From Cyanobium sp. Morenito 9A2 (GTDB taxonomy: Bacteria; Cyanobacteriota; Cyanobacteriia; PCC-6307; Cyanobiaceae), in contig NZ_JAGQBJ010000007.1 of assembly GCF_024345575.1 (NCBI RefSeq), forward strand, positions 62,001 to 126,000: 64,000 nt of DNA. The letters run 5' to 3'. Numbering within the stretch: position 1 is the stretch's first letter; each line of letters opens with the position of its first letter. The notes below the pieces were generated by a model that was given only the letters and a program-made list of their open reading frames with translations, searched no databases and had not been told where the DNA came from. The position numbers and the translations under genes were made by a program. Below are positions 1 to 64,000 of the stretch, piece after piece.

Positions 1-152
1 AAGGGTCCGGGTTGCACAGCCGGCTCAGTGGCGCCCTCGGCCGGCAGGGCCTGGAGGCGTGGGGCGTTGCCAAAGCGAACTTCCAGCAGAAGCAGAAGCA
101 GGGCCAGCCCCAGGGCAGCCAACCAACCGAGAAGCTCAAGAATTTGAATCAA
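1..152 (-). CDS. Membrane-anchored protein, N-terminal part only
   Basis: This frame starts at a TTG and runs off the left edge, so only about 50 residues are visible. It begins MIQILELLGWLAAL and continues through a leucine-rich helix (about residues 5-24), giving one membrane anchor or uncleaved signal followed by a polar, Pro/Ala-rich stretch. The TTG overlaps the TGA stop of the upstream glutamine-synthetase-like gene as TTGA, a junction seen repeatedly in this window, which supports coupled translation. I do not recognise a family. It is probably the fourth gene of the operon headed by the desaturase. Confidence 0.6.
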   Translation of the reverse strand, partial: MIQILELLGWLAALGLALLLLLLEVRFGNAPRLQALPAEGATEPAVQPGP

Positions 153-1447
153 CAATCGAGGGTGTGCTCCCGCTCCCAGGAGCTGACCTCACTGTTGAAC
201 TGCTGCCACTGGCGCCCCCGCAGACGCTCGTAGGCCCGGCAGAAGGGTTCACCGAGGCTCTGGCGCAGGCGGCCATCGGCGGCGAAGGCCGCCAGGGCTT
301 CTCCCAGGTTGCCGGGCAGGGGGCGCTGCTCGGGGCCGGCACCGGGGTCGGCGTAGCTGTCGTTGTCGGAGCGGGGGCCTGGATCCAGCTGGCGCTCGAT
401 GCCATCGAGGCCCGCCGCCAGGATCACCGCCTGCAGCAGGTAGGGGTTGGCGGCCCCATCGGGCAGGCGCAGCTCCAGGCGCTGGTCATCGGGGATGCGC
501 ACCATGTGGGTGCGGTTGTTGCCGCTGTAGCTGATGCCCCCCGGCGACCAGGTGGCGCCGGAGCTGGTGGGGGGCGCCGCCAGGCGGCGGTAACTGTTGA
601 CCGTGGGGTTGGTGAGACAGCTGAGGGCCGGGGAATGCTCCATCAGGCCCGCCAGGAAGTGGTAGGCCAGGGCCGAGAGACCCAGTTCACCGGCCGGGTC
701 ATGGAAGAGGTTGCGGCCCTGGGCATCCCAAAGGGAAATGTGGCAGTGGCAGCCGTTGCCGGTGAGGCCGCCGAAGGGCTTGGGCATGAACGTCGCCCGG
801 CCCCCGTGGCGCTCCGCCAGGGTCTTCACCATCACCTTGAAGAAGGCGTGGCGATCGGCCGTGACCAGGCCGTGGTCGAAGGTCCAGTTCAGCTCGAACT
901 GACCGTTGGCATCCTCGTGGTCGGCCTGATAGGGCCCCCATCCCAGGGATTCCATCGCCCCCACCAACCCAGCCACCAAAGGCAGCTGACGCATCAGGGC
1001 GAGCTGGTCGTAGCAGGGCTTGCTCTGGCGATCGCCTGCATCGAGGAGGGCCTCGCCGCTCGAATCGAGCAGAAAGAACTCAGCCTCCACTCCACTGCGG
1101 AAGCTGAATCCCAGCCGTTCAGCCCGCTCCAACTGTCGCTTGAGCACCTGGCGCGGCGATTGCTCCATCGCCACCCCATCGAGCACCAGATCACCCGCCA
1201 CCCAGGCCACATCCGGCTGCCAGGGCAGGGGCATCAGGCTGCTGGGATCGGGGATGGCGAGCACATCGCCATCGGCGGGGGAGAGATCGAGCCAGGCGGC
1301 GAAGCCCGCGAAGCCGGCCCCCGCGCTCTCCATCGCCGCCATGGCGCTGGCGGGCACCAACTTGGCCCGCTGCACGCCGAACAAATCGGTGAACGAGATG
1401 AGGAAGTGGGCGATGCCGTTGGTCTGGGCGTAGGCCTGAAGGCTCAT
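149..1447 (-). CDS. Glutamine synthetase-like ligase (GlnT/type III-like)
   Basis: Encodes 432 residues of the glutamine synthetase catalytic fold. Visible motifs are an N-terminal beta-grasp segment with FTDLFGVQRAKLVP, the metal/glutamate motif GVEAEFFLLD, GQFELNW, the metal-binding NGCHCHISLWD, the ATP-loop NPTVNSYRRL and the NNRTHMVRIP arginine motif. It is shorter than typical GlnA (about 470) and resembles GlnT or gamma-glutamylamide synthetase relatives, which ligate glutamate or another carboxylate to ammonia or an amine. The start MSLQAYAQ is 38 bases after the MetX-like gene; a longer frame to 1510 would overlap that gene. Substrate is not determinable, but neighbours (desaturase, acyltransferase-like) argue against a housekeeping GlnA role. 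Confidence 0.85.
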   Translation of the reverse strand: MSLQAYAQTNGIAHFLISFTDLFGVQRAKLVPASAMAAMESAGAGFAGFAAWLDLSPADGDVLAIPDPSSLMPLPWQPDVAWVAGDLVLDGVAMEQSPRQVLKRQLERAERLGFSFRSGVEAEFFLLDSSGEALLDAGDRQSKPCYDQLALMRQLPLVAGLVGAMESLGWGPYQADHEDANGQFELNWTFDHGLVTADRHAFFKVMVKTLAERHGGRATFMPKPFGGLTGNGCHCHISLWDAQGRNLFHDPAGELGLSALAYHFLAGLMEHSPALSCLTNPTVNSYRRLAAPPTSSGATWSPGGISYSGNNRTHMVRIPDDQRLELRLPDGAANPYLLQAVILAAGLDGIERQLDPGPRSDNDSYADPGAGPEQRPLPGNLGEALAAFAADGRLRQSLGEPFCRAYERLRGRQWQQFNSEVSSWEREHTLDC

Positions 1448-1485
1448 GACGGAAAAGCGGCGGGGAAGGAGGAAGGGGTGATGGC

Positions 1486-2505
1486 TCAGAGCGGTGAGGG
1501 CAGAGCCCACAGCCGCTCCACGGCCGCCCGCACCTGGGCCTGCTCAGGCGGGCTGTCGCGGGGGTTGCCGGCCCGGTGTCCCAGCACCGACTCGATCACC
1601 TCGAACTGGGCGCCTGGAATCAAGGCCGCCTCAGTGGCCATGTCATCCACCGTGAAATAGAGGTCGTGACGGCCGGCCAGCACGGCGGTGCGGGCACGGA
1701 TCGAGCCCAGGGCGGCGGCCAGATCGCCCTGGTAAGCCTCTCCAGCGGCCACGTCATGGGCCAACCAGGTATCGAGCATGGCGATCAGGTTACGGGGGTC
1801 ATGGCGCCGGTAGGCAGGCAGCCAGCGGGTCTCGACGTAGTCGCCCAGGCTGATCGGACCATCCGCCAGGTGATGGCCTTCACCGTAGAAACGCTGGCTG
1901 GCGGCCCAGCTGGCATAGATCAGGGCAAAGGTGCGCAGCCCCTGGAGCGGTTCACCATCAAAGCCCTCACCCGTCCAGTGGGGATCAGCGGTGAGGGCCT
2001 GGCGCAGGCTGAGCAGGAACAGCTGGTTGTGGGGGGAGGTGCGAGCGGTGCCACAGAGGCAGCAGAGACGCTCCACCGCCTCGGGATGGTCCACCGCCCA
2101 TTGGTAGCCCTGCTGGGCCCCCATCGACCAGCCGTAGATCATTGCCAGTCGCTCGACCCCGAACTGCTCCCTCAGCAGGCGCCGTTGGGCGCGCACATTG
2201 TCGAGGTGGGAGACCACCCATCCGGTTTCCGCCAGGCCCATGACCCCATCGCTTGGGCTGCTGGACAGCCCATTGCCCAGCATGTTCACGATCACAATGA
2301 AGTGGCGATCCGGATTCAGCACCGGCCCCACCACCCAATCGATGTCACCGGGATGGGCGCCGTAGGAGGTGGGGTACAGCACGGCGTTGCTGCGTTCTCC
2401 ATTCAGGGTGCCGAAGCTGCAGTAGCTCAGCTGGGCCTGGGGGATTGTGCGGCCGCACTGGAGCTCAACGTCACCGAGGGCAAAGCTGCCGGAGCTGACA
2501 CTCAC
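1486..2505 (-). CDS. MetX-like alpha/beta-hydrolase (homoserine O-acetyltransferase family)
   Basis: About 339 residues with the alpha/beta-hydrolase acyltransferase fold of the MetX family. The nucleophile elbow is GWSMGAQQGYQW, where MetX enzymes usually have a GxSMGGMQ form. A late Asp (GRHDLYFTVDD) and His (SVLGHRAG) complete a plausible Ser-Asp-His triad. The chosen GTG start overlaps the stop of the upstream desaturase as GTGA; longer frames would run into that gene. Known members acetylate or succinylate homoserine or serine, but diverged members are hydrolases, so the acyl acceptor is open. The setting between a fatty-acid desaturase and an amide ligase is unusual for methionine synthesis. 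Confidence 0.78.
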   Translation of the reverse strand: MSVSSGSFALGDVELQCGRTIPQAQLSYCSFGTLNGERSNAVLYPTSYGAHPGDIDWVVGPVLNPDRHFIVIVNMLGNGLSSSPSDGVMGLAETGWVVSHLDNVRAQRRLLREQFGVERLAMIYGWSMGAQQGYQWAVDHPEAVERLCCLCGTARTSPHNQLFLLSLRQALTADPHWTGEGFDGEPLQGLRTFALIYASWAASQRFYGEGHHLADGPISLGDYVETRWLPAYRRHDPRNLIAMLDTWLAHDVAAGEAYQGDLAAALGSIRARTAVLAGRHDLYFTVDDMATEAALIPGAQFEVIESVLGHRAGNPRDSPPEQAQVRAAVERLWALPSPL

Positions 2506-3464
2506 GCCTGGTCGCCCGATCCGGGCAAGCCGAGGCTGGGCAAACGGCCGAGCAACCAGCGGTGCACCGCCAGATAGCCCCTGTCGAGGTGCTTCAGGTG
2601 CGGACCGATGAGTGCGTGGGCCGCCGGCAGGGCGTGGAACGGCAGCGAGGGATAGAGATGGTGCTCGGCATGGAAGGGCATGTTCCACATCAGCCAGCGC
2701 ACGGGCGCCAGGGTGAGCGTGGTGCGGGTGTTCGTGGTGCCGTCGCGATCGAAGCTGCAGCCCCCGTGCTCGGCCAGCAACAGGAACCGCAGGAACGGCT
2801 GACCCACCAGCAGCGGCAGCAGCCAGTACCAGAACAGAAAGCCATTGCCCCCCGGCAGCGAGAGCAGGGCCAGGGCGCCATAGACGGCAAACTGCCCGCG
2901 CACCGAGCGGCGCACCTGGGGGATCACCTCAGGGCTCAGGTAGGGCATGGCCGAGAGATCGGCCCCCAGCAACTGGCGACCGTGGCTGAGGAGCTTGCCG
3001 GTCCACCAGTTCCAGCCGCTGATCTCGAGCACGTAGCCCCAGAGGCTGGTGGGCGCAGGATCCTCCAGCTCCGGGTCAAGTCCGGGGAGATGGGTGTAGC
3101 GGTGGTGCCACTGGTGGTAGCGGCGGTAGAAGGTGGCGTTGTAGAAGCTCAGCAGCCCCGCCAGCCAGGCGGCGCCGTCGTTTAGGCGGCGATCGGCGAA
3201 AGCGGTGCGGTGGCCGCATTCGTGCATCGGCGCGAAGCAGGTGGCCAGGCCCACCCCCAGGGCCACAAGAGCGATCAAACGCAGGGGCAGGGGGAGGCCA
3301 ACCTGGCCCCAGAGCAGCCCCGCCACAACGATGTAGGCCAGATGGCCGGCGGCCCGCACGGCGGCGGCGCCATTGCTGCCCACGTTGAGTTGGGCCAGCT
3401 GCTCCTTGCTCAGGAAAGCGCCGGCCGGGATCACGGGTTCAGGTACGGAAACGGTGCGCGTCAT
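2502..3464 (-). CDS. Membrane fatty acid desaturase
   Basis: A 320-residue integral-membrane di-iron desaturase. The three histidine boxes are clear: HECGH (about residues 82-86), HQWHH (about 117-121) and FHAEHH (about 261-266), with hydrophobic segments before the first box and between the second and third. It would introduce a double bond into a membrane lipid acyl chain, or hydroxylate a related substrate; carotenoid hydroxylases share this architecture, so the substrate is uncertain. It is the first gene of a minus-strand operon, and its TGA overlaps the GTG of the MetX-like gene. The ATG at 3464 is the natural start. Confidence 0.85.
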   Translation of the reverse strand: MTRTVSVPEPVIPAGAFLSKEQLAQLNVGSNGAAAVRAAGHLAYIVVAGLLWGQVGLPLPLRLIALVALGVGLATCFAPMHECGHRTAFADRRLNDGAAWLAGLLSFYNATFYRRYHQWHHRYTHLPGLDPELEDPAPTSLWGYVLEISGWNWWTGKLLSHGRQLLGADLSAMPYLSPEVIPQVRRSVRGQFAVYGALALLSLPGGNGFLFWYWLLPLLVGQPFLRFLLLAEHGGCSFDRDGTTNTRTTLTLAPVRWLMWNMPFHAEHHLYPSLPFHALPAAHALIGPHLKHLDRGYLAVHRWLLGRLPSLGLPGSGDQA

Positions 3465-3545
3465 GACGACAGTTCACCAGAGCGCCGGGGGCCCTTTGGT
3501 AAGCATCATCACCATTGGCGCCCATGGGGATCCTCAGGGCGGGAC

Positions 3546-4592
3546 TCAGCGCTCCGATCGGGGCAGGCCAGCGAGAAGCAACTGCCGGTGCACGGCAGTG
3601 GCCTGGCGCAGGGTCTCGATCCGGGCCGGATCAGTGGGCCGATCCAGCAGCGGTTGCCACTGGTCCAGCAGCTCACCGACCTGCAAGGGACCATCGAGAT
3701 CCGAGCAGGGGCAATCAAAACCATCGGCGGCCGCCCGCACCTTGGGGTCATAGCTGAGGGCGGCACTGGGGGCCCCCGAGAGAGCCGCCAGGATCAGGGC
3801 ATGGAGACGCATCGCGATCACCAGCGACGCCCCCTCGAACAGCGCCATGGCCTCAGCCGGGCTGCCCGCCATCACGGTTTGGCTCCGGCGGGCCAGCGCC
3901 GGCGGCAGCCAGTCCCTGCGCCTCAGCTCCTCCAGCAGAGCAGCGTCCTGATCCTGATGAAAGGGAAGCCAATGCACCGGCCGATCCGCCTGCTCCGCCA
4001 GCTGGTCGAGGGCCTCCAGCAGCCGGCGCCACTGGGCTTCCTCCAGCAGCGGGCTGAATCGCCAGCACAGCAGGATCGGTCCGCCGTCCCCCTGCCACTG
4101 GCCGAGGGGCAGCGCCCAGACCGGATCGCTGCCGGTGGCGGCGCGCACCCCCCAGCGCGCCGCCAGGGCCGCCGAGGCCTGATCGCGCCAGCTGATCCCC
4201 GAGGCGAGGGGCAACACCAGCCGCACCAGCAGGCGGCTGCAGCGCCGATGGAGCGGGCCCAACCCCTGCGCCCAGAGAAGCACGGGCCGTCCCCTCAGGC
4301 GGGCGGCCGCGATCAGCAGCGCGTAATAGACCAGGCTCAGGAAACTGGTGGCGTCCTGGAGCAAGCTGCCGCCGCCAAGCACCAGGGCATCGCAACCGCT
4401 CAGGGCTGACAACACCGCCGTCAGGCGGCGGCGGGGGCAGGTGTCCACCCCGAAGCGGGCCTGAACCTGGGCCTGGTCATGGGCGGTGACCAGGGGCCGC
4501 TGATCGGGCGGAAGCTGGGCCAGCAGGGCCGCCAGCAGGGCATCATCGCCAAGGTTGTGTTCGCCGTAATAGCCGCAGAGCAGAGGCCGCAT
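3546..4592 (-). CDS. csaB: CsaB-like polysaccharide pyruvyl transferase
   Basis: Encodes 348 residues starting MRPLLCGYYGEHNLGDDALL, the typical opening of the CsaB/WcaK pyruvyl-transferase family. The GGGSLLQDATS motif and the later AMRLHALILAALSG helix are family hallmarks. Members transfer a pyruvate ketal from PEP to a cell-wall or envelope polysaccharide; in cyanobacteria the role is presumed to be in surface glycans. The frame is open upstream to 4850, but the family start is the internal ATG at 4592. The gene is divergent from the small membrane-protein gene at 4674 and 81 bases upstream of the desaturase start. Confidence 0.82.
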   Translation of the reverse strand: MRPLLCGYYGEHNLGDDALLAALLAQLPPDQRPLVTAHDQAQVQARFGVDTCPRRRLTAVLSALSGCDALVLGGGSLLQDATSFLSLVYYALLIAAARLRGRPVLLWAQGLGPLHRRCSRLLVRLVLPLASGISWRDQASAALAARWGVRAATGSDPVWALPLGQWQGDGGPILLCWRFSPLLEEAQWRRLLEALDQLAEQADRPVHWLPFHQDQDAALLEELRRRDWLPPALARRSQTVMAGSPAEAMALFEGASLVIAMRLHALILAALSGAPSAALSYDPKVRAAADGFDCPCSDLDGPLQVGELLDQWQPLLDRPTDPARIETLRQATAVHRQLLLAGLPRSER

Positions 4593-4673
4593 CAACAGGG
4601 GCGCATCAAAGCCGGGGCCGCAGCAGCCCCGCCGGCTCCGTACATTACGGACCACCGATGGTGCGGGGCATCC

Positions 4674-4964
4674 ATGCACGTCCTCTCCCTTCCCACCTGG
4701 TGGATCCACATCACTTCGGTGCTGGAGTGGGCCCTGGCGATGCTGGCGGTGCAGCACTGGGGCCGCCAGCGTAAGGAACCTGAGTGGAGCTGGCTGGCCC
4801 TGGCGATGGTGCCGGCCCTGATCAGCGCCATGGCCGCCTGCACCTGGCACCTGTTCGACAACGCCGCCGAACTCCAGGGGCTGGTGGTGTTCCAGGCGGC
4901 CACCACCCTGGTGGGTAATGGGGCCATGGCCGGTGCCGCCTGGCAGCTGATGCGGACCCGATGA
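4674..4964 (+). CDS. DUF2499 (Ycf49-like) small membrane protein
   Basis: A 96-residue protein starting MHVLSLPTWWIHITSVLEW with about three hydrophobic segments, matching the cyanobacterial/plastid DUF2499 (Ycf49-like) family. Function is unknown. It overlaps the next gene by ATGA (4961-4964), and DUF2499 and DUF3593 genes are commonly adjacent in cyanobacteria, so they probably act together in a membrane. An upstream open frame to 4479 overlaps the csaB coding region and is not used. Confidence 0.8.
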   Translation: MHVLSLPTWWIHITSVLEWALAMLAVQHWGRQRKEPEWSWLALAMVPALISAMAACTWHLFDNAAELQGLVVFQAATTLVGNGAMAGAAWQLMRTR

Positions 4965-5290
4965 ATGAGCTTCTCAGCGGCCTGCTGCGCGACTGGGCCC
5001 GCTTCGATCCGGCCCCCTTGTTCGTGCTCTCCCTGGTGCCCTACCTGGCCTTCCTGTGGTGGGCCAGCCGCAGTGGCCGCTTCCCGACCCTGGCCCTGCG
5101 GGGCTTTCAGATGACCCTGGTGTTCGTGGCCGTCACGATCGTGGCGGCGGTGGTGGCTCAGCAGCGCTACGGCGCCCAGCTTGCCGATGTGGATGCGCTG
5201 CATGGGGGGGCCGAAGCCTTTCTCACCCTGAGCAACCTGCTGGTGCTGCTGGGGTTCTCCAGCCGAGCCAAGGCTCCGGTGGATCGTTGA
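4961..5290 (+). CDS. DUF3593 small membrane protein
   Basis: A 109-residue hydrophobic protein with about three predicted membrane helices (FVLSLVPYLAFLWW, then FQMTLVFVAVTIVAAVVAQ, then a C-terminal LSNLLVLLGF). It matches the cyanobacterial DUF3593 pattern and lies directly after the DUF2499 gene with a 4-base ATGA overlap. Its TGA overlaps the TTG start of the downstream channel gene. No biochemical role is established; the three-gene unit suggests a membrane assembly. Confidence 0.78.
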   Translation: MNELLSGLLRDWARFDPAPLFVLSLVPYLAFLWWASRSGRFPTLALRGFQMTLVFVAVTIVAAVVAQQRYGAQLADVDALHGGAEAFLTLSNLLVLLGFSSRAKAPVDR

Positions 5291-6408
5291 AACCTCCTGG
5301 CCGCCTGCTCCTGGTCCTGGCCGCCACGGGCCTGGCCCTGATGCCGGGGGCCACAGGGGCGGTGACCGTGCTGCGGGTCGGAGTCACCGATGGCTCCCAG
5401 CCCTGCAGCTATCGCCAGAACGGCGTCTGGCAGGGGCTGGCGGTGGAGCTGTGGCAGAAAGTGGCGAGCCGTGAGCGGATTCCCTTCGTGTTCAGCACCT
5501 GGCCCACCATCGGCGCCCTGCTGGAGGCCTCCGAGCGGGGGGACATTGATGTGGCCGTGGGATGCATGAACGTCTCCACCGAAAGGCTCAAGCGCTATCG
5601 CTTCAGCCTCCCGATTCAGGAGGGCGGCCAGTCGTTGATGGTGCGCCGCACTCCCCTGGCCCTGGGCCAGGCGATCGTGGCCGCCGTGCTGGCCCCCGAG
5701 CTCCTGCAGCTGCTGGGGGGATTTCTGGTGGCCATCCTGCTAGTGACCGTGGCGCTGTGGTGGGTTGAGGGCCATCGAAACAAACCTGAAACCCAACACC
5801 AGGGATGGCGCCGCAGCTTCGCCAAGGATTTTCAGATCCTGGCCACCGGACCGGGCACCAACACCGTGGCGATCACCACCCGCGGCCACACCCTGGTCCT
5901 GCTGAGCTATCTGATTCGCATCGTCTCCGCCTCGCTGCTGGTGAGCTACGTGACGGTGAACGTGGTGCGGGCGCCGCTTTCGTCGGGAGGCGGCAGCATT
6001 CGCTCCTTGCGGGATCTGGAGGGCAAGACCGTGGCGGCGAGGCCCGGCAGCATCAGCGAGCAACTGCTGCTGGAGCTCAACCAACAGGGTGGCCAGGCGG
6101 CCATCCGGATCCGGCCCCTCCCCCAGGTGCAAGCGGCCGGCCCGATGATCATGGACGGGCTGGCCAATGCTGTACTCGCCGACGATCTGCAATTGGAGTA
6201 CGTGCTCCAGGGTCTCGATCGCAGCCGTGTCGAGCTGGTGCTGCGCGGATTGCAGCCTGAGTCCCAGGCCTTCGCCTACAGCCCCATGCTGCCCAGGGCC
6301 ACAGCCGGGCGCATCGATCTGGCCATCAGCGAACTCAAGGGCAGTGGCGTGGTGGCGACCCTGCGCCGCCATGCCATCGGTGCCGCGCAAAACCGAGATC
6401 CGCGTTGA
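5287..6408 (+). CDS. GluR0-like ligand-gated channel (GIC family, periplasmic-binding plus pore)
   Basis: 373 residues starting at a TTG that overlaps the preceding stop (TTGA). A signal peptide (about 1-25) is followed by lobe 1 of a family-3 solute-binding domain (VLRVGVTDGSQPCSY, then DIDVAVGCMNVSTERL). A membrane block follows (about 130-225) with a helix, a pore-loop-like segment and a second helix, then binding lobe 2 (LRDLEGKTVAARPGS onward). This S1-pore-S2 order is that of GluR0-type prokaryotic glutamate receptors. The pore segment reads ATGPGTNTVAIT instead of a potassium TVGYG filter. Ligand and ion are unknown. Picocyanobacterial homologues are annotated as GIC-family channels. 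Confidence 0.8.
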   Translation: MKPPGRLLLVLAATGLALMPGATGAVTVLRVGVTDGSQPCSYRQNGVWQGLAVELWQKVASRERIPFVFSTWPTIGALLEASERGDIDVAVGCMNVSTERLKRYRFSLPIQEGGQSLMVRRTPLALGQAIVAAVLAPELLQLLGGFLVAILLVTVALWWVEGHRNKPETQHQGWRRSFAKDFQILATGPGTNTVAITTRGHTLVLLSYLIRIVSASLLVSYVTVNVVRAPLSSGGGSIRSLRDLEGKTVAARPGSISEQLLLELNQQGGQAAIRIRPLPQVQAAGPMIMDGLANAVLADDLQLEYVLQGLDRSRVELVLRGLQPESQAFAYSPMLPRATAGRIDLAISELKGSGVVATLRRHAIGAAQNRDPR

Positions 6409-6485
6409 ACGGCCGGTGAACAAGTCTTAAGCCACCAGCCCCAGGCTGAGGTTCACCCGGAAGATGGGTCGTTGCTTCAAACTGC

Positions 6486-6743
6486 ATGATCACCTCGCTC
6501 CTGGCCGTCGCCCCCGCCACAATCTCCTGGTCGCCGAAAGTGGCCCTGGTGATGATCGTCGCCAATGTGATCGCCATCGGCATCGGCAAAGCCACCATCA
6601 AGTACCCCAACGAAGGTGCCAAGCTTCCCAACGCCGCATTCTTCGGCGGCCTCAGCCACGCCTCCCTCCTGGCCACCACCAGCCTGGGCCACATCTTCGG
6701 CATCGGCGCCATCCAGGGCCTGGCCGCCCGTGGTGTGCTCTGA
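6486..6743 (+). CDS. psaK: Photosystem I subunit PsaK
   Basis: An 85-residue protein with two hydrophobic helices separated by a polar loop (KATIKYPNEGAKLP) and a glycine/alanine-rich second helix beginning with LSHASLLATTSLGH. This is the PsaK pattern. PsaK is a peripheral two-helix subunit of photosystem I that binds chlorophyll at the complex edge. The ATG at 6486 gives the expected mature-like length. It is monocistronic here, convergent with the oxidoreductase that ends at 6774. Confidence 0.93.
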   Translation: MITSLLAVAPATISWSPKVALVMIVANVIAIGIGKATIKYPNEGAKLPNAAFFGGLSHASLLATTSLGHIFGIGAIQGLAARGVL

Positions 6744-6773
6744 GCACCTTCATCCTTTGATCGGCGGCTGGTC

Positions 6774-7988
6774 TCAGCGCCAGCCCAGCAGGTCGGGCAG
6801 CGCTCTGAGGCCGTAGCGCTCAAAGCGGTAGTCAAACAGCAGGGCAGAGAGATCCTCTGCCCTTTTTTTGTGTTCGAGGCCCCGGAGCAGTCCGTCGAGG
6901 CGCTGGTCGGCCTGCGGGCCCCGCAACCCCAGCCAGGTGCGCCGGGCCAGGCGGCCACTCAGCCCCCAACGCCAGCCCAGGGCCTGGCGAAGGCGCCGCG
7001 GATAGCTCGCTCCGATGAGCCGATCGGCCAGGGATGGCTGTCTCAAGGCCTGACACAGCAACGGTGCCAACAACTGGCTGCTGGTCATGGCATGGCGAAT
7101 GCCTTCCCCCCCGAGCAAGTTAGCGGTGCTGATCGCGTCCCCCAGGCCGATCAGCCGGCCGCGGCGGTGGGGCTCTTTGCGGCCGATGGTGCTTCGGATC
7201 AGTCCGCCATGGCGGTCCAGAACCCGGTGCTCACCCAGGCCCAGTCGCTCGATCAAGGAAGCCAGCAACGCCCCGAGGGGCGGCTGGGGTCGCGCCGGAT
7301 CGAGCAGCCTGCAGACCCCCACCTTGAGCCGGCCCCTCTGCATCGGAAACACCCAGCCATAGCCCTGGGGAACCCAGGCGGAGCCCAGGCAAAAACTGAG
7401 CCGGTCCGCCCAGGGTTCCCAGCGCTCAAGTGGCAGTTCCAGGAGCCACTCCACCCCCAGTCCCTCCACCAGCGGATCAGGCCCTGGGGCTGGATCACCG
7501 ATCAGTCCCCGTTCCTGACCGGTGGCATCCACCACCCAATCGCTGATCACCTCGATCGGGCGACCGCCCACCAGTCGTAGATGCGTGCGCATCCCTTCGG
7601 GGGCGGCCTCGCTGCGATGGGCCGTGGCCCCCAGGAGCAGATCAGAGCCCCAGCGACCAGCCTCCTGGGCCAGCCATTGGCGCAGGGCACCGAACTCGAG
7701 CACCACCCCCAAAGGGCCACCGGAGGCCCAATGGCGCCGCTGGTCACCGGGCCCAAACAACTGCCAGTGGCTCCAGCGGCTCGCCACCACCTCGGCCGGC
7801 AGCTCCAGGCGCTCCAACGCCGCCCAGGGCAAGGCTGCGCTGCTGAAGGCCCCCGTGCGCAGATCGGCAAGTCGATCAACCAGAAGGACCTCGACCTGGG
7901 AGCGGGCCAGGCGCCGGGCCAGATCCGCCCCCGCCGGACCGGCGCCCACTACCAGCACCTGGCAGCGGAGCGCTGGGGATGGACTCAA
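6774..7988 (-). CDS. FAD-dependent oxidoreductase, geranylgeranyl-reductase family
   Basis: A 404-residue flavoprotein. The N-terminal Rossmann motif [15 protein letters not shown] binds the ADP part of [19 protein letters not shown] and [18 protein letters not shown] are characteristic of the geranylgeranyl reductase/ChlP-like group, which reduces or otherwise modifies isoprenoid chains. The start is a TTG overlapping the dxs stop (TTGA), so the two isoprenoid genes are translationally coupled. A lycopene-cyclase-like role is an alternative because these flavoproteins are related; the exact substrate is not decided. Confidence 0.75.
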
Positions 7989-9895
7989 ACCGCGAGGGGC
8001 TGGCGCCGAAGTGCAGCGCCGAAGCGCTCCAGGATGCGATCGGCCATCTGGGGCGGGGTGAGGCCCAGGGCCACCTTGCTTTGCTCAGGACTGGCATGGT
8101 CCACCAGTTGGTCGGGGATGCCGAGGCGCAGGGTGGGCACCAGCACCTCGAGATCATTGAGCGCCTCCACCACGGCGGCACCGAAACCACCCGCCAGGGC
8201 GCCTTCTTCCATGGTCACCAGCCGGCCGATGCGACGGGCCATGGGCGCAATCAGAGCCTCGTCGAGGGGGCGCAGGAAGCGGGCATTGATCACAGAAGCG
8301 CGCACCCCCTGCTCCTGCAGGAGGCCGGCGGTCGCCATCGCCGGCGGCACCATCGATCCGTAGGCCACGATCAGCAGGTCATCGCCATGGGCGAGCTGCT
8401 CGGCCCGGCCGATCTCCAGGGGCTCCCAGCCCTCCTCCATCAGGGGCACCCCCTCACCTTCGCCCCGGGGGAAACGGATCGCACATGGGCCGCTGTGCTG
8501 AATCGACGTCACCAACATGCGCTGAAGTTCGGCCTCGTCCCTGGGGGCCATCACGGTGAAATTGGGCACGGCCCGGAGGTAGCTGATGTCGTATTGACCC
8601 TGGTGGGTGGGCCCATCGGCGCCGACGATGCCAGCCCGATCGAGCACAAAGGTGACGGGAAGGTTCTGGATGCCCACATCGTGGATCAACTGGTCGAAGG
8701 CGCGCTGAAGGAAGGTGCTGTAGATCGCCACCACGGGCTTCAGTCCAGCGGTGGCCATCCCCGCCGCCATGGTGACGGCGTGCTGTTCGGCGATGCCCAC
8801 ATCGAAATACTGCTTGGGGACAGCCTTCTCGAGCAAATCAAGGCCCGTGCCCGTGGCCATGGCGGCGGTGATGCCCACCACCGTGGGGTCCTGCTCGCAG
8901 ATCTTCACCAGAGTCTGGCCAAAGACCTTGCTGTAACTGGGGGGCTTGGGCTTGCTGGAGGGATACCCTTTGCCTGTCTTGAGGTCGAAGGCAGATTGAG
9001 CGTGGTACCCCACCTGATCGGCTTCGGCGTAGGGATAGCCCTTGCCTTTGGTGGTGGCCACATGGACCAGCACCGGTCCATCACAACGGTGGGCCGCCTG
9101 GAAGGTGCGCACCATCTCGGCGATGTTATGGCCGTCGATCGGGCCCATGTAGGTGAAGCCCAGCTCCTCGAACACGGCACCCACCTTGGGCACGGCCAGG
9201 CGCTTCATGCTCTCTTTGAGAGTCTTGAGCTCGTTGGGGAGCTCCCCGTGCAGGAAGGGCAGATGCTTGATCGCCTCCTCGGCGTTGTCCTGTAGGAACT
9301 GCACCGGCGGACTCAGCCGCATACGGTTGAGGTAGGTGGAGAGCGCCCCCACCGGCGGGCTGATCGACATGTCGTTGTCGTTCAACACCACCAGGAGTCT
9401 GGTGTGGGGCAAATGGCCGGCGTGGTTGATCGCCTCAAGGGCCATGCCACCCGTGAGCGCCCCATCGCCGATCACAGCCACGCATTTGAACTCTTCTCCG
9501 CGGCGATCGCGGGCCAGGGCCATGCCCAGGGCGGCCGAGATGCTGGTGGAGGCGTGGCCGGCGCCGAAGTGGTCGAAGGGGCTCTCGCAGCGCTTGAGGT
9601 AGCCGGCCACCCCGGCTTGCTGACGCAGGGTGTGGAACTGGTTGTAGCGGCCGGTGATCAACTTGTGGGGGTAGGCCTGGTGGCCCACATCCCAGACCAC
9701 CCGGTCGTGGTCGAGATCGAGGGTCTGATAGAGAGCGAGGGTCAGCTCCACCACCCCGAGGCCCGGTCCCAAGTGGCCGCCGCTGGTGGAGACCACCTCG
9801 AGGTGTTTCTCGCGGATCTGACGGGCAATGGCCTCGAGCTCAGCGGTGCTGAGCCCATGCAGCTGATTCGGATGGCTCAGCTCGCTGAGATGCAT
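7985..9895 (-). CDS. dxs: 1-deoxy-D-xylulose-5-phosphate synthase
   Basis: Encodes a 636-residue thiamine-diphosphate enzyme condensing pyruvate with glyceraldehyde-3-phosphate, the first step of the MEP isoprenoid route feeding carotenoids and the phytyl chain of chlorophyll. The N-terminal TPP region ([23 protein letters not shown]), the transketolase-like middle ([10 protein letters not shown]) and the C-terminal domain ([13 protein letters not shown]) are all present. I chose [12 protein letters not shown] at 9895; the frame extends a few codons to 9919. It is followed on the same strand by the coupled oxidoreductase. Confidence 0.95.
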
Positions 9896-10001
9896 GTCCG
9901 ACCGTCCTGATCGAGGCAATCTACGGCTCCTGGCGGGCCTGCGGCGGTGCCGTCACCGTTTCGAAAGCGAAGGCTGAGGGGCCCTTGGCACACTGGACCC
10001 C

Positions 10002-11567
10002 ATGAGCGACTACCTGCAGCGAATCCTCAGGGCCCGGGTCTATGACGTGGCCATCGAATCCCCACTCGAGCGCGCCCCCAACCTCTCGGCGCGGCTGAAC
10101 AACACCGTGCTGCTGAAACGAGAAGACCTCCAGCCGGTCTTCTCATTCAAATTGAGGGGCGCCTACAACAAGATGGTGGGCCTCAGCCCGAGCGAACGGG
10201 CCCGGGGGGTGATTGCCGCCAGCGCCGGCAACCATGCCCAGGGAGTGGCCCTGGCAGCCCAGAAACTGGGCTGCCAGGCGGTGATCGTGATGCCAGTCAC
10301 CACCCCGGAGATGAAGGTGCGCTCGGTGGCGGCCCGGGGCGCTGAAGTGCTGCTCTACGGCGACACCTACGACGCCGCCTACATCGAGGCCCGTCGGCTG
10401 GAGGCGGAGCGTGGCCTCAGCTTCATCCACCCCTTTGACGACCCTGAGGTGATCGCCGGCCAGGGCACCATCGGCCTCGAGATTCTGCGCCAGTGCTCCA
10501 GCCCCCCCGATGCCATTTACGTCGCCGTGGGTGGTGGAGGGCTGATCGCCGGCATCAGCGCCTATGTGAAAAGCCTCTGGCCCCAGGTGGAGGTGATCGG
10601 CGTGGAGCCGATCGATGCTGACGCCATGACCCGTTCACTGGCGTCGGGGGAGCGCGTGAGCCTGGAGCAGGTGGGCCTGTTTGCCGATGGCGTGGCCGTG
10701 CACCGGGTGGGGGAGCACACCTTCGCTCTCGCCCAGCAGCACGTGGACGCGATGGTGACGGTGAGCACCGATGAGATCTGCGCGGCCATCAAAGATGTGT
10801 TCGAGGACACGCGCTCGATCCTCGAACCCGCCGGAGCCCTGGCCGTGGCAGGGCTCAAGGCAGATGTCCTGCGGCGCGGGCTCTCGGGGAAGACGCTGGT
10901 GGCCGTGGCCTGCGGCGCCAACATGAACTTCGATCGCCTGCGCTTCGTGGCCGAGCGGGCCGAGCTGGGGGAGGAGCGCGAGGCGATGCTGGCGGTGGAA
11001 ATCCCTGAGCGGCCCGGCAGCCTGCGGCACCTCTGCGAGGTGCTGGGCTCCCACAGCCTCACCGAATTCAGCTACCGCATGGCCGATCCCCGCACCGCCC
11101 ACATCTTCATGGGTGTGCAGGTCCAGGGCCAGGGCGACACCGAACGCCTCAAGGGACGACTGGAGGCGGCCGGCTTCCCCTGCCTTGATCTGAGCGGCAA
11201 CGAGCTGGCCAAATTGCACCTGCGCCACATGGTGGGGGGCCGGCTACCGGCCGCCGAAGGGGCAGCATCCGGCCCAGAACCCACCCAGGAACTGCTCTAC
11301 CGCTTTGAGTTTCCCGAGCGTCCCGGGGCCCTGATGACCTTCGTGAATGCGCTGCACCCCAACTGGACGATCAGCATTTTCCACTACCGCAACCACGGGG
11401 CGGATGTGGGCCGGATCGTGGTGGGGGTTCAGGTGAGTGCCAAGGAACGGCAGGCCTGGGGCCGGTTTCTCGAAGGCCTCGGCTACCGCCACTGGGACGA
11501 GAGTGACAATCCTGCGTACCACCTTTTTCTCGGCCCCAGCACCGTGCCCAACGCCATGGGGGCCTAA
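10002..11567 (+). CDS. ilvA: Threonine ammonia-lyase, biosynthetic
   Basis: 521 residues. The PLP-binding lysine lies in SFKLRGAYNKM, and the glycine-rich phosphate loop is GGGGLIAG. Two C-terminal ACT-like regulatory modules are visible, starting near LAVEIPERPGSL and YRFEFPERPGAL. The two-module layout is the allosteric biosynthetic form, which deaminates threonine to 2-oxobutanoate for isoleucine and is inhibited by isoleucine. It is divergent from dxs, about 106 bases away. Confidence 0.95.
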   Translation: MSDYLQRILRARVYDVAIESPLERAPNLSARLNNTVLLKREDLQPVFSFKLRGAYNKMVGLSPSERARGVIAASAGNHAQGVALAAQKLGCQAVIVMPVTTPEMKVRSVAARGAEVLLYGDTYDAAYIEARRLEAERGLSFIHPFDDPEVIAGQGTIGLEILRQCSSPPDAIYVAVGGGGLIAGISAYVKSLWPQVEVIGVEPIDADAMTRSLASGERVSLEQVGLFADGVAVHRVGEHTFALAQQHVDAMVTVSTDEICAAIKDVFEDTRSILEPAGALAVAGLKADVLRRGLSGKTLVAVACGANMNFDRLRFVAERAELGEEREAMLAVEIPERPGSLRHLCEVLGSHSLTEFSYRMADPRTAHIFMGVQVQGQGDTERLKGRLEAAGFPCLDLSGNELAKLHLRHMVGGRLPAAEGAASGPEPTQELLYRFEFPERPGALMTFVNALHPNWTISIFHYRNHGADVGRIVVGVQVSAKERQAWGRFLEGLGYRHWDESDNPAYHLFLGPSTVPNAMGA

Positions 11568-11641
11568 GCGCCCCGGCCTGAAGCCCCTGGCCCGACCCCG
11601 ATCGATTGCGGTACGGTGCGGATCAGCCCTGCTGGAGCTCG

Positions 11642-12211
11642 ATGATGCCCAGCGACTCGCTCTCGCTGTCGGCCCACCTGGAGGCCATCCTTTATCTCAA
11701 AGGCCGGCCCCTCACCCTCGGGGAACTGGCGGAGATCGCCGCCGTGGGGCGCGAAGAGGTGGAACTGGCCCTCCTCACCCTGATGGCCGACTACGCCCAC
11801 CGGGACACCGCCCTGGAGATTCGCCAGGAGGGTTCCCGTTACGGCCTCCAGCTGCGCGAGAGCCTGGGGAACCTGGTGCAGAACCTGCTGCCGGTGGATC
11901 TCTCCACCGCCTCCCTTCGCACCCTGGCCACAATCGCACTCAAGAAACGTCTCCTGCAGTCGGAATTGGTTGAACTCAGGGGCTCTGGGGCCTATGACCA
12001 CATCAAGGAGCTGCTCAGCCAGGGCTTCATCGAGCGCCGGCGCCAGAGCGATGGTCGCTCCTACTGGCTCACGTTGAGCGAAAAATTCCACCGCACCTTC
12101 GCCATCAAGGCCGACGACCTCAGCCCCCGGAGGACGCCAGCCGAGGAACCGTCCCCGTCGGCGAGCCCCGAGCCAGCCCCACCCCACGACATCTGGAAGG
12201 ACGCTGCATAG
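11642..12211 (+). CDS. scpB: Segregation and condensation protein B
   Basis: About 189 residues with the paired winged-helix layout of ScpB (LSAHLEAILYLKGRPLTLGELAEI for the first, AYDHIKELLSQGFIERRRQ in the second). ScpB binds ScpA and the SMC ATPase for chromosome condensation and partition. The start could be either of two adjacent ATGs (11642 or 11645); the frame extends upstream without similarity. The Pro/Ser-rich C-terminus is probably disordered. The ycf19-like gene follows 26 bases downstream. Confidence 0.85.
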   Translation: MMPSDSLSLSAHLEAILYLKGRPLTLGELAEIAAVGREEVELALLTLMADYAHRDTALEIRQEGSRYGLQLRESLGNLVQNLLPVDLSTASLRTLATIALKKRLLQSELVELRGSGAYDHIKELLSQGFIERRRQSDGRSYWLTLSEKFHRTFAIKADDLSPRRTPAEEPSPSASPEPAPPHDIWKDAA

Positions 12212-12237
12212 AGTCTGGGGATGTTTGACCGCGCCCC

Positions 12238-12534
12238 ATGGAAGCCCTGAGCCTGCTGCTCAACGTGCTTGCCCAGACCCTGAGCATCTACACCCTGATC
12301 CTGTTGGTACGGGTTCTGCTCAGTTGGTTCCCCAACCTCGATTGGAGCAACCCCGTGCTCGCGACGGTGAGCTCGATCACGGATCCCTATCTCAATGCCT
12401 TCCGTGGCCTGATCCCGCCACTGGGGGGATTGGATCTCTCCGCGATCATCGCCTTCATCGCCCTCAATCTGGTGCAGCAGCTGTTGGGAGGCCTCAGTGC
12501 CTCGCTGATGGGCGGCGGCGGAATCGGATACTGA
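12238..12534 (+). CDS. YggT family protein (Ycf19-like)
   Basis: A 98-residue protein with two YggT-type helical segments (YTLILLVRVLLSWFPNLDW, then LSAIIAFIALNLVQQLL). The RVLLSWF and DPYLNAFRGLIPP motifs are typical of Ycf19/YggT proteins of cyanobacteria and plastids. YggT relatives are linked to envelope or thylakoid organisation and division-like functions. It lies 26 bases after scpB. Confidence 0.85.
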   Translation: MEALSLLLNVLAQTLSIYTLILLVRVLLSWFPNLDWSNPVLATVSSITDPYLNAFRGLIPPLGGLDLSAIIAFIALNLVQQLLGGLSASLMGGGGIGY

Positions 12535-12562
12535 GCAAAAGTGGAGGGAAAGGAGAAGGGGG

Positions 12563-13081
12563 CTAAGGGATGCTCAGCTGCTGTTCCAGCGGCAGTAATT
12601 CGTCGTCACCATCAGGTCGCCGCCTGACCGGGGAGCTGAAGCCCTTTGCTTTCACATGGCTGAAGCGAAACGGCCCGGGGGTGCCCTGCGGCACCGCCAG
12701 GCGCAGGGCGAACTCCGAAGCACCCGGGGGCACATCACCGATGGAGCCCACCCGGGTGCGGTTGGGCAGGACGGGCTCACCGCTGGAATCAAGGATCAGG
12801 GCAAACACATCGGTGTCGACCACAGCACGGCTACCGGAGTTCAGCACCTGCCCGCGCAGGGCATAACAGCGGGCCTCGGCCTCGCGCCGCAAGGGGGGCT
12901 GAGCGCCCACATCATCGGTGGGGCAGGGCTCCAACGTCACGCCACTCACCTGCAGCTCCGCCGCCGCCACGGGCATCACCCAAGGGAGAACAATCAGAAA
13001 GACCGCCAAAAGCACCCCAGCGAGGAAGGGGGGTGCCAGCGGCCGCGCCTGGGGGATCAGAGCAAGGGCTGAGCGCCCCAT
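12563..13081 (-). CDS. Secreted or membrane-anchored protein of unknown function
   Basis: About 172 residues with an N-terminal hydrophobic export segment (LAGVLLAVFLIVLPWVMPVAAA) and a soluble part rich in beta strands (CYALRGQVLNSGSRAVVDTDVFAL) resembling an FxLYD-like or immunoglobulin-like comparison domain. The ATG at 13081 overlaps the HD-GYP stop as ATGA, which decides the start. I do not recognise a named family. It is the third gene of the mazG, HD-GYP, secreted-protein unit. Confidence 0.7.
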   Translation of the reverse strand: MGRSALALIPQARPLAPPFLAGVLLAVFLIVLPWVMPVAAAELQVSGVTLEPCPTDDVGAQPPLRREAEARCYALRGQVLNSGSRAVVDTDVFALILDSSGEPVLPNRTRVGSIGDVPPGASEFALRLAVPQGTPGPFRFSHVKAKGFSSPVRRRPDGDDELLPLEQQLSIP

Positions 13082-13827
13082 CAAAACAACTGTGGTTCGG
13101 CCAGGTCCCTTGCGCCGACCAGGAGATCCCCAACGGTGTTGCCTTCGGGTTGCAGGTAAGAGGGGAAGGATTCAGGTAAGCGATAGTCCTGCAAGCGGAA
13201 CAAACGCACGCAGGCTTCCACCACTTTGGGATCGAATTTCACCCCTTTGCCACTGATGATCACCCCCAGGGCCGCCTCGAGACCAAGGGCGGCCCGGTAA
13301 GGGCGCTCGCTCACCATTGATTCCACCGTGTCAGCCACCGCGAGAATGCGAGCGGCCTGGCAGATGGCTTCACCCTTGAGCTCGTCGGGGTAGCCCGTGC
13401 CATCGAGCCGCTCATGGTGCTGGAGGACCGCCAGGTTCATCGGCAGCGGCAACGGGATGTTGCGCAGGACGGCGTAGCCCGTGACCGGATGGCCCGTGAT
13501 GGCGGCCAACTCAGCGATCGAGAGCTGACTGGGCTTGCTGACGATGTCAATGGGCATGGCAATCATGCCGATGTCATGAAGCAGCCCGCCGATGCGGATG
13601 CAGGCGACGGCCTCGCTGGTGAGGCCAAGCTCCACGGCGATGGCAGCGGCCAGGTCCGCCATCCGGTGGGAATGGACAAAGGTGAGAGTGTCCCGAGCCT
13701 CGAGCACGGCCAGTAGAGCGCGCAGCGTGCCCTTGAAGACCACAAGCTCTGGAAGTGGTTGCTCCGACAGTGGCTTAAGCAGCGGCTCCAAGATGGAAAC
13801 TCGGCAGCACTGAACTTTAGGTCTCAC
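13081..13827 (-). CDS. HD-GYP domain protein, putative cyclic-di-GMP phosphodiesterase
   Basis: A 248-residue stand-alone HD-GYP-type protein. The metal-binding HDIGM follows a helix (FVHSHRMADLAAAIA), and the HD-GYP signature HHERLDGTGYP is intact, followed by AARILAVADTVESM and RPYRAALG. The family hydrolyses c-di-GMP. There is no receiver or sensor domain, so regulation must come from elsewhere. The GTG start overlaps the mazG stop (GTGA). A diguanylate cyclase lies at 38.4 kb in the same window, giving both sides of the signal. Confidence 0.85.
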   Translation of the reverse strand: MRPKVQCCRVSILEPLLKPLSEQPLPELVVFKGTLRALLAVLEARDTLTFVHSHRMADLAAAIAVELGLTSEAVACIRIGGLLHDIGMIAMPIDIVSKPSQLSIAELAAITGHPVTGYAVLRNIPLPLPMNLAVLQHHERLDGTGYPDELKGEAICQAARILAVADTVESMVSERPYRAALGLEAALGVIISGKGVKFDPKVVEACVRLFRLQDYRLPESFPSYLQPEGNTVGDLLVGARDLAEPQLF

Positions 13828-14153
13828 CGAGCGTCTCCGCTACCGGAAATCACGTTTCGTACCGCCCGATCGGCCAACTTGCTCAGGTTCTCCTGGGCGA
13901 TCTCCTCAAGGCTGAACCCGAGTTCGCTGGCAAGTTGGGCCACGTACCAGAGCACATCGCCGAGCTCAAGTTTGAGGCCATTGAGCACCGTGTCATCGAA
14001 GCGCCCATCTTGATCGCGCAAGACCTTCTTGACCTTGTCGGCCACCTCACCCGCCTCACCGCAGAGGCCGAGGGTGGGGTAGATGGGGTTGGCGCCCACC
14101 TGGGGGTAGCGGGCGGTCTGGCGTGCCCGTTGCTGGTATCCGTCGAGCTCCAT
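13824..14153 (-). CDS. MazG-like nucleotide pyrophosphohydrolase
   Basis: A 109-residue single MazG domain. Typical residues are LCGEAGEVADKVKKVLRDQ (the EAGE metal ligands) and LGDVLWYVAQLASELG (second helix pair with an acidic residue). These proteins hydrolyse NTPs or related nucleotides to the monophosphate and pyrophosphate. It is the first gene of a coupled minus-strand unit ending with the secreted protein, and it is divergent from pyk. Confidence 0.85.
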   Translation of the reverse strand: MELDGYQQRARQTARYPQVGANPIYPTLGLCGEAGEVADKVKKVLRDQDGRFDDTVLNGLKLELGDVLWYVAQLASELGFSLEEIAQENLSKLADRAVRNVISGSGDAR

Positions 14154-14218
14154 GGGGCGACGATCAGATCAAAGACCTGGCCGGATGGTAGTTTCCGCAA
14201 AATCCTTCGGCCCTACCG

Positions 14219-15670
14219 ATGGCCCTGAGCGATCTGACGCGGCGCACCAAGATCGTGGCCACCATCGGCCCCGCCACTGAGTCCCCTGAGCGGCTCAAAC
14301 AACTGATTCAGGCTGGGGCGACCACCTTCCGTCTGAACTTCTCCCACGGCGACCATGCCGACCATGCCGCCCGTATCGTCACCATCCGCCAGGTGGCTGC
14401 TGAGCTGGGGATCCATATCGGCATCCTCCAGGATCTCCAGGGCCCCAAGATCCGCCTGGGGCGTTTCGACTCCGGACCGATCAACCTGGCCAGCGGCGAC
14501 CCCTTCGCGCTCACCTCCCGCGAGGTGAGCTGCAACCAGTCCATCGCCACCGTCACCTACGACAAGCTGGCCGATGAGGTGATGGAAGGTTGTCGCATTC
14601 TGTTGGATGACGGCCGGGTTGAAATGGTGGTCGAATCGATCAACATTCCAGAGCAGACCCTCCATTGCCGCGTCACCGTTGGGGGGGTGCTCTCCAACAA
14701 CAAAGGGGTGAACTTCCCCGACGTGCAGCTCTCAATCCGCGCCATGACCCCCAAGGACCGCGAGGATCTGGCCTTCGGTCTGGCCCAGGGGGTGGACTGG
14801 GTGGCGCTCAGCTTCGTGCGCAATCCCGCCGACATGGAAGAGATCCGCGAGCTGATCCGAAGCCTTGGCCACTCCACCCCGGTGATCGCCAAAATCGAGA
14901 AGTTTGAGGCGATTGATCAGATCGACGCCATCCTTCCGCTCTGCGACGGTGTGATGGTGGCCCGGGGCGATCTGGGGGTGGAGATGCCCGCCGAAGAAGT
15001 GCCGCTGCTGCAGAAGGAACTGATCCGCAAATCCAATAGCCTGGGCATACCGATCATCACGGCGACCCAGATGCTGGACAGCATGGCGAGCTGCCCCAGA
15101 CCCACCCGCGCCGAAGTGAGCGATGTGGCCAACGCCATTCTCGATGGCACCGACGCCGTGATGCTCTCCAACGAGACTGCCGTCGGTGATTTCCCGGTGG
15201 AAGCTGTCGCGACCATGGCCCAGATCGCCCGGCGCATCGAACGCGACTACCCCCTGCGCACCCTCGACAGCCACATCGCCAGCACGATTCCCAACGCCAT
15301 CAGCCAGGCGGTGAGCAGCATCGCCCGCCAGCTCGGCGCAGCGGCCATCCTCCCCCTCACCAAAAGCGGTTCCACCGCCCGTAACGTGAGCAAGTTCCGG
15401 CCTGCCACCCCGATCCTGGCGATCACCAGCGAGGAGAAGGTGGCGCGCCAACTGCAGCTCGTGTGGGGGGTTAATCCATTGCTGATCCTGGCCCAAGACT
15501 CCACCAGTGGAACGTTCTCCCAGGCCATGGCCGTCGCCCAGGACCTGGGCCTGCTTCGGGAAGGCGACCTGGTGGTTCAGACCGCCGGCACGCTCACGGG
15601 CGTCAGCGGCTCCACTGACCTGGTGAAGGTGGGCATCGTCTCCGCCGACAACAGCTCCAACTGGGCCTGA
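14219..15670 (+). CDS. pyk: Pyruvate kinase
   Basis: 483 residues of pyruvate kinase, converting PEP and ADP to pyruvate and ATP. Seen are TRRTKIVATIGPA at the N-terminus, FRLNFSHGDH, the catalytic helix region IAKIEKFEAIDQIDAI, MVARGDLGVEMP, and ATQMLDSM with RAEVSDVANAILDGTDAVMLS. The length fits the standard enzyme, without a C-terminal PEP-utilising extension. The ABC permease follows after 4 bases. Confidence 0.95.
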   Translation: MALSDLTRRTKIVATIGPATESPERLKQLIQAGATTFRLNFSHGDHADHAARIVTIRQVAAELGIHIGILQDLQGPKIRLGRFDSGPINLASGDPFALTSREVSCNQSIATVTYDKLADEVMEGCRILLDDGRVEMVVESINIPEQTLHCRVTVGGVLSNNKGVNFPDVQLSIRAMTPKDREDLAFGLAQGVDWVALSFVRNPADMEEIRELIRSLGHSTPVIAKIEKFEAIDQIDAILPLCDGVMVARGDLGVEMPAEEVPLLQKELIRKSNSLGIPIITATQMLDSMASCPRPTRAEVSDVANAILDGTDAVMLSNETAVGDFPVEAVATMAQIARRIERDYPLRTLDSHIASTIPNAISQAVSSIARQLGAAAILPLTKSGSTARNVSKFRPATPILAITSEEKVARQLQLVWGVNPLLILAQDSTSGTFSQAMAVAQDLGLLREGDLVVQTAGTLTGVSGSTDLVKVGIVSADNSSNWA

Positions 15671-15674
15671 GCCC

Positions 15675-16904
15675 ATGGCGGCCCAGCTTCCCCTGAGGGA
15701 AACCGTGGTGATGGCCCTCAGCACGCTGAAGGCCAATCGCCTGCGCAGCCTGCTCACGATGCTGGGGATCGTGATCGGGAACGCCTCGGTGATCACCCTG
15801 GTGGGGGTGGGAACCGGGGCCCAGAACCTGGCCGAGGGTCAGCTCAACACCCTGGGCGCCAATGTTTTGTTCATCGTGCCCGGCAACAACGACACCCGCC
15901 GCCAGGGGATTGACACTCCCAAGACGTTGGTGCTTGAGGACGCAGAGGCGATTGCTCAGCAGGTGCCCAGCATCCGACGGGTCGCCCCCCAGGTCACCCT
16001 CAATGAGGTGGTTCAGGCCGGCTCCAACAGTGCCAACGCCAGCATCTCCGGGATCACCCCCGAGTTCCTGACCGTGCGGCGCTTTGATGTGGCCCAAGGA
16101 CGGTTCCTGAGCCAGCAGGACCTGCAATCGGCCCGCAATGTGACGGTGATCGGTCCCGACCTGCGGGACAAGTTGCTTCCCGTGGGATCTCCGATCGGCC
16201 GCAGCATTCGCATCCGTGACCAATCCTTCCAGGTGATCGGAGTGATGGCCCCCAAGGGGGCGGTGTTCGGCTCCAACCAGGACGAAGCCGCCTACATCCC
16301 GCTCACCACCATGGTGAGCAAACTCAGCGGCCGCGATCCCACCTACGGGGTGAGCCTCAGCTTCATCAGCGTTGAGGCGCGGGACGAAGCCAGCACCGAC
16401 GCCGCCAAGTTTCAGATCACCAACCTGTTGCGCCAGCGGCACAAAATCCTCCGGGAAGACGACTTCGCCGTTCGCTCCCAAAAGGACGCCCTCTCGATCG
16501 TGGGCACGATCACCGGCGGTCTGACGCTGATGCTGGCGGCCATTGGTGGGGTATCGCTGTTGGTGGGTGGCATCGGAATCATGAACATCATGCTTGTGTC
16601 GGTGAGCGAGCGCACCGAGGAGATCGGTCTGCGCAAGGCCGTGGGCGCCCGCAGCCATGACGTCCTGCTGCAGTTCCTGGTGGAATCGTTGGTGCTGGCT
16701 GCCCTGGGCGGGGTGATCGGCAGCGCCGTGGGTCTGGCGGCGATCGCAGGGGTTGCCCGGTTCACCGCCCTGCCGGCGGCGATCGGCGCCGGCAGCGTGC
16801 TGTTCACCGTCGGGCTCTCAGGATCGATCGGTCTCTTCTTTGGTGTTGTGCCCGCCCGACGGGCGGCGCGCCTGGATCCGATCACCGCCCTGCGCAGCCT
16901 TTAA
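15675..16904 (+). CDS. MacB-like ABC transporter permease (FtsX family)
   Basis: 409 residues with the MacB/FtsX layout: an N-terminal helix (ALSTLKANRLRSLLTMLGIVIG), a large periplasmic domain (about 50-270), then three C-terminal helices including MNIMLVSVSERTEEIGLRKAVGA. These permeases work with an ATPase subunit in outward transport or mechanotransmission. No ATP-binding partner is adjacent, so its ATPase must be encoded elsewhere. It follows pyk by 4 bases, which may only reflect compact packing. Confidence 0.88.
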   Translation: MAAQLPLRETVVMALSTLKANRLRSLLTMLGIVIGNASVITLVGVGTGAQNLAEGQLNTLGANVLFIVPGNNDTRRQGIDTPKTLVLEDAEAIAQQVPSIRRVAPQVTLNEVVQAGSNSANASISGITPEFLTVRRFDVAQGRFLSQQDLQSARNVTVIGPDLRDKLLPVGSPIGRSIRIRDQSFQVIGVMAPKGAVFGSNQDEAAYIPLTTMVSKLSGRDPTYGVSLSFISVEARDEASTDAAKFQITNLLRQRHKILREDDFAVRSQKDALSIVGTITGGLTLMLAAIGGVSLLVGGIGIMNIMLVSVSERTEEIGLRKAVGARSHDVLLQFLVESLVLAALGGVIGSAVGLAAIAGVARFTALPAAIGAGSVLFTVGLSGSIGLFFGVVPARRAARLDPITALRSL

Positions 16905-17079
16905 CGCCGCGCAAGCGGTCTCCTCAGGCGGCTTGGAGCCTGGTCAGGGAACCTGTGCCACATCCTCCGGCTGGCCTCATTCCCTTGAGAAACCCTTAAG
17001 AAACGCAAACCGTCGTGGTCGTCACCAAGAGGGCCAAGCCTTGGTGGCTTGATGGTGATTCATTGATGAGGATCCTCCT

Positions 17080-17370
17080 TTGGCGTTGCTCTCCTGCGGC
17101 TATCGCAATGCCAGCGACCGCATGGTGATCCTGCGCTGTTGCGGGCCCCAGGAGTACTACCTTGAAAGGGTCGTGTTTCCTTTCGAGCTGCTCAGCTTCA
17201 GTGCGCCGAAGGGATGCGAAGTGGAGATCTGGACCCACGACCTGGGGGGTCCCAGCCTGCTTGAGACGATCGCAGTAGGGGAGCTGATCATCGAAGAACA
17301 GCTCAACGAGCCCTCCGAACTGGATGAGCTGGTTGCGGAAGGCGTCGTGGCGGGCGGTCTGCGCGGCTGA
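17080..17370 (+). CDS. DUF1830 family protein
   Basis: About 96 residues. The opening LLSCGYRNASDRMVILRC and the following YYLERVVFPFELLSF and CEVEIWTH pattern match DUF1830 proteins of cyanobacteria, whose function is unknown. No ATG is available in frame; a TTG at 17080 with a GAGGAT ribosome-binding-like site seven bases ahead is the best start. It sits alone between the permease and ftsH. Confidence 0.75.
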   Translation: MALLSCGYRNASDRMVILRCCGPQEYYLERVVFPFELLSFSAPKGCEVEIWTHDLGGPSLLETIAVGELIIEEQLNEPSELDELVAEGVVAGGLRG

Positions 17371-17436
17371 GCGCGTCGTTGGCGGCCACGCCAGCGACGG
17401 AGGGGCTCTTACAGTTCTCGAAAATCAGCCCGACCG

Positions 17437-19380
17437 ATGAACCAGCGCTGGCGCCAGTTTGCTCTCTGGGTGCTCCCCCTTGCCGTGGCCGCCTTTTTCG
17501 GTTGGCAACTGCTGGGCCAGGGCGGGATTGACACCTTCAAGGCTGGGACGAATTCCAACTCCAACACAGCCCGGGTGGCGGCGCGCAACACTGCCGTGGC
17601 ACGCATGAGCTACGGGCGCTTCCTTGACTACATCGAGGCCGGCAGGGTCACCGCTGTGGATGTGTTTGACGGCGGCCGCACCGCCGTGGTCGAGGCGGTG
17701 GACCCCGATCTCGACAACCGAGTTCAGCGCCTGCGGGTCGACCTGCCTGGACTGGCCCCTGAACTGATCAACCGTCTCAAGGATCAGGGCATCAGCTTCG
17801 ATGTGCATCCCCCCCGCACCACGCCGCCGGTGCTGGGCATTCTGGGCAATCTGCTCTTTCCCCTGCTCCTGATCGGCGCCTTGATCTTCCTGGCGCGTCG
17901 CTCCTCAGGCATGCCCGGAGGCCCCGGCCAGGCGATGCAGTTCGGCAAGACCAAGGCACGTTTCGCCATGGAGGCACAGACCGGCGTCAAGTTCGATGAC
18001 GTGGCTGGCGTGGAGGAGGCCAAGCAAGACCTTCAGGAGGTCGTCACCTTCCTGAAGACCCCCGAACGCTTTACCTCTGTGGGCGCCAAGATTCCCAAAG
18101 GCGTGCTCCTGGTGGGCCCCCCCGGCACGGGCAAGACCCTCTTGGCCAAGGCGATTGCTGGTGAGGCTGGGGTCCCCTTCTTCTCGCTCTCGGGATCCGA
18201 ATTCGTGGAGATGTTCGTCGGGGTGGGTGCCAGCCGAGTGCGCGATTTGTTCAAGCGGGCGAAGGAAAACAGCCCCTGCCTGATCTTCATCGATGAAATC
18301 GACGCTGTGGGACGCCAGCGGGGCGCCGGCATCGGCGGCGGCAACGATGAGCGTGAGCAGACCCTCAACCAGTTGCTGACCGAGATGGACGGCTTCGAGG
18401 GAAACAGCGGAGTCATCATCATTGCTGCGACCAACCGCGCCGACGTGCTGGATTCGGCGCTGCTGCGCCCCGGCCGCTTCGACCGCCAGGTGGGCGTTGA
18501 TCCGCCTGACATCAAGGGGCGGCTCTCGATCCTCAACGTGCATTCCCGCAACAAGAAGCTCGCGGGGGACGTCTCGCTCGAAGCGATTGCCCGCCGAACG
18601 CCAGGCTTCACTGGTGCCGATCTGGCCAACCTGCTCAACGAAGCCGCGATCCTCACCGCTCGCCGCCGTAAGGAGGCCACCAGCCTGGCCGAGATCGACG
18701 ATGCCGTGGACCGGGTGATCGCCGGCATGGAGGGCAAGCCCCTCACTGATGGCCGTAGCAAGCGCCTCATCGCGTACCACGAAGTTGGCCATGCCCTGGT
18801 GGGCACCCTGGTGAAACAACATGACCCCGTTCAGAAGGTGACCTTGATCCCCCGTGGCCAGGCCCAGGGACTCACCTGGTTCTCCCCCGACGAGGAACAG
18901 ATGCTGGTGAGCCGCTCCCAGCTCAAGGCGCGCATCATGGGAGCCCTGGGTGGACGGGCGGCGGAAGCTGTGGTCTTCGGCCATGCGGAAGTGACCACGG
19001 GAGCTGGCGGCGACATCCAGCAGGTGGCTTCCATGGCCCGACAGATGGTGACGCGGTTCGGCATGAGCGATCTTGGTCCGGTGTCACTCGAGGCAGGCAG
19101 CCAGGAGGTGTTTTTGGGCCGTGATCTGATGACGCGCAGCGACGTATCCGATTCGATCGCGAGCAAGATTGACGATGCGGTCCGGGGTATTGTTCAAGCC
19201 GCCTACCAGGAAACCCTGGACCTAGTGGGTCAGCACCGGGAGGCGATGGATCGTCTTGTAGAACTCTTGATCGAAAAGGAAAGCCTTGATGGCGATGAAT
19301 TTCGCACCATTGTCGCTGAATTTGCTGACATTCCAGAGAAGGACCGTTATTCACCGCTGATCAACAACACAGCGAGTTGA
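17437..19380 (+). CDS. ftsH: ATP-dependent zinc metalloprotease FtsH
   Basis: 647 residues. Two membrane helices (about 8-24 and 129-150) flank a small lumenal domain. The AAA+ module carries Walker A GPPGTGKT (227-234), Walker [11 protein letters not shown] and the second region of homology with [18 protein letters not shown]. The M41 zinc protease motif HEVGH is at 448-452. This thylakoid FtsH type degrades damaged membrane proteins, notably photosystem II D1, during repair. Close resemblance to cyanobacterial FtsH2/FtsH3 subunits is likely, but which paralogue is not decided. It is convergent with clpP across an AT-rich hairpin. Confidence 0.95.
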
Positions 19381-19412
19381 TTGGCAAAAATCCCCACAAA
19401 AAACGAACATAC

Positions 19413-19448
19413 AAATAAACGTTAAATCTAACGATTTAACGTTTATTT
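19413..19448. terminator. AT-rich perfect hairpin, likely bidirectional terminator
   Basis: A 16-bp inverted repeat with no mismatch (arms 19413-19428 and 19433-19448) around a 4-base loop, in the gap between convergent ftsH and clpP. Poly-A/T-rich arms would give U-rich sequence on either strand, so it can serve both genes. It is strongly AT-rich against a very GC-rich background. Confidence 0.7.
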
Positions 19449-19531
19449 AAAGCGTCCATCGAATGGGGGCAAAGCAGCCATTGAATGGTTTTAATCTTTG
19501 ATGATCTTGTGCATGGAGGTAAGGACGACGC

Positions 19532-20122
19532 TCAGACTGAACGAATCGGACGCTTTTCGATCACCTTATCGATCAGCCCGTAGGCCTGAGCTTCATGGGG
19601 AGACATGAAGAAGTCGCGGTCGGTGTCCTGTTGGATGCGCTCGAGGGGCTGGCCTGTGCGCTCGGAGAGTTCGGTGTTGAGCTTGTCCTTGAGATAGAGA
19701 ATCTCATCGGCCTGAATGCGAATGTCACTCGCCTGACCTCGAGCGCCGCCTAGGGGCTGGTGGATCATGATCCGCGAGTGATGGAGGCTGCTGCGCTTGC
19801 CCTTGGCGCCGGCATTGAGCAGGAACGCTCCCATGCTGGCCGCCAACCCCACACAGACGGTCTGCACATCGGGCTTGATGTGCTGCATGGTGTCGAAGAT
19901 TCCAAGACCGTCATAGACGGATCCACCCGGTGAATTGATGTAGAGGAAGATGTCCTTTTCGGGATCTTCGGCTTCCAGAAACAGCAACTGAGCCACGATC
20001 CGATTGGCCGATTCGGCGGTGACCGGTTCGCCCAGAAAGATGATGCGCTCCCGCAGCAACCGGGAATAGATGTCGAACGCACGCTCGCCCCGGCCGGACT
20101 CTTCGATCACGATCGGGATCAT
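19532..20122 (-). CDS. clpP: ATP-dependent Clp protease proteolytic subunit
   Basis: A 196-residue ClpP subunit. The catalytic triad is visible as Ser96 in [10 protein letters not shown], His121 in MIHQPLGG and Asp170 in DTDRDFFMS. Subunits assemble into a tetradecameric protease with Clp ATPases. The family's [13 protein letters not shown] strand is intact, indicating an active subunit rather than a ClpR. It is divergent from psb29 and convergent with ftsH. Its clpS adaptor gene lies about 2.5 kb away. Confidence 0.95.
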
Positions 20123-20200
20123 GGGCAGGGACGCGTCAGCTGGACCGATCTTAACGAGCGCCGCGAGCGCTAGGGTCCTCGCACTCCCAGAGCGAGAAGT

Positions 20201-20971
20201 GTGAGCACCAGCCTCACCGTGTCAGACAGCAAGCGCGCCTTCCACCGCGCCTTCCCCTACGTGATCGCTCCCCTCTACCGGCGGGTCGTCGATGAGCTTC
20301 TGGTCGAGCTGCATCTGCTCAGCCACCAGAAAGGCTTCCAGCCGGATGCTTTGTTCGCCGCTGGCCTGGTGCAGGTGTTTGACGGCTTCGCCCGCGGCTA
20401 CCGGCCGCCCGAGCAGAAAGAGCCCTTGTTTGTGGCGCTCTGCGCCTCCTCCGGATTCGAGGCCAGCGCCTTGCGCGACCAGCGCCAGGCGGCCGTGGAT
20501 GCCGTCAGTGGCCACGATCTGGAGACGGTGAAACAGTGGCTCGATCACCAGGGGGAGGGTGCCCCCGAACCCCTGGGCAGTGCTCTGGCCAGCATTCAGC
20601 GGCCCGAATTCCACTACACGCGTCTCCTGGCCGTGGGGCTTCTGAGCCTGCTTCAGCAGGCCAAAGGCGCTGAATCCATGGAGCCGGAAGCCCTGCGCCA
20701 GGCCTCCCATGAGGTTGCCGAGCGGATTGGACTGATCCGCAGCCGTGTTGACAAGGACCTGGGGATCTATGCCTCCAACCTCGAGCGCATGGCCCAGGCA
20801 GTGGAGCTGATGGAGGAAACCGTGGCGGCCGAACGCCGCCGCCGCGAACGGGCGGCCAACGGCGAGGCTGAAGCCACTGAATCATTGGCCACCGCCCCAG
20901 ACAGCGCCAGCACGCAGCTGGAAGCTGGCGGACTCAACGCGGCTGAGACGGCAGCTGCAGAGAGCCACTGA
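20201..20971 (+). CDS. thf1: Photosystem II biogenesis protein Psb29/Thf1
   Basis: 256 residues, mostly helical, with the N-terminal [24 protein letters not shown] and GFARGYRP patterns typical of Psb29/Thf1. The protein supports photosystem II assembly and the stability of thylakoid FtsH complexes, matching the nearby ftsH and clpP genes. The C-terminal [24 protein letters not shown] stretch looks coiled-coil, followed by a low-complexity tail. Its 3-prime end overlaps the convergent downstream gene by 38 bases. Confidence 0.9.
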
Positions 20972-22313
20972 GGCCGTTACTGCCAGCCGAGCCAGCCCCG
21001 CTGAACAGGCTGAGCCGCTCGGCACGTTGCACCAGAGCCGGCAGATCACCCGGCAGAAGCCCTTGGGCCGCCAGGGCTGACGGCCGGGCCAGAAGCTCCA
21101 TGGCCGCCCTGCCCTGGGCACGCGCGTCAGGCCAGGGGGCTGTGGATCCAGCGATGGACGGATCAGGTCCCAGGAAGAACAGCAACTGAGGCTCACCAGC
21201 CGTCGCCGGGTTCACCCAACGCCAGCCCCCCACCACGGTGCGATCGTCTCGCTCCCAGGAACTCGTGGGTAGCACCGAGGGGCTGCTGACGGGGCGCCGG
21301 GAGCTGGATTCAACCAGGCCCTGATCAAGCAAGGCCTGACGCAGCGGCGCCAGCAGGGCCGCCCACTCGGAGCGCTTGGCACCCACCATCAATTGCAACT
21401 CAAGCGAAGCCTGGAAAGGGCCCTTCTCCAGGGGCTTCAGACGCAGCAAGAAAGGCGTGCGCCGCAGCAGGGCCCGTTGGCGATCCCCGATGCCGTAGCG
21501 GCTTGACAAGGGCTCGCGGATGATCTGGCGATTGAGCAGATCCCCCAGCAGGAACTCCAAGCGCTCACCCCGCAGCTCAAGCAGCCCATCCCCAGCCAAG
21601 CGGCTCGGCGGTTGCTGGATGGGCACGGGGGCCGGTGGACGGCTCGCCAGGGCAGGGGCGGAGGCTGTTTCCCCTTGCCATGTCAAGGTCTCCCCGTGGC
21701 CCGTCAATTCCAGGCAGCCTTGCTGAAAGCGCTGCACCAACGAGGAGAGTGGACCCAGCATCTGCCCAAGGGCCGCATCGGTCCAGTACACCGCCTGCTG
21801 GCTGAGCAGCTGGCTGACGCAACGTTGCTCTAGGCCCCGGGGCCGGCGCTGCTTGAGGGCCAAAGGCTCCTTGAGCAGAGCGGCGGCCAGGGGGTCGGGA
21901 GCCAGAACGACCAAATCATCGACCCGCATGCTGCCGGCGGGTAGCGGCACGGCGGCGGCCTTGAAACTGCTGGCGCTCAAGACCAGATAGAGCCCCCCAT
22001 CACCGTGGCGACCCCAGAATTGCCACCAGGTGCCGCGCTGGTACCTCCAGAGCCGGCGGGAGCTCTCCTGACCTAGGCGCTGGAGCCACAGTTCAGGTGC
22101 GCCTCGGCGTGGATCAGCCGGAAAGCTCTGCAGCAGCGCCGCAGCACTCAGCACCCGCTCCAGCCCCTTGGCCTGGGGCCTGGGGTGACGCGTGAGCCAG
22201 AGGGAAGGTACCAGCACCAGCAACGCCGTGACCGCAACCGTTCCGGCCGCCGGAAAGGGCGGCCGAGGGCTGCGCAGGGAGCCGGCCAGGCTCGCCAGCG
22301 AGCGAAATTCCAT
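20934..22313 (-). CDS. Conserved membrane-anchored protein, DUF3352-like (unknown)
   Basis: 459 residues with one N-terminal membrane segment (about 24-41, GTVAVTALLVLVPSLWL) and a large extracytoplasmic or lumenal domain of strands and helices. The pattern of a single anchor plus a long domain ending near FFLGPDPSIAGS suggests a DUF3352-type cyanobacterial protein, but I could not confirm the family by eye. It lies beside petN and a small membrane protein and is divergent from nothing; it converges on thf1 with overlapping ends. Confidence 0.6.
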   Translation of the reverse strand: MEFRSLASLAGSLRSPRPPFPAAGTVAVTALLVLVPSLWLTRHPRPQAKGLERVLSAAALLQSFPADPRRGAPELWLQRLGQESSRRLWRYQRGTWWQFWGRHGDGGLYLVLSASSFKAAAVPLPAGSMRVDDLVVLAPDPLAAALLKEPLALKQRRPRGLEQRCVSQLLSQQAVYWTDAALGQMLGPLSSLVQRFQQGCLELTGHGETLTWQGETASAPALASRPPAPVPIQQPPSRLAGDGLLELRGERLEFLLGDLLNRQIIREPLSSRYGIGDRQRALLRRTPFLLRLKPLEKGPFQASLELQLMVGAKRSEWAALLAPLRQALLDQGLVESSSRRPVSSPSVLPTSSWERDDRTVVGGWRWVNPATAGEPQLLFFLGPDPSIAGSTAPWPDARAQGRAAMELLARPSALAAQGLLPGDLPALVQRAERLSLFSGAGSAGSNGLSGSLQLPSQPR

Positions 22314-22321
22314 GGCGGACC

Positions 22322-22468
22322 TCAGGAGCGCCGCACGCTTGGGGAGCTGTTGCGGCGTCGGCGGTCACGCCATTCCACCGTGGAGAGATAAATCACACCG
22401 GCGCTCACGAACACCAGTAAACCAACCGCCAAGGTGGCAAGCACCATGTTGAGCTGCAGTTCGCTCAT
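22322..22468 (-). CDS. Small single-helix membrane protein next to petN
   Basis: A 48-residue protein beginning MSELQLNMVLATLAVGL with one transmembrane helix (about 8-29) and a strongly basic tail (EWRDRRRRN). A GGAG ribosome-binding-like site precedes the ATG. It lies between petN (39 bases away) and the downstream membrane-anchored gene on the same strand. Size, topology and position next to petN suggest a small photosynthetic complex subunit or assembly factor, but I do not recognise a named family. Confidence 0.55.
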   Translation of the reverse strand: MSELQLNMVLATLAVGLLVFVSAGVIYLSTVEWRDRRRRNSSPSVRRS

Positions 22469-22507
22469 CGGGAGCTCCGTTCAGCGGCGGACCACTAAAG
22501 GGAACAC

Positions 22508-22609
22508 TCAGAAATTGATACTGCCGTCGCCGTTGCGGCCCCAGACCACGAAGGCGATCGAGAGGGTGAAGACCGCCGCCAGCGCAGCCCAGCCCAAGGA
22601 GATCAACAT
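22508..22609 (-). CDS. petN: Cytochrome b6f complex subunit PetN
   Basis: A 33-residue protein [20 protein letters not shown] followed by [13 protein letters not shown]. The single helix ending in VVWGRNG is the PetN signature. It is a structural subunit of the cytochrome b6f complex that passes electrons between the photosystems. It is divergent from clpS with about 63 bases between starts. It is easy to miss because of its length. Confidence 0.93.
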
Positions 22610-22672
22610 GGCGCCTTCAGAACAGCAATCGACGCCACTGTACCTAGGCTTGGGGGCGGTTCGACCTTGGCC

Positions 22673-22978
22673 ATGAACCCGCTGAGCGCCTCCCCCAGCC
22701 GCAGCCAGCCGGTGCTGGAGCGCCGCCGGCTCCAGGAGCCCTACCCCACCTACAACGTGGTCGTGCTTGATGACGACGTGAACACCTTTCAGTATGTGGT
22801 GGACTGCCTGGTGCGCTACATCCCGGCCATGGGACCCGATCGGGCTTGGGAACTGGCCCAGCGCATCGATAGCCAGGGTTCGGCGGTGGTCTGGAGCGGA
22901 CCGATGGAGCAAGCCGAGCTCTACCACCTGCAGCTCAGCACGGAGGGGCTGACCATGGCCCCCCTGGAGAGGACCTAG
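22673..22978 (+). CDS. clpS: ATP-dependent Clp protease adaptor ClpS
   Basis: 101 residues. [20 protein letters not shown] is the ClpS core, with the binding-pocket DDDVNTF region intact. ClpS delivers N-degron substrates to the Clp ATPase. The ATG at 22673 gives [12 protein letters not shown]; a TTG two codons upstream is possible. Its stop overlaps the stop of the convergent small gene by two bases. Confidence 0.9.
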
Positions 22979-23250
22979 ACCGCCTGTCGGCTGCGCCGGG
23001 TGAGCTCCAGCAGGTTGCGGGTGCGGAGGGTGCGGGCCTGGGCATCAATGACATAGCTCAGCAACCGACCCGAGCAGACCGCCAGCCCGCTGACCCGATC
23101 AGGCCCGGGTGCGGCATGGCTGACCACTTCAACCGGCTCACCAAGGGCGTCGCTGAGGCGCTCGGCAATGATCCGCCGCTCGCGGGAGGGATCAGCTTCG
23201 GGGGCCCTTTGCGGATCAGCCGGCATCCCGAAGGGGGCAGCGACGGCCAT
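22975..23250 (-). CDS. Small hypothetical protein
   Basis: About 91 residues ([21 protein letters not shown] onward) with a conserved-looking core [22 protein letters not shown] and [22 protein letters not shown] do not recognise a family. A start at 23250 would share a CATG with a possible start on the opposite strand; the next in-frame ATG is at 23226. Its stop overlaps that of clpS. Confidence 0.5.
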
Positions 23251-23293
23251 GTTGGCAGACTTTCTAGGCTGGTGGTCGCTGGGGCACAACAGC

Positions 23294-23572
23294 ATGGGGC
23301 GCGTGGTGATCACCCACAGCACCTACATCGAAGGTCTGATCCCGCTCCTCAAAGCCCTCGCCGCCGAACCCGGCATCGACACGGTCACCCCGGCAGTGAT
23401 CTGCCGGGTCAAAGGGCGCTCGGATCAGCTGCGCCTGCGGGTGTCAACACCGATCCAGGGGGGCCACAAGCTGCTCGCCCGCCGTGGCCATTCCGCCCAG
23501 GAAGTGTTCGTGATCGGCGACTGGAGCAAAGAACGCCTGGAGCAAGGTCTCGCGCGACTGATGGGCCGTTGA
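23294..23572 (+). CDS. DUF2103 family protein (putative metal-binding)
   Basis: About 92 residues from MGRVVITHSTYIEGLIPLL. The HSTYIEGL start and the later RLRVSTPIQGGHKLLARRG core match DUF2103, a small family suggested to bind metal. The family start and the gene to its left argue for the ATG at 23294; an ATG at 23249 would add 15 residues (WWSLGHNS region) that also look plausible. Confidence 0.65.
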   Translation: MGRVVITHSTYIEGLIPLLKALAAEPGIDTVTPAVICRVKGRSDQLRLRVSTPIQGGHKLLARRGHSAQEVFVIGDWSKERLEQGLARLMGR

Positions 23573-23622
23573 TACCACCCATCCGACCGATGGGCCCTCT
23601 GCGATCACAGGCGGAGCGTGGC

Positions 23623-24273
23623 TCAGGTCTTGAACTGCTCCCATGCCTCAAGGAGGGTGTAGGCGGCGGTCTTGCGGAGCCAGATGCCGTGGTCACCCCC
23701 CTGATCGGGGTGCCAGCTTTGGAGCTTGCGCCGCCAGATCGCCCGAATCACCATCCAATCGGTGCCTGGTTCGACCCCCAGTTCGGCGCAGGCCTGGCGG
23801 TAGCGGTCATCGAGGGGAATCTGCGTCCCCGTCGTGGGCTCCATCTCCGGCCCAGGCGTCTCACCAGTGGTCCCTGCAACCTGCTGGGGTTCCGGCCGAC
23901 CCCCACGGGGGGCCGGCGACGGGGCGGCCGGGGGACGGGTGGCCGGCTCTGGTGCAGGTCCCTTGGAGGGGGCCGGCCCGGCTTTAACCCGCCTGTTGAA
24001 GTAGGACGGCCGCCGGGGCCCATGGAAGGTCGGACGGCGGCGGAGGGGATTCTCACGCACCAGGCCCCGGGCAATGAACCCAGCCCCCGCCACCACGAAG
24101 ATCGCTGGCGACCAAAGCATCAGCAGGCTGTCTTCGGCGATCTGGGCATTGCCCGAGCGCCGCTCATGGTCGGCGTTGGCGATGATCAGCACGGCGAGCA
24201 GGGCCCCGATCACCAGACTGATCAGGCCATAGCGGATCCGCTCAGAACGCATCTTCGAGCGGCTGGTGGGCAT
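23623..24273 (-). CDS. Membrane protein with C-terminal J-like domain
   Basis: 216 residues. Two hydrophobic helices (GLISLVIGALLAVLIIANA and SPAIFVVAGAGFIA) are followed by a Pro/Ala-rich linker and a C-terminal domain of about 60 residues. The end of that domain contains SWHPDQGGDHGIW, which carries the HPD tripeptide of J-domains. J-domains stimulate Hsp70 ATPases, so this may be a membrane-tethered co-chaperone. I see no zinc-finger or substrate-binding region. Confidence 0.6.
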   Translation of the reverse strand: MPTSRSKMRSERIRYGLISLVIGALLAVLIIANADHERRSGNAQIAEDSLLMLWSPAIFVVAGAGFIARGLVRENPLRRRPTFHGPRRPSYFNRRVKAGPAPSKGPAPEPATRPPAAPSPAPRGGRPEPQQVAGTTGETPGPEMEPTTGTQIPLDDRYRQACAELGVEPGTDWMVIRAIWRRKLQSWHPDQGGDHGIWLRKTAAYTLLEAWEQFKT

Positions 24274-24991
24274 CGCCGGATCACGCCTGACGCAGTTGGC
24301 TATGACCTTAATGGCCTCGCCAGGGGGCGATCACGGCCAGGGCGCTCACATTGATGGGCTGAAGGTGCGGCCCGGATGGAGCGCATCGTCGGCAGGGTGG
24401 ATGTCAGACCGGCGTCAGCGAGGCTCACAACGGCGGTCAATCCGGCCGGCGGAAGCCTGCACGGACAGGCTGAGGGGGTGGGTTCTCTGCGGCGACAGCA
24501 AACCGTGGACGACAACACAGCCAGCCGAATCAAGGGGGTTCTGGGGTAATCCAGGGTACCTGTTGCCCCGAGAGCAGACCAGGGCCCCACGGAGCGGGGC
24601 CGCACCCAGGGGATCAGCTGTGGGGGCAGGCGCGCCAGCACTCCTGGTGATCCATGGGGAGATGGGGTGGGGGAGCAGCCGGGAGCTATTGACGCTCAGC
24701 CCGGACCGCTTGGAAGCCAATTCGAATGGAAAAAGGGAGCCAGTCCCAACGGGTTGGGGACGGCCCCCCCATCGGGAAGGGCTCCCGTCGATTGGCTCAG
24801 AAAGGGTGGACCGCTGTGCCGTTCTGCCCCAGATTCCGACCTGGATGAACCAGAAGGGGGGTCAAAGCGGGGTTCCGTTTCCAGCTCAAGGCCGGCCTAC
24901 GTTGCCGTCGCGACAGACCCCCCAAGTCGAAAAGGGAGTCAGATCAGAAAACTGTAGAAGGCAGTGACCAACACAGAAGCCCGAACTGATT
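24274..24991. other. Gene-free stretch with RNA-like nested stems
   Basis: No frame in this 0.7 kb gap between the J-domain gene and the purK end looks like protein. The middle holds stems detailed in the separate entry for 24715-24797, plus a GGCCCC/GGGGCC hairpin near 24582-24600. I looked for tmRNA, RNase P RNA, 6S RNA and SRP RNA signatures and found none. Confidence 0.5.
24715..24797. ncRNA. Candidate structured RNA (nested three-stem element)
   Basis: Three nested inverted repeats are present: outer arms 24715-24725 and 24788-24797, middle arms GGGAGCC 24735-24741 and GGCTCCC 24780-24786, and an inner hairpin 24743-24749 with 24754-24761. The element is longer and more elaborate than a simple terminator. 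Strand and function are not known; an RNA or a terminator for convergent transcription are both possible. Confidence 0.4.
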
Positions 24992-26251
24992 CTAAGGGGC
25001 AGGGGCGCTCGGAAGGGGCCAGATCGCACGAATCTCCGCGAGCCGTCGTGCTGCTTCCTGCTCCAGATCAGGGGGGTTGTTCGATTCCAGCAGCACGGTG
25101 AGGTGGCCTAGCTTGCGCCAGGGCCTGGACTCCCGTTTGCCGTACCAATGCACGTGGGAGCCGCTGAGTTGGGACAGGGCCGCCAGCCGTTCGGCCTCCT
25201 GACCTCCGCTCTGCCCAAGGCCCAGCAGATTCACCATCAAGGCGCCAGGCACCAGCAAATCGGTGGACGCCAGGGGCGCACCGCTGACGATCCGCACCTG
25301 CTGATCGAACTGACTGGCCGCACAGGCCTCGATGGTGTAATGACCGGAGTTGTGGGTGCGAGGGGCCAGCTCGTTCACCAGCAGACCGCCGGAGCCGTAG
25401 AAGAACTCGATCGAAAGCACGCCCACGTAGTCGAGACTGGCGAGGATCGAGGCCGCCACATTGCGGGCCAGGGCTTCAACGGCATGCTCCACCTGGGCGG
25501 GAGCGAACACCCAATCGCAGACCTGTTGGTGCTGATGGGTGCAGGCCAAAGGGAACCAGCCCACCTCGCCAGAGCCATCACGGCAGGCCACCAGGGCGAA
25601 CTCCTGATCGAAATCCACGAATTCCTCGAGGATCCAATCCGCCGGTTCCACCCTCTCCAGCAGGGCCTCCAACGCCGGCTGATCGGGGATCAGGACGGTC
25701 CCCTTGCCGTCGTAGCCGCCAGTGGCCGCCTTGGCCATCAGCGGGTACCCCAGGGAGGCCATCGGATTCACGGCGATGGCCGCTTCAGAGGTGGAGCCAT
25801 CAGCTGGTGCTCCATCGCCCGCTGACGCAGCGGGGTCCAGCGCCAACCGTCCCTGGAGTTGATCCAGGGGCCACCAGCGCGGTGAAGGCAGATGCAGGCG
25901 CTCCAGCAGCTCCCGCTGACGGCGCTTGTTCACCAGGGGTTCGAGTGCCGCCAGGCTGGGTCGAAACATCAGTCCTTCGGCCGCCAAAGGAGCCAGGGCC
26001 TCCAGGTCGAGCCATTCGTTCTCGAAGCTGATCGCTCGGCAACCCGCCCCGAGGCGCCGGGTGGCGTCCGCATCGGCCAGATCGGCCATCACAACGGCCG
26101 TGGCCAGACCCGTGGCGGGATCGTCCGTGGAGGGGGTCTGCACGTGCAGCTCCACACCTTGCTGGGCGGCTGCCTCGGCCAGCATCAGGGCCAGCTGCCC
26201 CCCACCGACGATGCCAATCGCCGCGATTGCAGGGGTTTCCGCGCCACTCAA
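24992..26251 (-). CDS. purK: N5-carboxyaminoimidazole ribonucleotide synthase
   Basis: 419 residues of the ATP-grasp enzyme that carboxylates AIR to N5-CAIR with ATP and bicarbonate in purine synthesis. Seen are IGIVGGGQLALMLAEAA at the N-terminus, SFENEWLDLEAL, the ATP-grasp KAATGGYDGKGTV loop, WILEEFVDFDQEFAL and the C-terminal NELAPRTHNSGHYTIEA metal site. A Pro/Ala-rich insertion near residue 150 is slightly longer than usual. Confidence 0.93.
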   Translation of the reverse strand: MSGAETPAIAAIGIVGGGQLALMLAEAAAQQGVELHVQTPSTDDPATGLATAVVMADLADADATRRLGAGCRAISFENEWLDLEALAPLAAEGLMFRPSLAALEPLVNKRRQRELLERLHLPSPRWWPLDQLQGRLALDPAASAGDGAPADGSTSEAAIAVNPMASLGYPLMAKAATGGYDGKGTVLIPDQPALEALLERVEPADWILEEFVDFDQEFALVACRDGSGEVGWFPLACTHQHQQVCDWVFAPAQVEHAVEALARNVAASILASLDYVGVLSIEFFYGSGGLLVNELAPRTHNSGHYTIEACAASQFDQQVRIVSGAPLASTDLLVPGALMVNLLGLGQSGGQEAERLAALSQLSGSHVHWYGKRESRPWRKLGHLTVLLESNNPPDLEQEAARRLAEIRAIWPLPSAPAP

Positions 26252-26321
26252 CGTCCCACCTCAACCCCTGGGGCTTGTGGGGGCCAGCTTGCCACCCGCC
26301 GCTGGCCCCCGCCCCCGGGCC

Positions 26322-27203
26322 TCAGGTGAGTCCTCTCTCACCCGCCACCAGGAAGCGCAGCAACGACAAAAGGAGCACAATGACGAAGAGGGCCAGCCCC
26401 ACGGTGCAGGCATAGCTGATCTCCAGTTCGGAAAAGGCCTGGTCGTAGACGTAGTAGACGAGGGTGCGCGTGCCATCGGCGGGGCCGCCCTGGGTCATCA
26501 GGAACACCTCTTCGAACACCTTGGTGGCCGAAATAGCCGAAATCACCGCCACCAGGGTGATGTAGGGGCGCAGAAGCGGCAGGGTGATGTCCAGGTGCCT
26601 GCGCCAGCCCTCGCTGCCATCAAGGGAGGCCGCCTCATAGAGATCGGGGGAGATGCCCTGGAGGCCCGCCAGGAAGATGACCATGAAGTATCCCAGGCCC
26701 TTCCATAGGGTCACCACCATCACAGAAGGCAGGGCGAGGCGTGGATCGGTGAGGAAACCGATGGCCTCGAATCGTTCCCCCAGCAGGGCCAGGAGCCAGC
26801 CATTGAGCAGGCCGTTTTCGGCATAGAGCCAGCGAAAGGCAATCGCCGCCACCACGATCGACACCAGCACAGGTGTGTAGAAAGCACCCCGAAACAGGTG
26901 AATGCCCGGCAGCTGACGGTTCACCAGCACAGCCAGGGCAAGGGAGCCGACCACGATCGGTGGCACCACGCCTACCAGATAGAGAAAGGTGGTGCCGAGC
27001 ACCCGGTAGAACATCGGGTCGTGGGCCAGCCGCCGCAGGTTGGCCAGGCCAATGAACGTCAGGGGCTCACTGACATCGAGGCCGCTCTGGCTGAAGCTCA
27101 TCACCAGCGCCATCAGCGCCGGCACCAGCACCGAAAGGCCAATCAGCACGAGGGCCGGGGCCAGAAAACCCCAGGCGGTGAATGGGGCGCGGGCCGGAAC
27201 CAT
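26322..27203 (-). CDS. Sugar ABC transporter permease (UgpA/GgtC-like)
   Basis: 293 residues, about six membrane helices, with the inner-membrane EAA loop (LYEAASLDGSEGWRRHLDITLPLL) that contacts the ATPase. It is the MalF/UgpA type permease of carbohydrate importers; in cyanobacteria similar genes serve glucosylglycerol, trehalose or sucrose uptake. It is divergent from the binding-protein gene at 27244, with about 40 bases between. Neither the second permease nor the ATPase is in the window, so the operon is split. Confidence 0.85.
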   Translation of the reverse strand: MVPARAPFTAWGFLAPALVLIGLSVLVPALMALVMSFSQSGLDVSEPLTFIGLANLRRLAHDPMFYRVLGTTFLYLVGVVPPIVVGSLALAVLVNRQLPGIHLFRGAFYTPVLVSIVVAAIAFRWLYAENGLLNGWLLALLGERFEAIGFLTDPRLALPSVMVVTLWKGLGYFMVIFLAGLQGISPDLYEAASLDGSEGWRRHLDITLPLLRPYITLVAVISAISATKVFEEVFLMTQGGPADGTRTLVYYVYDQAFSELEISYACTVGLALFVIVLLLSLLRFLVAGERGLT

Positions 27204-27243
27204 GCTGAGAGTCGGCTGAAGGAAGGTTATCTACCCTTGCGGG

Positions 27244-28533
27244 GTGAGCCCCCTCCATCCGATCACGACCACCCGCCTCGCCGCTGCACTGCTCGCCCTG
27301 GCGGCGCCCCTTGCCCTCGTGGCAGCCTGCTCGGCTCCGAACAATCAAGCAACCCAAGAGCTGGCGGGCACGGTTTATCTGTACATCGGACTCAGTCCCG
27401 ACTACCTGGCGAACCAGACGCAGGATGAGCACATCCGCTCACTGCTGGGTCGATTCATCAAGGATTTCAGGCTGATTCACCCCAGGGTCGGGGTGCAGCT
27501 GCTCTTCTTCCCCGAAGAGGAGGTGCAGGGAGAGGTGACCCGCCGCAACCGCACCGGCCTCGGCCCGGATCTGATGCTGGTGAACGGCAGTTCCGCCATG
27601 GCCATGCACCTCGCAGGCCAGACCCGCACGGTGCCTGTGCCAGAAGCGATCAGTTTCCAGGTGGAACCGGCGATGCTCAACAGTTTCCGCAGCGGCAAGG
27701 GATTGACCGCCTTGCCGGTGTTCAGCCAGCCCCAGGTGGCCTGCTACGACCGCAAGCAGATCAAGGAGGCCCCGAAAACCCTGGAAGCGCTGTTGAAAGT
27801 GAGCGCCCAGGGGGCCCCGATCGGCTTGCCCCTGGAGCCCGTCGATCTCTACTGGACCGCCGGCGGCTTCGGGGCGACCGCGGCCCTGGCGCACCTGCTG
27901 CAACCCCAGGGCGCCTCAGCCCCGTGGCAGGAGTTGACACCCGCTGATCACGCCGGCCTACTGCGCTGGCTCAACTGGCTGGACCAGGCCGGCGGCCAGC
28001 AACGGGTGAACTTCTACGGCAGCACCGATGACTTGCTCAGTGGGCTGGAGAAGGGGGATCTGGCCTGGATCGCCTGCCGCAGTCGTCATCTGGTCCGCCT
28101 GCGTCGGGAGATGGGGTCCCGCCTCGGCGTGTCGCCCCTGCCGTCAGGACCCGAGGGAACCGCCAGCCCGATCGCCCGCCTGCGGGTTTGGGCGTTCGGG
28201 CGGGACTCCAGCCCGGAGCAGCGGCGCATCAGCCAGGCGCTGGCCGAATTCAGCGTCAACCCATTGGTGCAGCGGGCCGCCACGTTGAGCAGTGACGATG
28301 CCCTGCCGGTGAACCGCTTTGTGGACGTGCCCGTCACCAGCTCCCGGGTGCTGGCCGCCCTGCAGAAGGGCATGGCCCAGTCGGAGGCCTACAACCTCTT
28401 CAACGTGAACCTGCTGGAGGGAGATCCGCGCGAGAGCATTCTTCGCGACGTGCTCACCTCGATGATCTTCGGGGCCGCCGATGGTCCCCAGTCCAGCGCG
28501 ATCCTGATCCGCCGTCTCTCCCAGCGACCATGA
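27244..28533 (+). CDS. Extracellular solute-binding lipoprotein (sugar ABC transporter)
   Basis: 429 residues starting at GTG 27244. A signal peptide ends in a lipobox LVAAC, so the mature protein is a lipoprotein. The following fold (VRLIHPRVGVQLLFF-like first domain, LGPDLMLVN, LPLEPVDLYWTAGGFGA) is of the family-1 carbohydrate-binding type. It pairs with the divergent permease at 26322. The stop overlaps the MscS start as ATGA, which is an odd operon partner for a transporter gene. Confidence 0.78.
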   Translation: MSPLHPITTTRLAAALLALAAPLALVAACSAPNNQATQELAGTVYLYIGLSPDYLANQTQDEHIRSLLGRFIKDFRLIHPRVGVQLLFFPEEEVQGEVTRRNRTGLGPDLMLVNGSSAMAMHLAGQTRTVPVPEAISFQVEPAMLNSFRSGKGLTALPVFSQPQVACYDRKQIKEAPKTLEALLKVSAQGAPIGLPLEPVDLYWTAGGFGATAALAHLLQPQGASAPWQELTPADHAGLLRWLNWLDQAGGQQRVNFYGSTDDLLSGLEKGDLAWIACRSRHLVRLRREMGSRLGVSPLPSGPEGTASPIARLRVWAFGRDSSPEQRRISQALAEFSVNPLVQRAATLSSDDALPVNRFVDVPVTSSRVLAALQKGMAQSEAYNLFNVNLLEGDPRESILRDVLTSMIFGAADGPQSSAILIRRLSQRP

Positions 28534-29807
28534 ACCTGCTGCTGTACGAGATCGGTGGCTGGTTCGGCTACCTGCAACGCCCTTCGGTGGTGGTTCAGCT
28601 GCTGGGCTGGCTGGCCATCATGATCAGCCTGCACCTGGCCCTGCTGCCCCATTGGCGCCGTTCGCCGATCCGGTTCGAAGCGCTCAAGCTGGGGCTGATC
28701 CTCATGTGGAGCGCGCTGCTCGGGCTCCTGGGCCAGCCCTTTGCCCTGGCGCTGTTCTTCGCTGGTCTGCAGGGCCTCTGGATCCTGCTGGAGGCGTTTC
28801 GGGTGCTGTTGCTGCGGCACTGGGAGCCGCGGGTCGTGCAGAGCGTCTACACCCAGGTGATCAAGCCGGCCTTCTTCCTCGTCGCGGCCCTGGGACTGAT
28901 TCGGAGGCTCGACAACCTCAACGATCTGGCGGTGATCCCGCTGGGGATCTACTTCGGAACCGCGATCAACCTCGGCCAGCTGTTCACGGCTGCAGCCACG
29001 CTCTACCTGCTGGTGACCGCCTCGGGGCTCCCGGCGATCTGGCTGGCCTGGCTGCTGCAGCGCAGCCTCGGCATCAGTCAGAGCGGCCGGCGGGCCCTTG
29101 AGCTGATGATCCGCTACATGTTGGTGGGAATCGGCATCCTGCTGGTGATCGATCACCTCGGGATCAAGGGCAATGCGATCCTGGCGATCGCCGGGGGCCT
29201 CTCTGTGGGCCTGGGATTCGGCATCAAGGAGGTGTTCTCCAACTTCGTCAGCGGCCTCTGGTTGCTGGTGGAGGGGTCGGTGCGCCCCGGGGAGGTGCTG
29301 TTCATCGATGGAGACCCCTGCGAGGTGCGCAGCCTCGGCCTGCGGGCCGCGGTGCTCTGGCGCGACCGGGACAATGCCGAACTGGTGATCCCCAACCAGA
29401 CCTTCTTCACGAACACCACCACCACCTACACCGGCAGCGACAGCCTGCGGCGCAGCCAGGTGCTGGTATCGGCCGCCTACCGGCACGACCCGGAGGCGGT
29501 GGTGGAGCTGCTCGAGGCCACCGCCTCCGGTTGCACCCGGGTGTTGGCCGAGCCGGCGCCCAAGGCCCTGCTCCTGGGCTATGGCGATTCGGCGGTCAAT
29601 TACGCCGTGCGCTTCTGGATCGCCAACCCGATGGACAACATCGGCATCTGCAGCGACGTGGCCCAGGCGATCTGGCACGCCTTCAAGGCAAAGAACATCG
29701 AGATTCCCTTTCCGCAGCTGGAGCTGCGAGCGAAGCCCTCCCCTGGGGCGCGGCCGGGGCCAGAGCAGACTGGGGCCAGGCCCCCGAGCAAGCCCACGCA
29801 TCCGTGA
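28530..29807 (+). CDS. MscS family mechanosensitive channel
   Basis: 425 residues. Several N-terminal helices precede the conserved MscS core: a pore helix region ([24 protein letters not shown]), the beta domain ([41 protein letters not shown]) and the C-terminal domain ending with FPQLELRAK. Such channels open under membrane tension to release solutes after osmotic downshock. The gene overlaps the solute-binding protein (ATGA) and aroB (GTGA), giving a mixed transcription unit. Confidence 0.88.
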
Positions 29808-30922
29808 CCCGCACCGTCCCCGCCCCCCTGCGCACGATTCCAGTCGAGCTGGAGGCCCATCCCTATCCCATCCACCTCGCAGACGGTGGGCTCGAACAGC
29901 TGGGGGTGTTGATGGGGCAGGCGGGCCTGGGGGCGGGCACCAAGGTGCTGCTGGTGAGCAACCCGCTGGTGGAGGGCTTCTACGGCCACCAGGTGCGCGC
30001 CAGCCTGCAGGGGGCAGGCTTCGTGGTGAGCACCACGGTGGTGGAGGCCGGCGAAGAGCAGAAGACCCCCGCCACCCTGGGGCTGATTCATGACGGGGCC
30101 TTCGCCGCCCGGCTGGAGCGCGGCTCAGCGATCGTCGCCCTCGGTGGGGGCGTGGTGGGCGACATGGCCGGCTTTGCCGCCGCCACCTGGCTGCGCGGCA
30201 TTGCCGTGGTGCAGGTGCCCACCACCCTCCTGGCGATGGTGGATGCGGCGATCGGCGGCAAGACCGGCGTGAACCACCCGGGCGGCAAGAACCTGATCGG
30301 GGCCTTCCACCAGCCGAAGCTGGTGCTGATCGACCCCGGCACCCTCGCCACCCTGCCGGAACGGGAGTTCCGGGCCGGCATGGCGGAGGTGATCAAGTAT
30401 GGCGTGATCGGCGATCCCGATCTGTTTGCTGAACTGGAGGGCGCCGCCGATCTCTCGCGGCTAGACGGGCTGGATCCGGCTCTGTTGCAGGGGCTTCTTG
30501 AGCGCTCCGCCGCCGCTAAAGCCCGGGTGGTGGCGGCCGATGAACGGGAAGGGGGCCTGCGGGCGATCCTCAACTACGGCCACACCCTCGGCCATGCGGT
30601 CGAAAACCTGAGCGGCTACGGCACCTTCCTGCACGGGGAGGCGGTGGGGCTGGGGATGCTGGCGGCCGGCGCCATCGCCGTCGCCTCGGGCCTCTGGAGC
30701 GTCGAGGACCAGCAGCGCCAGCGGGCCCTGATCGCCAAGGCGGGGCTGCCCCTGTGCCTGCCGTCTCTTGATCCAGCAGCCGTGCTCAGCAGCCTGCAGA
30801 GCGACAAGAAGGTGCGCGATGGACGCGTGCGCTTCGTGCTCCCCACGGCGATCGGCCACGTGGAGATCCGCGACGACGTGGAGCCCTCCCTGATCCGCCA
30901 GGTGCTCGCCGAGCTCAGCTGA
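29804..30922 (+). CDS. aroB: 3-dehydroquinate synthase
   Basis: 372 residues, second step of the shikimate pathway, converting DAHP to 3-dehydroquinate with NAD and a divalent metal. Motifs: [66 protein letters not shown] and the C-terminal [14 protein letters not shown]. The GTG at 29804 overlaps the MscS stop (GTGA); the frame continues upstream inside mscS and is not used. Confidence 0.94.
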
Positions 30923-31010
30923 GCGACCGTTCGCGGCACCTCTCCTCCCACGGGCTGGCGACGAACCCCGGGTCCGTCAGGATGGGGGGCATCCTGGCCG
31001 GGGAACGGTG

Positions 31011-31667
31011 ATGGGACGCCCGCAGACGCCGCACATCCTTGGCCCGGGGCTGGTTGCAGTGCTGATTCTTCTGAGCGCCAGCGCCTGTGGGTCGACGCCA
31101 CCGGGAGTGAACGCGGGTCCCGCCCTGTCCCCTCCGGCAGCGATGCCGCCTGCCGCTTCCCTCGAGCCGACCAACCAGCTGGAGCCGTTTGCGATTCGCT
31201 CCCCGCTGCAGTTCAGCCCTCCCGAAGCCTTCCTGGCCGCCGGGGAACGGGTGATCGGGAGCTTCTCCAGCCCGGTGAACAGCGCCGAGCCCGACCGTGA
31301 CTTCTTCACGGCGCCGGAGTTCGATCGGGGTGAGAACAGCGGCCGGCTCTTCGCGGTGGAATTCACCCTGGGCCCGGCGGGCGAGAATCCGGCCCGCTGG
31401 CGCTATCAGACCTACATCACCTGGGAGCCGCTGAACGACGGGCAAGGTCGGGCCCAACTCCTGCGCTCGCGGCCAGGGCTTCGCGCCGTGGAGGTCACCG
31501 TCGATGGCCAGGAGCTGGTGGTGCATCACGAGCCGTTGGAGGGCACCGATCCGAAGGCGGCGGTGGATCGCTATCGCTGGCAGGGCGATGCTTTTGGGAA
31601 GGGAGCCTTCTTGATCGTGGAGACGCCTCGGCCGGCGTCAGCCCAGGAGGAACGGCCGCGACCCTGA
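31011..31667 (+). CDS. Lipoprotein of unknown function
   Basis: About 218 residues. The hydrophobic signal ends in a lipobox LLSASAC. Then comes a low-complexity Pro/Ala segment and a domain with FAIRSPLQFSPPEAFLAAGERVIGSF and YQTYITWEPLNDG. I do not recognise a family. It is preceded by aroB and followed by the convergent MidA-type gene. Confidence 0.6.
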   Translation: MGRPQTPHILGPGLVAVLILLSASACGSTPPGVNAGPALSPPAAMPPAASLEPTNQLEPFAIRSPLQFSPPEAFLAAGERVIGSFSSPVNSAEPDRDFFTAPEFDRGENSGRLFAVEFTLGPAGENPARWRYQTYITWEPLNDGQGRAQLLRSRPGLRAVEVTVDGQELVVHHEPLEGTDPKAAVDRYRWQGDAFGKGAFLIVETPRPASAQEERPRP

Positions 31668-31697
31668 GGCCGGAGCGATCCTTTCTGGCGGCGGGGC

Positions 31698-32822
31698 TCA
31701 AGGCAGGGGCGGCTCGCGCAGGAACAATGGTGGGCATGGGTGCCTGACGTCCCCGGCGGGCAGCCCCCGGCCGTAGACCAGCCAGCGGAAATCACCCAGG
31801 GCGGCGGGATCCACCAGGCGCAGCAGCGCCTCCCGCCGCTGCAACCGCTCACCCAACCCCGCACCTGTCGATTCAGCGGAGAGGGCATGGAGGGCCTGGG
31901 CCAACCCGAGAGCCAGCAGCGCCTCCCCCTGGCGGCACTGGCCCAGGGGATGCCAGCCCGTGAGCAGCGCCGCGCGATCGAGGCTGTCGGTGCAGAGGTG
32001 GGCCGTCAGATCCCAGTGGCCGGGATCCAGGAGCGGATCGGCGCTGGCCCGTTGGCCCCGGTAGGCCATCAAGGTGCCGCTGGCACGGGCGGGGGCGTAG
32101 TAACGCCAGGCTTCAAGCGCATAGTCGATCACCAGAAGCCAGCCGCTGGCCAGGGCGGAGCCACAGGCGCTGAGCCAAGGCCCCAGGCCACTGTGCAGTT
32201 CACTGCACCAGCCCTCGGGACGCGCCTCGCCCGGCTGTTCCAGGCCCAGATCCACCAAGGTCTCCAGCTCAGCTGGGCTGAGCTGTTCCGCCGCCACCAG
32301 CTCCACTGTGGTGTCCCGCAGCTGCACACGCTGGCGACACCACTGGCCCCGGTGATGCTCGAAGCGCTCCACCGCCAGGGCATCGAGCACCTCGTGGGCC
32401 AGAACCACGCCGTGCACCGGTTCCACCGCCAACTGCTCGAACGAGGTCCAGCGCACGGGGAGCGGGCAGGAGGCCAGCTGCTGGTGTTGACGCTCCGCCA
32501 TGCCGCCGTTGGGCTCCACCAGCACCAACTCCAGGCGCGCCGCCAGGGCCGGCCATCGCAGGTGGATCTGCTGGGCCAGATCAAGAGCCAGCTGGCCCTC
32601 GCCCGGGCCAGCCTCCACCAAGCTGATGGGGCCCTGGGGACTGCAATCGGCCCAGGACTCCAACCATTCGACCAGCTGGGGGGCGAGCAGCTCAGCGAAG
32701 GCTGGACCCAGGGAAGGGGCAGTGGCAAAGTCACCGCAGGGGCCGATCCGCAGCCGCCCGGCGCCGTAGGCCCCGTGCTCCGGATCATGGAGCGCCCAGT
32801 CCATGTAGGTGCTGAAGGGCAC
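31698..32822 (-). CDS. SAM-dependent methyltransferase, MidA/NDUFAF7 family
   Basis: 374 residues with VPFSTYMDWALHDPEHGAYG at the N-terminus and the AdoMet motif ISLVEAGPGEGQLALDLAQ. In mitochondria the family (NDUFAF7) methylates an arginine of a complex I subunit, so a link to the cyanobacterial NDH-1 complex is possible but not shown. The first in-frame start is the GTG at 32822. The frame is open and protein-like further upstream (ERVPPEASVPDWLGQRLVAA), and family members usually have about 25 more residues, so an unusual start there is possible. Confidence 0.8.
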   Translation of the reverse strand: MPFSTYMDWALHDPEHGAYGAGRLRIGPCGDFATAPSLGPAFAELLAPQLVEWLESWADCSPQGPISLVEAGPGEGQLALDLAQQIHLRWPALAARLELVLVEPNGGMAERQHQQLASCPLPVRWTSFEQLAVEPVHGVVLAHEVLDALAVERFEHHRGQWCRQRVQLRDTTVELVAAEQLSPAELETLVDLGLEQPGEARPEGWCSELHSGLGPWLSACGSALASGWLLVIDYALEAWRYYAPARASGTLMAYRGQRASADPLLDPGHWDLTAHLCTDSLDRAALLTGWHPLGQCRQGEALLALGLAQALHALSAESTGAGLGERLQRREALLRLVDPAALGDFRWLVYGRGLPAGDVRHPCPPLFLREPPLP

Positions 32823-32911
32823 CGGCCCGCCGGCGGCGACCAGGCGCTGGCCCAGCCAGTCCGGGACGGAAGCCTCGGGGGGGACGCGCTCAGGCAGGGG
32901 GGTCGGAGAGA

Positions 32912-33793
32912 ATGCAGGATCATCGCAGCAGGCGCATGGGCCGATCCGTCCGAACCCGCCAGTCCTGGGGAACGCGCCTCCTGACCCGGTTGGTGCCGAG
33001 CGTGCTGGTCCCGGCCCTCTTCAGCCTGGCCCTGGTGCTGCTCGCACCGGCTCTCACGCCGGCCGCCCTGGCGGCCGACAACCCCCAGCTGCTGCCCGAT
33101 CACCCCACGCCGGTGATCGACCTGGCCCGGGCCCTGAGTGAGGCCCAGCGCGCCAACCTCGAACAGCAACTGAGCGCCTTTGAGCAATCCAGCGGTTGGA
33201 AACTGCGCGTGCTCACCCAGTACGAGCGGACCCCAGGGCTGGCGGTCAAAGACTTCTGGAACCTCGATGAGCGCAGCCTGCTGCTGGTGGCCGATCCCCG
33301 CGGCGGCAACCTGCTCAACTTCAACGTCGGTGATGCCCTGTTCGCCCTGATGCCACGGACCTTCTGGGTGGAACTCCAGACCCGCTTCGGCAACCAGTAC
33401 TACGTGCGCGACCACGGCGAGGACGGCGCGATCGAGGATGCCCTGACCGCCGTGGAAACCTGCCTTGAACGCGGCGGTTGCCAGGTGGTGCCGGGCCTGC
33501 CCCGGGAGCAGTGGATCCTCACCTTCTGCACATCGGCTCTCGGTGGCGTGGTGGCGGGTTTCGCCGCCTTCCCCCGCAAGAGCGGGGAATGGATCGCCTG
33601 GGCCTGGGTCCTGCTGCTCGCGCCCCTCTGGGGGATTTTGTTCGTCGCCCTGGGGCTCGGTCCTGTGGTCACCCGCACCAGCGAAGTTTTGCCGGTGCTG
33701 CGCAACGTCCTGGGGTTCGCGGTGGCGGCGGTGGCGTCTTATTTCATCGCCCAGCGCACCGTCGGCGACAGCAGGCTCAGTGAAAACCCCTAG
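32912..33793 (+). CDS. TPM domain protein, Psb32-like
   Basis: 293 residues. A signal peptide (cleavage near ALAADNPQLL) is followed by a TPM domain (ARALSEAQRANLEQQLSAFEQSSGWKLRVLTQY and RSLLLVADPRGGNLLNF), then a tail with at least two membrane helices. This is the layout of Psb32, a photosystem II-associated lumenal protein that protects against photodamage. Start 32912 has a GGAGA ahead; 32936 is the alternative. The stop lies inside a terminator hairpin. Confidence 0.8.
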   Translation: MQDHRSRRMGRSVRTRQSWGTRLLTRLVPSVLVPALFSLALVLLAPALTPAALAADNPQLLPDHPTPVIDLARALSEAQRANLEQQLSAFEQSSGWKLRVLTQYERTPGLAVKDFWNLDERSLLLVADPRGGNLLNFNVGDALFALMPRTFWVELQTRFGNQYYVRDHGEDGAIEDALTAVETCLERGGCQVVPGLPREQWILTFCTSALGGVVAGFAAFPRKSGEWIAWAWVLLLAPLWGILFVALGLGPVVTRTSEVLPVLRNVLGFAVAAVASYFIAQRTVGDSRLSENP

Positions 33794-33809
33794 GATTTTC
33801 TCCTAGGGG
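33787..33809. terminator. Perfect CCTAGG hairpin over the stop of the Psb32-like gene
   Basis: Arms CCCCTAGGA (33787-33795) and TCCTAGGGG (33801-33809) pair perfectly around TTTTC. The left arm includes the TAG stop at 33791-33793. It lies between convergent genes (Psb32-like and the endolysin-like gene), so it can terminate both. A third CCTAGG is found near 33865, outside the hairpin. Confidence 0.6.
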
Positions 33810-33885
33810 CTTCAGTGCCGCCCGTGGTTAGACGCCGGACACTGAACCATCAACGACCAACAGCCCTAGGAGGGATAGAACGCCA

Positions 33886-34680
33886 TCAGCGACCAGCTCG
33901 GGAGTTGGCGACGTTCTCCAACAGGCACTCCAGCTGATTCGGGGTGCAGACACGGCTTGGGGTCACACTGGCCAGGGGCTCAGAGGGTGCCGCAAGCTGG
34001 CCGCGCAATTGGGCCAGGTTCCACTCATAGAACGTCTTGAGTGCAGTGAAGCGCTTCACGGGCTGGCCGTAGAAGCTGCCTCCGCGAAGGGTGGGGAAAG
34101 AGGCCCATTCGGGCGCCAGACGGGCGACGAGGTTGGGTGTCAGCTGGCCCTGATCGGCGAGCTCAAGGGCACCGCGGCGGTGGATCAGCAACAGGGCCGC
34201 CTGATCTTGGGCAAAGGGTCCGAAACCGGGGAGACCGAGCGCTCGGCTGGCCATGGCCCAGGTGAAGGGCATGAACTGGTAAGCCCCAGCGGCGGCACTG
34301 GCGTAGCGGGAGCGGCGGATGACGCGGTCCGGGTGGCGCTCGAGGGAGTCCATCAGCCCACCGCCGAACATCACTCGGTAGCCGATGTCTTCACCGTTGG
34401 CCCAAGTGCCTTCGGCATAGCGGATCGTGTTAAGCAGGGCCCGGCGTTCCGGGGTCATCGCAAACACCCGTGGCATGGCCGTTGGCACTGAAGCCGACCC
34501 CAGGAGCTGGGCCCCACCGCTGTCGCCGACGGTTGCCTGGGCGGAGGGAGCCAAGGGAAGAGTGGCAAGGCACATGGAAGCACCGACCAGAAACTGGCGG
34601 ACACGGGAGCGACGGACCGTGCGTGTGGAACCTTCAGACGAGGATGTGGATCGCTGCATACCGGCGGATTCGAAGGACAT
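33886..34680 (-). CDS. Lambda-endolysin-like lysozyme (GH104), secreted
   Basis: About 264 residues from MSFESAGMQ. A signal peptide ends near PSAQA; the domain after that has LLNTIRYAEGTW, IGYRVMFGG and SAAAGAYQFMPFTW, closely following the lambda R endolysin/GH104 pattern with a glutamate in the AEGT position. It would cleave peptidoglycan outside the cytoplasmic membrane. No holin, spanin or phage gene is near, so it looks like a chromosomal cell-wall enzyme. Alternative starts are 34689 and 34659. A hairpin lies in its upstream region. Confidence 0.8.
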   Translation of the reverse strand: MSFESAGMQRSTSSSEGSTRTVRRSRVRQFLVGASMCLATLPLAPSAQATVGDSGGAQLLGSASVPTAMPRVFAMTPERRALLNTIRYAEGTWANGEDIGYRVMFGGGLMDSLERHPDRVIRRSRYASAAAGAYQFMPFTWAMASRALGLPGFGPFAQDQAALLLIHRRGALELADQGQLTPNLVARLAPEWASFPTLRGGSFYGQPVKRFTALKTFYEWNLAQLRGQLAAPSEPLASVTPSRVCTPNQLECLLENVANSRAGR

Positions 34681-34706
34681 TGCGGCCATGCCAAGGACCT
34701 GTTCCG

Positions 34707-34740
34707 TCCACCTCAGGGCATGGGATCGCCCTGAGGTGGA
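34707..34740. promoter_or_regulatory. Perfect 13-bp inverted repeat upstream of the endolysin-like gene
   Basis: Arms 34707-34719 and 34728-34740 match with no mismatch around the 8-base loop ATGGGATC. It lies 27 bases before the chosen start (minus strand), so it would sit in the 5-prime leader. A regulatory hairpin or a protein-binding operator are both possible; the sequence does not decide. Confidence 0.5.
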
Positions 34741-35101
34741 TGTGGAGCGGTAAGGAATGGGAGAACGAGCTGAATGAGCGGATGACTCAGCTGATCTGGT
34801 TTGCTTGGCGAGAAGTTGAGAGTGACGGTGGAGAAGACAGAAGCTGAATGCGAAGAAAGGGATAGCGGGTTCGCAGTGGAAAGCCCGATTTCGGAATTCG
34901 CGAATCAATACAACTGAATTCGTCGCCGGTAATTTGTCAAACGTTCGCCGTCAAAGAGTTCTTGATAGTGACAGTCACACAACCGTCCACTTGTTATCAC
35001 GACTACACCAGCGGTTTCAGATCAACCAGTACCACTTGATTTCCATTCAATTCAGTTCAGAAATCGCGTTCAACGATTCACTTAACCATCGGCACTGCTG
35101 A
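34741..35101. other. Gap upstream of the endolysin-like gene, AT-rich from about 34910
   Basis: No coding frame is convincing here; the open frame continuing upstream of the lysozyme lacks family similarity. The stretch from about 34910 to 35100 is clearly richer in A/T than its surroundings. A TTGACA-like hexamer on the minus strand (34935-34940) is a possible promoter element, but I could not place a well-spaced -10. Confidence 0.4.
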
Positions 35102-36244
35102 TCAATGCCTTGACAGGTCAACTGTCCCTGTGCCGATCAACCCGGCAGACCGACCGCAAGCCAGTGCCACCAAAGCCTCTGCCGCCTGCTGCGCCCCATC
35201 CATGGCCAGAGGTGGCCCACTGGGGGGGAGCAAAGGCTGATCCAGCTGCCAGTCGCCCGCCTGGAGCTGGGACTGGCTCAGCAGCCGGTGGCGACCGTGT
35301 CGCGCCAAAGCTTGTTCGAGCACGGCGGCCTCGGCAAAACCCTCCCGGTGCACCACATGCAGGCCCACACCCTGGCTGAGGGCCTCACAGAAGCTGCTAT
35401 AGCCAGGCTTGGTGATCATGCGTCCGCAGAGGGGCATCAGCTCCAGGGGCCGCACCTCCGCCGGCAGGGCGCGCACGTTGCTTGGCGACTCCTCGGGATT
35501 GAAGCGGGGATCAGTCACCACGAACTGGTGGTCGCCCCAGGCGGCGAAGCGCTGGGGATCGAGCGGGAAGCCAAGGCCACCGAAACTCACCAGCACGCAG
35601 CGCTCAGGCTCGTCCGGCAGTCCCAGTCGATGGCGCAGAACCTCCGCCTCCAACTGGGGCCTTCCGCAGGTCAGCCCCAGCATCAGCGTCGGCAAGTGCC
35701 AATCCATCGGCATCGCCAGGGGGCAGTGAAGCAGCAGATCCCCCTGGCGATAGAGGGCCAGAGCCGACGCGGCCCAGGGGGCGAAGGCGGGCCCCATGGC
35801 CCCGTAGATCGCCTCCCAGCCAAAGTTTCCCAGCCAGGCCAGGGGCGCCCCCAGGGACCGGGCCAGCCGCGCCGCCGCCGGTGGCACATCCGCCAGCACC
35901 AGGACCGGTTCCTGCTGAAGCCGCAGCCAGGCCGCCTCGGCGGCCACGGTGGCCCCCAGCTCCTCGTCCAGGTTCTCGAGCGCCGCCAAGGTGGCAGGGC
36001 CATCGGCCCCGAGCGCATCGGCCTGCACCACCCCCACATCCCAACGGCAGGGCCGAATCTCGATCGCCGCCCCCGCTGGAAGGCCCTGCGCCTCCTCCAG
36101 GGCCGTGACCAGAAAGGCCCGGGGCAGCGTTGTGGACACCACCAGGCGCCAGTCGGGCCGCAGGCCACGCAGGGCGGTAAGCACGGAAGCGGTGCGTGAG
36201 CCATGGCCGAACCCATGGGCACTCACGCAGGCATAAATCAGCAC
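35102..36244 (-). CDS. Glycosyltransferase-like protein (arabinokinase N-domain-like)
   Basis: 380 residues starting MLIYACVSAHGFGHGSRTASVL, the nucleotide-sugar GT-B pattern also seen in the N-terminal part of plant L-arabinokinase and in MurG-like proteins. VSFGGLGFPLD and ITKPGYSSFCEALSQGVGLHVVHR match the C-terminal donor-binding half. Substrate is unknown. The GTG start overlaps the preceding gene by 7 bases, so it is likely co-translated with the phosphoesterase. Confidence 0.7.
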   Translation of the reverse strand: MLIYACVSAHGFGHGSRTASVLTALRGLRPDWRLVVSTTLPRAFLVTALEEAQGLPAGAAIEIRPCRWDVGVVQADALGADGPATLAALENLDEELGATVAAEAAWLRLQQEPVLVLADVPPAAARLARSLGAPLAWLGNFGWEAIYGAMGPAFAPWAASALALYRQGDLLLHCPLAMPMDWHLPTLMLGLTCGRPQLEAEVLRHRLGLPDEPERCVLVSFGGLGFPLDPQRFAAWGDHQFVVTDPRFNPEESPSNVRALPAEVRPLELMPLCGRMITKPGYSSFCEALSQGVGLHVVHREGFAEAAVLEQALARHGRHRLLSQSQLQAGDWQLDQPLLPPSGPPLAMDGAQQAAEALVALACGRSAGLIGTGTVDLSRH

Positions 36245-37137
36245 GGCAAGGGCTGCGCTTCCAAGCTGGATTCAGACGGTGGCGCGGGCTGGGCCGCCCG
36301 TTGGTGGAGCCGCTGCTGGTAGAGCAGACGACCGTCCAGCCCATACCAGCGGTGGCTGGCATGGAGCAGCTGGCCGCCGCTGAGTTCGACCCAGGAGAAA
36401 TGGCGCAGGCGCCGGCCCTGTTCATCGGTGCCGTGGCGGGGCACAGAGGCCGCATTGAGGTAAGCGGTGCCGCCCCGATCGATCTGGAAACTGCGGCGCT
36501 CCCCCTGGCCCAGCCAGAGGCGGTGGTGCATGTGGCCGAAGACCACGAGGGGCAGGGGGCGATGGCGGCGCACCTGGGCGATCGCCTCGGACAGGTCCTG
36601 ATCACCCCAGTCGCGGGCGGGGCTTTTCCAATCACGGCCGCAGAGGTCGGCGGCCAAACTGCCCAGCCCGCTGGGGCCGGCGTGGCTCAGAAACACCAAC
36701 GGCAGCTCCAGAGGGGCGGCGAGGGCTGCCGAGAGGATGCGTTCGGTGGACTCCTCCCGGCTCACGGGCCCCCAGATCGCCCGCACGGGATCGGAGAGGT
36801 GGTAGCCGCCCCCGGGGCTGCAGGGACGCCCCCCCACCACCGCCAGGCCGGGGGGATCCAACTGGCAGCGCCCCCAGCCGCAGTGGCGATCGCCCAGATG
36901 GTCGAGCTGGCGCTGCAGGGTTCGGCCACTGGCGTCACGGCCGGTGTCGTGGTTGCCGAGAATGCAGGCCAGCGGCAGGGTCAGTTTGCCCAAGCTGGCG
37001 GCGATGCGCTCCTGACCGTCGTGGAGGTCGCCCACCACCAGCAGCGCATCGGGGGCCAGCAGGGTGAGCAGGTCGACATCGCTGCCATCCCACTGCCCAT
37101 GCAGGTCTCCAGCGATGGCGAGACGTTGGACGACCAA
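36238..37137 (-). CDS. Metallophosphoesterase, TIGR04168 family
   Basis: 299 residues of a calcineurin-like phosphoesterase: LAIAGDLHGQWD, LLVVGDLHDGQE, CILGNHDTGRD, VFLSHAGPSGLG and VFGHMHHRLW provide the metal ligands. The family is common in cyanobacteria and has no defined substrate. The TTG at 37137 is the only reasonable start. It is divergent from nadA and overlaps the glycosyltransferase gene. Confidence 0.82.
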   Translation of the reverse strand: MVVQRLAIAGDLHGQWDGSDVDLLTLLAPDALLVVGDLHDGQERIAASLGKLTLPLACILGNHDTGRDASGRTLQRQLDHLGDRHCGWGRCQLDPPGLAVVGGRPCSPGGGYHLSDPVRAIWGPVSREESTERILSAALAAPLELPLVFLSHAGPSGLGSLAADLCGRDWKSPARDWGDQDLSEAIAQVRRHRPLPLVVFGHMHHRLWLGQGERRSFQIDRGGTAYLNAASVPRHGTDEQGRRLRHFSWVELSGGQLLHASHRWYGLDGRLLYQQRLHQRAAQPAPPSESSLEAQPLPC

Positions 37138-37183
37138 CCCGTTTCCCTAGGCTTGGGTCATCCTGACCCAATCGAGGTCGATC

Positions 37184-38140
37184 TTGGTATTGACGGCAGC
37201 GATCGCCGAGCGACCCCCCAGCGACCTGACGGAGGCCATCAAAGAACTGCGGGACCACCGTAACGCCGTCATCTTGGCGCACTACTACCAACCGCCTGAG
37301 ATCCAGGACATCGCCGATCTCGTGGGCGATTCCCTTGAATTGGCCCGGCGGGCCGCCAGCACCGACGCCGATGTGATCGCCTTCTGCGGCGTTCACTTCA
37401 TGGCCGAAACCGCCAAGATCCTCAACCCCAGCAAGACCGTGGTGCTGCCGGATCTGGAGGCAGGCTGCTCCCTGGCGGATGCCTGCCCCGCCGACGGCTT
37501 TGCCGCCTTCCGCGCCCAGCACCCGGACCACATCGTGGTGAGCTACATCAATTGTTCAGCGGCGGTGAAGGCCCAGAGCGACCTGATCTGCACCAGCAGC
37601 AACGCCGTCGAGCTGGTGCGTCAGCTGCCCGCCGATCGGCCGATCCTGTTCGCCCCCGACCAGAACCTGGGTCGCTGGGTGGCGCGCAACAGCGGCCGCG
37701 AGCTCACCCTCTGGCCCGGCAGCTGCCTGGTGCATGAAACCTTCAGCGAGGAGGCGTTGCTGCGCCTGAAGCTGGAGCACCCCGAGGCGGAGGTGATCGC
37801 CCACCCGGAATGTCAGCAGCACCTGCTGGATCTGGCCGATTTCATCGGCTCCACCAGCAAGCTGCTGCAGCGGGCCGAAACCAGCGGGGCCAGCAGCTTC
37901 ATCGTGCTGACCGAACCGGGCATCCTGCACCGCATGCGTGGCCGCGTGCCCCACAAGCCGTTCTTTGAAGTGCCCGGCGCCGATGGCTGCAGCTGCAACG
38001 CCTGCCCCTACATGCGACTCAACACCCTCGAGAAACTCTGGCGCTGCCTGCAGACCCTCTCTCCGGCGATCGACCTCGACGAAGGCCTGCGCCTGCGGGC
38101 CCTCGCACCGATCGAGCGCATGCTGGCGCTGAGCCCCTGA
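37184..38140 (+). CDS. nadA: Quinolinate synthase
   Basis: 318 residues of NadA, which condenses iminoaspartate and dihydroxyacetone phosphate to quinolinate in NAD synthesis using a 4Fe-4S cluster. Cluster cysteines are recognisable in [11 protein letters not shown], in the HPECQQH region and in [34 protein letters not shown] is the classic N-terminal motif. The start is a TTG (37184, with GAGG ahead) or the TTG two codons later. Confidence 0.93.
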
Positions 38141-38146
38141 GCCGGT

Positions 38147-38314
38147 TCAGTTGGCGTACACAATCAGGTAGCTCCCCAGCAGGGTGAGCAGACCCACCAT
38201 CGCTCCGATGGCCAGCAGGGCATGGTTCTGGGCGTCGCGGTTGGTTGCACCGATCAGGGTCGTTCCCTCATCGGCATAGAGGTTGTCGTGGTTGTCAAGA
38301 TCGTGGGTATGCAT
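38147..38314 (-). CDS. Small one-helix membrane protein
   Basis: 55 residues: a polar, acidic/histidine-rich N-terminus (MHTHDLDNHDNLYADEGTTL) and one C-terminal helix (LLAIGAMVGLLTLLGSYLIVY). It lacks the ExxNGRxAM motif of high-light-inducible proteins. It may belong with small PSII-associated proteins, but I do not recognise it. It converges on nadA with only six bases between stops. Confidence 0.55.
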   Translation of the reverse strand: MHTHDLDNHDNLYADEGTTLIGATNRDAQNHALLAIGAMVGLLTLLGSYLIVYAN

Positions 38315-38366
38315 GACGACGGAGCGGAAAGGGCACACTTCAAGCTAGAGAGGATTCGCTGATCCA

Positions 38367-40487
38367 ATGCCGGTCGCGGCCATGACCCAGGCAACGGGCC
38401 CTGCTGCTGAGCCCGGTGCGGTTGGCCCCAGGCGAGGAATCGCCTGGTTGCGCTTGATCCCCTGGTTGGTGCTGGCCATGGGGCTCCTGGGCACGGGGAT
38501 GATCTGCGAAAGCACTCGCCGCGTTCAGGTCCGTGAACAGGAGCGGCTCGTGCAGGGCCTGAGCAGGGACATCGCCCAGGCCCTGCAGTCAAAAGTCACC
38601 ACCAGCGTGGCCCTGCTGACGGCGGTGGCGGGACTGTTCGACGCCTCGACGGTGGTGAATCGCGAGGAATTCCACACCTTCTACGACTCACTGAAGCTGT
38701 CGGAATCCAACTTGGCGGGCCTTCAGGGGGTTGGTTTCGCCCGGGTGATCCCCGCCGGCGGAGTACCCGCCTTCGAAGCCTCGCGGCGGGCCGAGGGTTT
38801 GAGCGATTTCCGCGTCACGCCCCCTGGCCAGCGGCCCTTGATCTCGGCAGTGGACTACATCGAGCCGCTCGACGGGCCCAACCGACGCTCGCTTGGATTC
38901 GACATGTACGCCCAACCCAGCCAGCGCCTGGCCATGGACGAGGCCGCGGAGACAGGACAGGTCGTGCTCTCGGGACCTCTGGCCCTGACCCAGGAAACCA
39001 GCCGGAGCCCCCAGGTGGGGGCGTTGCTTCTGGTGCCCATCTACCGCACTCCAGAGGTCGGGGATCTGGTGGGCAAGGCCAAGGTCGGGGAACTGCTGGG
39101 CTGGGCCTTCTCCCCCTTGCGCCTGGGGGACCTGATTCGGGCGGCCCTGGCCACGGTCGACAATCCCCAGATCCAGCATGCCTGGCTGAGAATCTATGAC
39201 GGTGATCAGCCCAGGGCTGATCGGCTGGTGTTCTCCCAGGAGGGCCTGGAGAGGAACTCCAGGGCGGATTCGCCCTTCCCAAGAGGCGAGGCGGTTGAGG
39301 AGTCGATTCGCCTCCTCAACCGCAGCTGGCGCCTCCGGGTTCAGCTCGATTCGGGCAGCATCGAGGGCATGGGCCTTCGCGCCAGCCTTGGGGTGATGGC
39401 CCTCTACGGCAGCCTGATCAGCCTGTTGGCCGCCTTGATCAGCCGCAGCCTGGTGACCAGTCACCTGGCCACGGCCGAAGCCCTGGCACTGGCGCAGAAG
39501 GCGAATCAGGAACGCGCCCTGGCCAGCACGGTCTTCGAAAGCAGCCCCCTTGGCATCCTCGTCACCGATGCCGACGGCATCGTGCTGACGACCAACAAGG
39601 CCTTCACGCAGATCAGCGGCTACTCCAGGATCGAAGCCACAGGTCACAAGGCCAATCTGCTCAAGTCAGGCCTTCACGATCAGGCCTTTTACCGCGGCCT
39701 GTGGCAAAGCCTTCTCCAGCATGGGTTCTGGAAGGATGAACTCTGGAACCGCCTCCGCAACGGCAGCATCCAGCGCCATGAACTCATCATCACCGCCGTG
39801 CGCAACAGCGACCACGTGACCACCAGCTACGTGGGCATGCTCCAGGACGTGAGCGAGCGCTACCGAGAACAGCAGCTGATCCGCCACAGCGCCTTGCACG
39901 ACGACCTGACCGGACTGGCGAACCGCCCGTTGCTGATGGGTCAACTGGAACAGGCCCTGGCCCTGGCCCGGCGCCATGGCCAACGGGTGGGCCTGTTGTT
40001 CATGGACCTCGATGGCTTCAAGGCGATCAACGATCAGCTGGGCCATGACGTGGGCGACCAATTGCTGAAACGGGTGGCCGAGCGCCTCCAGGAAGGGGTG
40101 CGCGAGACGGACACCCTTTGCCGTCAGGGGGGAGATGAATTCGTGCTGCTGATTCCCCAGGCCGGCAGCTTCGAACAGCTGCTCGCGCTCGGCCAGAAAC
40201 TGATCGAGCAGGTGAGCCGCCCTTACCCCGAACTCCCGGGCACGGTGCACATCGGGATGAGCGTCGGGATCGCCCGCTGGCCGGAGAACGGCAATGACGC
40301 CGATGCACTGCTCAAGGCCGCGGACATCGCCATGTACGCCGCCAAGGAGGCGACGGGGGCGAAGGTGCGGGTGTCTCCGGTCTCAACCCCTCTCCAGCCG
40401 GCGCACGATGAAACCCATCAGCACCAACGAGCCCGCCAGGGCGATCAACAGGGTGATGGTCATCAAGGGGATCACGCGGTGGTCTGA
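38367..40487 (+). CDS. CHASE-PAS-GGDEF diguanylate cyclase
   Basis: 706 residues. A first helix (about 27-45) and a second (about 330-350) flank an extracellular CHASE-type sensor (REEFHTFYDSLKLSESNLAGLQGVG region). A PAS domain follows (about 381-500, FESSPLGILVTDADG), then a GGDEF domain with RQGGDEFVLLIP at about 585-596. The inhibitory-site pattern RETD lies just upstream (R-x-x-D), so product inhibition is likely. It makes c-di-GMP in response to an external ligand. No EAL domain follows. The last ~35 residues are low complexity and lie antisense to a possible small gene (40383-40475). Confidence 0.88.
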   Translation: MPVAAMTQATGPAAEPGAVGPRRGIAWLRLIPWLVLAMGLLGTGMICESTRRVQVREQERLVQGLSRDIAQALQSKVTTSVALLTAVAGLFDASTVVNREEFHTFYDSLKLSESNLAGLQGVGFARVIPAGGVPAFEASRRAEGLSDFRVTPPGQRPLISAVDYIEPLDGPNRRSLGFDMYAQPSQRLAMDEAAETGQVVLSGPLALTQETSRSPQVGALLLVPIYRTPEVGDLVGKAKVGELLGWAFSPLRLGDLIRAALATVDNPQIQHAWLRIYDGDQPRADRLVFSQEGLERNSRADSPFPRGEAVEESIRLLNRSWRLRVQLDSGSIEGMGLRASLGVMALYGSLISLLAALISRSLVTSHLATAEALALAQKANQERALASTVFESSPLGILVTDADGIVLTTNKAFTQISGYSRIEATGHKANLLKSGLHDQAFYRGLWQSLLQHGFWKDELWNRLRNGSIQRHELIITAVRNSDHVTTSYVGMLQDVSERYREQQLIRHSALHDDLTGLANRPLLMGQLEQALALARRHGQRVGLLFMDLDGFKAINDQLGHDVGDQLLKRVAERLQEGVRETDTLCRQGGDEFVLLIPQAGSFEQLLALGQKLIEQVSRPYPELPGTVHIGMSVGIARWPENGNDADALLKAADIAMYAAKEATGAKVRVSPVSTPLQPAHDETHQHQRARQGDQQGDGHQGDHAVV
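40383..40475 (-). CDS. Candidate 30-residue membrane peptide antisense to the diguanylate cyclase end
   Basis: On the minus strand a GTG or ATG (40475 or 40463) opens a peptide with a single, well-formed hydrophobic helix (MTITLLIALAGSLVLMGFIV) and a basic end (RRLERG). It would overlap the low-complexity tail of the diguanylate cyclase. Size and shape resemble small photosynthetic or NDH membrane subunits, but I recognise no family; chance is possible in GC-rich DNA. Confidence 0.3.
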   Translation of the reverse strand: MIPLMTITLLIALAGSLVLMGFIVRRLERG

Positions 40488-40527
40488 TTATCCCTGCCAT
40501 GGCCCAGCCACTGGCCAGGATGGGGCC

Positions 40528-40839
40528 ATGGCTCAACTCCCCCGCCGTTGCGACCTGCATCGCCCACACCCCGGCCCCTGGGGTGGCCTGGGTCCCTGGG
40601 GGTCCACGGCCCTGATTGTGCTGCTGGTGCTGCTCCCTGCCGTCGCCCGCGCCGATGCCAACCTGCCCACCTGCCTGCGCTGGCGCAGCAGCAGCGGTCT
40701 GGAGCACATCCAGCTGGGCAACCGCCTCGGCGCGGCCAACCTGCTCACCAAAAACCAGAAGCTGGATCCCGGCGCCCCCGACGGCAGCCGGCCCCTCTAC
40801 CGCGACTCCGACATCGCCCGGCTCTGCCGCAGCTACTGA
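40528..40839 (+). CDS. Small secreted protein
   Basis: 103 residues with a signal peptide ending near VARADANLP and a mature part of about 60 residues (LPTCLRWRSSSGLEHIQLGNRLGAANLLTKN region). No family is recognised. Two cysteines in the mature part could form a disulfide. Its end overlaps the convergent polyferredoxin gene by 7 bases. Confidence 0.6.
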   Translation: MAQLPRRCDLHRPHPGPWGGLGPWGSTALIVLLVLLPAVARADANLPTCLRWRSSSGLEHIQLGNRLGAANLLTKNQKLDPGAPDGSRPLYRDSDIARLCRSY

Positions 40840-42944
40840 GCCACCAGCCAACGGCCCGAGGCCCCCAGCAGCAGCGCCGCCGCCGAGCCCCACCAGAAGG
40901 CCCGGGCCACCGGCATCAACAAGCGCCGCAGCAGCACCACCGAGCCCAGCACCCCGCTGAGCAGGGCCACGGACTGGCAGAAGCCGATCACGTGGGGATC
41001 GGCGCTCCAGGCGGGAAGCTGGCCCGCCCAATCCCCCAGGGGCGCGAATGTCACGGGCAACAGCTGACCGGCTTCGGCCATCCCCAGGGGCAGAAAGCGG
41101 GCCAGCATCAACCCCCAGAGCAGGGGCAACAGGCCGTAGAGGGCCAGCTTCCGCCGCTCCCAGGGCACGAGCGGCGCCAGCAGCAGCTGCAGCAGGGCCG
41201 GCAGCGCCAGGGCAAGGGCGGCGAAGGCCAGCCGCGGCAGCCAGGGGCCGGTCTGCAGGCTTTCCGGCGCCAGGGGCAGCCAGCCCAGCAGCCGATGCCA
41301 ATGGTGCAGGCAGACCCCGCCCGCCAGCACCAGAATCAGGCCCGGCTCCCCAGCCGGGGGCGCCATCTCCCTGTGCAGGTCGGCGGCGGGGGGCCGCAGG
41401 CTCAGTTGCACGGAGCGGTGCGGGCAGGCCTGGGCGCAGGTGAGGCAGAGCACGCAGTTGCGGTTGTCGGCCAGGTGGGCCGGGTGGGTGCCCAGCGGGC
41501 AACCGGTCGTGGCGAGGCCCTCGCCGTCGGCGGGCCCGCCCTTGAAGCAGGCGTAGGTGCTGCAGCTGCCGCTGCAGGTGCCCACCTGGGCGCGCAACTC
41601 CAGGATCGAGAGCTTGGCGAACAGCCCGTTCATGCCCCCCACCGGGCAGAGGTAGCGGCACCAGAAACGCTTCTCGAAGCTCAGCGAACCCACCACCGCC
41701 CCGGCGGTGATCAGCAGCAGCAGGGTGCTGCTGGCCCAGGCGGTGTTGGCCAGATCACCCAGCTCCTCCCAGAGCAGGATCGCGGCGAACAGGGCCGCCA
41801 GCACGGGTGAGGCCCAGGCATCGCTGTTGCCCCGGGGCCAGCGGGCCGGTTCCCAGCCCAGAAGGCGTGCCAGCCGCTGCACGATCTCCCCCCAGACCAT
41901 GAACGGGCAAAAGGAGCACCAGAGCCGCCCCACGAGCGGGTAGGCCAGCAGGATCAGCGGCCACCACCAGGCCCAGAACAGATTGAGCCCACCGTTGTGG
42001 GCGCGGTCCTGGGGGCCGAGCCAGAGCCAGAGGTTCACGAGCACGAACACCCAGCTGACAACGCCGAACAGCAGCGCTTTCCAGAGCCGGGGCGAACGCA
42101 TCCACTCCCGCAGCGCTGGCTTCCAGCGCCAGAGATCGAAGCGCAACCGCGGGCTGCGGCCGGCGGTCCAGAAGACATCTTCAGGCAGCACGGCGGGACG
42201 GGCGGCCTGGGCCTGGCGCAGGGCCCGATCCAGCACGATCTCCAACTCGCGCAGGTTGTTGGGAAAGTCGTAGCTCTGCAGCCGCTTGATCACCGCCTCC
42301 GGCACCAGCGGCGGCTGGCTCCAGCCGAGCACCCGGCTGCGCTGACGGATCCCGTAGCGCAGCCATTCGCCCAGGTCCTGGCGGCGCACGCGCAGGGGCG
42401 GCACCCGGATCAGGGTGCAGACCCGATCAAAGGCCGGCATCGCCGCCTCGGTGGTGAAGAAGACCCGGCCCCTGAACAGCCGCCCGCTGGACCCCTCCCC
42501 CGGCGCCCGCCACCGGCCCGAGCGGGCCAGCTCCAGCAGCGCCGGCAACAGGGCGGGGTCCACCCGATCGAGCTTGTCGATCAGCAGGGCGCCGGCCCCG
42601 AGGCTCATCAGCAGCGAACCCTCGCCATCGCTGCTGGCGCTGCCGAACAGCTCCACGCCATCGCCCCGCAGCAGGCCACCATCGAGGCGCACCATCAGCT
42701 GCTTGCGGGCGGCGGAGCCGAAGTGGATCAGCGCCGCCAGGTTGTCTTTTTCCAGGCCCGGTTCCCCGGAGAGCAGCACGGCGCGGGCGGTGGGATCGCT
42801 GGCTGCCTGGCGCAGGGTGTCCCGCAGGGCCAGCGCGTAGCGGCTGCTGCCCACCACCCCCCGACGGGTGCGCCCCACAAGGTAGGGGGCCAGGCGCAGG
42901 AAGGGTTCACTCGCCCCGGTGGCGGTCAGCGTGTCATCCGTCAC
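40833..42944 (-). CDS. Fusion of degenerate sigma-54-type AAA+ domain with membrane polyferredoxin
   Basis: 703 residues from the GTG at 42944 (GGGGAG six bases ahead). Residues about 24-250 follow the NtrC-type AAA+ layout (VVGSSRYALALRD, IRVPPLRVRRQDL, SYDFPNNLRELE). The P-loop is GEPGLEK (60-66) instead of GxxxxGK[ST], Walker B reads LLIDKLD with no catalytic glutamate, and there is no GAFTGA loop or HTH. The rest (about 285-700) is an NapH/NosR-like membrane module with CSFCP, CRYLCP, CSGSCSTYAC and CVLCLTCAQACP cysteine clusters. It may be a redox sensor or electron-transfer protein; its AAA+ part is probably inactive. Confidence 0.85.
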   Translation of the reverse strand: MTDDTLTATGASEPFLRLAPYLVGRTRRGVVGSSRYALALRDTLRQAASDPTARAVLLSGEPGLEKDNLAALIHFGSAARKQLMVRLDGGLLRGDGVELFGSASSDGEGSLLMSLGAGALLIDKLDRVDPALLPALLELARSGRWRAPGEGSSGRLFRGRVFFTTEAAMPAFDRVCTLIRVPPLRVRRQDLGEWLRYGIRQRSRVLGWSQPPLVPEAVIKRLQSYDFPNNLRELEIVLDRALRQAQAARPAVLPEDVFWTAGRSPRLRFDLWRWKPALREWMRSPRLWKALLFGVVSWVFVLVNLWLWLGPQDRAHNGGLNLFWAWWWPLILLAYPLVGRLWCSFCPFMVWGEIVQRLARLLGWEPARWPRGNSDAWASPVLAALFAAILLWEELGDLANTAWASSTLLLLITAGAVVGSLSFEKRFWCRYLCPVGGMNGLFAKLSILELRAQVGTCSGSCSTYACFKGGPADGEGLATTGCPLGTHPAHLADNRNCVLCLTCAQACPHRSVQLSLRPPAADLHREMAPPAGEPGLILVLAGGVCLHHWHRLLGWLPLAPESLQTGPWLPRLAFAALALALPALLQLLLAPLVPWERRKLALYGLLPLLWGLMLARFLPLGMAEAGQLLPVTFAPLGDWAGQLPAWSADPHVIGFCQSVALLSGVLGSVVLLRRLLMPVARAFWWGSAAALLLGASGRWLVAQ

Positions 42945-43005
42945 CGATGCTCCCCGGATGCAGGGATTCTGGGCGCCAGGATGGGGATTGGCCCCCACTG
43001 TTGCC

Positions 43006-43584
43006 ATGAGCCTCACCCTCTACGGCGGTGCCCGTTCGCGGGCCACGATGGTCGCCTGGTACCTGGAAGAGAAGGGCCTCCCCTACCACTGGCAGCAGCT
43101 GGACATGGCGGCCGGCGAACACCGCCAGGAACCGTTCTTGAGCCTCAACCCCTTCGGCAAGGTGCCCGTGCTGGTCGATGACGCCGCCGTTGGAGTAGGT
43201 GGCGGACGGCTGCAGCTGTTCGAGAGCGGCGCGATCCTGCTCTACCTGGGGGACCGCTACGGCCACGAATTCGCCAACCCCGAGCAGCGGGCCCTGGCGG
43301 AGCAGTGGGTGCTGTTCGCCAACGCCACGCTGTCCACGGCCCTGTTCGTGGCCAGCAACCGGGACGACGAGTTCCCTCGGCTGATGGTGGTGCTCGATCG
43401 GCTGCTGGCGGCGGGCTCCCCCTTGGTCGGAGGAGCCTGGGGCGTCGCCGATTGCGCCGTGGAAGCGCACCTGGCCTATCTGCCGGTGTTTTTCCCGCAA
43501 CTCGACCTGAGCCCCTACCCGCACGTGGCGGACCGCATCGCCACCACCCGGGAGCGACCGGCCTACCTCAAGGTGATGACGTGA
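43006..43584 (+). CDS. Glutathione S-transferase family protein
   Basis: 192 residues. The thioredoxin-like N-domain (LTLYGGARSRATMVAWYLEEKGLPY, then NPFGKVPVLVDD and LFESGAILLYL) is followed by a helical C-domain (EQWVLFANATLSTALF, PLVGGAWGVADCAVEAHLAYL). Such proteins conjugate glutathione or reduce peroxides; the substrate cannot be read. The GTG of the next gene overlaps its stop (GTGA). Confidence 0.85.
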   Translation: MSLTLYGGARSRATMVAWYLEEKGLPYHWQQLDMAAGEHRQEPFLSLNPFGKVPVLVDDAAVGVGGGRLQLFESGAILLYLGDRYGHEFANPEQRALAEQWVLFANATLSTALFVASNRDDEFPRLMVVLDRLLAAGSPLVGGAWGVADCAVEAHLAYLPVFFPQLDLSPYPHVADRIATTRERPAYLKVMT

Positions 43585-45095
43585 CACGGCAGCTCCGGTC
43601 GCCGGCGCGCCCTCCGGCCCGACCGACGGACCGGAGCCGGCCAGGAGCGGACACGGTCCGGCGCCGCGAAGGGGGTCGCAAGCGCTGGTGGGTGATCGGC
43701 CTCCCCCTGGCCACCCTGCTGGGATTGATCGCGATGGCCCCACCACTGCCGCCGAGCAAGCCAGCCGCGGGGGGCAAACTCCAGACCGGCCAGGGTGCTG
43801 GGGCCTTCAGCTACCGCCCTGAGGATTCAGCCTTTGCCCTTGATTTCGACCCCCGCAAAGTGCGCATCGATGTGCTTGAAGGCTGGGATCGCGAGCAGGA
43901 GGCCTTCGCTGACAGCTCGGCCCTGGCTTACATCTCCGGGCCGATGTACGAGCGGCATGTCAATGAGAGCGGCCGGGAAATCACCGTGCCCCTGGGCGAT
44001 CTCAAGCTGGGGGTACGGGTCTGGCGCGGCCGCAACCGCACCGCGGCGCGGCAGCGGGCCTTCATCGGCATCGGCCACGACGGCCATGTGGACTTTAGCT
44101 ACGGCGAGCTGACCCCCGAACGGGCGAGTCGCTACGACACCTTCATCGGCGGCCTGCACAGCCTCTACAACGACCTGGAGTCGCCCCCCTCGGCCTACAA
44201 GGGCGCTTACAGCATCGGGATGGGGCAACAGATCCGCTACTACCTGCCGCGCATCCGCATGGTGATCGGCCTGCGCAGGGACGGTCGGCTGGAGGTGCTG
44301 ATGAGCCGCGACGGGCTCACCCTGGAGCAGACTCGCGCCCTGGCCAGGGATCGCGGGCTGGTGGCGGCCTACTTGCCCGATCACGCCTCCAAGAGCCGCT
44401 TCATCATTCCTGGGGTGAAGGGCTTCTCCAACCAGGACGCCAACTGGATCAGCGGCGGCGCCACCAGCTTCGTTCACGTGCCCTTCATGCTGCGTTTGAG
44501 CGAGCGCGGCCAGCCCCTGCAGGGCAGCCTGCTCGCCAGCCTCACCCCCCACCCGGGATCCCAGGACTGCGGCAATCCACTGGACTGCAGCAAGACCCTG
44601 GGCGGCCAGCTGCTGGATCGCGCCCTGGCGGGCTTCAACCGGCTGGTGGAGCAGGGGATCGAACCGCTGGCGCGGCTGATCTGGGCCCCGCGGGTGCCCA
44701 GAGGTGGCAAGGCCCCGAGCCAGGGGGCTCCCCTGCGGGAGCCGCCGATCACCGCCGACCCGACGGCCCTGCGCGAACGGCAGCAGCAGGACAGCCCAGG
44801 CCTCGGCCAACCGGCGGCGACGGAGTTGCCGCTGCCACCCGATCTGCCCCCACCGTTGGTGCTGCAGGAGGGTCAGCAGCTGCCCAGCGACCCGGAGGCG
44901 GTGCGACCGGAAAGCAGCGCACCCGCGTCTGTGGAAGCCCCCCCCCCCGAAGCCAGCAGCGGCGCCTCCCCCGCAGCGACGCCCCCACAGCCTCTTCCCC
45001 AGGCCCCAGCCAGCCCTACCTCGCTCGCGCCTCCTCCGCCCGTGCTACCTCCCCCCCCCGTGCTGGCACCACCACCGATCACAGGCACACCCTGA
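43581..45095 (+). CDS. Anchored or secreted protein with Pro-rich tail, phosphodiester glycosidase-like
   Basis: 504 residues starting at a GTG that overlaps the GST stop. A basic N-terminus precedes one membrane helix (about 38-53, WWVIGLPLATLLGLIAM). The central domain (about 80-340) has YISGPMYERHVN, AFIGIGHDGHVDF and SGGATSFVHVPF, reminiscent of DUF2233/phosphodiester glycosidase proteins but not certain. The last ~100 residues are Pro/Ala/Glu-rich and probably disordered, as in surface proteins that cross the wall. Confidence 0.55.
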   Translation: MTRQLRSPARPPARPTDRSRPGADTVRRREGGRKRWWVIGLPLATLLGLIAMAPPLPPSKPAAGGKLQTGQGAGAFSYRPEDSAFALDFDPRKVRIDVLEGWDREQEAFADSSALAYISGPMYERHVNESGREITVPLGDLKLGVRVWRGRNRTAARQRAFIGIGHDGHVDFSYGELTPERASRYDTFIGGLHSLYNDLESPPSAYKGAYSIGMGQQIRYYLPRIRMVIGLRRDGRLEVLMSRDGLTLEQTRALARDRGLVAAYLPDHASKSRFIIPGVKGFSNQDANWISGGATSFVHVPFMLRLSERGQPLQGSLLASLTPHPGSQDCGNPLDCSKTLGGQLLDRALAGFNRLVEQGIEPLARLIWAPRVPRGGKAPSQGAPLREPPITADPTALRERQQQDSPGLGQPAATELPLPPDLPPPLVLQEGQQLPSDPEAVRPESSAPASVEAPPPEASSGASPAATPPQPLPQAPASPTSLAPPPPVLPPPPVLAPPPITGTP

Positions 45096-45109
45096 GCCAG
45101 CCCGAGCCA

Positions 45110-45589
45110 TCAGGCCGCCGCCAGGGCCCGCACCACATCGCCTCGGGTGAGCACACCTTCGAGTTGCCCCGTGGCATCTTTCACAAACAGACGTTGGGTG
45201 CTGCGATCATGAAGCAGGCGGGCCGCCTCGCTCAGGGTCAGATCGGCGCCGCAACTGTGGGGATGGGTGCCGGTCATGACTTCGCCGACGGTGCCGCCGA
45301 GCACCTGGTGCACCTGTTTGTCCCACTGCAGGGGATTGCGCAGATAAATCACGCTGTCGAGCAGCATCACGTAAGGGCCGGCGTCGAAGCCGCTCTCGCG
45401 CACCATCAAATCCTGCTCGCTCAGTTCACCCACCAACTGTCCTTCGCCATCAAGCACGGGCAGGCCGCTGAAGTGGCGCACGCTCATCAGGGTCACGGCC
45501 TCCTGCAGGGGGGTGTCCGTGCGCACGCTCAGGGCCGGGCTGCTCATCACATCGCGCACCCGCCGGGTGGAGGGGGATTCGGTGGCCAT
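45110..45589 (-). CDS. CBS domain-pair protein
   Basis: About 159 residues with two CBS repeats: VRDVMSSPALSVRTDTPLQEAVTLM and VGEVMTGTHPHSCGADLTLSEAARLL, each with the small-molecule-binding GxPVxD/GxLVGE-type strand. Such pairs bind adenosine nucleotides and regulate partners; no enzymatic domain is attached. I chose the ATG giving MATESPSTRRVRDVM; an upstream start (45682) would add a Pro-rich segment close to the divergent pgsA. Confidence 0.82.
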   Translation of the reverse strand: MATESPSTRRVRDVMSSPALSVRTDTPLQEAVTLMSVRHFSGLPVLDGEGQLVGELSEQDLMVRESGFDAGPYVMLLDSVIYLRNPLQWDKQVHQVLGGTVGEVMTGTHPHSCGADLTLSEAARLLHDRSTQRLFVKDATGQLEGVLTRGDVVRALAAA

Positions 45590-45701
45590 GGGCTGCAGGT
45601 AGGGCTCTGCCGTTTCTAGATCAGCGCCTGGCCCGGGGGCCGCCCTCGACCTGGATCGGAGCGGATCAGGTTGCAGACTCACAGGCAGCGACTTCCCTCC
45701 G

Positions 45702-46253
45702 ATGGCCTCCCTTCAGCGGCGCGCGGCCGATGGCCTCACGGTGGCCCGGGCCGTGGTGGGGCTGCCCCTGCTGCTGGCCCTGGTGGGCGGCCAACTCTGG
45801 TGGGCTTGGCTGCTGCTCCTGCTGGGGGGGCTGAGCGATTGGGCCGACGGCTGGCTGGCCCGCCGCAGTGGCGGCGGTTCGGTCTGGGGGGCGCGGCTGG
45901 ATCCGCTCACCGACAAGATCCTGATCAGCGCCCCGCTGCTGTGGCTCGGGAGCACGGGGGACCTGCCCCTCTGGGCGGTGTGGCTGCTGCTGGCGCGGGA
46001 GCTGCTGATCTCCGGCTGGCGGGCCGGCCAGGGCAACGGTGGACCGGCCTCCTGGAGCGGCAAGGCCAAGACTGTGCTGCAGTTCGCCGCCTTGCTCCTG
46101 CTGCTCTGGCCGGGGCCCGCAGCGTCCCTGCTCCACAGCCTGGGTTGGTGGCTGTTCTGGCCCTCGCTGCTGCTGGCGCTGGGGTCGGCCCTGGGCTATC
46201 TGAGAGCTGCATCGCCGGAACAATCCGGCAGCTCCCCTGAACGCAAGCTGTAG
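45702..46253 (+). CDS. pgsA: CDP-diacylglycerol-glycerol-3-phosphate 3-phosphatidyltransferase
   Basis: 183 residues, a membrane CDP-alcohol phosphotransferase. The catalytic signature runs DWADGWLARR, then GARLDPLTDK, giving the D-G-x2-A-R-x8-G-x3-D-x3-D pattern. It makes phosphatidylglycerol phosphate, precursor of PG needed in photosystem II. Its last 58 bases overlap the convergent epimerase gene. Confidence 0.88.
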   Translation: MASLQRRAADGLTVARAVVGLPLLLALVGGQLWWAWLLLLLGGLSDWADGWLARRSGGGSVWGARLDPLTDKILISAPLLWLGSTGDLPLWAVWLLLARELLISGWRAGQGNGGPASWSGKAKTVLQFAALLLLLWPGPAASLLHSLGWWLFWPSLLLALGSALGYLRAASPEQSGSSPERKL

Positions 46254-47110
46254 TCGTTGGCGTAGCTGTCGGCGAGCCCCCGCTCGAGATCGAAGCGGGG
46301 GCTCCAGGCCAGTTCCCGCTCCAGCCGGTGGACATCGGTGAGGAAATGGGAGAGACGGAGGGGGAAGGCCTTGCGCGCCTTGGGATCAAGGCCGGCGGGA
46401 TCGAAGTAGCGAAGTTCCACGGCCTCGGGATCCTTGCCGCAGGCATGGGCGGCGGCGGCCACCAGTCCACGGAAGGTCACCCCCTGGGCACCGCTGCAGT
46501 TGTAGATCCGATTGGCCGCCGTCTCCACCTCGATCGAGCGCGCCAGGGCCGTGGCCAGATCCTCCACGTGGCCCAGCTGGGTGATCGTGCGGCCATCGCC
46601 GGGCAGGGGCACGGGCAGGCCGTGCACGATCCGATCAAAGAACCAGCGCTCCACAGGGTTGTAGTTGCCCGGTCCGTAGATGTAGGTGGGCCGGAAGCTG
46701 GTGAAGGGAATGCCCTCGGCCCGCAGCCAGGCCTCGGTCTCGGCCTTGCCGGCGTGGCGGCTGGCGGGATCGGTGGGGGCGTTTTCATCCAGGGGCCAGA
46801 GCTCGCTGTCGGCATAGACCCCGGCCGAACTCACATACACAAAGCGATGGCTGGGGGCGCCGGTGCGCTCGACCACGGCGCGGCTGTCGGCCAGATTGCG
46901 GCCGCTGCTGTCGATGATCACCTCGAAGGAGCGCCCGGCGAGCTGATCGAGATCGGCGGAGTTGGAGCGATCACCCGTGAAGTGCTCCAGGCCAGCGGGC
47001 ACCGGGTTGCGGCCGCGGGTGAACAGGGTGAGCTCATGGCCGGCTTCGTTCAGGAGCCGCACCAGGGGCTTGCCAACGAAACGGGTGCCGCCCATCACCA
47101 GGATCTTCAT
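46196..47110 (-). CDS. NAD-dependent epimerase/CSP41-like protein
   Basis: 304 residues of an extended short-chain dehydrogenase: MKILVMGGTRFVGKPLVRLL Rossmann motif, VYVSSAGVY, FRPTYIYGPGNY, and LGHVEDLATALA. The group is related to chloroplast stem-loop binding proteins (CSP41), which in plastids bind and cleave RNA; cyanobacterial forms may act on nucleotide sugars or RNA. The active-site Tyr is in GVYADSE or TYIYGP; I am not sure which is used. Confidence 0.78.
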   Translation of the reverse strand: MKILVMGGTRFVGKPLVRLLNEAGHELTLFTRGRNPVPAGLEHFTGDRSNSADLDQLAGRSFEVIIDSSGRNLADSRAVVERTGAPSHRFVYVSSAGVYADSELWPLDENAPTDPASRHAGKAETEAWLRAEGIPFTSFRPTYIYGPGNYNPVERWFFDRIVHGLPVPLPGDGRTITQLGHVEDLATALARSIEVETAANRIYNCSGAQGVTFRGLVAAAAHACGKDPEAVELRYFDPAGLDPKARKAFPLRLSHFLTDVHRLERELAWSPRFDLERGLADSYANDYSLRSGELPDCSGDAALR

Positions 47111-47487
47111 CGCCCAACACCGACACTCGGTGGCCATTCAAGCGGTCTGCCCAGCCGGGCATGCCCGCGCCGCAGGCCCGGCAGCATGAATGCCACCCAA
47201 TCTCTTCTGCCCCCTTGCCCCGAGCCGCCCCCCCGTCCCGCGCCTGGACCGCCCAGGCATCCCTGCTGGGCTGCCGCCACTTCGAGCAGGTGGGCGAACG
47301 GGGCCGCGGGGCCGAACGGGCCCTGGAGCTGGCGGCGCTGCTGGACCGGAGCCGCCGACTCTGGGTGTCCCTGGCGGAACTCAAGGATCCCCAGCGCTGG
47401 CGCCCGGGCTGGTCGCGGCTGGACCAAGAACCTCAAGGCCTCCCCCTGGCCCCCGCCGGGGAAGATGGGGCCAGAGACCTCCCCCCC
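47111..47487. other. Gap between the CSP41-like gene and hisA, with an open frame fused to hisA
   Basis: No independent gene is convincing. The hisA frame stays open upstream to 47161, and the stretch LLGCRHFEQVGERGRG to about SLAELKDPQRW looks somewhat protein-like. It could be an N-terminal extension, a small gene or chance. The 47111-47160 part holds the epimerase start and a possible promoter region. Confidence 0.4.
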
Positions 47488-48249
47488 ATGCAGATCATTC
47501 CCGCCATCGACCTGCTGGAGGGCAGCTGCGTGCGCCTGCACCAGGGCGACTACGACCGGGTGACCCACTTCAACGACGACCCTGTGGCGCAGGCCCTGGA
47601 ATGGCAGCGGCAGGGGGCCGAGCGCCTGCATCTGGTGGATCTCGATGGGGCCCGCAGCGGCGAGCCCATCAATGACGCCGCCGTCAAGGCGATCACCGCC
47701 GCCCTTTCGATTCCCGTGCAGCTGGGGGGCGGGGTGCGCAGCGCCGAACGGGCCGAGGAACTGCTGGCCTGGGGCCTTGACCGCGTGATCCTGGGCACAG
47801 TGGCCCTGGAGCAACCCGAGTTGGTCGATGAGCTGGCAGCCCGCCATCCCGGCCGCATCGTCGTGGGCATCGATGCCAAAGACGGCAAGGTGGCCACCTG
47901 GGGCTGGATCGAAGCGAGCACGGTGGAGGCCACGGAGCTGGCCGCACGCTTCGGGGGCAGCGGCATCGCCGCGATCATCAGCACCGACATCGCCACCGAC
48001 GGCACCCTGGCGGGCCCCAACCTGCAGGCCCTCGCCGCCATGGCCTGCGCCAGCTCCGTGCCGGTGATCGCCTCCGGCGGCGTGGGCGATCTGGCCGACC
48101 TGCTCTCCCTGCTCAGCTTGGGGCCCCTGGGGGTGGAGGGGGTGATCGTGGGACGGGCGCTCTACGACGGCCGCGTTGATCTGGGCGAAGCCCTGGAGGC
48201 GATCGGTCCGGCGCGGCTGCAGGATCCCATCCCGCCGTCAGTCGCCTGA
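47488..48249 (+). CDS. hisA: ProFAR isomerase (HisA)
   Basis: 253 residues, a TIM barrel of histidine synthesis that isomerises ProFAR to PRFAR. MQIIPAIDLLEGSCVRLHQGD, LHLVDLDGARSG, LGGGVRSAE, VVGIDAKDGKVATWGW, IISTDIATDGTLAGPN and GVIVGRALYDGR are family motifs; the first Asp (AIDLL) and the second (STDIATDG) are the catalytic pair. Length is standard. The in-frame upstream extension is described separately. Confidence 0.93.
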   Translation: MQIIPAIDLLEGSCVRLHQGDYDRVTHFNDDPVAQALEWQRQGAERLHLVDLDGARSGEPINDAAVKAITAALSIPVQLGGGVRSAERAEELLAWGLDRVILGTVALEQPELVDELAARHPGRIVVGIDAKDGKVATWGWIEASTVEATELAARFGGSGIAAIISTDIATDGTLAGPNLQALAAMACASSVPVIASGGVGDLADLLSLLSLGPLGVEGVIVGRALYDGRVDLGEALEAIGPARLQDPIPPSVA

Positions 48250-48270
48250 ACGGAGGGCAAAGGTGCGTTC

Positions 48271-48276
48271 TATAAC
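48271..48276 (+). promoter_or_regulatory. -10-like hexamer upstream of the Fur-family gene
   Basis: TATAAC lies 36 bases before the GTG start in the short gap after hisA. It is a reasonable -10 element in a GC-rich genome, followed by an A/T-rich GATGAAGATTAAG stretch. No clear -35 is seen. Confidence 0.35.
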
Positions 48277-48312
48277 AGATGAAGATTAAGCCCAGCGCCC
48301 TGCTGTAGCTCC

Positions 48313-48756
48313 GTGCCGGCCTCCCTCGCCGAACCATCGACCAGCCCCCTCTCGGGTGTGGAAGGCGCCTATCAGCGCTGCCGTGACCTGGGCATGCGCC
48401 TGAGCCGCCAGCGGCGCATGGTGCTGGAGCTGCTCTGGCAGGAGAAAAGCCACCTGAGCGCCCGGGACATCTTCGAGAAACTCAACACCCTGGGCCGCAA
48501 CATCGGCCATACCTCCGTCTACCAGAACCTCGAAGCCCTGCAGTCGTCGGGGGTGATCGAGTGCCTGGATCGGGCCACGGGGCGCCTGTATGGCTACCGC
48601 AGCGACCCCCACAGCCACCTCACCTGCAGCGTGACCGGTGACATCCACGATCTTGACGTGGTGCTGCCACCGGATCTGGTGGCGCGGATCGAGTCGCTCA
48701 CGGGCTTCACGATTGAGTCCTACACCCTTCAACTCAATGGTCGCCGTCGGGCCTAG
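48313..48756 (+). CDS. Fur family transcriptional regulator
   Basis: 147 residues. The helix-turn-helix (MRLSRQRRMVLELLWQ then SHLSARDIFEKL and NIGHTSVYQNLEAL) is the Fur/Zur/PerR type. The dimerisation and metal domain contains DPHSHLTCSVTGDIHDLD: the usual CxxC is CxxT here, so the structural zinc site is partly lost. Which metal or signal it senses is not decided. A GTG start is used; a TATAAC lies upstream. Confidence 0.85.
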   Translation: MPASLAEPSTSPLSGVEGAYQRCRDLGMRLSRQRRMVLELLWQEKSHLSARDIFEKLNTLGRNIGHTSVYQNLEALQSSGVIECLDRATGRLYGYRSDPHSHLTCSVTGDIHDLDVVLPPDLVARIESLTGFTIESYTLQLNGRRRA

Positions 48757-48815
48757 ATCCCCTGGAAGTTCGGCGCCGCACTCGGTACCTTGAGCCCTAC
48801 GGAGCGAGTTCCCGC

Positions 48816-50483
48816 GTGATCCAAGCCGCGAGCGAGCCAAGCCCCCAACTGCTGGTCTTCGCCGAGCCCCTCTGGGTCGAGGGGCTGCGCAGCCGCCTGG
48901 AACGCGAACGCCCCGGCGGCTACCGGCTGCTGGAGCGGCCCGAGCAACTGAAGGGTTGTCCGCAACTGGTGATCTGGCAGCTGGCGGCCCCGGTGGAGCC
49001 GGCGAATCTGCTGGCGGAGCTGCGGCGGCTGGAGGAGCGCTGGCAACCGAGCCCGCGCCTGCTGTTGCTGCCCAGCCCCCTGAGCTGCCCCAGCGACTGG
49101 CTGCTGCAACTGCCGGTGCAGGGTCTGCTGCAGGACCCTGAACCCAGTGAATTGGTTGAAGCGATCACCACCCTGCTGGGGGGTGGTCGGGTGGTGGCCC
49201 TGCATCCATCCGCCAGCCGACCGGCCCCGGTGGCGGCGCCCCTGGGGCTGGGCCAATGGCTGCTGCAAAGCGGCCTGCAGCAGATCGAAATTGAACGGGT
49301 GCGCTGCGTTCTCGCCCTCGATCCACCCCCTGATTCGCTGCTGATGCAGGTGTTGCTGGAGGGGCGGCTGCGGGAGCTGGCGGCGGCGCGGCAGCTGCTG
49401 CTCTGGATCTGGGGCCCGGTGGTGCTGGCCTGGGGAGATGGCCGTGGCGAGGGCGGCGGCCCAACCCAGCCAGGCCCTGCTGCCGCTCACACCATCCAGG
49501 ACGTCCCGCCTGGGGGCACGACGATCACCCTGCGGGAGCGCACGGCGATCGGGGTGTGGCGGGCGATCCAGGAGCGGCTCAACAGCGCCGCTGAGGCCGG
49601 CCTGGCCAACCGCACCGGCCAGCTGCTGGCGCTCGAAGGGCTCAGCCCCGAGCGTCGCCGCGACCTGCTGGTGGGGCTGATCGAGCAATTCGATCAGCTG
49701 CTGGAGCGCCTGCGCCAGGGCGAGGCCGGCGACCCGGAGCTGCTGAGCCACTGGCATCAGTGGCAGCCGGAACTGCGCCGCAGCGCCCTGCGCCAGTTGG
49801 CCGGCTCCTACGTGCAGCTGCCGCGGCTGGGGGAGCTGCTGGCGGTGGCCGACACCCTCGAGGCCAGCAGCGAACTGGCCAGCGCCGATCCGGAACTGCC
49901 GGAGGCCCAACCGATGCTTGGCGCCCTGCTCAGGGCCCAGCCGCTGCTGGTGGGCGGCCGCCTGCTGGCCCCGGATGAACCCCAGGCGCTGCTGCAGCTG
50001 GAGATGCTGGTGAGCAACTGGCTGATCCGCAATGCCGAACTGATTTGTGCTGAAGTGCTGTCCTGCTGCGGCAGCTGGCCGGAGCTGCGCCGTTACCTGC
50101 TCACCACCGACCTGCTGGCCACCCGCAACCTGGAGCGCCTGCGCAACCAGCTCAATGCCCAGCAACGCTGGGCCTCCTGGTTCCAGCGGCCGGTGCAGCT
50201 CTACGAAAGCCAGCGGCTGCTCTACCGGCTGGAGGCTGGGGCGATCGCGCCGCTGCTGCTCACCGAACCACGGGATCAGGAGTTGCGCCAACTGGGCTGG
50301 TTGCAACAGGCCGTCACCCTGGCCCTGGAAACCCGCGATGCCGTGGCCCCCCAGTTGCAGGCCGTCATCCAGCGCCTGGGGAATCTGGTGGTAGTGGTGC
50401 TCACCCAGGTGATCGGAAGGGCCATCGGCCTGGTGGGGCGAGGCATCCTCCAGGGCCTGGGCCGCAGCGTCGGCCGGGGCTGA
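48816..50483 (+). CDS. DUF3685 (Ycf55-like) protein
   Basis: 555 residues from a GTG. A receiver-like N-terminus (LLVFAEPLWVEGLRSRLERE) precedes a helical body and C-terminal LGNLVVVVLTQVIGRAIGL hydrophobic segment. This matches DUF3685/Ycf55 of cyanobacteria and red-algal plastids, of unknown function. Rich in leucine and acidic residues; coiled-coil stretches near 310-350 and 440-480 are likely. It lies between fur and the photosystem I factor, possibly co-transcribed with the latter (34 bases). Confidence 0.7.
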   Translation: MIQAASEPSPQLLVFAEPLWVEGLRSRLERERPGGYRLLERPEQLKGCPQLVIWQLAAPVEPANLLAELRRLEERWQPSPRLLLLPSPLSCPSDWLLQLPVQGLLQDPEPSELVEAITTLLGGGRVVALHPSASRPAPVAAPLGLGQWLLQSGLQQIEIERVRCVLALDPPPDSLLMQVLLEGRLRELAAARQLLLWIWGPVVLAWGDGRGEGGGPTQPGPAAAHTIQDVPPGGTTITLRERTAIGVWRAIQERLNSAAEAGLANRTGQLLALEGLSPERRRDLLVGLIEQFDQLLERLRQGEAGDPELLSHWHQWQPELRRSALRQLAGSYVQLPRLGELLAVADTLEASSELASADPELPEAQPMLGALLRAQPLLVGGRLLAPDEPQALLQLEMLVSNWLIRNAELICAEVLSCCGSWPELRRYLLTTDLLATRNLERLRNQLNAQQRWASWFQRPVQLYESQRLLYRLEAGAIAPLLLTEPRDQELRQLGWLQQAVTLALETRDAVAPQLQAVIQRLGNLVVVVLTQVIGRAIGLVGRGILQGLGRSVGRG

Positions 50484-50517
50484 AGCGCGGCAGCAACGAA
50501 AGGCTCGGGGGGTCACA

Positions 50518-51134
50518 ATGACGCCAGTCCTGCCACCCACACCGTTGTTGCGCCTGCTCGCCCCGATCCGCCCATCCCTGGACCGCCTGCTGGCCCTCGG
50601 GTCTGCCCTTGCCCTGCTGCTGGCGCTGGTGATCGGCCCCGGGGCTCCGGCCGCCTTCGCCGCCCGCGACACGGACAGCTTCGATGGCAACATCTTCGCG
50701 CTCTACGCCGGCAACGGCTCCCTGGTGCCGCCCCGGAGCACCCTGGAGCAATCCCTGGCGGAGCACCGACCGGTGGTGCTGGCCTTCTACCTCGATGACA
50801 GCAGCGTCAGCAAGACCTTCTCTCCGGTCCTCTCTGAGCTCCAGCGCACTTGGGGCAACAACGTCGAGCTGATCTACCTCACCACCGACAACCTCCAGAA
50901 CCGTCCTGACACGGGCCCCAGCGATCCGGCCCACTACTGGAAGGGCACGATTCCCCAGGTGGTGGTGATCGATGCCAACGGGACGGTGGTGTTCGATGCG
51001 GCAGGCCAGGTGAACACCGACGCGATCGACGCCGCCCTGGCCAAGGCCACGGGCCGGCCGGCGGCCCAGGGCCCCAAGGGCACGGTGGAGCGCAGCTTCA
51101 ACGAGTTCAACAGCGAAATCACTCCGGCGCGCTG

Positions 51135-51135
<1 letters not shown>
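50518..51135 (+). CDS. Thioredoxin-like thylakoid PSI accumulation factor
   Basis: 205 residues. A long N-terminal signal/anchor ([21 protein letters not shown]) is followed by [19 protein letters not shown] and a thioredoxin-like fold ([39 protein letters not shown]). No CxxC remains at the active position (DSSVSK). The pattern matches the cyanobacterial thylakoid membrane photosystem I accumulation factor. It overlaps fumC by one base (TGATG). Confidence 0.75.
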
Positions 51136-52511
<1,376 letters not shown>

Positions 52512-52559
52512 AGGCCTGGAGGCCAAAATGGAGCCTGGGCCCAGGCCCGACCGCGCCGC

Positions 52560-52748
52560 TCAGCGCAGGGACTCCATGGAGGCCGCCATCCGCAGGAAGC
52601 TGACGTCGTCGATGGGGCGGCAGTCGCTGGGTTGATGGCTCTCCTTCCAAAGGGGTCCAGGAGTGGCCAGGCATTCCCCAGGCAGGGGACGGCCTAGGCA
52701 GCCTCTGGAGGCACTGCCGGGGTCTGAAGCCCAGCGCTGGGCGATCAA
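52560..52748 (-). CDS. Possible small protein coupled to the SDR gene
   Basis: A 62-residue frame whose TTG overlaps the SDR stop as TTGA. The C-terminal half (SDCRPIDDVSFLRMAASMES) looks helical and protein-like; the first half is Pro/Gly-rich. No family is recognised. The start geometry matches true junctions elsewhere in the window, which is the main support. Confidence 0.35.
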   Translation of the reverse strand: MIAQRWASDPGSASRGCLGRPLPGECLATPGPLWKESHQPSDCRPIDDVSFLRMAASMESLR

Positions 52749-53566
52749 CGTCCGCCAGCGACGCCGGCCATGACCCGGGCCATCACACGCACGCGCAGCC
52801 GCCGGGGCAGCAGCGCCTGGGAGGCGGCCAGCAACCGCGCCAGGCCGCCAGGATGAACGGTGATGCGGCGTCCCAGTGCCGCGAGCGTGGCGGCGGCCAC
52901 CACTTCAGGGCTCTCGGCCGTGTCGAGACGCATGGCGGCGCGGGCCGCAAAGCCCGTGTGCACAGGGCCGGGGGCGGAGGCCAGCACATCGACACCCTGG
53001 GGGGCGAGCTCGATCGCGAGCCCTTCGGCGAGCGTCTGCACGTAGGCCTTGGTGGCGGCGTAATTGGCCGCCAAGGGAGTGCCCTGAAAAGCCAGCTGGG
53101 AGCTGAGCAGCACCAGCCCCCCGCGGCCGCGCCGCGCCAGACGGCTGCCGAAGCCATGGGCCAGGGCAGCCACCGCCCGGCAGTTGACATCGATCATCTC
53201 CAGCTCGCTGGCGAGTTCCGCCCTGAGAAAAGGCCCGGAGCTACCGAAGCCGGCGGCGGCCACCAGCAGGCCCACATCGCGTTCAGCGGTGGCGTCCAGC
53301 AGCAGGCCCGGAGCCCTGGGATCAGCGAGATCAAGGGCCACAACGCGAGCTTCGATGGCGTGGAGGGAGCTGAGCTCCTCGGCCAGGGCCGCCAGCACGC
53401 TCTGGCGCCGGGCCACCAGCACCAGATCCAGGCCCGCCTGGGCGAGCTGGCGGGCGAAGGCTTGGCCAAGGCCATCGGAGGCGCCGGTCACCACGGCCCA
53501 GGGGCCATAGCGCTCCAGCGGCCGCGGGTGAGCGGGATGGAATGGGACAGGCACGGCGGCGGTCAC
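52745..53566 (-). CDS. Short-chain dehydrogenase/reductase
   Basis: About 273 residues. The Rossmann motif AVVTGASDGLGQAFARQLA (TGxxxGxG), the LVAAAGFGSSG (NAG-like) loop, the catalytic Ser (VLLSSQLAF) and YAATKAYVQ (YxxxK) are all present. It oxidises or reduces an unknown alcohol or carbonyl with NAD(P). The start is the GTG at 53566; the frame is open further upstream without Rossmann-like similarity. Confidence 0.82.
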   Translation of the reverse strand: MTAAVPVPFHPAHPRPLERYGPWAVVTGASDGLGQAFARQLAQAGLDLVLVARRQSVLAALAEELSSLHAIEARVVALDLADPRAPGLLLDATAERDVGLLVAAAGFGSSGPFLRAELASELEMIDVNCRAVAALAHGFGSRLARRGRGGLVLLSSQLAFQGTPLAANYAATKAYVQTLAEGLAIELAPQGVDVLASAPGPVHTGFAARAAMRLDTAESPEVVAAATLAALGRRITVHPGGLARLLAASQALLPRRLRVRVMARVMAGVAGGR

Positions 53567-53816
53567 AACAGCGGAGGAGGCGGTGGGATCAGACCGGACG
53601 GCGCCGTCGCCAACTCTCCAGCCATGGGCATCAGTCTGATCAGACCCACCCGCCAGCCGCTTGCCCCCCCGACTGCAGCGTGGCGCGAACCCCGGCAACA
53701 ACGCACGATCCAGGAGCCCCGGGGGTGTCGAAACGCTGGCCTGGCCCTGGCCGGGGGGGCGCTCGGGAGGACCGGAACGGATCGGTCCAGCGACTGAAAC
53801 CGCGATGCAACCTTGT

Positions 53817-54590
53817 TCAGAGGGGCGGATGGCCCTGCGGGCGCAACAGAGTGGGTCGCAACGGATCCGGCGGCGGCGGGGCAGCGATCTCCTCCACGCT
53901 CACGAGACCACCCACCCAGAAGGCCTCCCCCTGGCGTTCGAGCAGGAACAACAGCAGCAGGGCACACAGTCGCTGCAACAGACGGGCCCGATCGACCACG
54001 GCCACCTGCAGGGTCTCGAGGGTGGTCAAGGCACTGGGGGACTGAACCGGGGCGGCGACGGCGGCGAGAGCCCACACGTCGGCAAAGACGAACAGGTGCT
54101 GGGGACTCGCCTCAGCCAGGTAGAGATCCAGTTCGAGCTCCCGTCCCCTGGGCCCAGCCAGCAGGTCTTTGGCCTTCCAGCGCAGGGGGAGATCCCGGCC
54201 CAGCGCGCCCAGACGATCCCCCGGAGCGAAGCCGCGTCTAAGGCCCTTGAGGAGCTTCCGCGCGGGGCCGCCGGTCTGGCTCAGGAACCGCCGGCGCAGC
54301 TTCGGGCGCGAGCGCAGCAATCGATCGAGCCGCTTCCAGCCCCGCTCCAGCGTTCGTGCCAAGACCCGCACGGCCCGGAGCCGACGCACAAGCTGCCCAG
54401 CACGGACAAGGTCCATGGGGGACTCGTTGACGCTCGCGCTGGGGGACTCCGGATCAAGGCCGGATCCGATCGCCTCAAGACCCAGGCGCAGGTCGTTGTG
54501 CAGACGGGCGAGGTCCAGTAGCAACTGGCGCTCCCATGCCTTCAGCTTCCACAGGGCCTTGCTGTTGATCCGGGCACGCTGGAGGGTCAT
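53817..54590 (-). CDS. Uncharacterised helical protein
   Basis: About 257 residues beginning MTLQRARINSKALWKLKAWE. It is rich in Arg/Leu helices (LARTLERGWKRLDRLLRSRPKLRRR) with a hydrophobic stretch near the C-terminus (LQRLCALLLLFLL). Such a mix suggests a membrane-associated or nucleic-acid-binding protein, but there is no recognised family. It lies beside a broken transposase, so it may belong to a variable segment. Confidence 0.5.
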   Translation of the reverse strand: MTLQRARINSKALWKLKAWERQLLLDLARLHNDLRLGLEAIGSGLDPESPSASVNESPMDLVRAGQLVRRLRAVRVLARTLERGWKRLDRLLRSRPKLRRRFLSQTGGPARKLLKGLRRGFAPGDRLGALGRDLPLRWKAKDLLAGPRGRELELDLYLAEASPQHLFVFADVWALAAVAAPVQSPSALTTLETLQVAVVDRARLLQRLCALLLLFLLERQGEAFWVGGLVSVEEIAAPPPPDPLRPTLLRPQGHPPL

Positions 54591-55444
54591 CGGATGGGGC
54601 GCAGGCAGAGCGCCACGGGTGGCTCGCCCTTCAAGCGTGCGGCAAGGGTCAAGCAGTGCCAAGGCGGATCAACCAAGACCCGTCAGCGAGAAACATGGGC
54701 ACTCTCCGGTCCTGAGAACAAGTCGGTAGGGGTCACGCCATGACCACCAGGGCGACCCTCTCTGACCAAGCCCTCCAGGACGGGGCGCCGGTTCACGGCT
54801 CAGCGGAAGGCGGAAGCTGTTGAGCTCTACCAGCAGGAGGTCCTTGTCTGCACTGCCGTGGCCCAACGTCGGGGGCTTCCCTCCTGCAGCCTGACCCGCT
54901 GGATGCAGCAGGCCAGGCCGATCAAGGCACCTTGAGGCTCCTCGCCAGCGAGGAGGGCGCTGAGCTCAACCGGCTCCGCAAGGAGAAGTTGGAGCTCACT
55001 GGGGAGAAGGATTGGGCGGGCGGCCGCAGCGCTACTCCGTCGCCATGGGGTGCCGATCGCGACGCCCTCCCCGGGCCAGGCACCGGATCTGCCATCCCAG
55101 CTAGCACCCAAAGACCACCACACCCCCAGGCGGGAGGTTACCGCGCTCAATCCACCAGCCCGTCTCCTTGGTCCAGAGCGCGGCGCCGGGACTGGCGCTG
55201 GTGCCCCTGGCGGCGGTGATCGCCAAAGGCTGGCCTGCCGGGTGGACCCCAGGGAGCTGCAGAGGCCGCACCCTTCGGACCGCAGGCCTCACCTGACGCC
55301 GTCCCGGCTGACGGCGTGGGCGCCAGTGTCGCGCGAAGCCGAGCTCAGCCGGGGCGATGGACAGCACGGCGGCAGCGGTCATGGTGACGGCAGTGGCCAG
55401 GCATGGTCGGGATGGCACCCAAGCGGGTCAACTCCCCAGGTCCC
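54591..55444. other. Low-coding region with transposase debris upstream of polA end
   Basis: The left part (54740-55020) holds the IS3-type remnant described separately. The right part (55021-55444) is GC-rich with no clear gene; a minus-strand frame at 55101-55418 with a signal-like start is a weak candidate only. Confidence 0.4.
54740..55020 (+). pseudogene. Frameshifted IS3-family transposase OrfA remnant
   Basis: From about 54786 the frame reads RRFTAQRKAEAVELYQQEV, then AQRRGLPSCSLTRWMQQAR and ends at a stop; after a one-base shift it continues RLLASEEGAELNRLRKEKLE and GEKDW. Together these follow the HTH and leucine-zipper parts of an IS3-type OrfA (RRFT...KAEAV, then ELxRLRKENxxLxxE). 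The C-terminal end and any OrfB with the DDE site are missing. No flanking inverted repeats are seen. An ATG at 54740 may be the old start in a different frame. Confidence 0.6.
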
Positions 55445-58435
55445 TCACTTCGCCTCCATCCAGTTCGGCCCCACGCCCGTCTCCACTGCCAACGGCACGC
55501 TGAGCTTCACGGCGTTCTCCATCACCGTGCGGGTGAGATCCCTCACCACATCGAGTGCCTCGGGGGCGGTCTCCAGCACCAGTTCATCGTGCACCTGCAG
55601 CAGCAGCCGCGCCGGCAGCTGCCTGGCAATCAGCTCGTGGTGCAGCTGCACCATCGCCAGCTTGATGATGTCGGCCGACGAGCCCTGGATCGGGGCGTTG
55701 GCCGCCGCGCGCAGTTGCTGGGCCTCCAGGCCGCCCCGGCGCGCCACCTCCAGCTCGATTTCCAGGGGGTCCTTACCCTTGAGCCGCCCGAGGCCGTTGG
55801 GATCGAACTCAAACGGGCGCCGGCGCCCCAGGATCGTCTCCACGTAGCCGCGGCTGAGGGCGAGGCGTTCCTGCAGCTCCAGGAAGGCGAACACCTTCGG
55901 GTAGCGCTGCTTGTACTTGCTCAGGAACTCCTTGGCCTGGGCCTGGCTGAGGGCCGTTTCCCGCGCCAGCCGCTGGGCGCCCATGCCGTAGATCACCCCG
56001 AAGTTGATCGTCTTGCCCAGGCGCCGCTCATCGGCACTCACCTCGGTTTTGTCGAGCAGCAGCCGGGCGGTGAGCGCGTGCACATCGTCGCCGCTGCGGT
56101 AGGCCTCCACCAGCACCTCCTCGCCCGAGAGGTGGGTGAGGATGCGCAGCTCGATCTGGCTGTAGTCAGCGCTGATCAGGCTCCAGCCTTCCTCGGGCAG
56201 GAAGGCCTTGCGGATCCGCCGGGAGTAGGCGGTGCGGATGGGGATGTTCTGCAGGTTGGGGTTGCTGCTGCTCAGGCGCCCTGTCGCCGTTACGGCCTGG
56301 TTGAAGTCGGTGTGCACCCGCCCGGTTTCGGGCTCCACCAGCAGCGGCAGCGCATCGACGTAGGTGCTCTTGAGCTTGCTGAGGATGCGGTGCTCCAGCA
56401 GCTTGGCCACCACCGGATGGTCGGCTTCGAGCTTCTCGAGTACGGCCGCATCGGTGCTCCAGCCGGTTTTCGTTTTCCTTGATTTCTTGCGGTCGAGCCC
56501 CAGGGTCTCGAACAGCAGCTCCCCCAGCTGTTTGGGGGAGGCGAGGTTGAAGGCCACCCCCGCCAGCTCCTGGGCTTCGTTCACCAGCTTCTCGAGTTGG
56601 TCGCCGAGTTCCACGCTCAGCTCCGCCAGGTAGGCGGTGTCGATGCGGATGCCCGTGGCCTCCATCAACGCCAGCACGGGCTCCAGGGGCAGCTCCACCT
56701 CCGCCAGCAGCGCCGGCAACGCCGGCCCCAGGGCCGCCAGCTCCGCCGCCAGCACCAGCGCGAGCCGGCGGGTGAGGTGCACGTCCATGCCGCAGTAGAG
56801 CGCCGCCGCCTCGATCGGCACCGAGGCGAAGGTTTCTCCTTTCCCCACCAGTTCGCTGAAGGCGGTGGGTACAAAGCCGAACTCCCGCTCGGCCATCGCT
56901 TCGAGGCCGTGCTTGGCGTTGGCATCGCGCAGGTAATCGGCCAGCAGCGTGTCCATCACCACCCCGGCCAGGGGCAGGCCGTGGCGCAGCAGCACCAGCC
57001 GGTCGTACTTGGCGTTCTGCAGCGCCTTGGGGTGCTCGGCGCTCGCCAGCCAGGGGGCCAGGGCCCCCAGCACCGCCTCCAGGGGCAGCTGGGCCGGCGC
57101 CGCAGGCGGGGCGCTGAGCAGATCGGCGGCCATCGGTGGGTGGTGGCCGATCGGGATGTAGGCGAGCGCATCGAGCGCATCGCCCCAGCACACCCCCACC
57201 CCCACCAGTTCGGCCTGGAAGGGATTGAGGGCCGTGGTTTCGGTGTCGAGGGCCACGGGCGCGGTGGGATCGCTGGCCGTCAGCAGCTGCGCCACCAGGG
57301 CCTCCATTTGCTCGGGCGTCGAGATGATCTGCGGTTGCAGGGCCGGTAAAGCCCCAGCGGGGGGTCCAAGGTTGGAGGCGGCCTCGGGCGCCTCTGGTGC
57401 CAGCGCCTCTGGTGCGGGCGCCGCGGGCGCCGCCAGGGCCGCCGCAGGATCGGTGTGGGGCAGGTGATCGGCCGAGAAGGCGCGCTCGAACGCCCCCAGC
57501 TGCCGCACCAGGCTGTGCAGCTCCAACTCCGTGAGCCGCCGGGCCAGGGCGCCGCCATCCACCTCCGCCAGCTCCAGCCGGGGCTCCTCGGGCAAGGGGA
57601 TGTCGATCAGGATCTCGGCCAGGTGGCGCGAGAGGTAGGCGTTGGCCTTGTCGGCGCTGAGCTTGGCCTTGAGCGCCCCCTTGAGCGCCCCCTGGCTGGC
57701 CTTTTCATCGCTGAGCGCTTCGAGGGCGGCGTAGACGCCATCGAGGCTGCCGTTCTCCTTGAGCAATGTGATCGCGGTCTTGGGGCCTACCCCCTTCACG
57801 CCGGGGATGTTGTCGCTGCTGTCGCCCGTGAGCGCCTTGAGGTCCACCACCCCTTCAGGGGTGACCCCCAGCTTGGCGATCACCCCTTCGCGATCGATCA
57901 CCACCGGGCCGGCGGTCTTGGCGTAGGGGCCGCCGCCGCCCATGTAGAGCACGGCGATGTCCCTTTCGTCGTCGACGAGTTGGAACAGGTCGCGGTCCCC
58001 CGAAAGGATGCGCACCCGCCAGCCGTCATTCGCCGCCCGATTCGCCAGGGTGCCGAGCACGTCGTCGGCCTCGTAGCCGGGGGCCAGGCACAAGGAAAGG
58101 TTGAGTGGGCCCGCCAGGATCTCGCGCAGGTTGTCCAGGTCGGCGAAAAAATGCTCCGGGGCCACATCGCGGTGGGCCTTGTAGTTGACATCCGCCAGGT
58201 GGCGGAAGGTGGGTTCAGCCGTGTCGAAGGCGATCACCACCCCCTGGGGGGTCAGCCCCTTGACGTTCTCCAGCAGCGCCTTGAGGAAGCCGTAGGTGAC
58301 GCTGGTGGGCACGCCATCGGCGGTGGCCAGCCCCCCATCGCCCCCCTTGGCAAACGCGTAGAAACTGCGGAAGGCCAGGGAATGGCCGTCCACCAGCAGC
58401 AGCATGGGTGCCTCGGGCTTTTGCTTCGCCGCCAT
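55445..58435 (-). CDS. polA: DNA polymerase I
   Basis: 996 residues. The N-terminal 5-prime nuclease (MLLLVDGHSLAFRSFYAF, LTGDSSDNIPGVKGVGPKTA), a middle 3-prime exonuclease-like domain that keeps DTETT (about 395-400), and the polymerase domain (SADYSQIELR motif A, RRLGKTINFGVIYGMG motif B, QVHDELVLE motif C at about 947) are all present. It fills gaps and removes primers. The start MAAKQKPEAPMLLLVDG at 58435 leaves 13 bases to the divergent gene; the frame continues upstream. Confidence 0.95.
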   Translation of the reverse strand: MAAKQKPEAPMLLLVDGHSLAFRSFYAFAKGGDGGLATADGVPTSVTYGFLKALLENVKGLTPQGVVIAFDTAEPTFRHLADVNYKAHRDVAPEHFFADLDNLREILAGPLNLSLCLAPGYEADDVLGTLANRAANDGWRVRILSGDRDLFQLVDDERDIAVLYMGGGGPYAKTAGPVVIDREGVIAKLGVTPEGVVDLKALTGDSSDNIPGVKGVGPKTAITLLKENGSLDGVYAALEALSDEKASQGALKGALKAKLSADKANAYLSRHLAEILIDIPLPEEPRLELAEVDGGALARRLTELELHSLVRQLGAFERAFSADHLPHTDPAAALAAPAAPAPEALAPEAPEAASNLGPPAGALPALQPQIISTPEQMEALVAQLLTASDPTAPVALDTETTALNPFQAELVGVGVCWGDALDALAYIPIGHHPPMAADLLSAPPAAPAQLPLEAVLGALAPWLASAEHPKALQNAKYDRLVLLRHGLPLAGVVMDTLLADYLRDANAKHGLEAMAEREFGFVPTAFSELVGKGETFASVPIEAAALYCGMDVHLTRRLALVLAAELAALGPALPALLAEVELPLEPVLALMEATGIRIDTAYLAELSVELGDQLEKLVNEAQELAGVAFNLASPKQLGELLFETLGLDRKKSRKTKTGWSTDAAVLEKLEADHPVVAKLLEHRILSKLKSTYVDALPLLVEPETGRVHTDFNQAVTATGRLSSSNPNLQNIPIRTAYSRRIRKAFLPEEGWSLISADYSQIELRILTHLSGEEVLVEAYRSGDDVHALTARLLLDKTEVSADERRLGKTINFGVIYGMGAQRLARETALSQAQAKEFLSKYKQRYPKVFAFLELQERLALSRGYVETILGRRRPFEFDPNGLGRLKGKDPLEIELEVARRGGLEAQQLRAAANAPIQGSSADIIKLAMVQLHHELIARQLPARLLLQVHDELVLETAPEALDVVRDLTRTVMENAVKLSVPLAVETGVGPNWMEAK

Positions 58436-58448
58436 CCCCTCTCGCGCC

Positions 58449-59756
58449 ATGTCCGAACCGTCGCCACAGCCTGCCACCACCCACCCGGCCGAGGGCTCAG
58501 CCCCCGCCGGTTCCCCAGAGCAGGACGGCTTGCCGGCGGATTTTCTGCGCGGTGCCTCCGCTGCCGCCCAGTCGGCCGCGCGCCAGTTCAGCGCTGAGCT
58601 GCTGTGTTTCGGCCCTGGCGTGGAGGTGATCCTGGCGGCGGTGGCGGCCGAACCGGACGAGCCACGCCTCCAGCTGTTGGCGGCCATCCTGCAGCTCTAT
58701 GCCCTGGATCCCGCCGGCCAGCGCCAGGCGAGCGTGCACCTGGCAGCGGCCAAGGCCGCCAGTGGCTGCCTCGACCGCTTCGGTCGCGAGCTGCTGGAGG
58801 CGCTCAGCCCCTGGCAGGCAGGGGAGTACGGCCTCGCCCTGCTGCGCCTGGAGCTGCTGTGCGTGAGCCACCGGGAGGCGCTGCTGCCACTGAAGTTGAT
58901 CGAATGGCTGTGCTTCTGCCGCGGCCAGGAGCTGCACGGCCCGCGCCTGCTGGAGCGCTCCCAGCAGCTGGCCCAGGTGTTTCCCGACCACCCGGACCGG
59001 CTGGCGATCGGTTCCTTCGCCCTGGAGCTCTGTGGCTGCCTCGAGGAGGCGCGGGCCTTGGCGGAGGCCGCCATCGCCGCGCGCCCCGATAACGCCTGGG
59101 CCGACCACACCTTGTCCCACTGGGCCCTGCGCAGCGGCCGGCTGGAGGAGGGGCTGTGTCAGCAGCAGGGGCGCTGCCACACCTGGGTGCGCACCAGCGC
59201 CGGCCTGCGCGTCCACAACCTCTGGCACCTGGCCTTGCTGCACCTCGCCCTGGGGGATGGACTGGCGGCCGAGGCGGTGCTCGATGAGCTGTTGGCAGGG
59301 GCGCTCCCCGAGCACGGCCTGCTGCCCACCGGCGAGCTGATCGACCTGATCGCCCTGGGCTGGCGACTGGAGCTGGTCGGCCGCCGCCAGGAAAACCTCT
59401 GGGAACGCCTGCGCCCCCATCTTGGGGAGCGATCGTCGGAGCCGCTGCTGCCGTTTCTGGCGGTGCATTACGCCTGGCTGCTGGGTCGCTCAGGCGACCA
59501 ACCGGCCCTGGCGAAGCTGCTGGCCGGCGGCGAGCGCCTGGCCGGCGCTCCGGGCCTGGAGACGTCCTGGAGCTGGGCCAGCGGTGGATTGGAGCTGGTG
59601 CGTGGGGTGGGGGCGGCGGCGGCCGGGCGGCGGGGCGAGGCCTGCGCCGTCCTGGTGCCCCAGGGCGGGCGGCTGCGCTTCGGGGGGGGCAGCGATGCCC
59701 AGGTGCAGGTGCTCAGCCAAACCCTCGATTGGTTGGAGCGCCAGGGCTGTGCCTGA
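58449..59756 (+). CDS. TTC38-like TPR repeat protein
   Basis: 435 residues. The C-terminal two thirds resemble the TTC38 family: RPDNAWADHTLSHWALRSGR, HNLWHLALLHLALGD, LLPTGELIDLIALGWRLEL and FLAVHYAWLLGRSGD. Histidines in HNLWHLALLH are family-typical. The N-terminal ~170 residues are helical and less conserved. TTC38 function is unknown. The gene is divergent from polA across only 13 bases. Confidence 0.75.
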   Translation: MSEPSPQPATTHPAEGSAPAGSPEQDGLPADFLRGASAAAQSAARQFSAELLCFGPGVEVILAAVAAEPDEPRLQLLAAILQLYALDPAGQRQASVHLAAAKAASGCLDRFGRELLEALSPWQAGEYGLALLRLELLCVSHREALLPLKLIEWLCFCRGQELHGPRLLERSQQLAQVFPDHPDRLAIGSFALELCGCLEEARALAEAAIAARPDNAWADHTLSHWALRSGRLEEGLCQQQGRCHTWVRTSAGLRVHNLWHLALLHLALGDGLAAEAVLDELLAGALPEHGLLPTGELIDLIALGWRLELVGRRQENLWERLRPHLGERSSEPLLPFLAVHYAWLLGRSGDQPALAKLLAGGERLAGAPGLETSWSWASGGLELVRGVGAAAAGRRGEACAVLVPQGGRLRFGGGSDAQVQVLSQTLDWLERQGCA

Positions 59757-60300
59757 GTCCAGCGGATGCCCTGGGGACTCCTGGGCCGACATCAGCCCCT
59801 GCGGCGCCTACCGCTGGCGGCTCCAACGCCGCTGGGATCCAGGCCGGCCCGCGCTGCTGTTCATCGGCCTCAACCCCTCCCGCGCCGATGGCCGCCGTGA
59901 TGACCCCACCCTGCGGCGCCTGCTCGGTTTCGCCCGCCGCTGGGGCCACGGCTCACTCACGGTCGTGAACCTCTTCGCTCGCATCAGCCCCAGCCCGGCA
60001 GCCCTGCACCGCTGCGCCGATCCGATCGGCCCCGCCAACCACGACTGGCTCCGCCAGACCCTGGGTGAGGCCCTTGCGGCCCCAGCCTCCTCCAGGCTCT
60101 GGCTGGGCTGGGGCAACGGCGGCCGCTGGCGGAACCGCGATCAGCAGGTCCTGGAACTGCTCTCCGCCGGCGGCGGCGGCCGCCTCTGGGCCCTGGGGCG
60201 CACTGCCTCCGGCCAGCCCCGCCACCCTCTGTATGCCCCGGGCAGCGCCCGACTGGCACCGTGGCTTCTGGCGCAGGGCGGGAAGGCTGCGGCATCCTGA
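59749..60300 (+). CDS. DUF1643 domain protein
   Basis: 183 residues from a GTG that lies inside the end of the preceding gene. LLFIGLNPSRADGRRDDPTLRRLLGFARRWG and VVNLFARISPSPAAL match DUF1643 (a small family of unknown function). ANHDWLRQTLGEAL and RLWLGWGNGG complete the domain. It overlaps the TTC38-like gene by 8 bases. Confidence 0.75.
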   Translation: MPESSGCPGDSWADISPCGAYRWRLQRRWDPGRPALLFIGLNPSRADGRRDDPTLRRLLGFARRWGHGSLTVVNLFARISPSPAALHRCADPIGPANHDWLRQTLGEALAAPASSRLWLGWGNGGRWRNRDQQVLELLSAGGGGRLWALGRTASGQPRHPLYAPGSARLAPWLLAQGGKAAAS

Positions 60301-60320
60301 GGGGGCGTTGAGCCGCCCCG

Positions 60321-60563
60321 ATGTCCCGCACCCCCCGACGCTTTGCAGTGCACCTGCTCTTCAGCGGTGGCCATCGCGAGGTGGTCAATTTCGCCACGCT
60401 GGAGGCCTTCCAGCAGTGGTATGCCGGGGTCCTCAACGCTGGTCCGCCGGAGGCCTACGTGAACGTGCCGATCAGCGAACTGCAGGGTGAATACCTTGTG
60501 GTGCGCCCCAGCGCCATTGTCGGGATCAGGGTGGAACCCCAGTTTGCCGTGAACGAGGATTGA
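60321..60563 (+). CDS. Small conserved hypothetical protein
   Basis: 80 residues: RRFAVHLLFSGGHREVVNFATLEAFQQWYAG and YLVVRPSAIVGIRVEPQF suggest a compact alpha/beta fold. No family is recognised. Its stop overlaps the TTG start of the antiporter (TTGA), so the two are probably co-translated. Confidence 0.7.
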   Translation: MSRTPRRFAVHLLFSGGHREVVNFATLEAFQQWYAGVLNAGPPEAYVNVPISELQGEYLVVRPSAIVGIRVEPQFAVNED

Positions 60564-61849
60564 GTCCCATCGGCGACCGCCTGGGCCTGCTCTGGGGCCT
60601 CACCGTCTTCGCGGGGTCCATGGCCCAGCTCCTCGGTCAGCTCAGCGGGCTGCCCACGGTGGTGCTGTTGCTGGCTTCGGGCCTGCTGATCGGTCGGGCA
60701 GGCTTCGATCTGGTGGATCCCGGGCTACTGGGCTCAGGGCTGGAGCCGATCGTGGGGCTGCTGGTGAGCCTTGTGCTGTTCGACGGTGGGCTCAACCTGC
60801 GCCTGGCCGGCCGCGAGCCCCGCCAGACCCTGCTGCGGATCGTGCTGGTGCGCGGTCTTGTGGGGCTGGCGGGAAGCGCGGCCCTGGCCCACGGCCTGGC
60901 TGGCCTCGACTGGCCCGTGGCCCTGGTGTTCGGGGGGATCGTGCTGGCCACGGGCCCCACGGTGATCACGCCGATGGTCCAGCAGATGCGCCTGAAGGCC
61001 CCCCTGGCCCAGGTGCTGGAGGCCGAAGGGCTGGTGCTTGAACCCTTCAGTGCCGTGCTGGCGGCCCTGCTCTTGGAGCTGGCCCTTGGTGAACTGGACA
61101 GCTGGGGGGACCTGGCCGGTGCCCTGGCCCTGCGGATGGGGGGCGGTGCCCTCGCCGGTGCCCTGGCGGGCTTCCTGCTGGCCGCCGTGCTCCAGCGCCT
61201 GCCCGCCACCGGCGAGCGCAGCGGCATGGTCCGCCTCCAGGTCACCCTTGGCCTGCTGTTCCTGCTGTTCAGCGGCGCCGAGGCTCTGCTGCCCGAGGCG
61301 GGGCTGCCAGCCGCCGTCACCGCCGGGGTGGTGGTGGGTTGGCGCCTCGACACCGAAGCCGATCAGCTCGATGTCCTGATCCGTCAGATGGCCCAGCTGG
61401 CGATCACGATGCTGTTCCCCTTGCTGGCGGCGGATGTCTCCTGGGGGGAGCTGAGCCCCCTGGGCTGGGGTGGGGTGGCCTGTGTGCTGGGGCTGATGCT
61501 GCTTCGGCTCCTGCTGGTGCAGGTGGCGGGGGTGGGTCTGCCCCTGGGCGGCCGGGAGAAGTTCCTGTTGAGCTGGATCGCGCCCCGGGGCATCGTTACG
61601 GCCGCGGTGGCCAGCCTGTTCGCCATCCGCCTCGAGGACGCCGGTGTGCCAGGGGCCACCCTGCTCAAGGGCCTGGTGTTCCTGACGATTCTGCTCACCG
61701 TGGGACTCCAGGGCTTCACCGCCCCGGCCCTGGCCCGGCACCTGGAGCTGGTGGATCCCGAACCGGAAGCCACCGCAGGCGGCTCGGCCACCGGGGCCTC
61801 AGAGGCTGCGCTCGAGCCGGGCGAGGTCCTCGCCACTGGGGTGGAGTAG
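60560..61849 (+). CDS. CPA1-type cation:proton antiporter
   Basis: 429 residues with about 12 helices. [10 protein letters not shown] and [18 protein letters not shown] (a TGPTVI rather than DPV motif) belong to the NhaP-like CPA1 branch; [19 protein letters not shown] is the end-helix motif. The protein probably exchanges Na+ or K+ for protons at the cytoplasmic membrane. The TTG start overlaps the previous stop. Its end overlaps gltX on the other strand by 51 bases. Confidence 0.82.
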
Positions 61850-63256
61850 CTGCCAGGTGGTCACCAGATCGGGGCCCTGGAGGCTGCCGAGCAGGGCGGC
61901 GCGCAGGCTCTTCATCAGCACCCCTTTCTTTACGCCTGCGGCCTTGGCCGCGGCCCCCAGCAGCTCCTGGGCCTCATCCGGGACCAAGGGGACCCCTCTG
62001 CGGGCTTTGAGGGCTCCCAGCAGGGCGGCGAGGGCCGGCCGGGCCCCCTCCGTTTCCAGCTGAGCGCAGGCCGCCTCGTTCAACTCCGGCCGCTCGAAGA
62101 AGGGTTTGGCCTGCTCCACGCCATCGGCCAGCAGGGTGAGGGAGGGACCCAGCAGCTCCGTCAGTTGCTCCTGCCAAGCCGGATCGCTGCCGATCGCACC
62201 GGAGGCGGCCCAGCCTTGCGCCTCCCAGAGGGGCAACAGCTGACGGCGCAGCTCGGCCGCCCCTAGGCCATGGAGCACCTGGCCGTTGATCCAGTTCAGC
62301 TTGTCCCAGTCGAAGCGGGCGCCGGCCCGGTTGACGCGCTCGAAATCGAACACCGCCGCCGCCTGCTCGAGGGTGAAACGCTCCCCCATGCCCTCCGGCG
62401 GCGACCAGCCCAGCAGGGTCATGTAGTTGGCCAGGGCACCGGCGGTAAAGCCCATCGCCTGAAACTCCGACACCGAGGTGACCCCGTCACGCTTGGAGAG
62501 CTTGCGGCCCTCCTGGTTCAGAATCAAAGGTGTGTGGGCGAACTGCGGCAGCGGCAGGCCCAGGGCCTCGTAAAGAAGGATCTGCTTGGCGGTGTTGGCG
62601 ATGTGGTCCTCGCCGCGGATCACGTGGCTGATCGCCATCGCCGCGTCATCCACCACCACCACCAGGTTGTAGAGGGGATCGCCGATGGCCCCGGAGGGCG
62701 CCCGCCGGGCAATCACCATGTCGCCGCCCAGGTCGGCCCCAGCCCAGCGCATCGGCCCACGCACGAGGTCGTGCCATTCGATCGCGGCCCCGTCATCGAT
62801 GCGGAAGCGGATCACGCTCTGGCGGCCCGCGGCGATGAAGGCCTGCTCCTGCTCCGGGCTCAGGTCGCGGTGGCGGTTGTCGTAGCGCGGGGCCTTGTTC
62901 GCGGCGGCCTGGGCCTCGCGCATCGCCGTGAGTTCCTCCTCTCTGACGTAGCAGCGGTAGGCGTGGCCGCTCTCCAGCAGCTGCGCAATCGCCTGGCGGT
63001 GGGCCTCGATCCGCTCGCTCTGGATCACCGGTTCGCCGTCCCAGGACAGCCCGAGCCAGGCCAGGCCGCCAAGGATGTTGGTGGTGAATTCGGGCTTGGA
63101 ACGCTCCCGATCGGTGTCCTCGATGCGCAGGAGGAACTGGCCCCCGTGGCGGCGGGCGAACAGCCAGTTGAACACCGCCGTGCGGGCCGTGCCGATGTGG
63201 AGCGTGCCCGTGGGGCTGGGGGCCAGGCGCACCCGAACAGGTCCGGCTACCGGCAC
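61799..63256 (-). CDS. gltX: Glutamyl-tRNA synthetase
   Basis: 485 residues of a class I synthetase charging tRNA-Glu, which in cyanobacteria also feeds tetrapyrrole synthesis. [30 protein letters not shown] carries the HIGH-type motif (HIGT) and KLSKRDG is the KMSKS equivalent. It starts at a GTG (63256), as no ATG lies nearby. It is 25 bases from the tRNA-Asp gene, which is on the same strand. Confidence 0.93.
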
Positions 63257-63281
63257 GTGAGGGACTCCAGCAAGAGGTGAA

Positions 63282-63355
63282 CGGGACTGACGGGATTCGA
63301 ACCCGCAACTTCCGCCGTGACAGGGCGGTGCTCTAACCGGTTGAACTACAGTCCC
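63282..63355 (-). tRNA. tRNA-Asp (GUC)
   Basis: Reverse-strand 74-nt tRNA. Acceptor arms GGGACTG and CAGTCCC pair with discriminator G; anticodon arm CCGCC and GGCGG encloses CTGTCAC, giving anticodon GTC; the T loop is TTCGAAT. No CCA is encoded at the 3-prime end. It is upstream of gltX in the same orientation. Confidence 0.95.
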
Positions 63356-63465
63356 AGTCCGGCTTTTGGCCGAGCTGCGTTGCGCTTGCAACCTCGGAAG
63401 TATCCGCGATCACGGGTCCCGCCGTCAACACACCACCTTGAACTGACCCGCTTCAACGGACCGTC

Positions 63466-63972
63466 TCAGGCGACGGATGGGGCTGGGATCCGATGCAACT
63501 CGGCGAGCATGGCATCGATGCTCTCGGGGTTGGCCGCTTTCTGGGGTGTGCTGAGCAGTTCACGGCCGATGACCAGGGCCCCGAGGTGGGCGAATTGCTG
63601 CCGCATGGCGCAAAGCAGCTTCTGGCCACCGCCACCACTATGGGTGGAGAGGGCCACGGGCACCCCCTGGAAGAGGGCACGGAAATCGGCGCTGCTGGTG
63701 GAGAGCCAGGCGATCGCGTTGACAAGAGTGGGGGGGAGACTGCCGTTGTATTCAGGCGCGCAGACCCACAGCCGCCGCTGCTCCAGCAGCACCCTGGCCA
63801 GCACCTCCAGGGGTTCTCCAGGCCCCTGGCTCTGGCGAGCGGGGGTGAACAGAGGCAGATCGAGGACCGTCAGATCGATCAACTGGGAGCCATGGCCCAG
63901 GGCCTGGGCGCGTTCTGCGACCAGCTGAGCCAGCACCCGGTTCTGGCCTGAGCTGGCCGTGAGGATGATCAT
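63466..63972 (-). CDS. NADPH-dependent FMN reductase-like flavoprotein
   Basis: 168 residues. ILTASSGQNRVLAQLVAERAQALG and VCAPEYNGSLPPTLVNAIAWLS (the PEYNGS flavin/phosphate loop) match the FMN reductase family. LSTHSGGGGQKLLCAMRQQF follows the typical order. It could be an azoreductase-like or chromate-reducing quinone reductase; the substrate is unknown. The gene ends 110 bases before the tRNA. Confidence 0.88.
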   Translation of the reverse strand: MIILTASSGQNRVLAQLVAERAQALGHGSQLIDLTVLDLPLFTPARQSQGPGEPLEVLARVLLEQRRLWVCAPEYNGSLPPTLVNAIAWLSTSSADFRALFQGVPVALSTHSGGGGQKLLCAMRQQFAHLGALVIGRELLSTPQKAANPESIDAMLAELHRIPAPSVA

Positions 63973-64000
63973 GGGAATTGTGCGAAGCCGCTGAAGCCAG

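Follow-up and report, generated by a model that had tools for sequence, protein, structure and literature searches.

How does a phylum without sigma-54 come to keep, under selection, the ATPase domain of a transcription activator that depends on it, fused to an iron-sulfur membrane protein, and what might such a fusion do? The question is raised by a gene in the window analysed here, a stretch of 64,000 nucleotides from Cyanobium sp. Morenito 9A2 (contig NZ_JAGQBJ010000007.1). The initial annotation of this locus stated that cyanobacteria lack sigma-54, and both lines of evidence available to us agree. Sigma-54 (PF04552) was found in none of 15 cyanobacterial genomes, the window's own included, with four of 14 controls positive, E. 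coli among these; and Francke 2011 reports sigma-54 and its activators as absent from all 29 cyanobacteria surveyed (PMC3162934).

Domain layout and the altered AAA+ head

Positions 40833-42944 of the minus strand form one uninterrupted frame of 703 codons plus a stop, with a Shine-Dalgarno-like GGGGAG directly upstream of the GTG at 42944. The protein begins with a sigma-54-activator-type (bEBP-type) AAA+ domain without an HTH; after it come about nine helices in the membrane together with a NapH-like polyferredoxin. Its features are as follows.

40833..42944, minus strand: whole coding sequence, 703 aa, GTG start (alternative GTG upstream at 43016)
42405..42860, minus strand: degenerate bEBP-type AAA+ core, residues 29-180 (Pfam, PDB sequence search, Foldseek)
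42741..42767, minus strand: altered Walker A, GEPGLEKDN, residues 60-68 (sequence alignment)
42567..42593, minus strand: altered Walker B, GALLIDKLD, catalytic Glu absent, residues 118-126 (alignment)
42180..42404, minus strand: AAA lid (AAA_lid_14; FPNNLRE), residues 181-255 (Pfam, alignment)
41676..42074, minus strand: transmembrane helices 1-4, residues 291-423 (hydropathy, structure model)
41907-41918, minus strand: first motif, CxxCP, C343-C346, in the helix 1-4 region
41646..41660, minus strand: second motif, CxxxCP, C429-C433 (alignment)
41424..41576, minus strand: ferredoxin segment with eight conserved Cys (457, 461, 466, 482, 497, 500, 503, 507) (Pfam, alignment)
40845..41363, minus strand: C-terminal membrane helices 5-9, residues 528-700 (hydropathy, model)

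That the head is an NtrC-type AAA+ domain, as first proposed, is borne out by several methods. Residues 29-255 match sigma-54-activator AAA+ domains; Pfam places AAA_lid_14 (2.8e-5) and Sigma54_activat (0.0023) just below cut-off; the best match in a phmmer search of the PDB is a NifA (7.8e-9), and that of the window model in Foldseek is NtrX (1e-8). Relative L048 aligns to solved bEBPs with a VIA-align Z of up to 21.6 over 227 residues. The structure alignments took in 50 of the 80 named-genome loci (28 untried, two with frame problems). A bEBP-type AAA+ fold is present, according to Foldseek of the window model and to the sequence and fold of L048; the Foldseek and VIA-align lists are filled by AAA and CNB domains, and so bear on the fold of the head and not on the membrane part. 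No HTH family was matched by Pfam in the window protein, in 50 named relatives or in ten further frames, in line with the original description.

With GEPGLEKDN for Walker A and LLIDKLD for Walker B, the window protein departs from what bEBPs require for ATP hydrolysis. The Walker B Glu, rightly reported as missing, is absent from all 131 sequences labelled on our tree; most orthologues there have NN at this site, and the 13 aligned Cyanobiaceae have Asp plus a non-acidic residue (10) or SG (3). The GAFTGA sigma-54 contact loop is absent from the window protein, in agreement with the initial annotation, and the loop that normally holds it counts 20 residues in this protein and 18 in L048 versus 26 in PspF. 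The distance from ELFG to Walker B is 8-20 residues in all 125 aligned sequences versus a counted 26 in PspF. Aligned with PspF, L048 lacks eight residues at one site and about eleven at another, which we take to be the sites of GAFTGA and of the first arginine finger, respectively.

The description of the P-loop as broken was too strong. The break amounts to one Gly-to-Glu change, PspF and FleQ reading GERGTGKE/GESGTGKE, and the Walker A Lys is present in all 125 aligned sequences (121 orthologues and four sister-clade copies, frames shorter than 600 aa being excluded). Of the 121 orthologues, 87 have Glu directly before this Lys, 29 have Gly there and five some other residue; in the Cyanobiaceae GEPGLEKDN is identical, Glu included, in 13 of 13. 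Gly and Glu alternate on the tree, for example with GLGKD[IT] nested within GLEKDN, which argues for a relaxed site instead of a single loss. The tree was built with FastTree from the membrane part alone, and its root is uncertain, with the Deinococcus outgroup on a long branch; L015-L018 and L082 were omitted, being fragmentary or already represented by wider loci, as was L165 (a fragment). Judged by its sequence, the P-loop of the window protein is only mildly altered.

The junction of the AAA+ part to a NapH-like polyferredoxin with cysteine motifs also stands. Fer4_5 exceeds the Pfam cut-off (1.2e-9), and the best NCBIfam match is NapH/MauN (TIGR02163; 6.9e-12), at 45.4 bits far below its cut-off of 213.05. 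The CxxCP/CxxxCP motifs at membrane helices and eight ferredoxin-type Cys characteristic of membrane polyferredoxins in the broad sense are present, and these 12 cysteines are kept in 99-100% of the 125 aligned sequences. Hydropathy and flanking charges suggest about nine helices, with the N-terminus inside and the cysteine motifs and ferredoxin segment cytoplasmic; the eight Cys of this segment would be expected to hold two [4Fe-4S] clusters. Confidence in the structure models (pTM 0.57 and 0.48) is low for the ferredoxin segment and for overall placement.

Distribution, selection and the CNB domain

The initial annotation called a redox-sensing or electron-delivery protein on an inactive AAA+ scaffold unusual. 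The fusion is common: the family matched in 229 of 339 genomes of the class, about two thirds, when searched with a sister protein at 1e-30. With the window protein as query, matches were obtained in 16 of 40 relatives and in 121 of 292 genomes of the phylum at E 1e-3, those outside the class being mostly short, weak and confined to the ferredoxin part. From the named genomes scanned, the best 80 of 546 confirmed candidates were retained, all of them cyanobacterial to judge by title or genus. Four matches in viruses are all short and cover the ferredoxin part alone.

Among 111 Cyanobiaceae genomes, 54 carry the gene: 49 as one frame, three split in two and two with an internal stop. No carrier in this set is smaller than 2.1 Mb; the search of 40 relatives includes a carrier of 1.9 Mb that is 85% complete. 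Since the other 57 genomes lack the gene and presumably belong to photosynthetic strains as well, photosynthesis does not depend on it. Split copies (L157/L018, G286, G329 and G371, with L019 a duplicate of L018) consist of two frames each, L157 and G329 breaking near the start of the membrane part, and represent either draft errors or real separation.

In seven close pairs, one of them saturated at silent sites, dN/dS is 0.04-0.20 for the AAA part, 0.02-0.07 for the ferredoxin part and 0.06-0.24 for the C-terminal helices. The AAA+ part is under purifying selection, as would be expected of the docking or regulatory scaffold originally suggested. The low AAA values and the single frame in 49 of 54 carriers together show that the fusion is not a product of chance or of a frameshift.

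That the head is a decaying passenger without a role, the polyferredoxin alone mattering, we consider very improbable. Some Cyanobiaceae do have forms of 658-664 aa in which more of the core, the ELFG segment, is lost, and divergence is greater in the AAA part than in the ferredoxin part. However, in three Cyanobiaceae pairs the dN/dS of the AAA part, 0.12-0.20, is comparable to the 0.18-0.24 of the C-terminal helices, and GEPGLEKDN is invariant in the 13 Cyanobiaceae aligned. Extra core loss despite purifying selection points to a head that is constrained, but not as an enzyme.

Sigma54_activat, AAA_lid_14 and Fer4_5 match in the window protein and all 50 named relatives (51 of 51, by Pfam). 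The two-part plan first described holds for the window protein, but most relatives scanned add a third, CNB-like domain: cNMP_binding matches at the N-terminus of all 50 named relatives and not in the window protein, nor in nine further Cyanobiaceae frames, L004 and L005 with their long upstream frames included. The window's family has dropped this domain (10 of 10 frames scanned). One orthologue outside the Cyanobiaceae, L014, likewise lacks it; there may thus have been more than one loss. The Glu and Arg of the phosphate-binding cassette, which we take to be the hallmark cNMP residues of CNB domains, occur at the aligned columns in none of 106 orthologues and none of 35 sister-clade sequences, as located by alignment to 5j3u, the Arg column being less sure in the sister clade because of a longer loop. 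Sensing of cAMP was rejected on these grounds, the window protein having no CNB domain at all.

Gene neighbourhoods and homologues outside cyanobacteria

The neighbours of the orthologues are scattered, with 76 upstream genes falling into 51 clusters and 78 downstream genes into 50. The best candidates for an operon partner, a gene that we label LtrA-like and one other, reach 9 of 78 each and were rejected. Metal genes are not conserved beside the cyanobacterial members. The lack of a conserved operon fits a stand-alone protein, and the proposed search for partners by co-occurrence yielded none for the window's clade. The [NiFe] hydrogenase was rejected as a partner in Cyanobiaceae. Of 44 genomes with the hydrogenase, 38 carry the gene, and 16 of 54 gene carriers lack the hydrogenase, a loose association in which genome size is a confounder. 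NifJ is above cut-off in 42 of the 111 Cyanobiaceae genomes.

In the window, the plus-strand gene at 38367-40487 converges on the gene studied here; it encodes a sensor of 706 aa in which PAS and GGDEF-like parts are recognisable by eye. A GGDEF gene (by eye) also adjoins it in L132 and L136; none is present in L131 of the same genus or in the other Cyanobiaceae loci shown. Sensing of c-di-GMP as in FleQ was set aside, since this neighbour is not conserved and the Arg-Asn after the P-loop, presumably two of the FleQ contact residues, is missing in the window protein. In four loci of one Cyanobiaceae genus (L135, L140, L141, L143), the gene is flanked on the same strand by an SDR-like gene on one side and a Fur-like regulator with an MBL-fold-like gene on the other (by eye).

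A sister clade has the plan CNB-AAA-polyferredoxin, with an intact GxGKT P-loop in 40 of 41 frames read. L201 was not entered in this count, L158 and L161 gave no frame, and L157 gave just a 421-aa frame without the AAA part; L158 shows GxGKT on the tree. The sister form often shares a genome with an orthologue of the window protein, and its mean identity to the Cyanobiaceae clade is 51% over the membrane and ferredoxin part (L159 and the outgroup excluded). Among 42 sister loci (44 minus L201, on the same plasmid as L151, and L161, orthologue-like by identity), 28 have the cysteine synthase gene cysK downstream in the same orientation, with gene centres no more than 3 kb apart; the spacing makes it the adjacent gene in most of these. 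One more locus has it 8.7 kb upstream, and 13, some on short contigs, lack it. Near the 44 sister genes entered, psbA occurs in 8, petC in 11 and a rhodanese-like gene in 15, with DUF3365, DUF4079, DUF2892 and nitronate monooxygenase recurring. The same panel gave cysK in two and psbA or petC in none of 80 orthologue loci, which have a larger median size, and none of the three at 12 Cyanobiaceae loci. Several sister loci come from related genomes, so these counts are not independent. Two sister copies are plasmid-borne, in Pseudanabaena and Aulosira.

The cysK adjacency and the psbA and petC copies in some loci tie the family to sulfur and to photosynthetic redox, and the cysteine synthase link is a first functional handle. 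These loci are perhaps a module for adaptation to sulfide or low oxygen. A sentinel-type D1 in the island was rejected, as the psbA of L155, the sole copy checked, has those Mn ligands that were inspected.

Six of 17 non-cyanobacterial plasmid matches were viewed, one of them, in Sinorhizobium, at an unannotated locus. On a Deinococcus plasmid the membrane part is free-standing, with 452 residues and no head, and the C-terminal membrane stretch of the window protein resembles that of this homologue by eye; a His-rich hypothetical gene (L153, 6925-7851) precedes and overlaps its start. Partial homologues lie beside iron transporter, cupredoxin and FTR1 genes in Rhizobium and beside a metal transporter, P-type ATPases and a metal-dependent regulator in Natronorubrum. 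The association with metal transport is less clear in Natrinema, where nickel-transport genes are on the opposite strand, and in Halocatena, where an arsenite exporter is about 3 kb away. The headless Deinococcus form and the partial homologues in Natronorubrum and Rhizobium suggest that the head is an added module; most likely it was joined to an older membrane polyferredoxin.

Candidate functions and known systems

We tend to read the window protein as a conduit for electrons in the membrane, with a pseudo-ATPase as its regulatory head. It would sit in the inner or thylakoid membrane as a polyferredoxin, N-terminus inside and iron-sulfur clusters at the cytoplasmic face, passing electrons between a soluble low-potential donor (at a guess ferredoxin or similar) and an acceptor in or across the membrane, perhaps the quinone pool or a metal or thiol outside. 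The head would be a sigma-54-activator AAA+ domain stripped of its contact loop, Walker B Glu and most of the arginine-finger segment, and after these losses ring-wise ATP hydrolysis is not expected of it. The Lys, lid and fold that remain point to continued binding of a ligand or partner, by which the head would gate or dock the redox part. Most of the scanned relatives have a CNB-type domain on top of this head; the window's family has dropped it. If the head does gate electron flow, the protein would connect AAA+ signalling with redox chemistry in the membrane in an unusual way, testable in model cyanobacteria. The observation made in the initial annotation is confirmed, and its interpretation as a whole is partly supported. 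Of the counter-evidence that it named, an intact P-loop in relatives was found in the sister clade and in part in 29 of 121 orthologues, but Pfam matched no HTH in any relative scanned.

Among the alternatives, a metal-redox protein like CcoG or FtrD, which act in copper or iron reduction or uptake, with a head tuned to metal status, is unlikely, even with the metal genes near the Rhizobium, Natronorubrum, Natrinema and Halocatena homologues and the His-rich gene before the Deinococcus copy; those neighbourhoods come from the few plasmid matches viewed, and cyanobacterial members have no conserved metal-gene neighbours. Less probable again is a redox sensor in the membrane that, like TyrR or HupR, acts on RNA polymerase to control transcription in the absence of sigma-54. 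The AAA+ fold is kept (Foldseek, VIA-align), and sigma-70-dependent bEBP homologues with altered GAFTGA exist (PMC3162934), but the lid runs into membrane helices, no HTH was matched by Pfam in the window protein or scanned relatives, and there is no conserved target operon. We give still less weight to a live nucleotide switch, in which the AAA+ head would bind or hydrolyse ATP and thereby drive or gate electron transfer. The invariant Lys, GxGK in 29 of 121 orthologues and GxGKT in 40 of 41 sister frames speak for it; yet the Walker B Glu is in 0 of 131 sequences, some eleven residues of the arginine-finger segment are lost in L048, and Glu stands beside the Lys in every aligned member of the Cyanobiaceae.

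An extension of our preferred reading, in which a sigma-54-activator domain gates a membrane electron wire in cyanobacteria without sigma-54, is quite doubtful, falling between the metal-redox and transcription-sensor readings. The sister form would be a redox valve gated by nucleotide, operating under sulfide or low oxygen together with cysteine synthase and, in certain strains, alternative D1 and Rieske subunits; the window form would be a housekeeping version with a ligand- or partner-sensing pseudo-ATPase head, possibly a missing regulated route from ferredoxin to the quinone pool.

No study of the protein was found in the open-licence literature, which was the literature covered, and the text of PMC5061849 also gave no match. 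One paper includes slr0593 of Synechocystis in an expression table under the printed name 'cAMP binding membrane protein': 3 h and 12 h into iron starvation its mRNA is lower by about 2.5-fold, with recovery by 48 h (PMC3516471), a response that we count in favour of the conduit reading. The name fits the CNB-AAA-polyferredoxin plan, a comparison by name and not by sequence, and the window protein differs in having no CNB domain. We assume that slr0593 is the orthologue of the window gene; as CNB domains of this family lack the cNMP-holding Glu and Arg, the name may mislead.

With NapH/MauN the window protein shares CxxxCP-type motifs on membrane helices as well as a [4Fe-4S] ferredoxin segment, and differs in its extra C-terminal helices and large cytoplasmic regulatory head; NosR, CcoG/FixG and FtrD are presumably relatives of this membrane part. 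With the bEBPs PspF, NtrX, FleQ and VpsR it has the AAA+ core and lid fold in common, but it has no GAFTGA, Walker B Glu or HTH and resides in a cell without sigma-54, and in relative L048 the arginine-finger segment is shortened. The sister clade follows the same AAA-polyferredoxin plan, with an intact P-loop and recurrent downstream cysK, and the database names of its members each reflect a single part of the protein ('cyclic nucleotide-binding domain-containing protein' in one case, 'nitrogen assimilation regulatory protein' in another). The window protein is a NapH-like membrane polyferredoxin with an unusual head, of a kind already on record under such one-part names.
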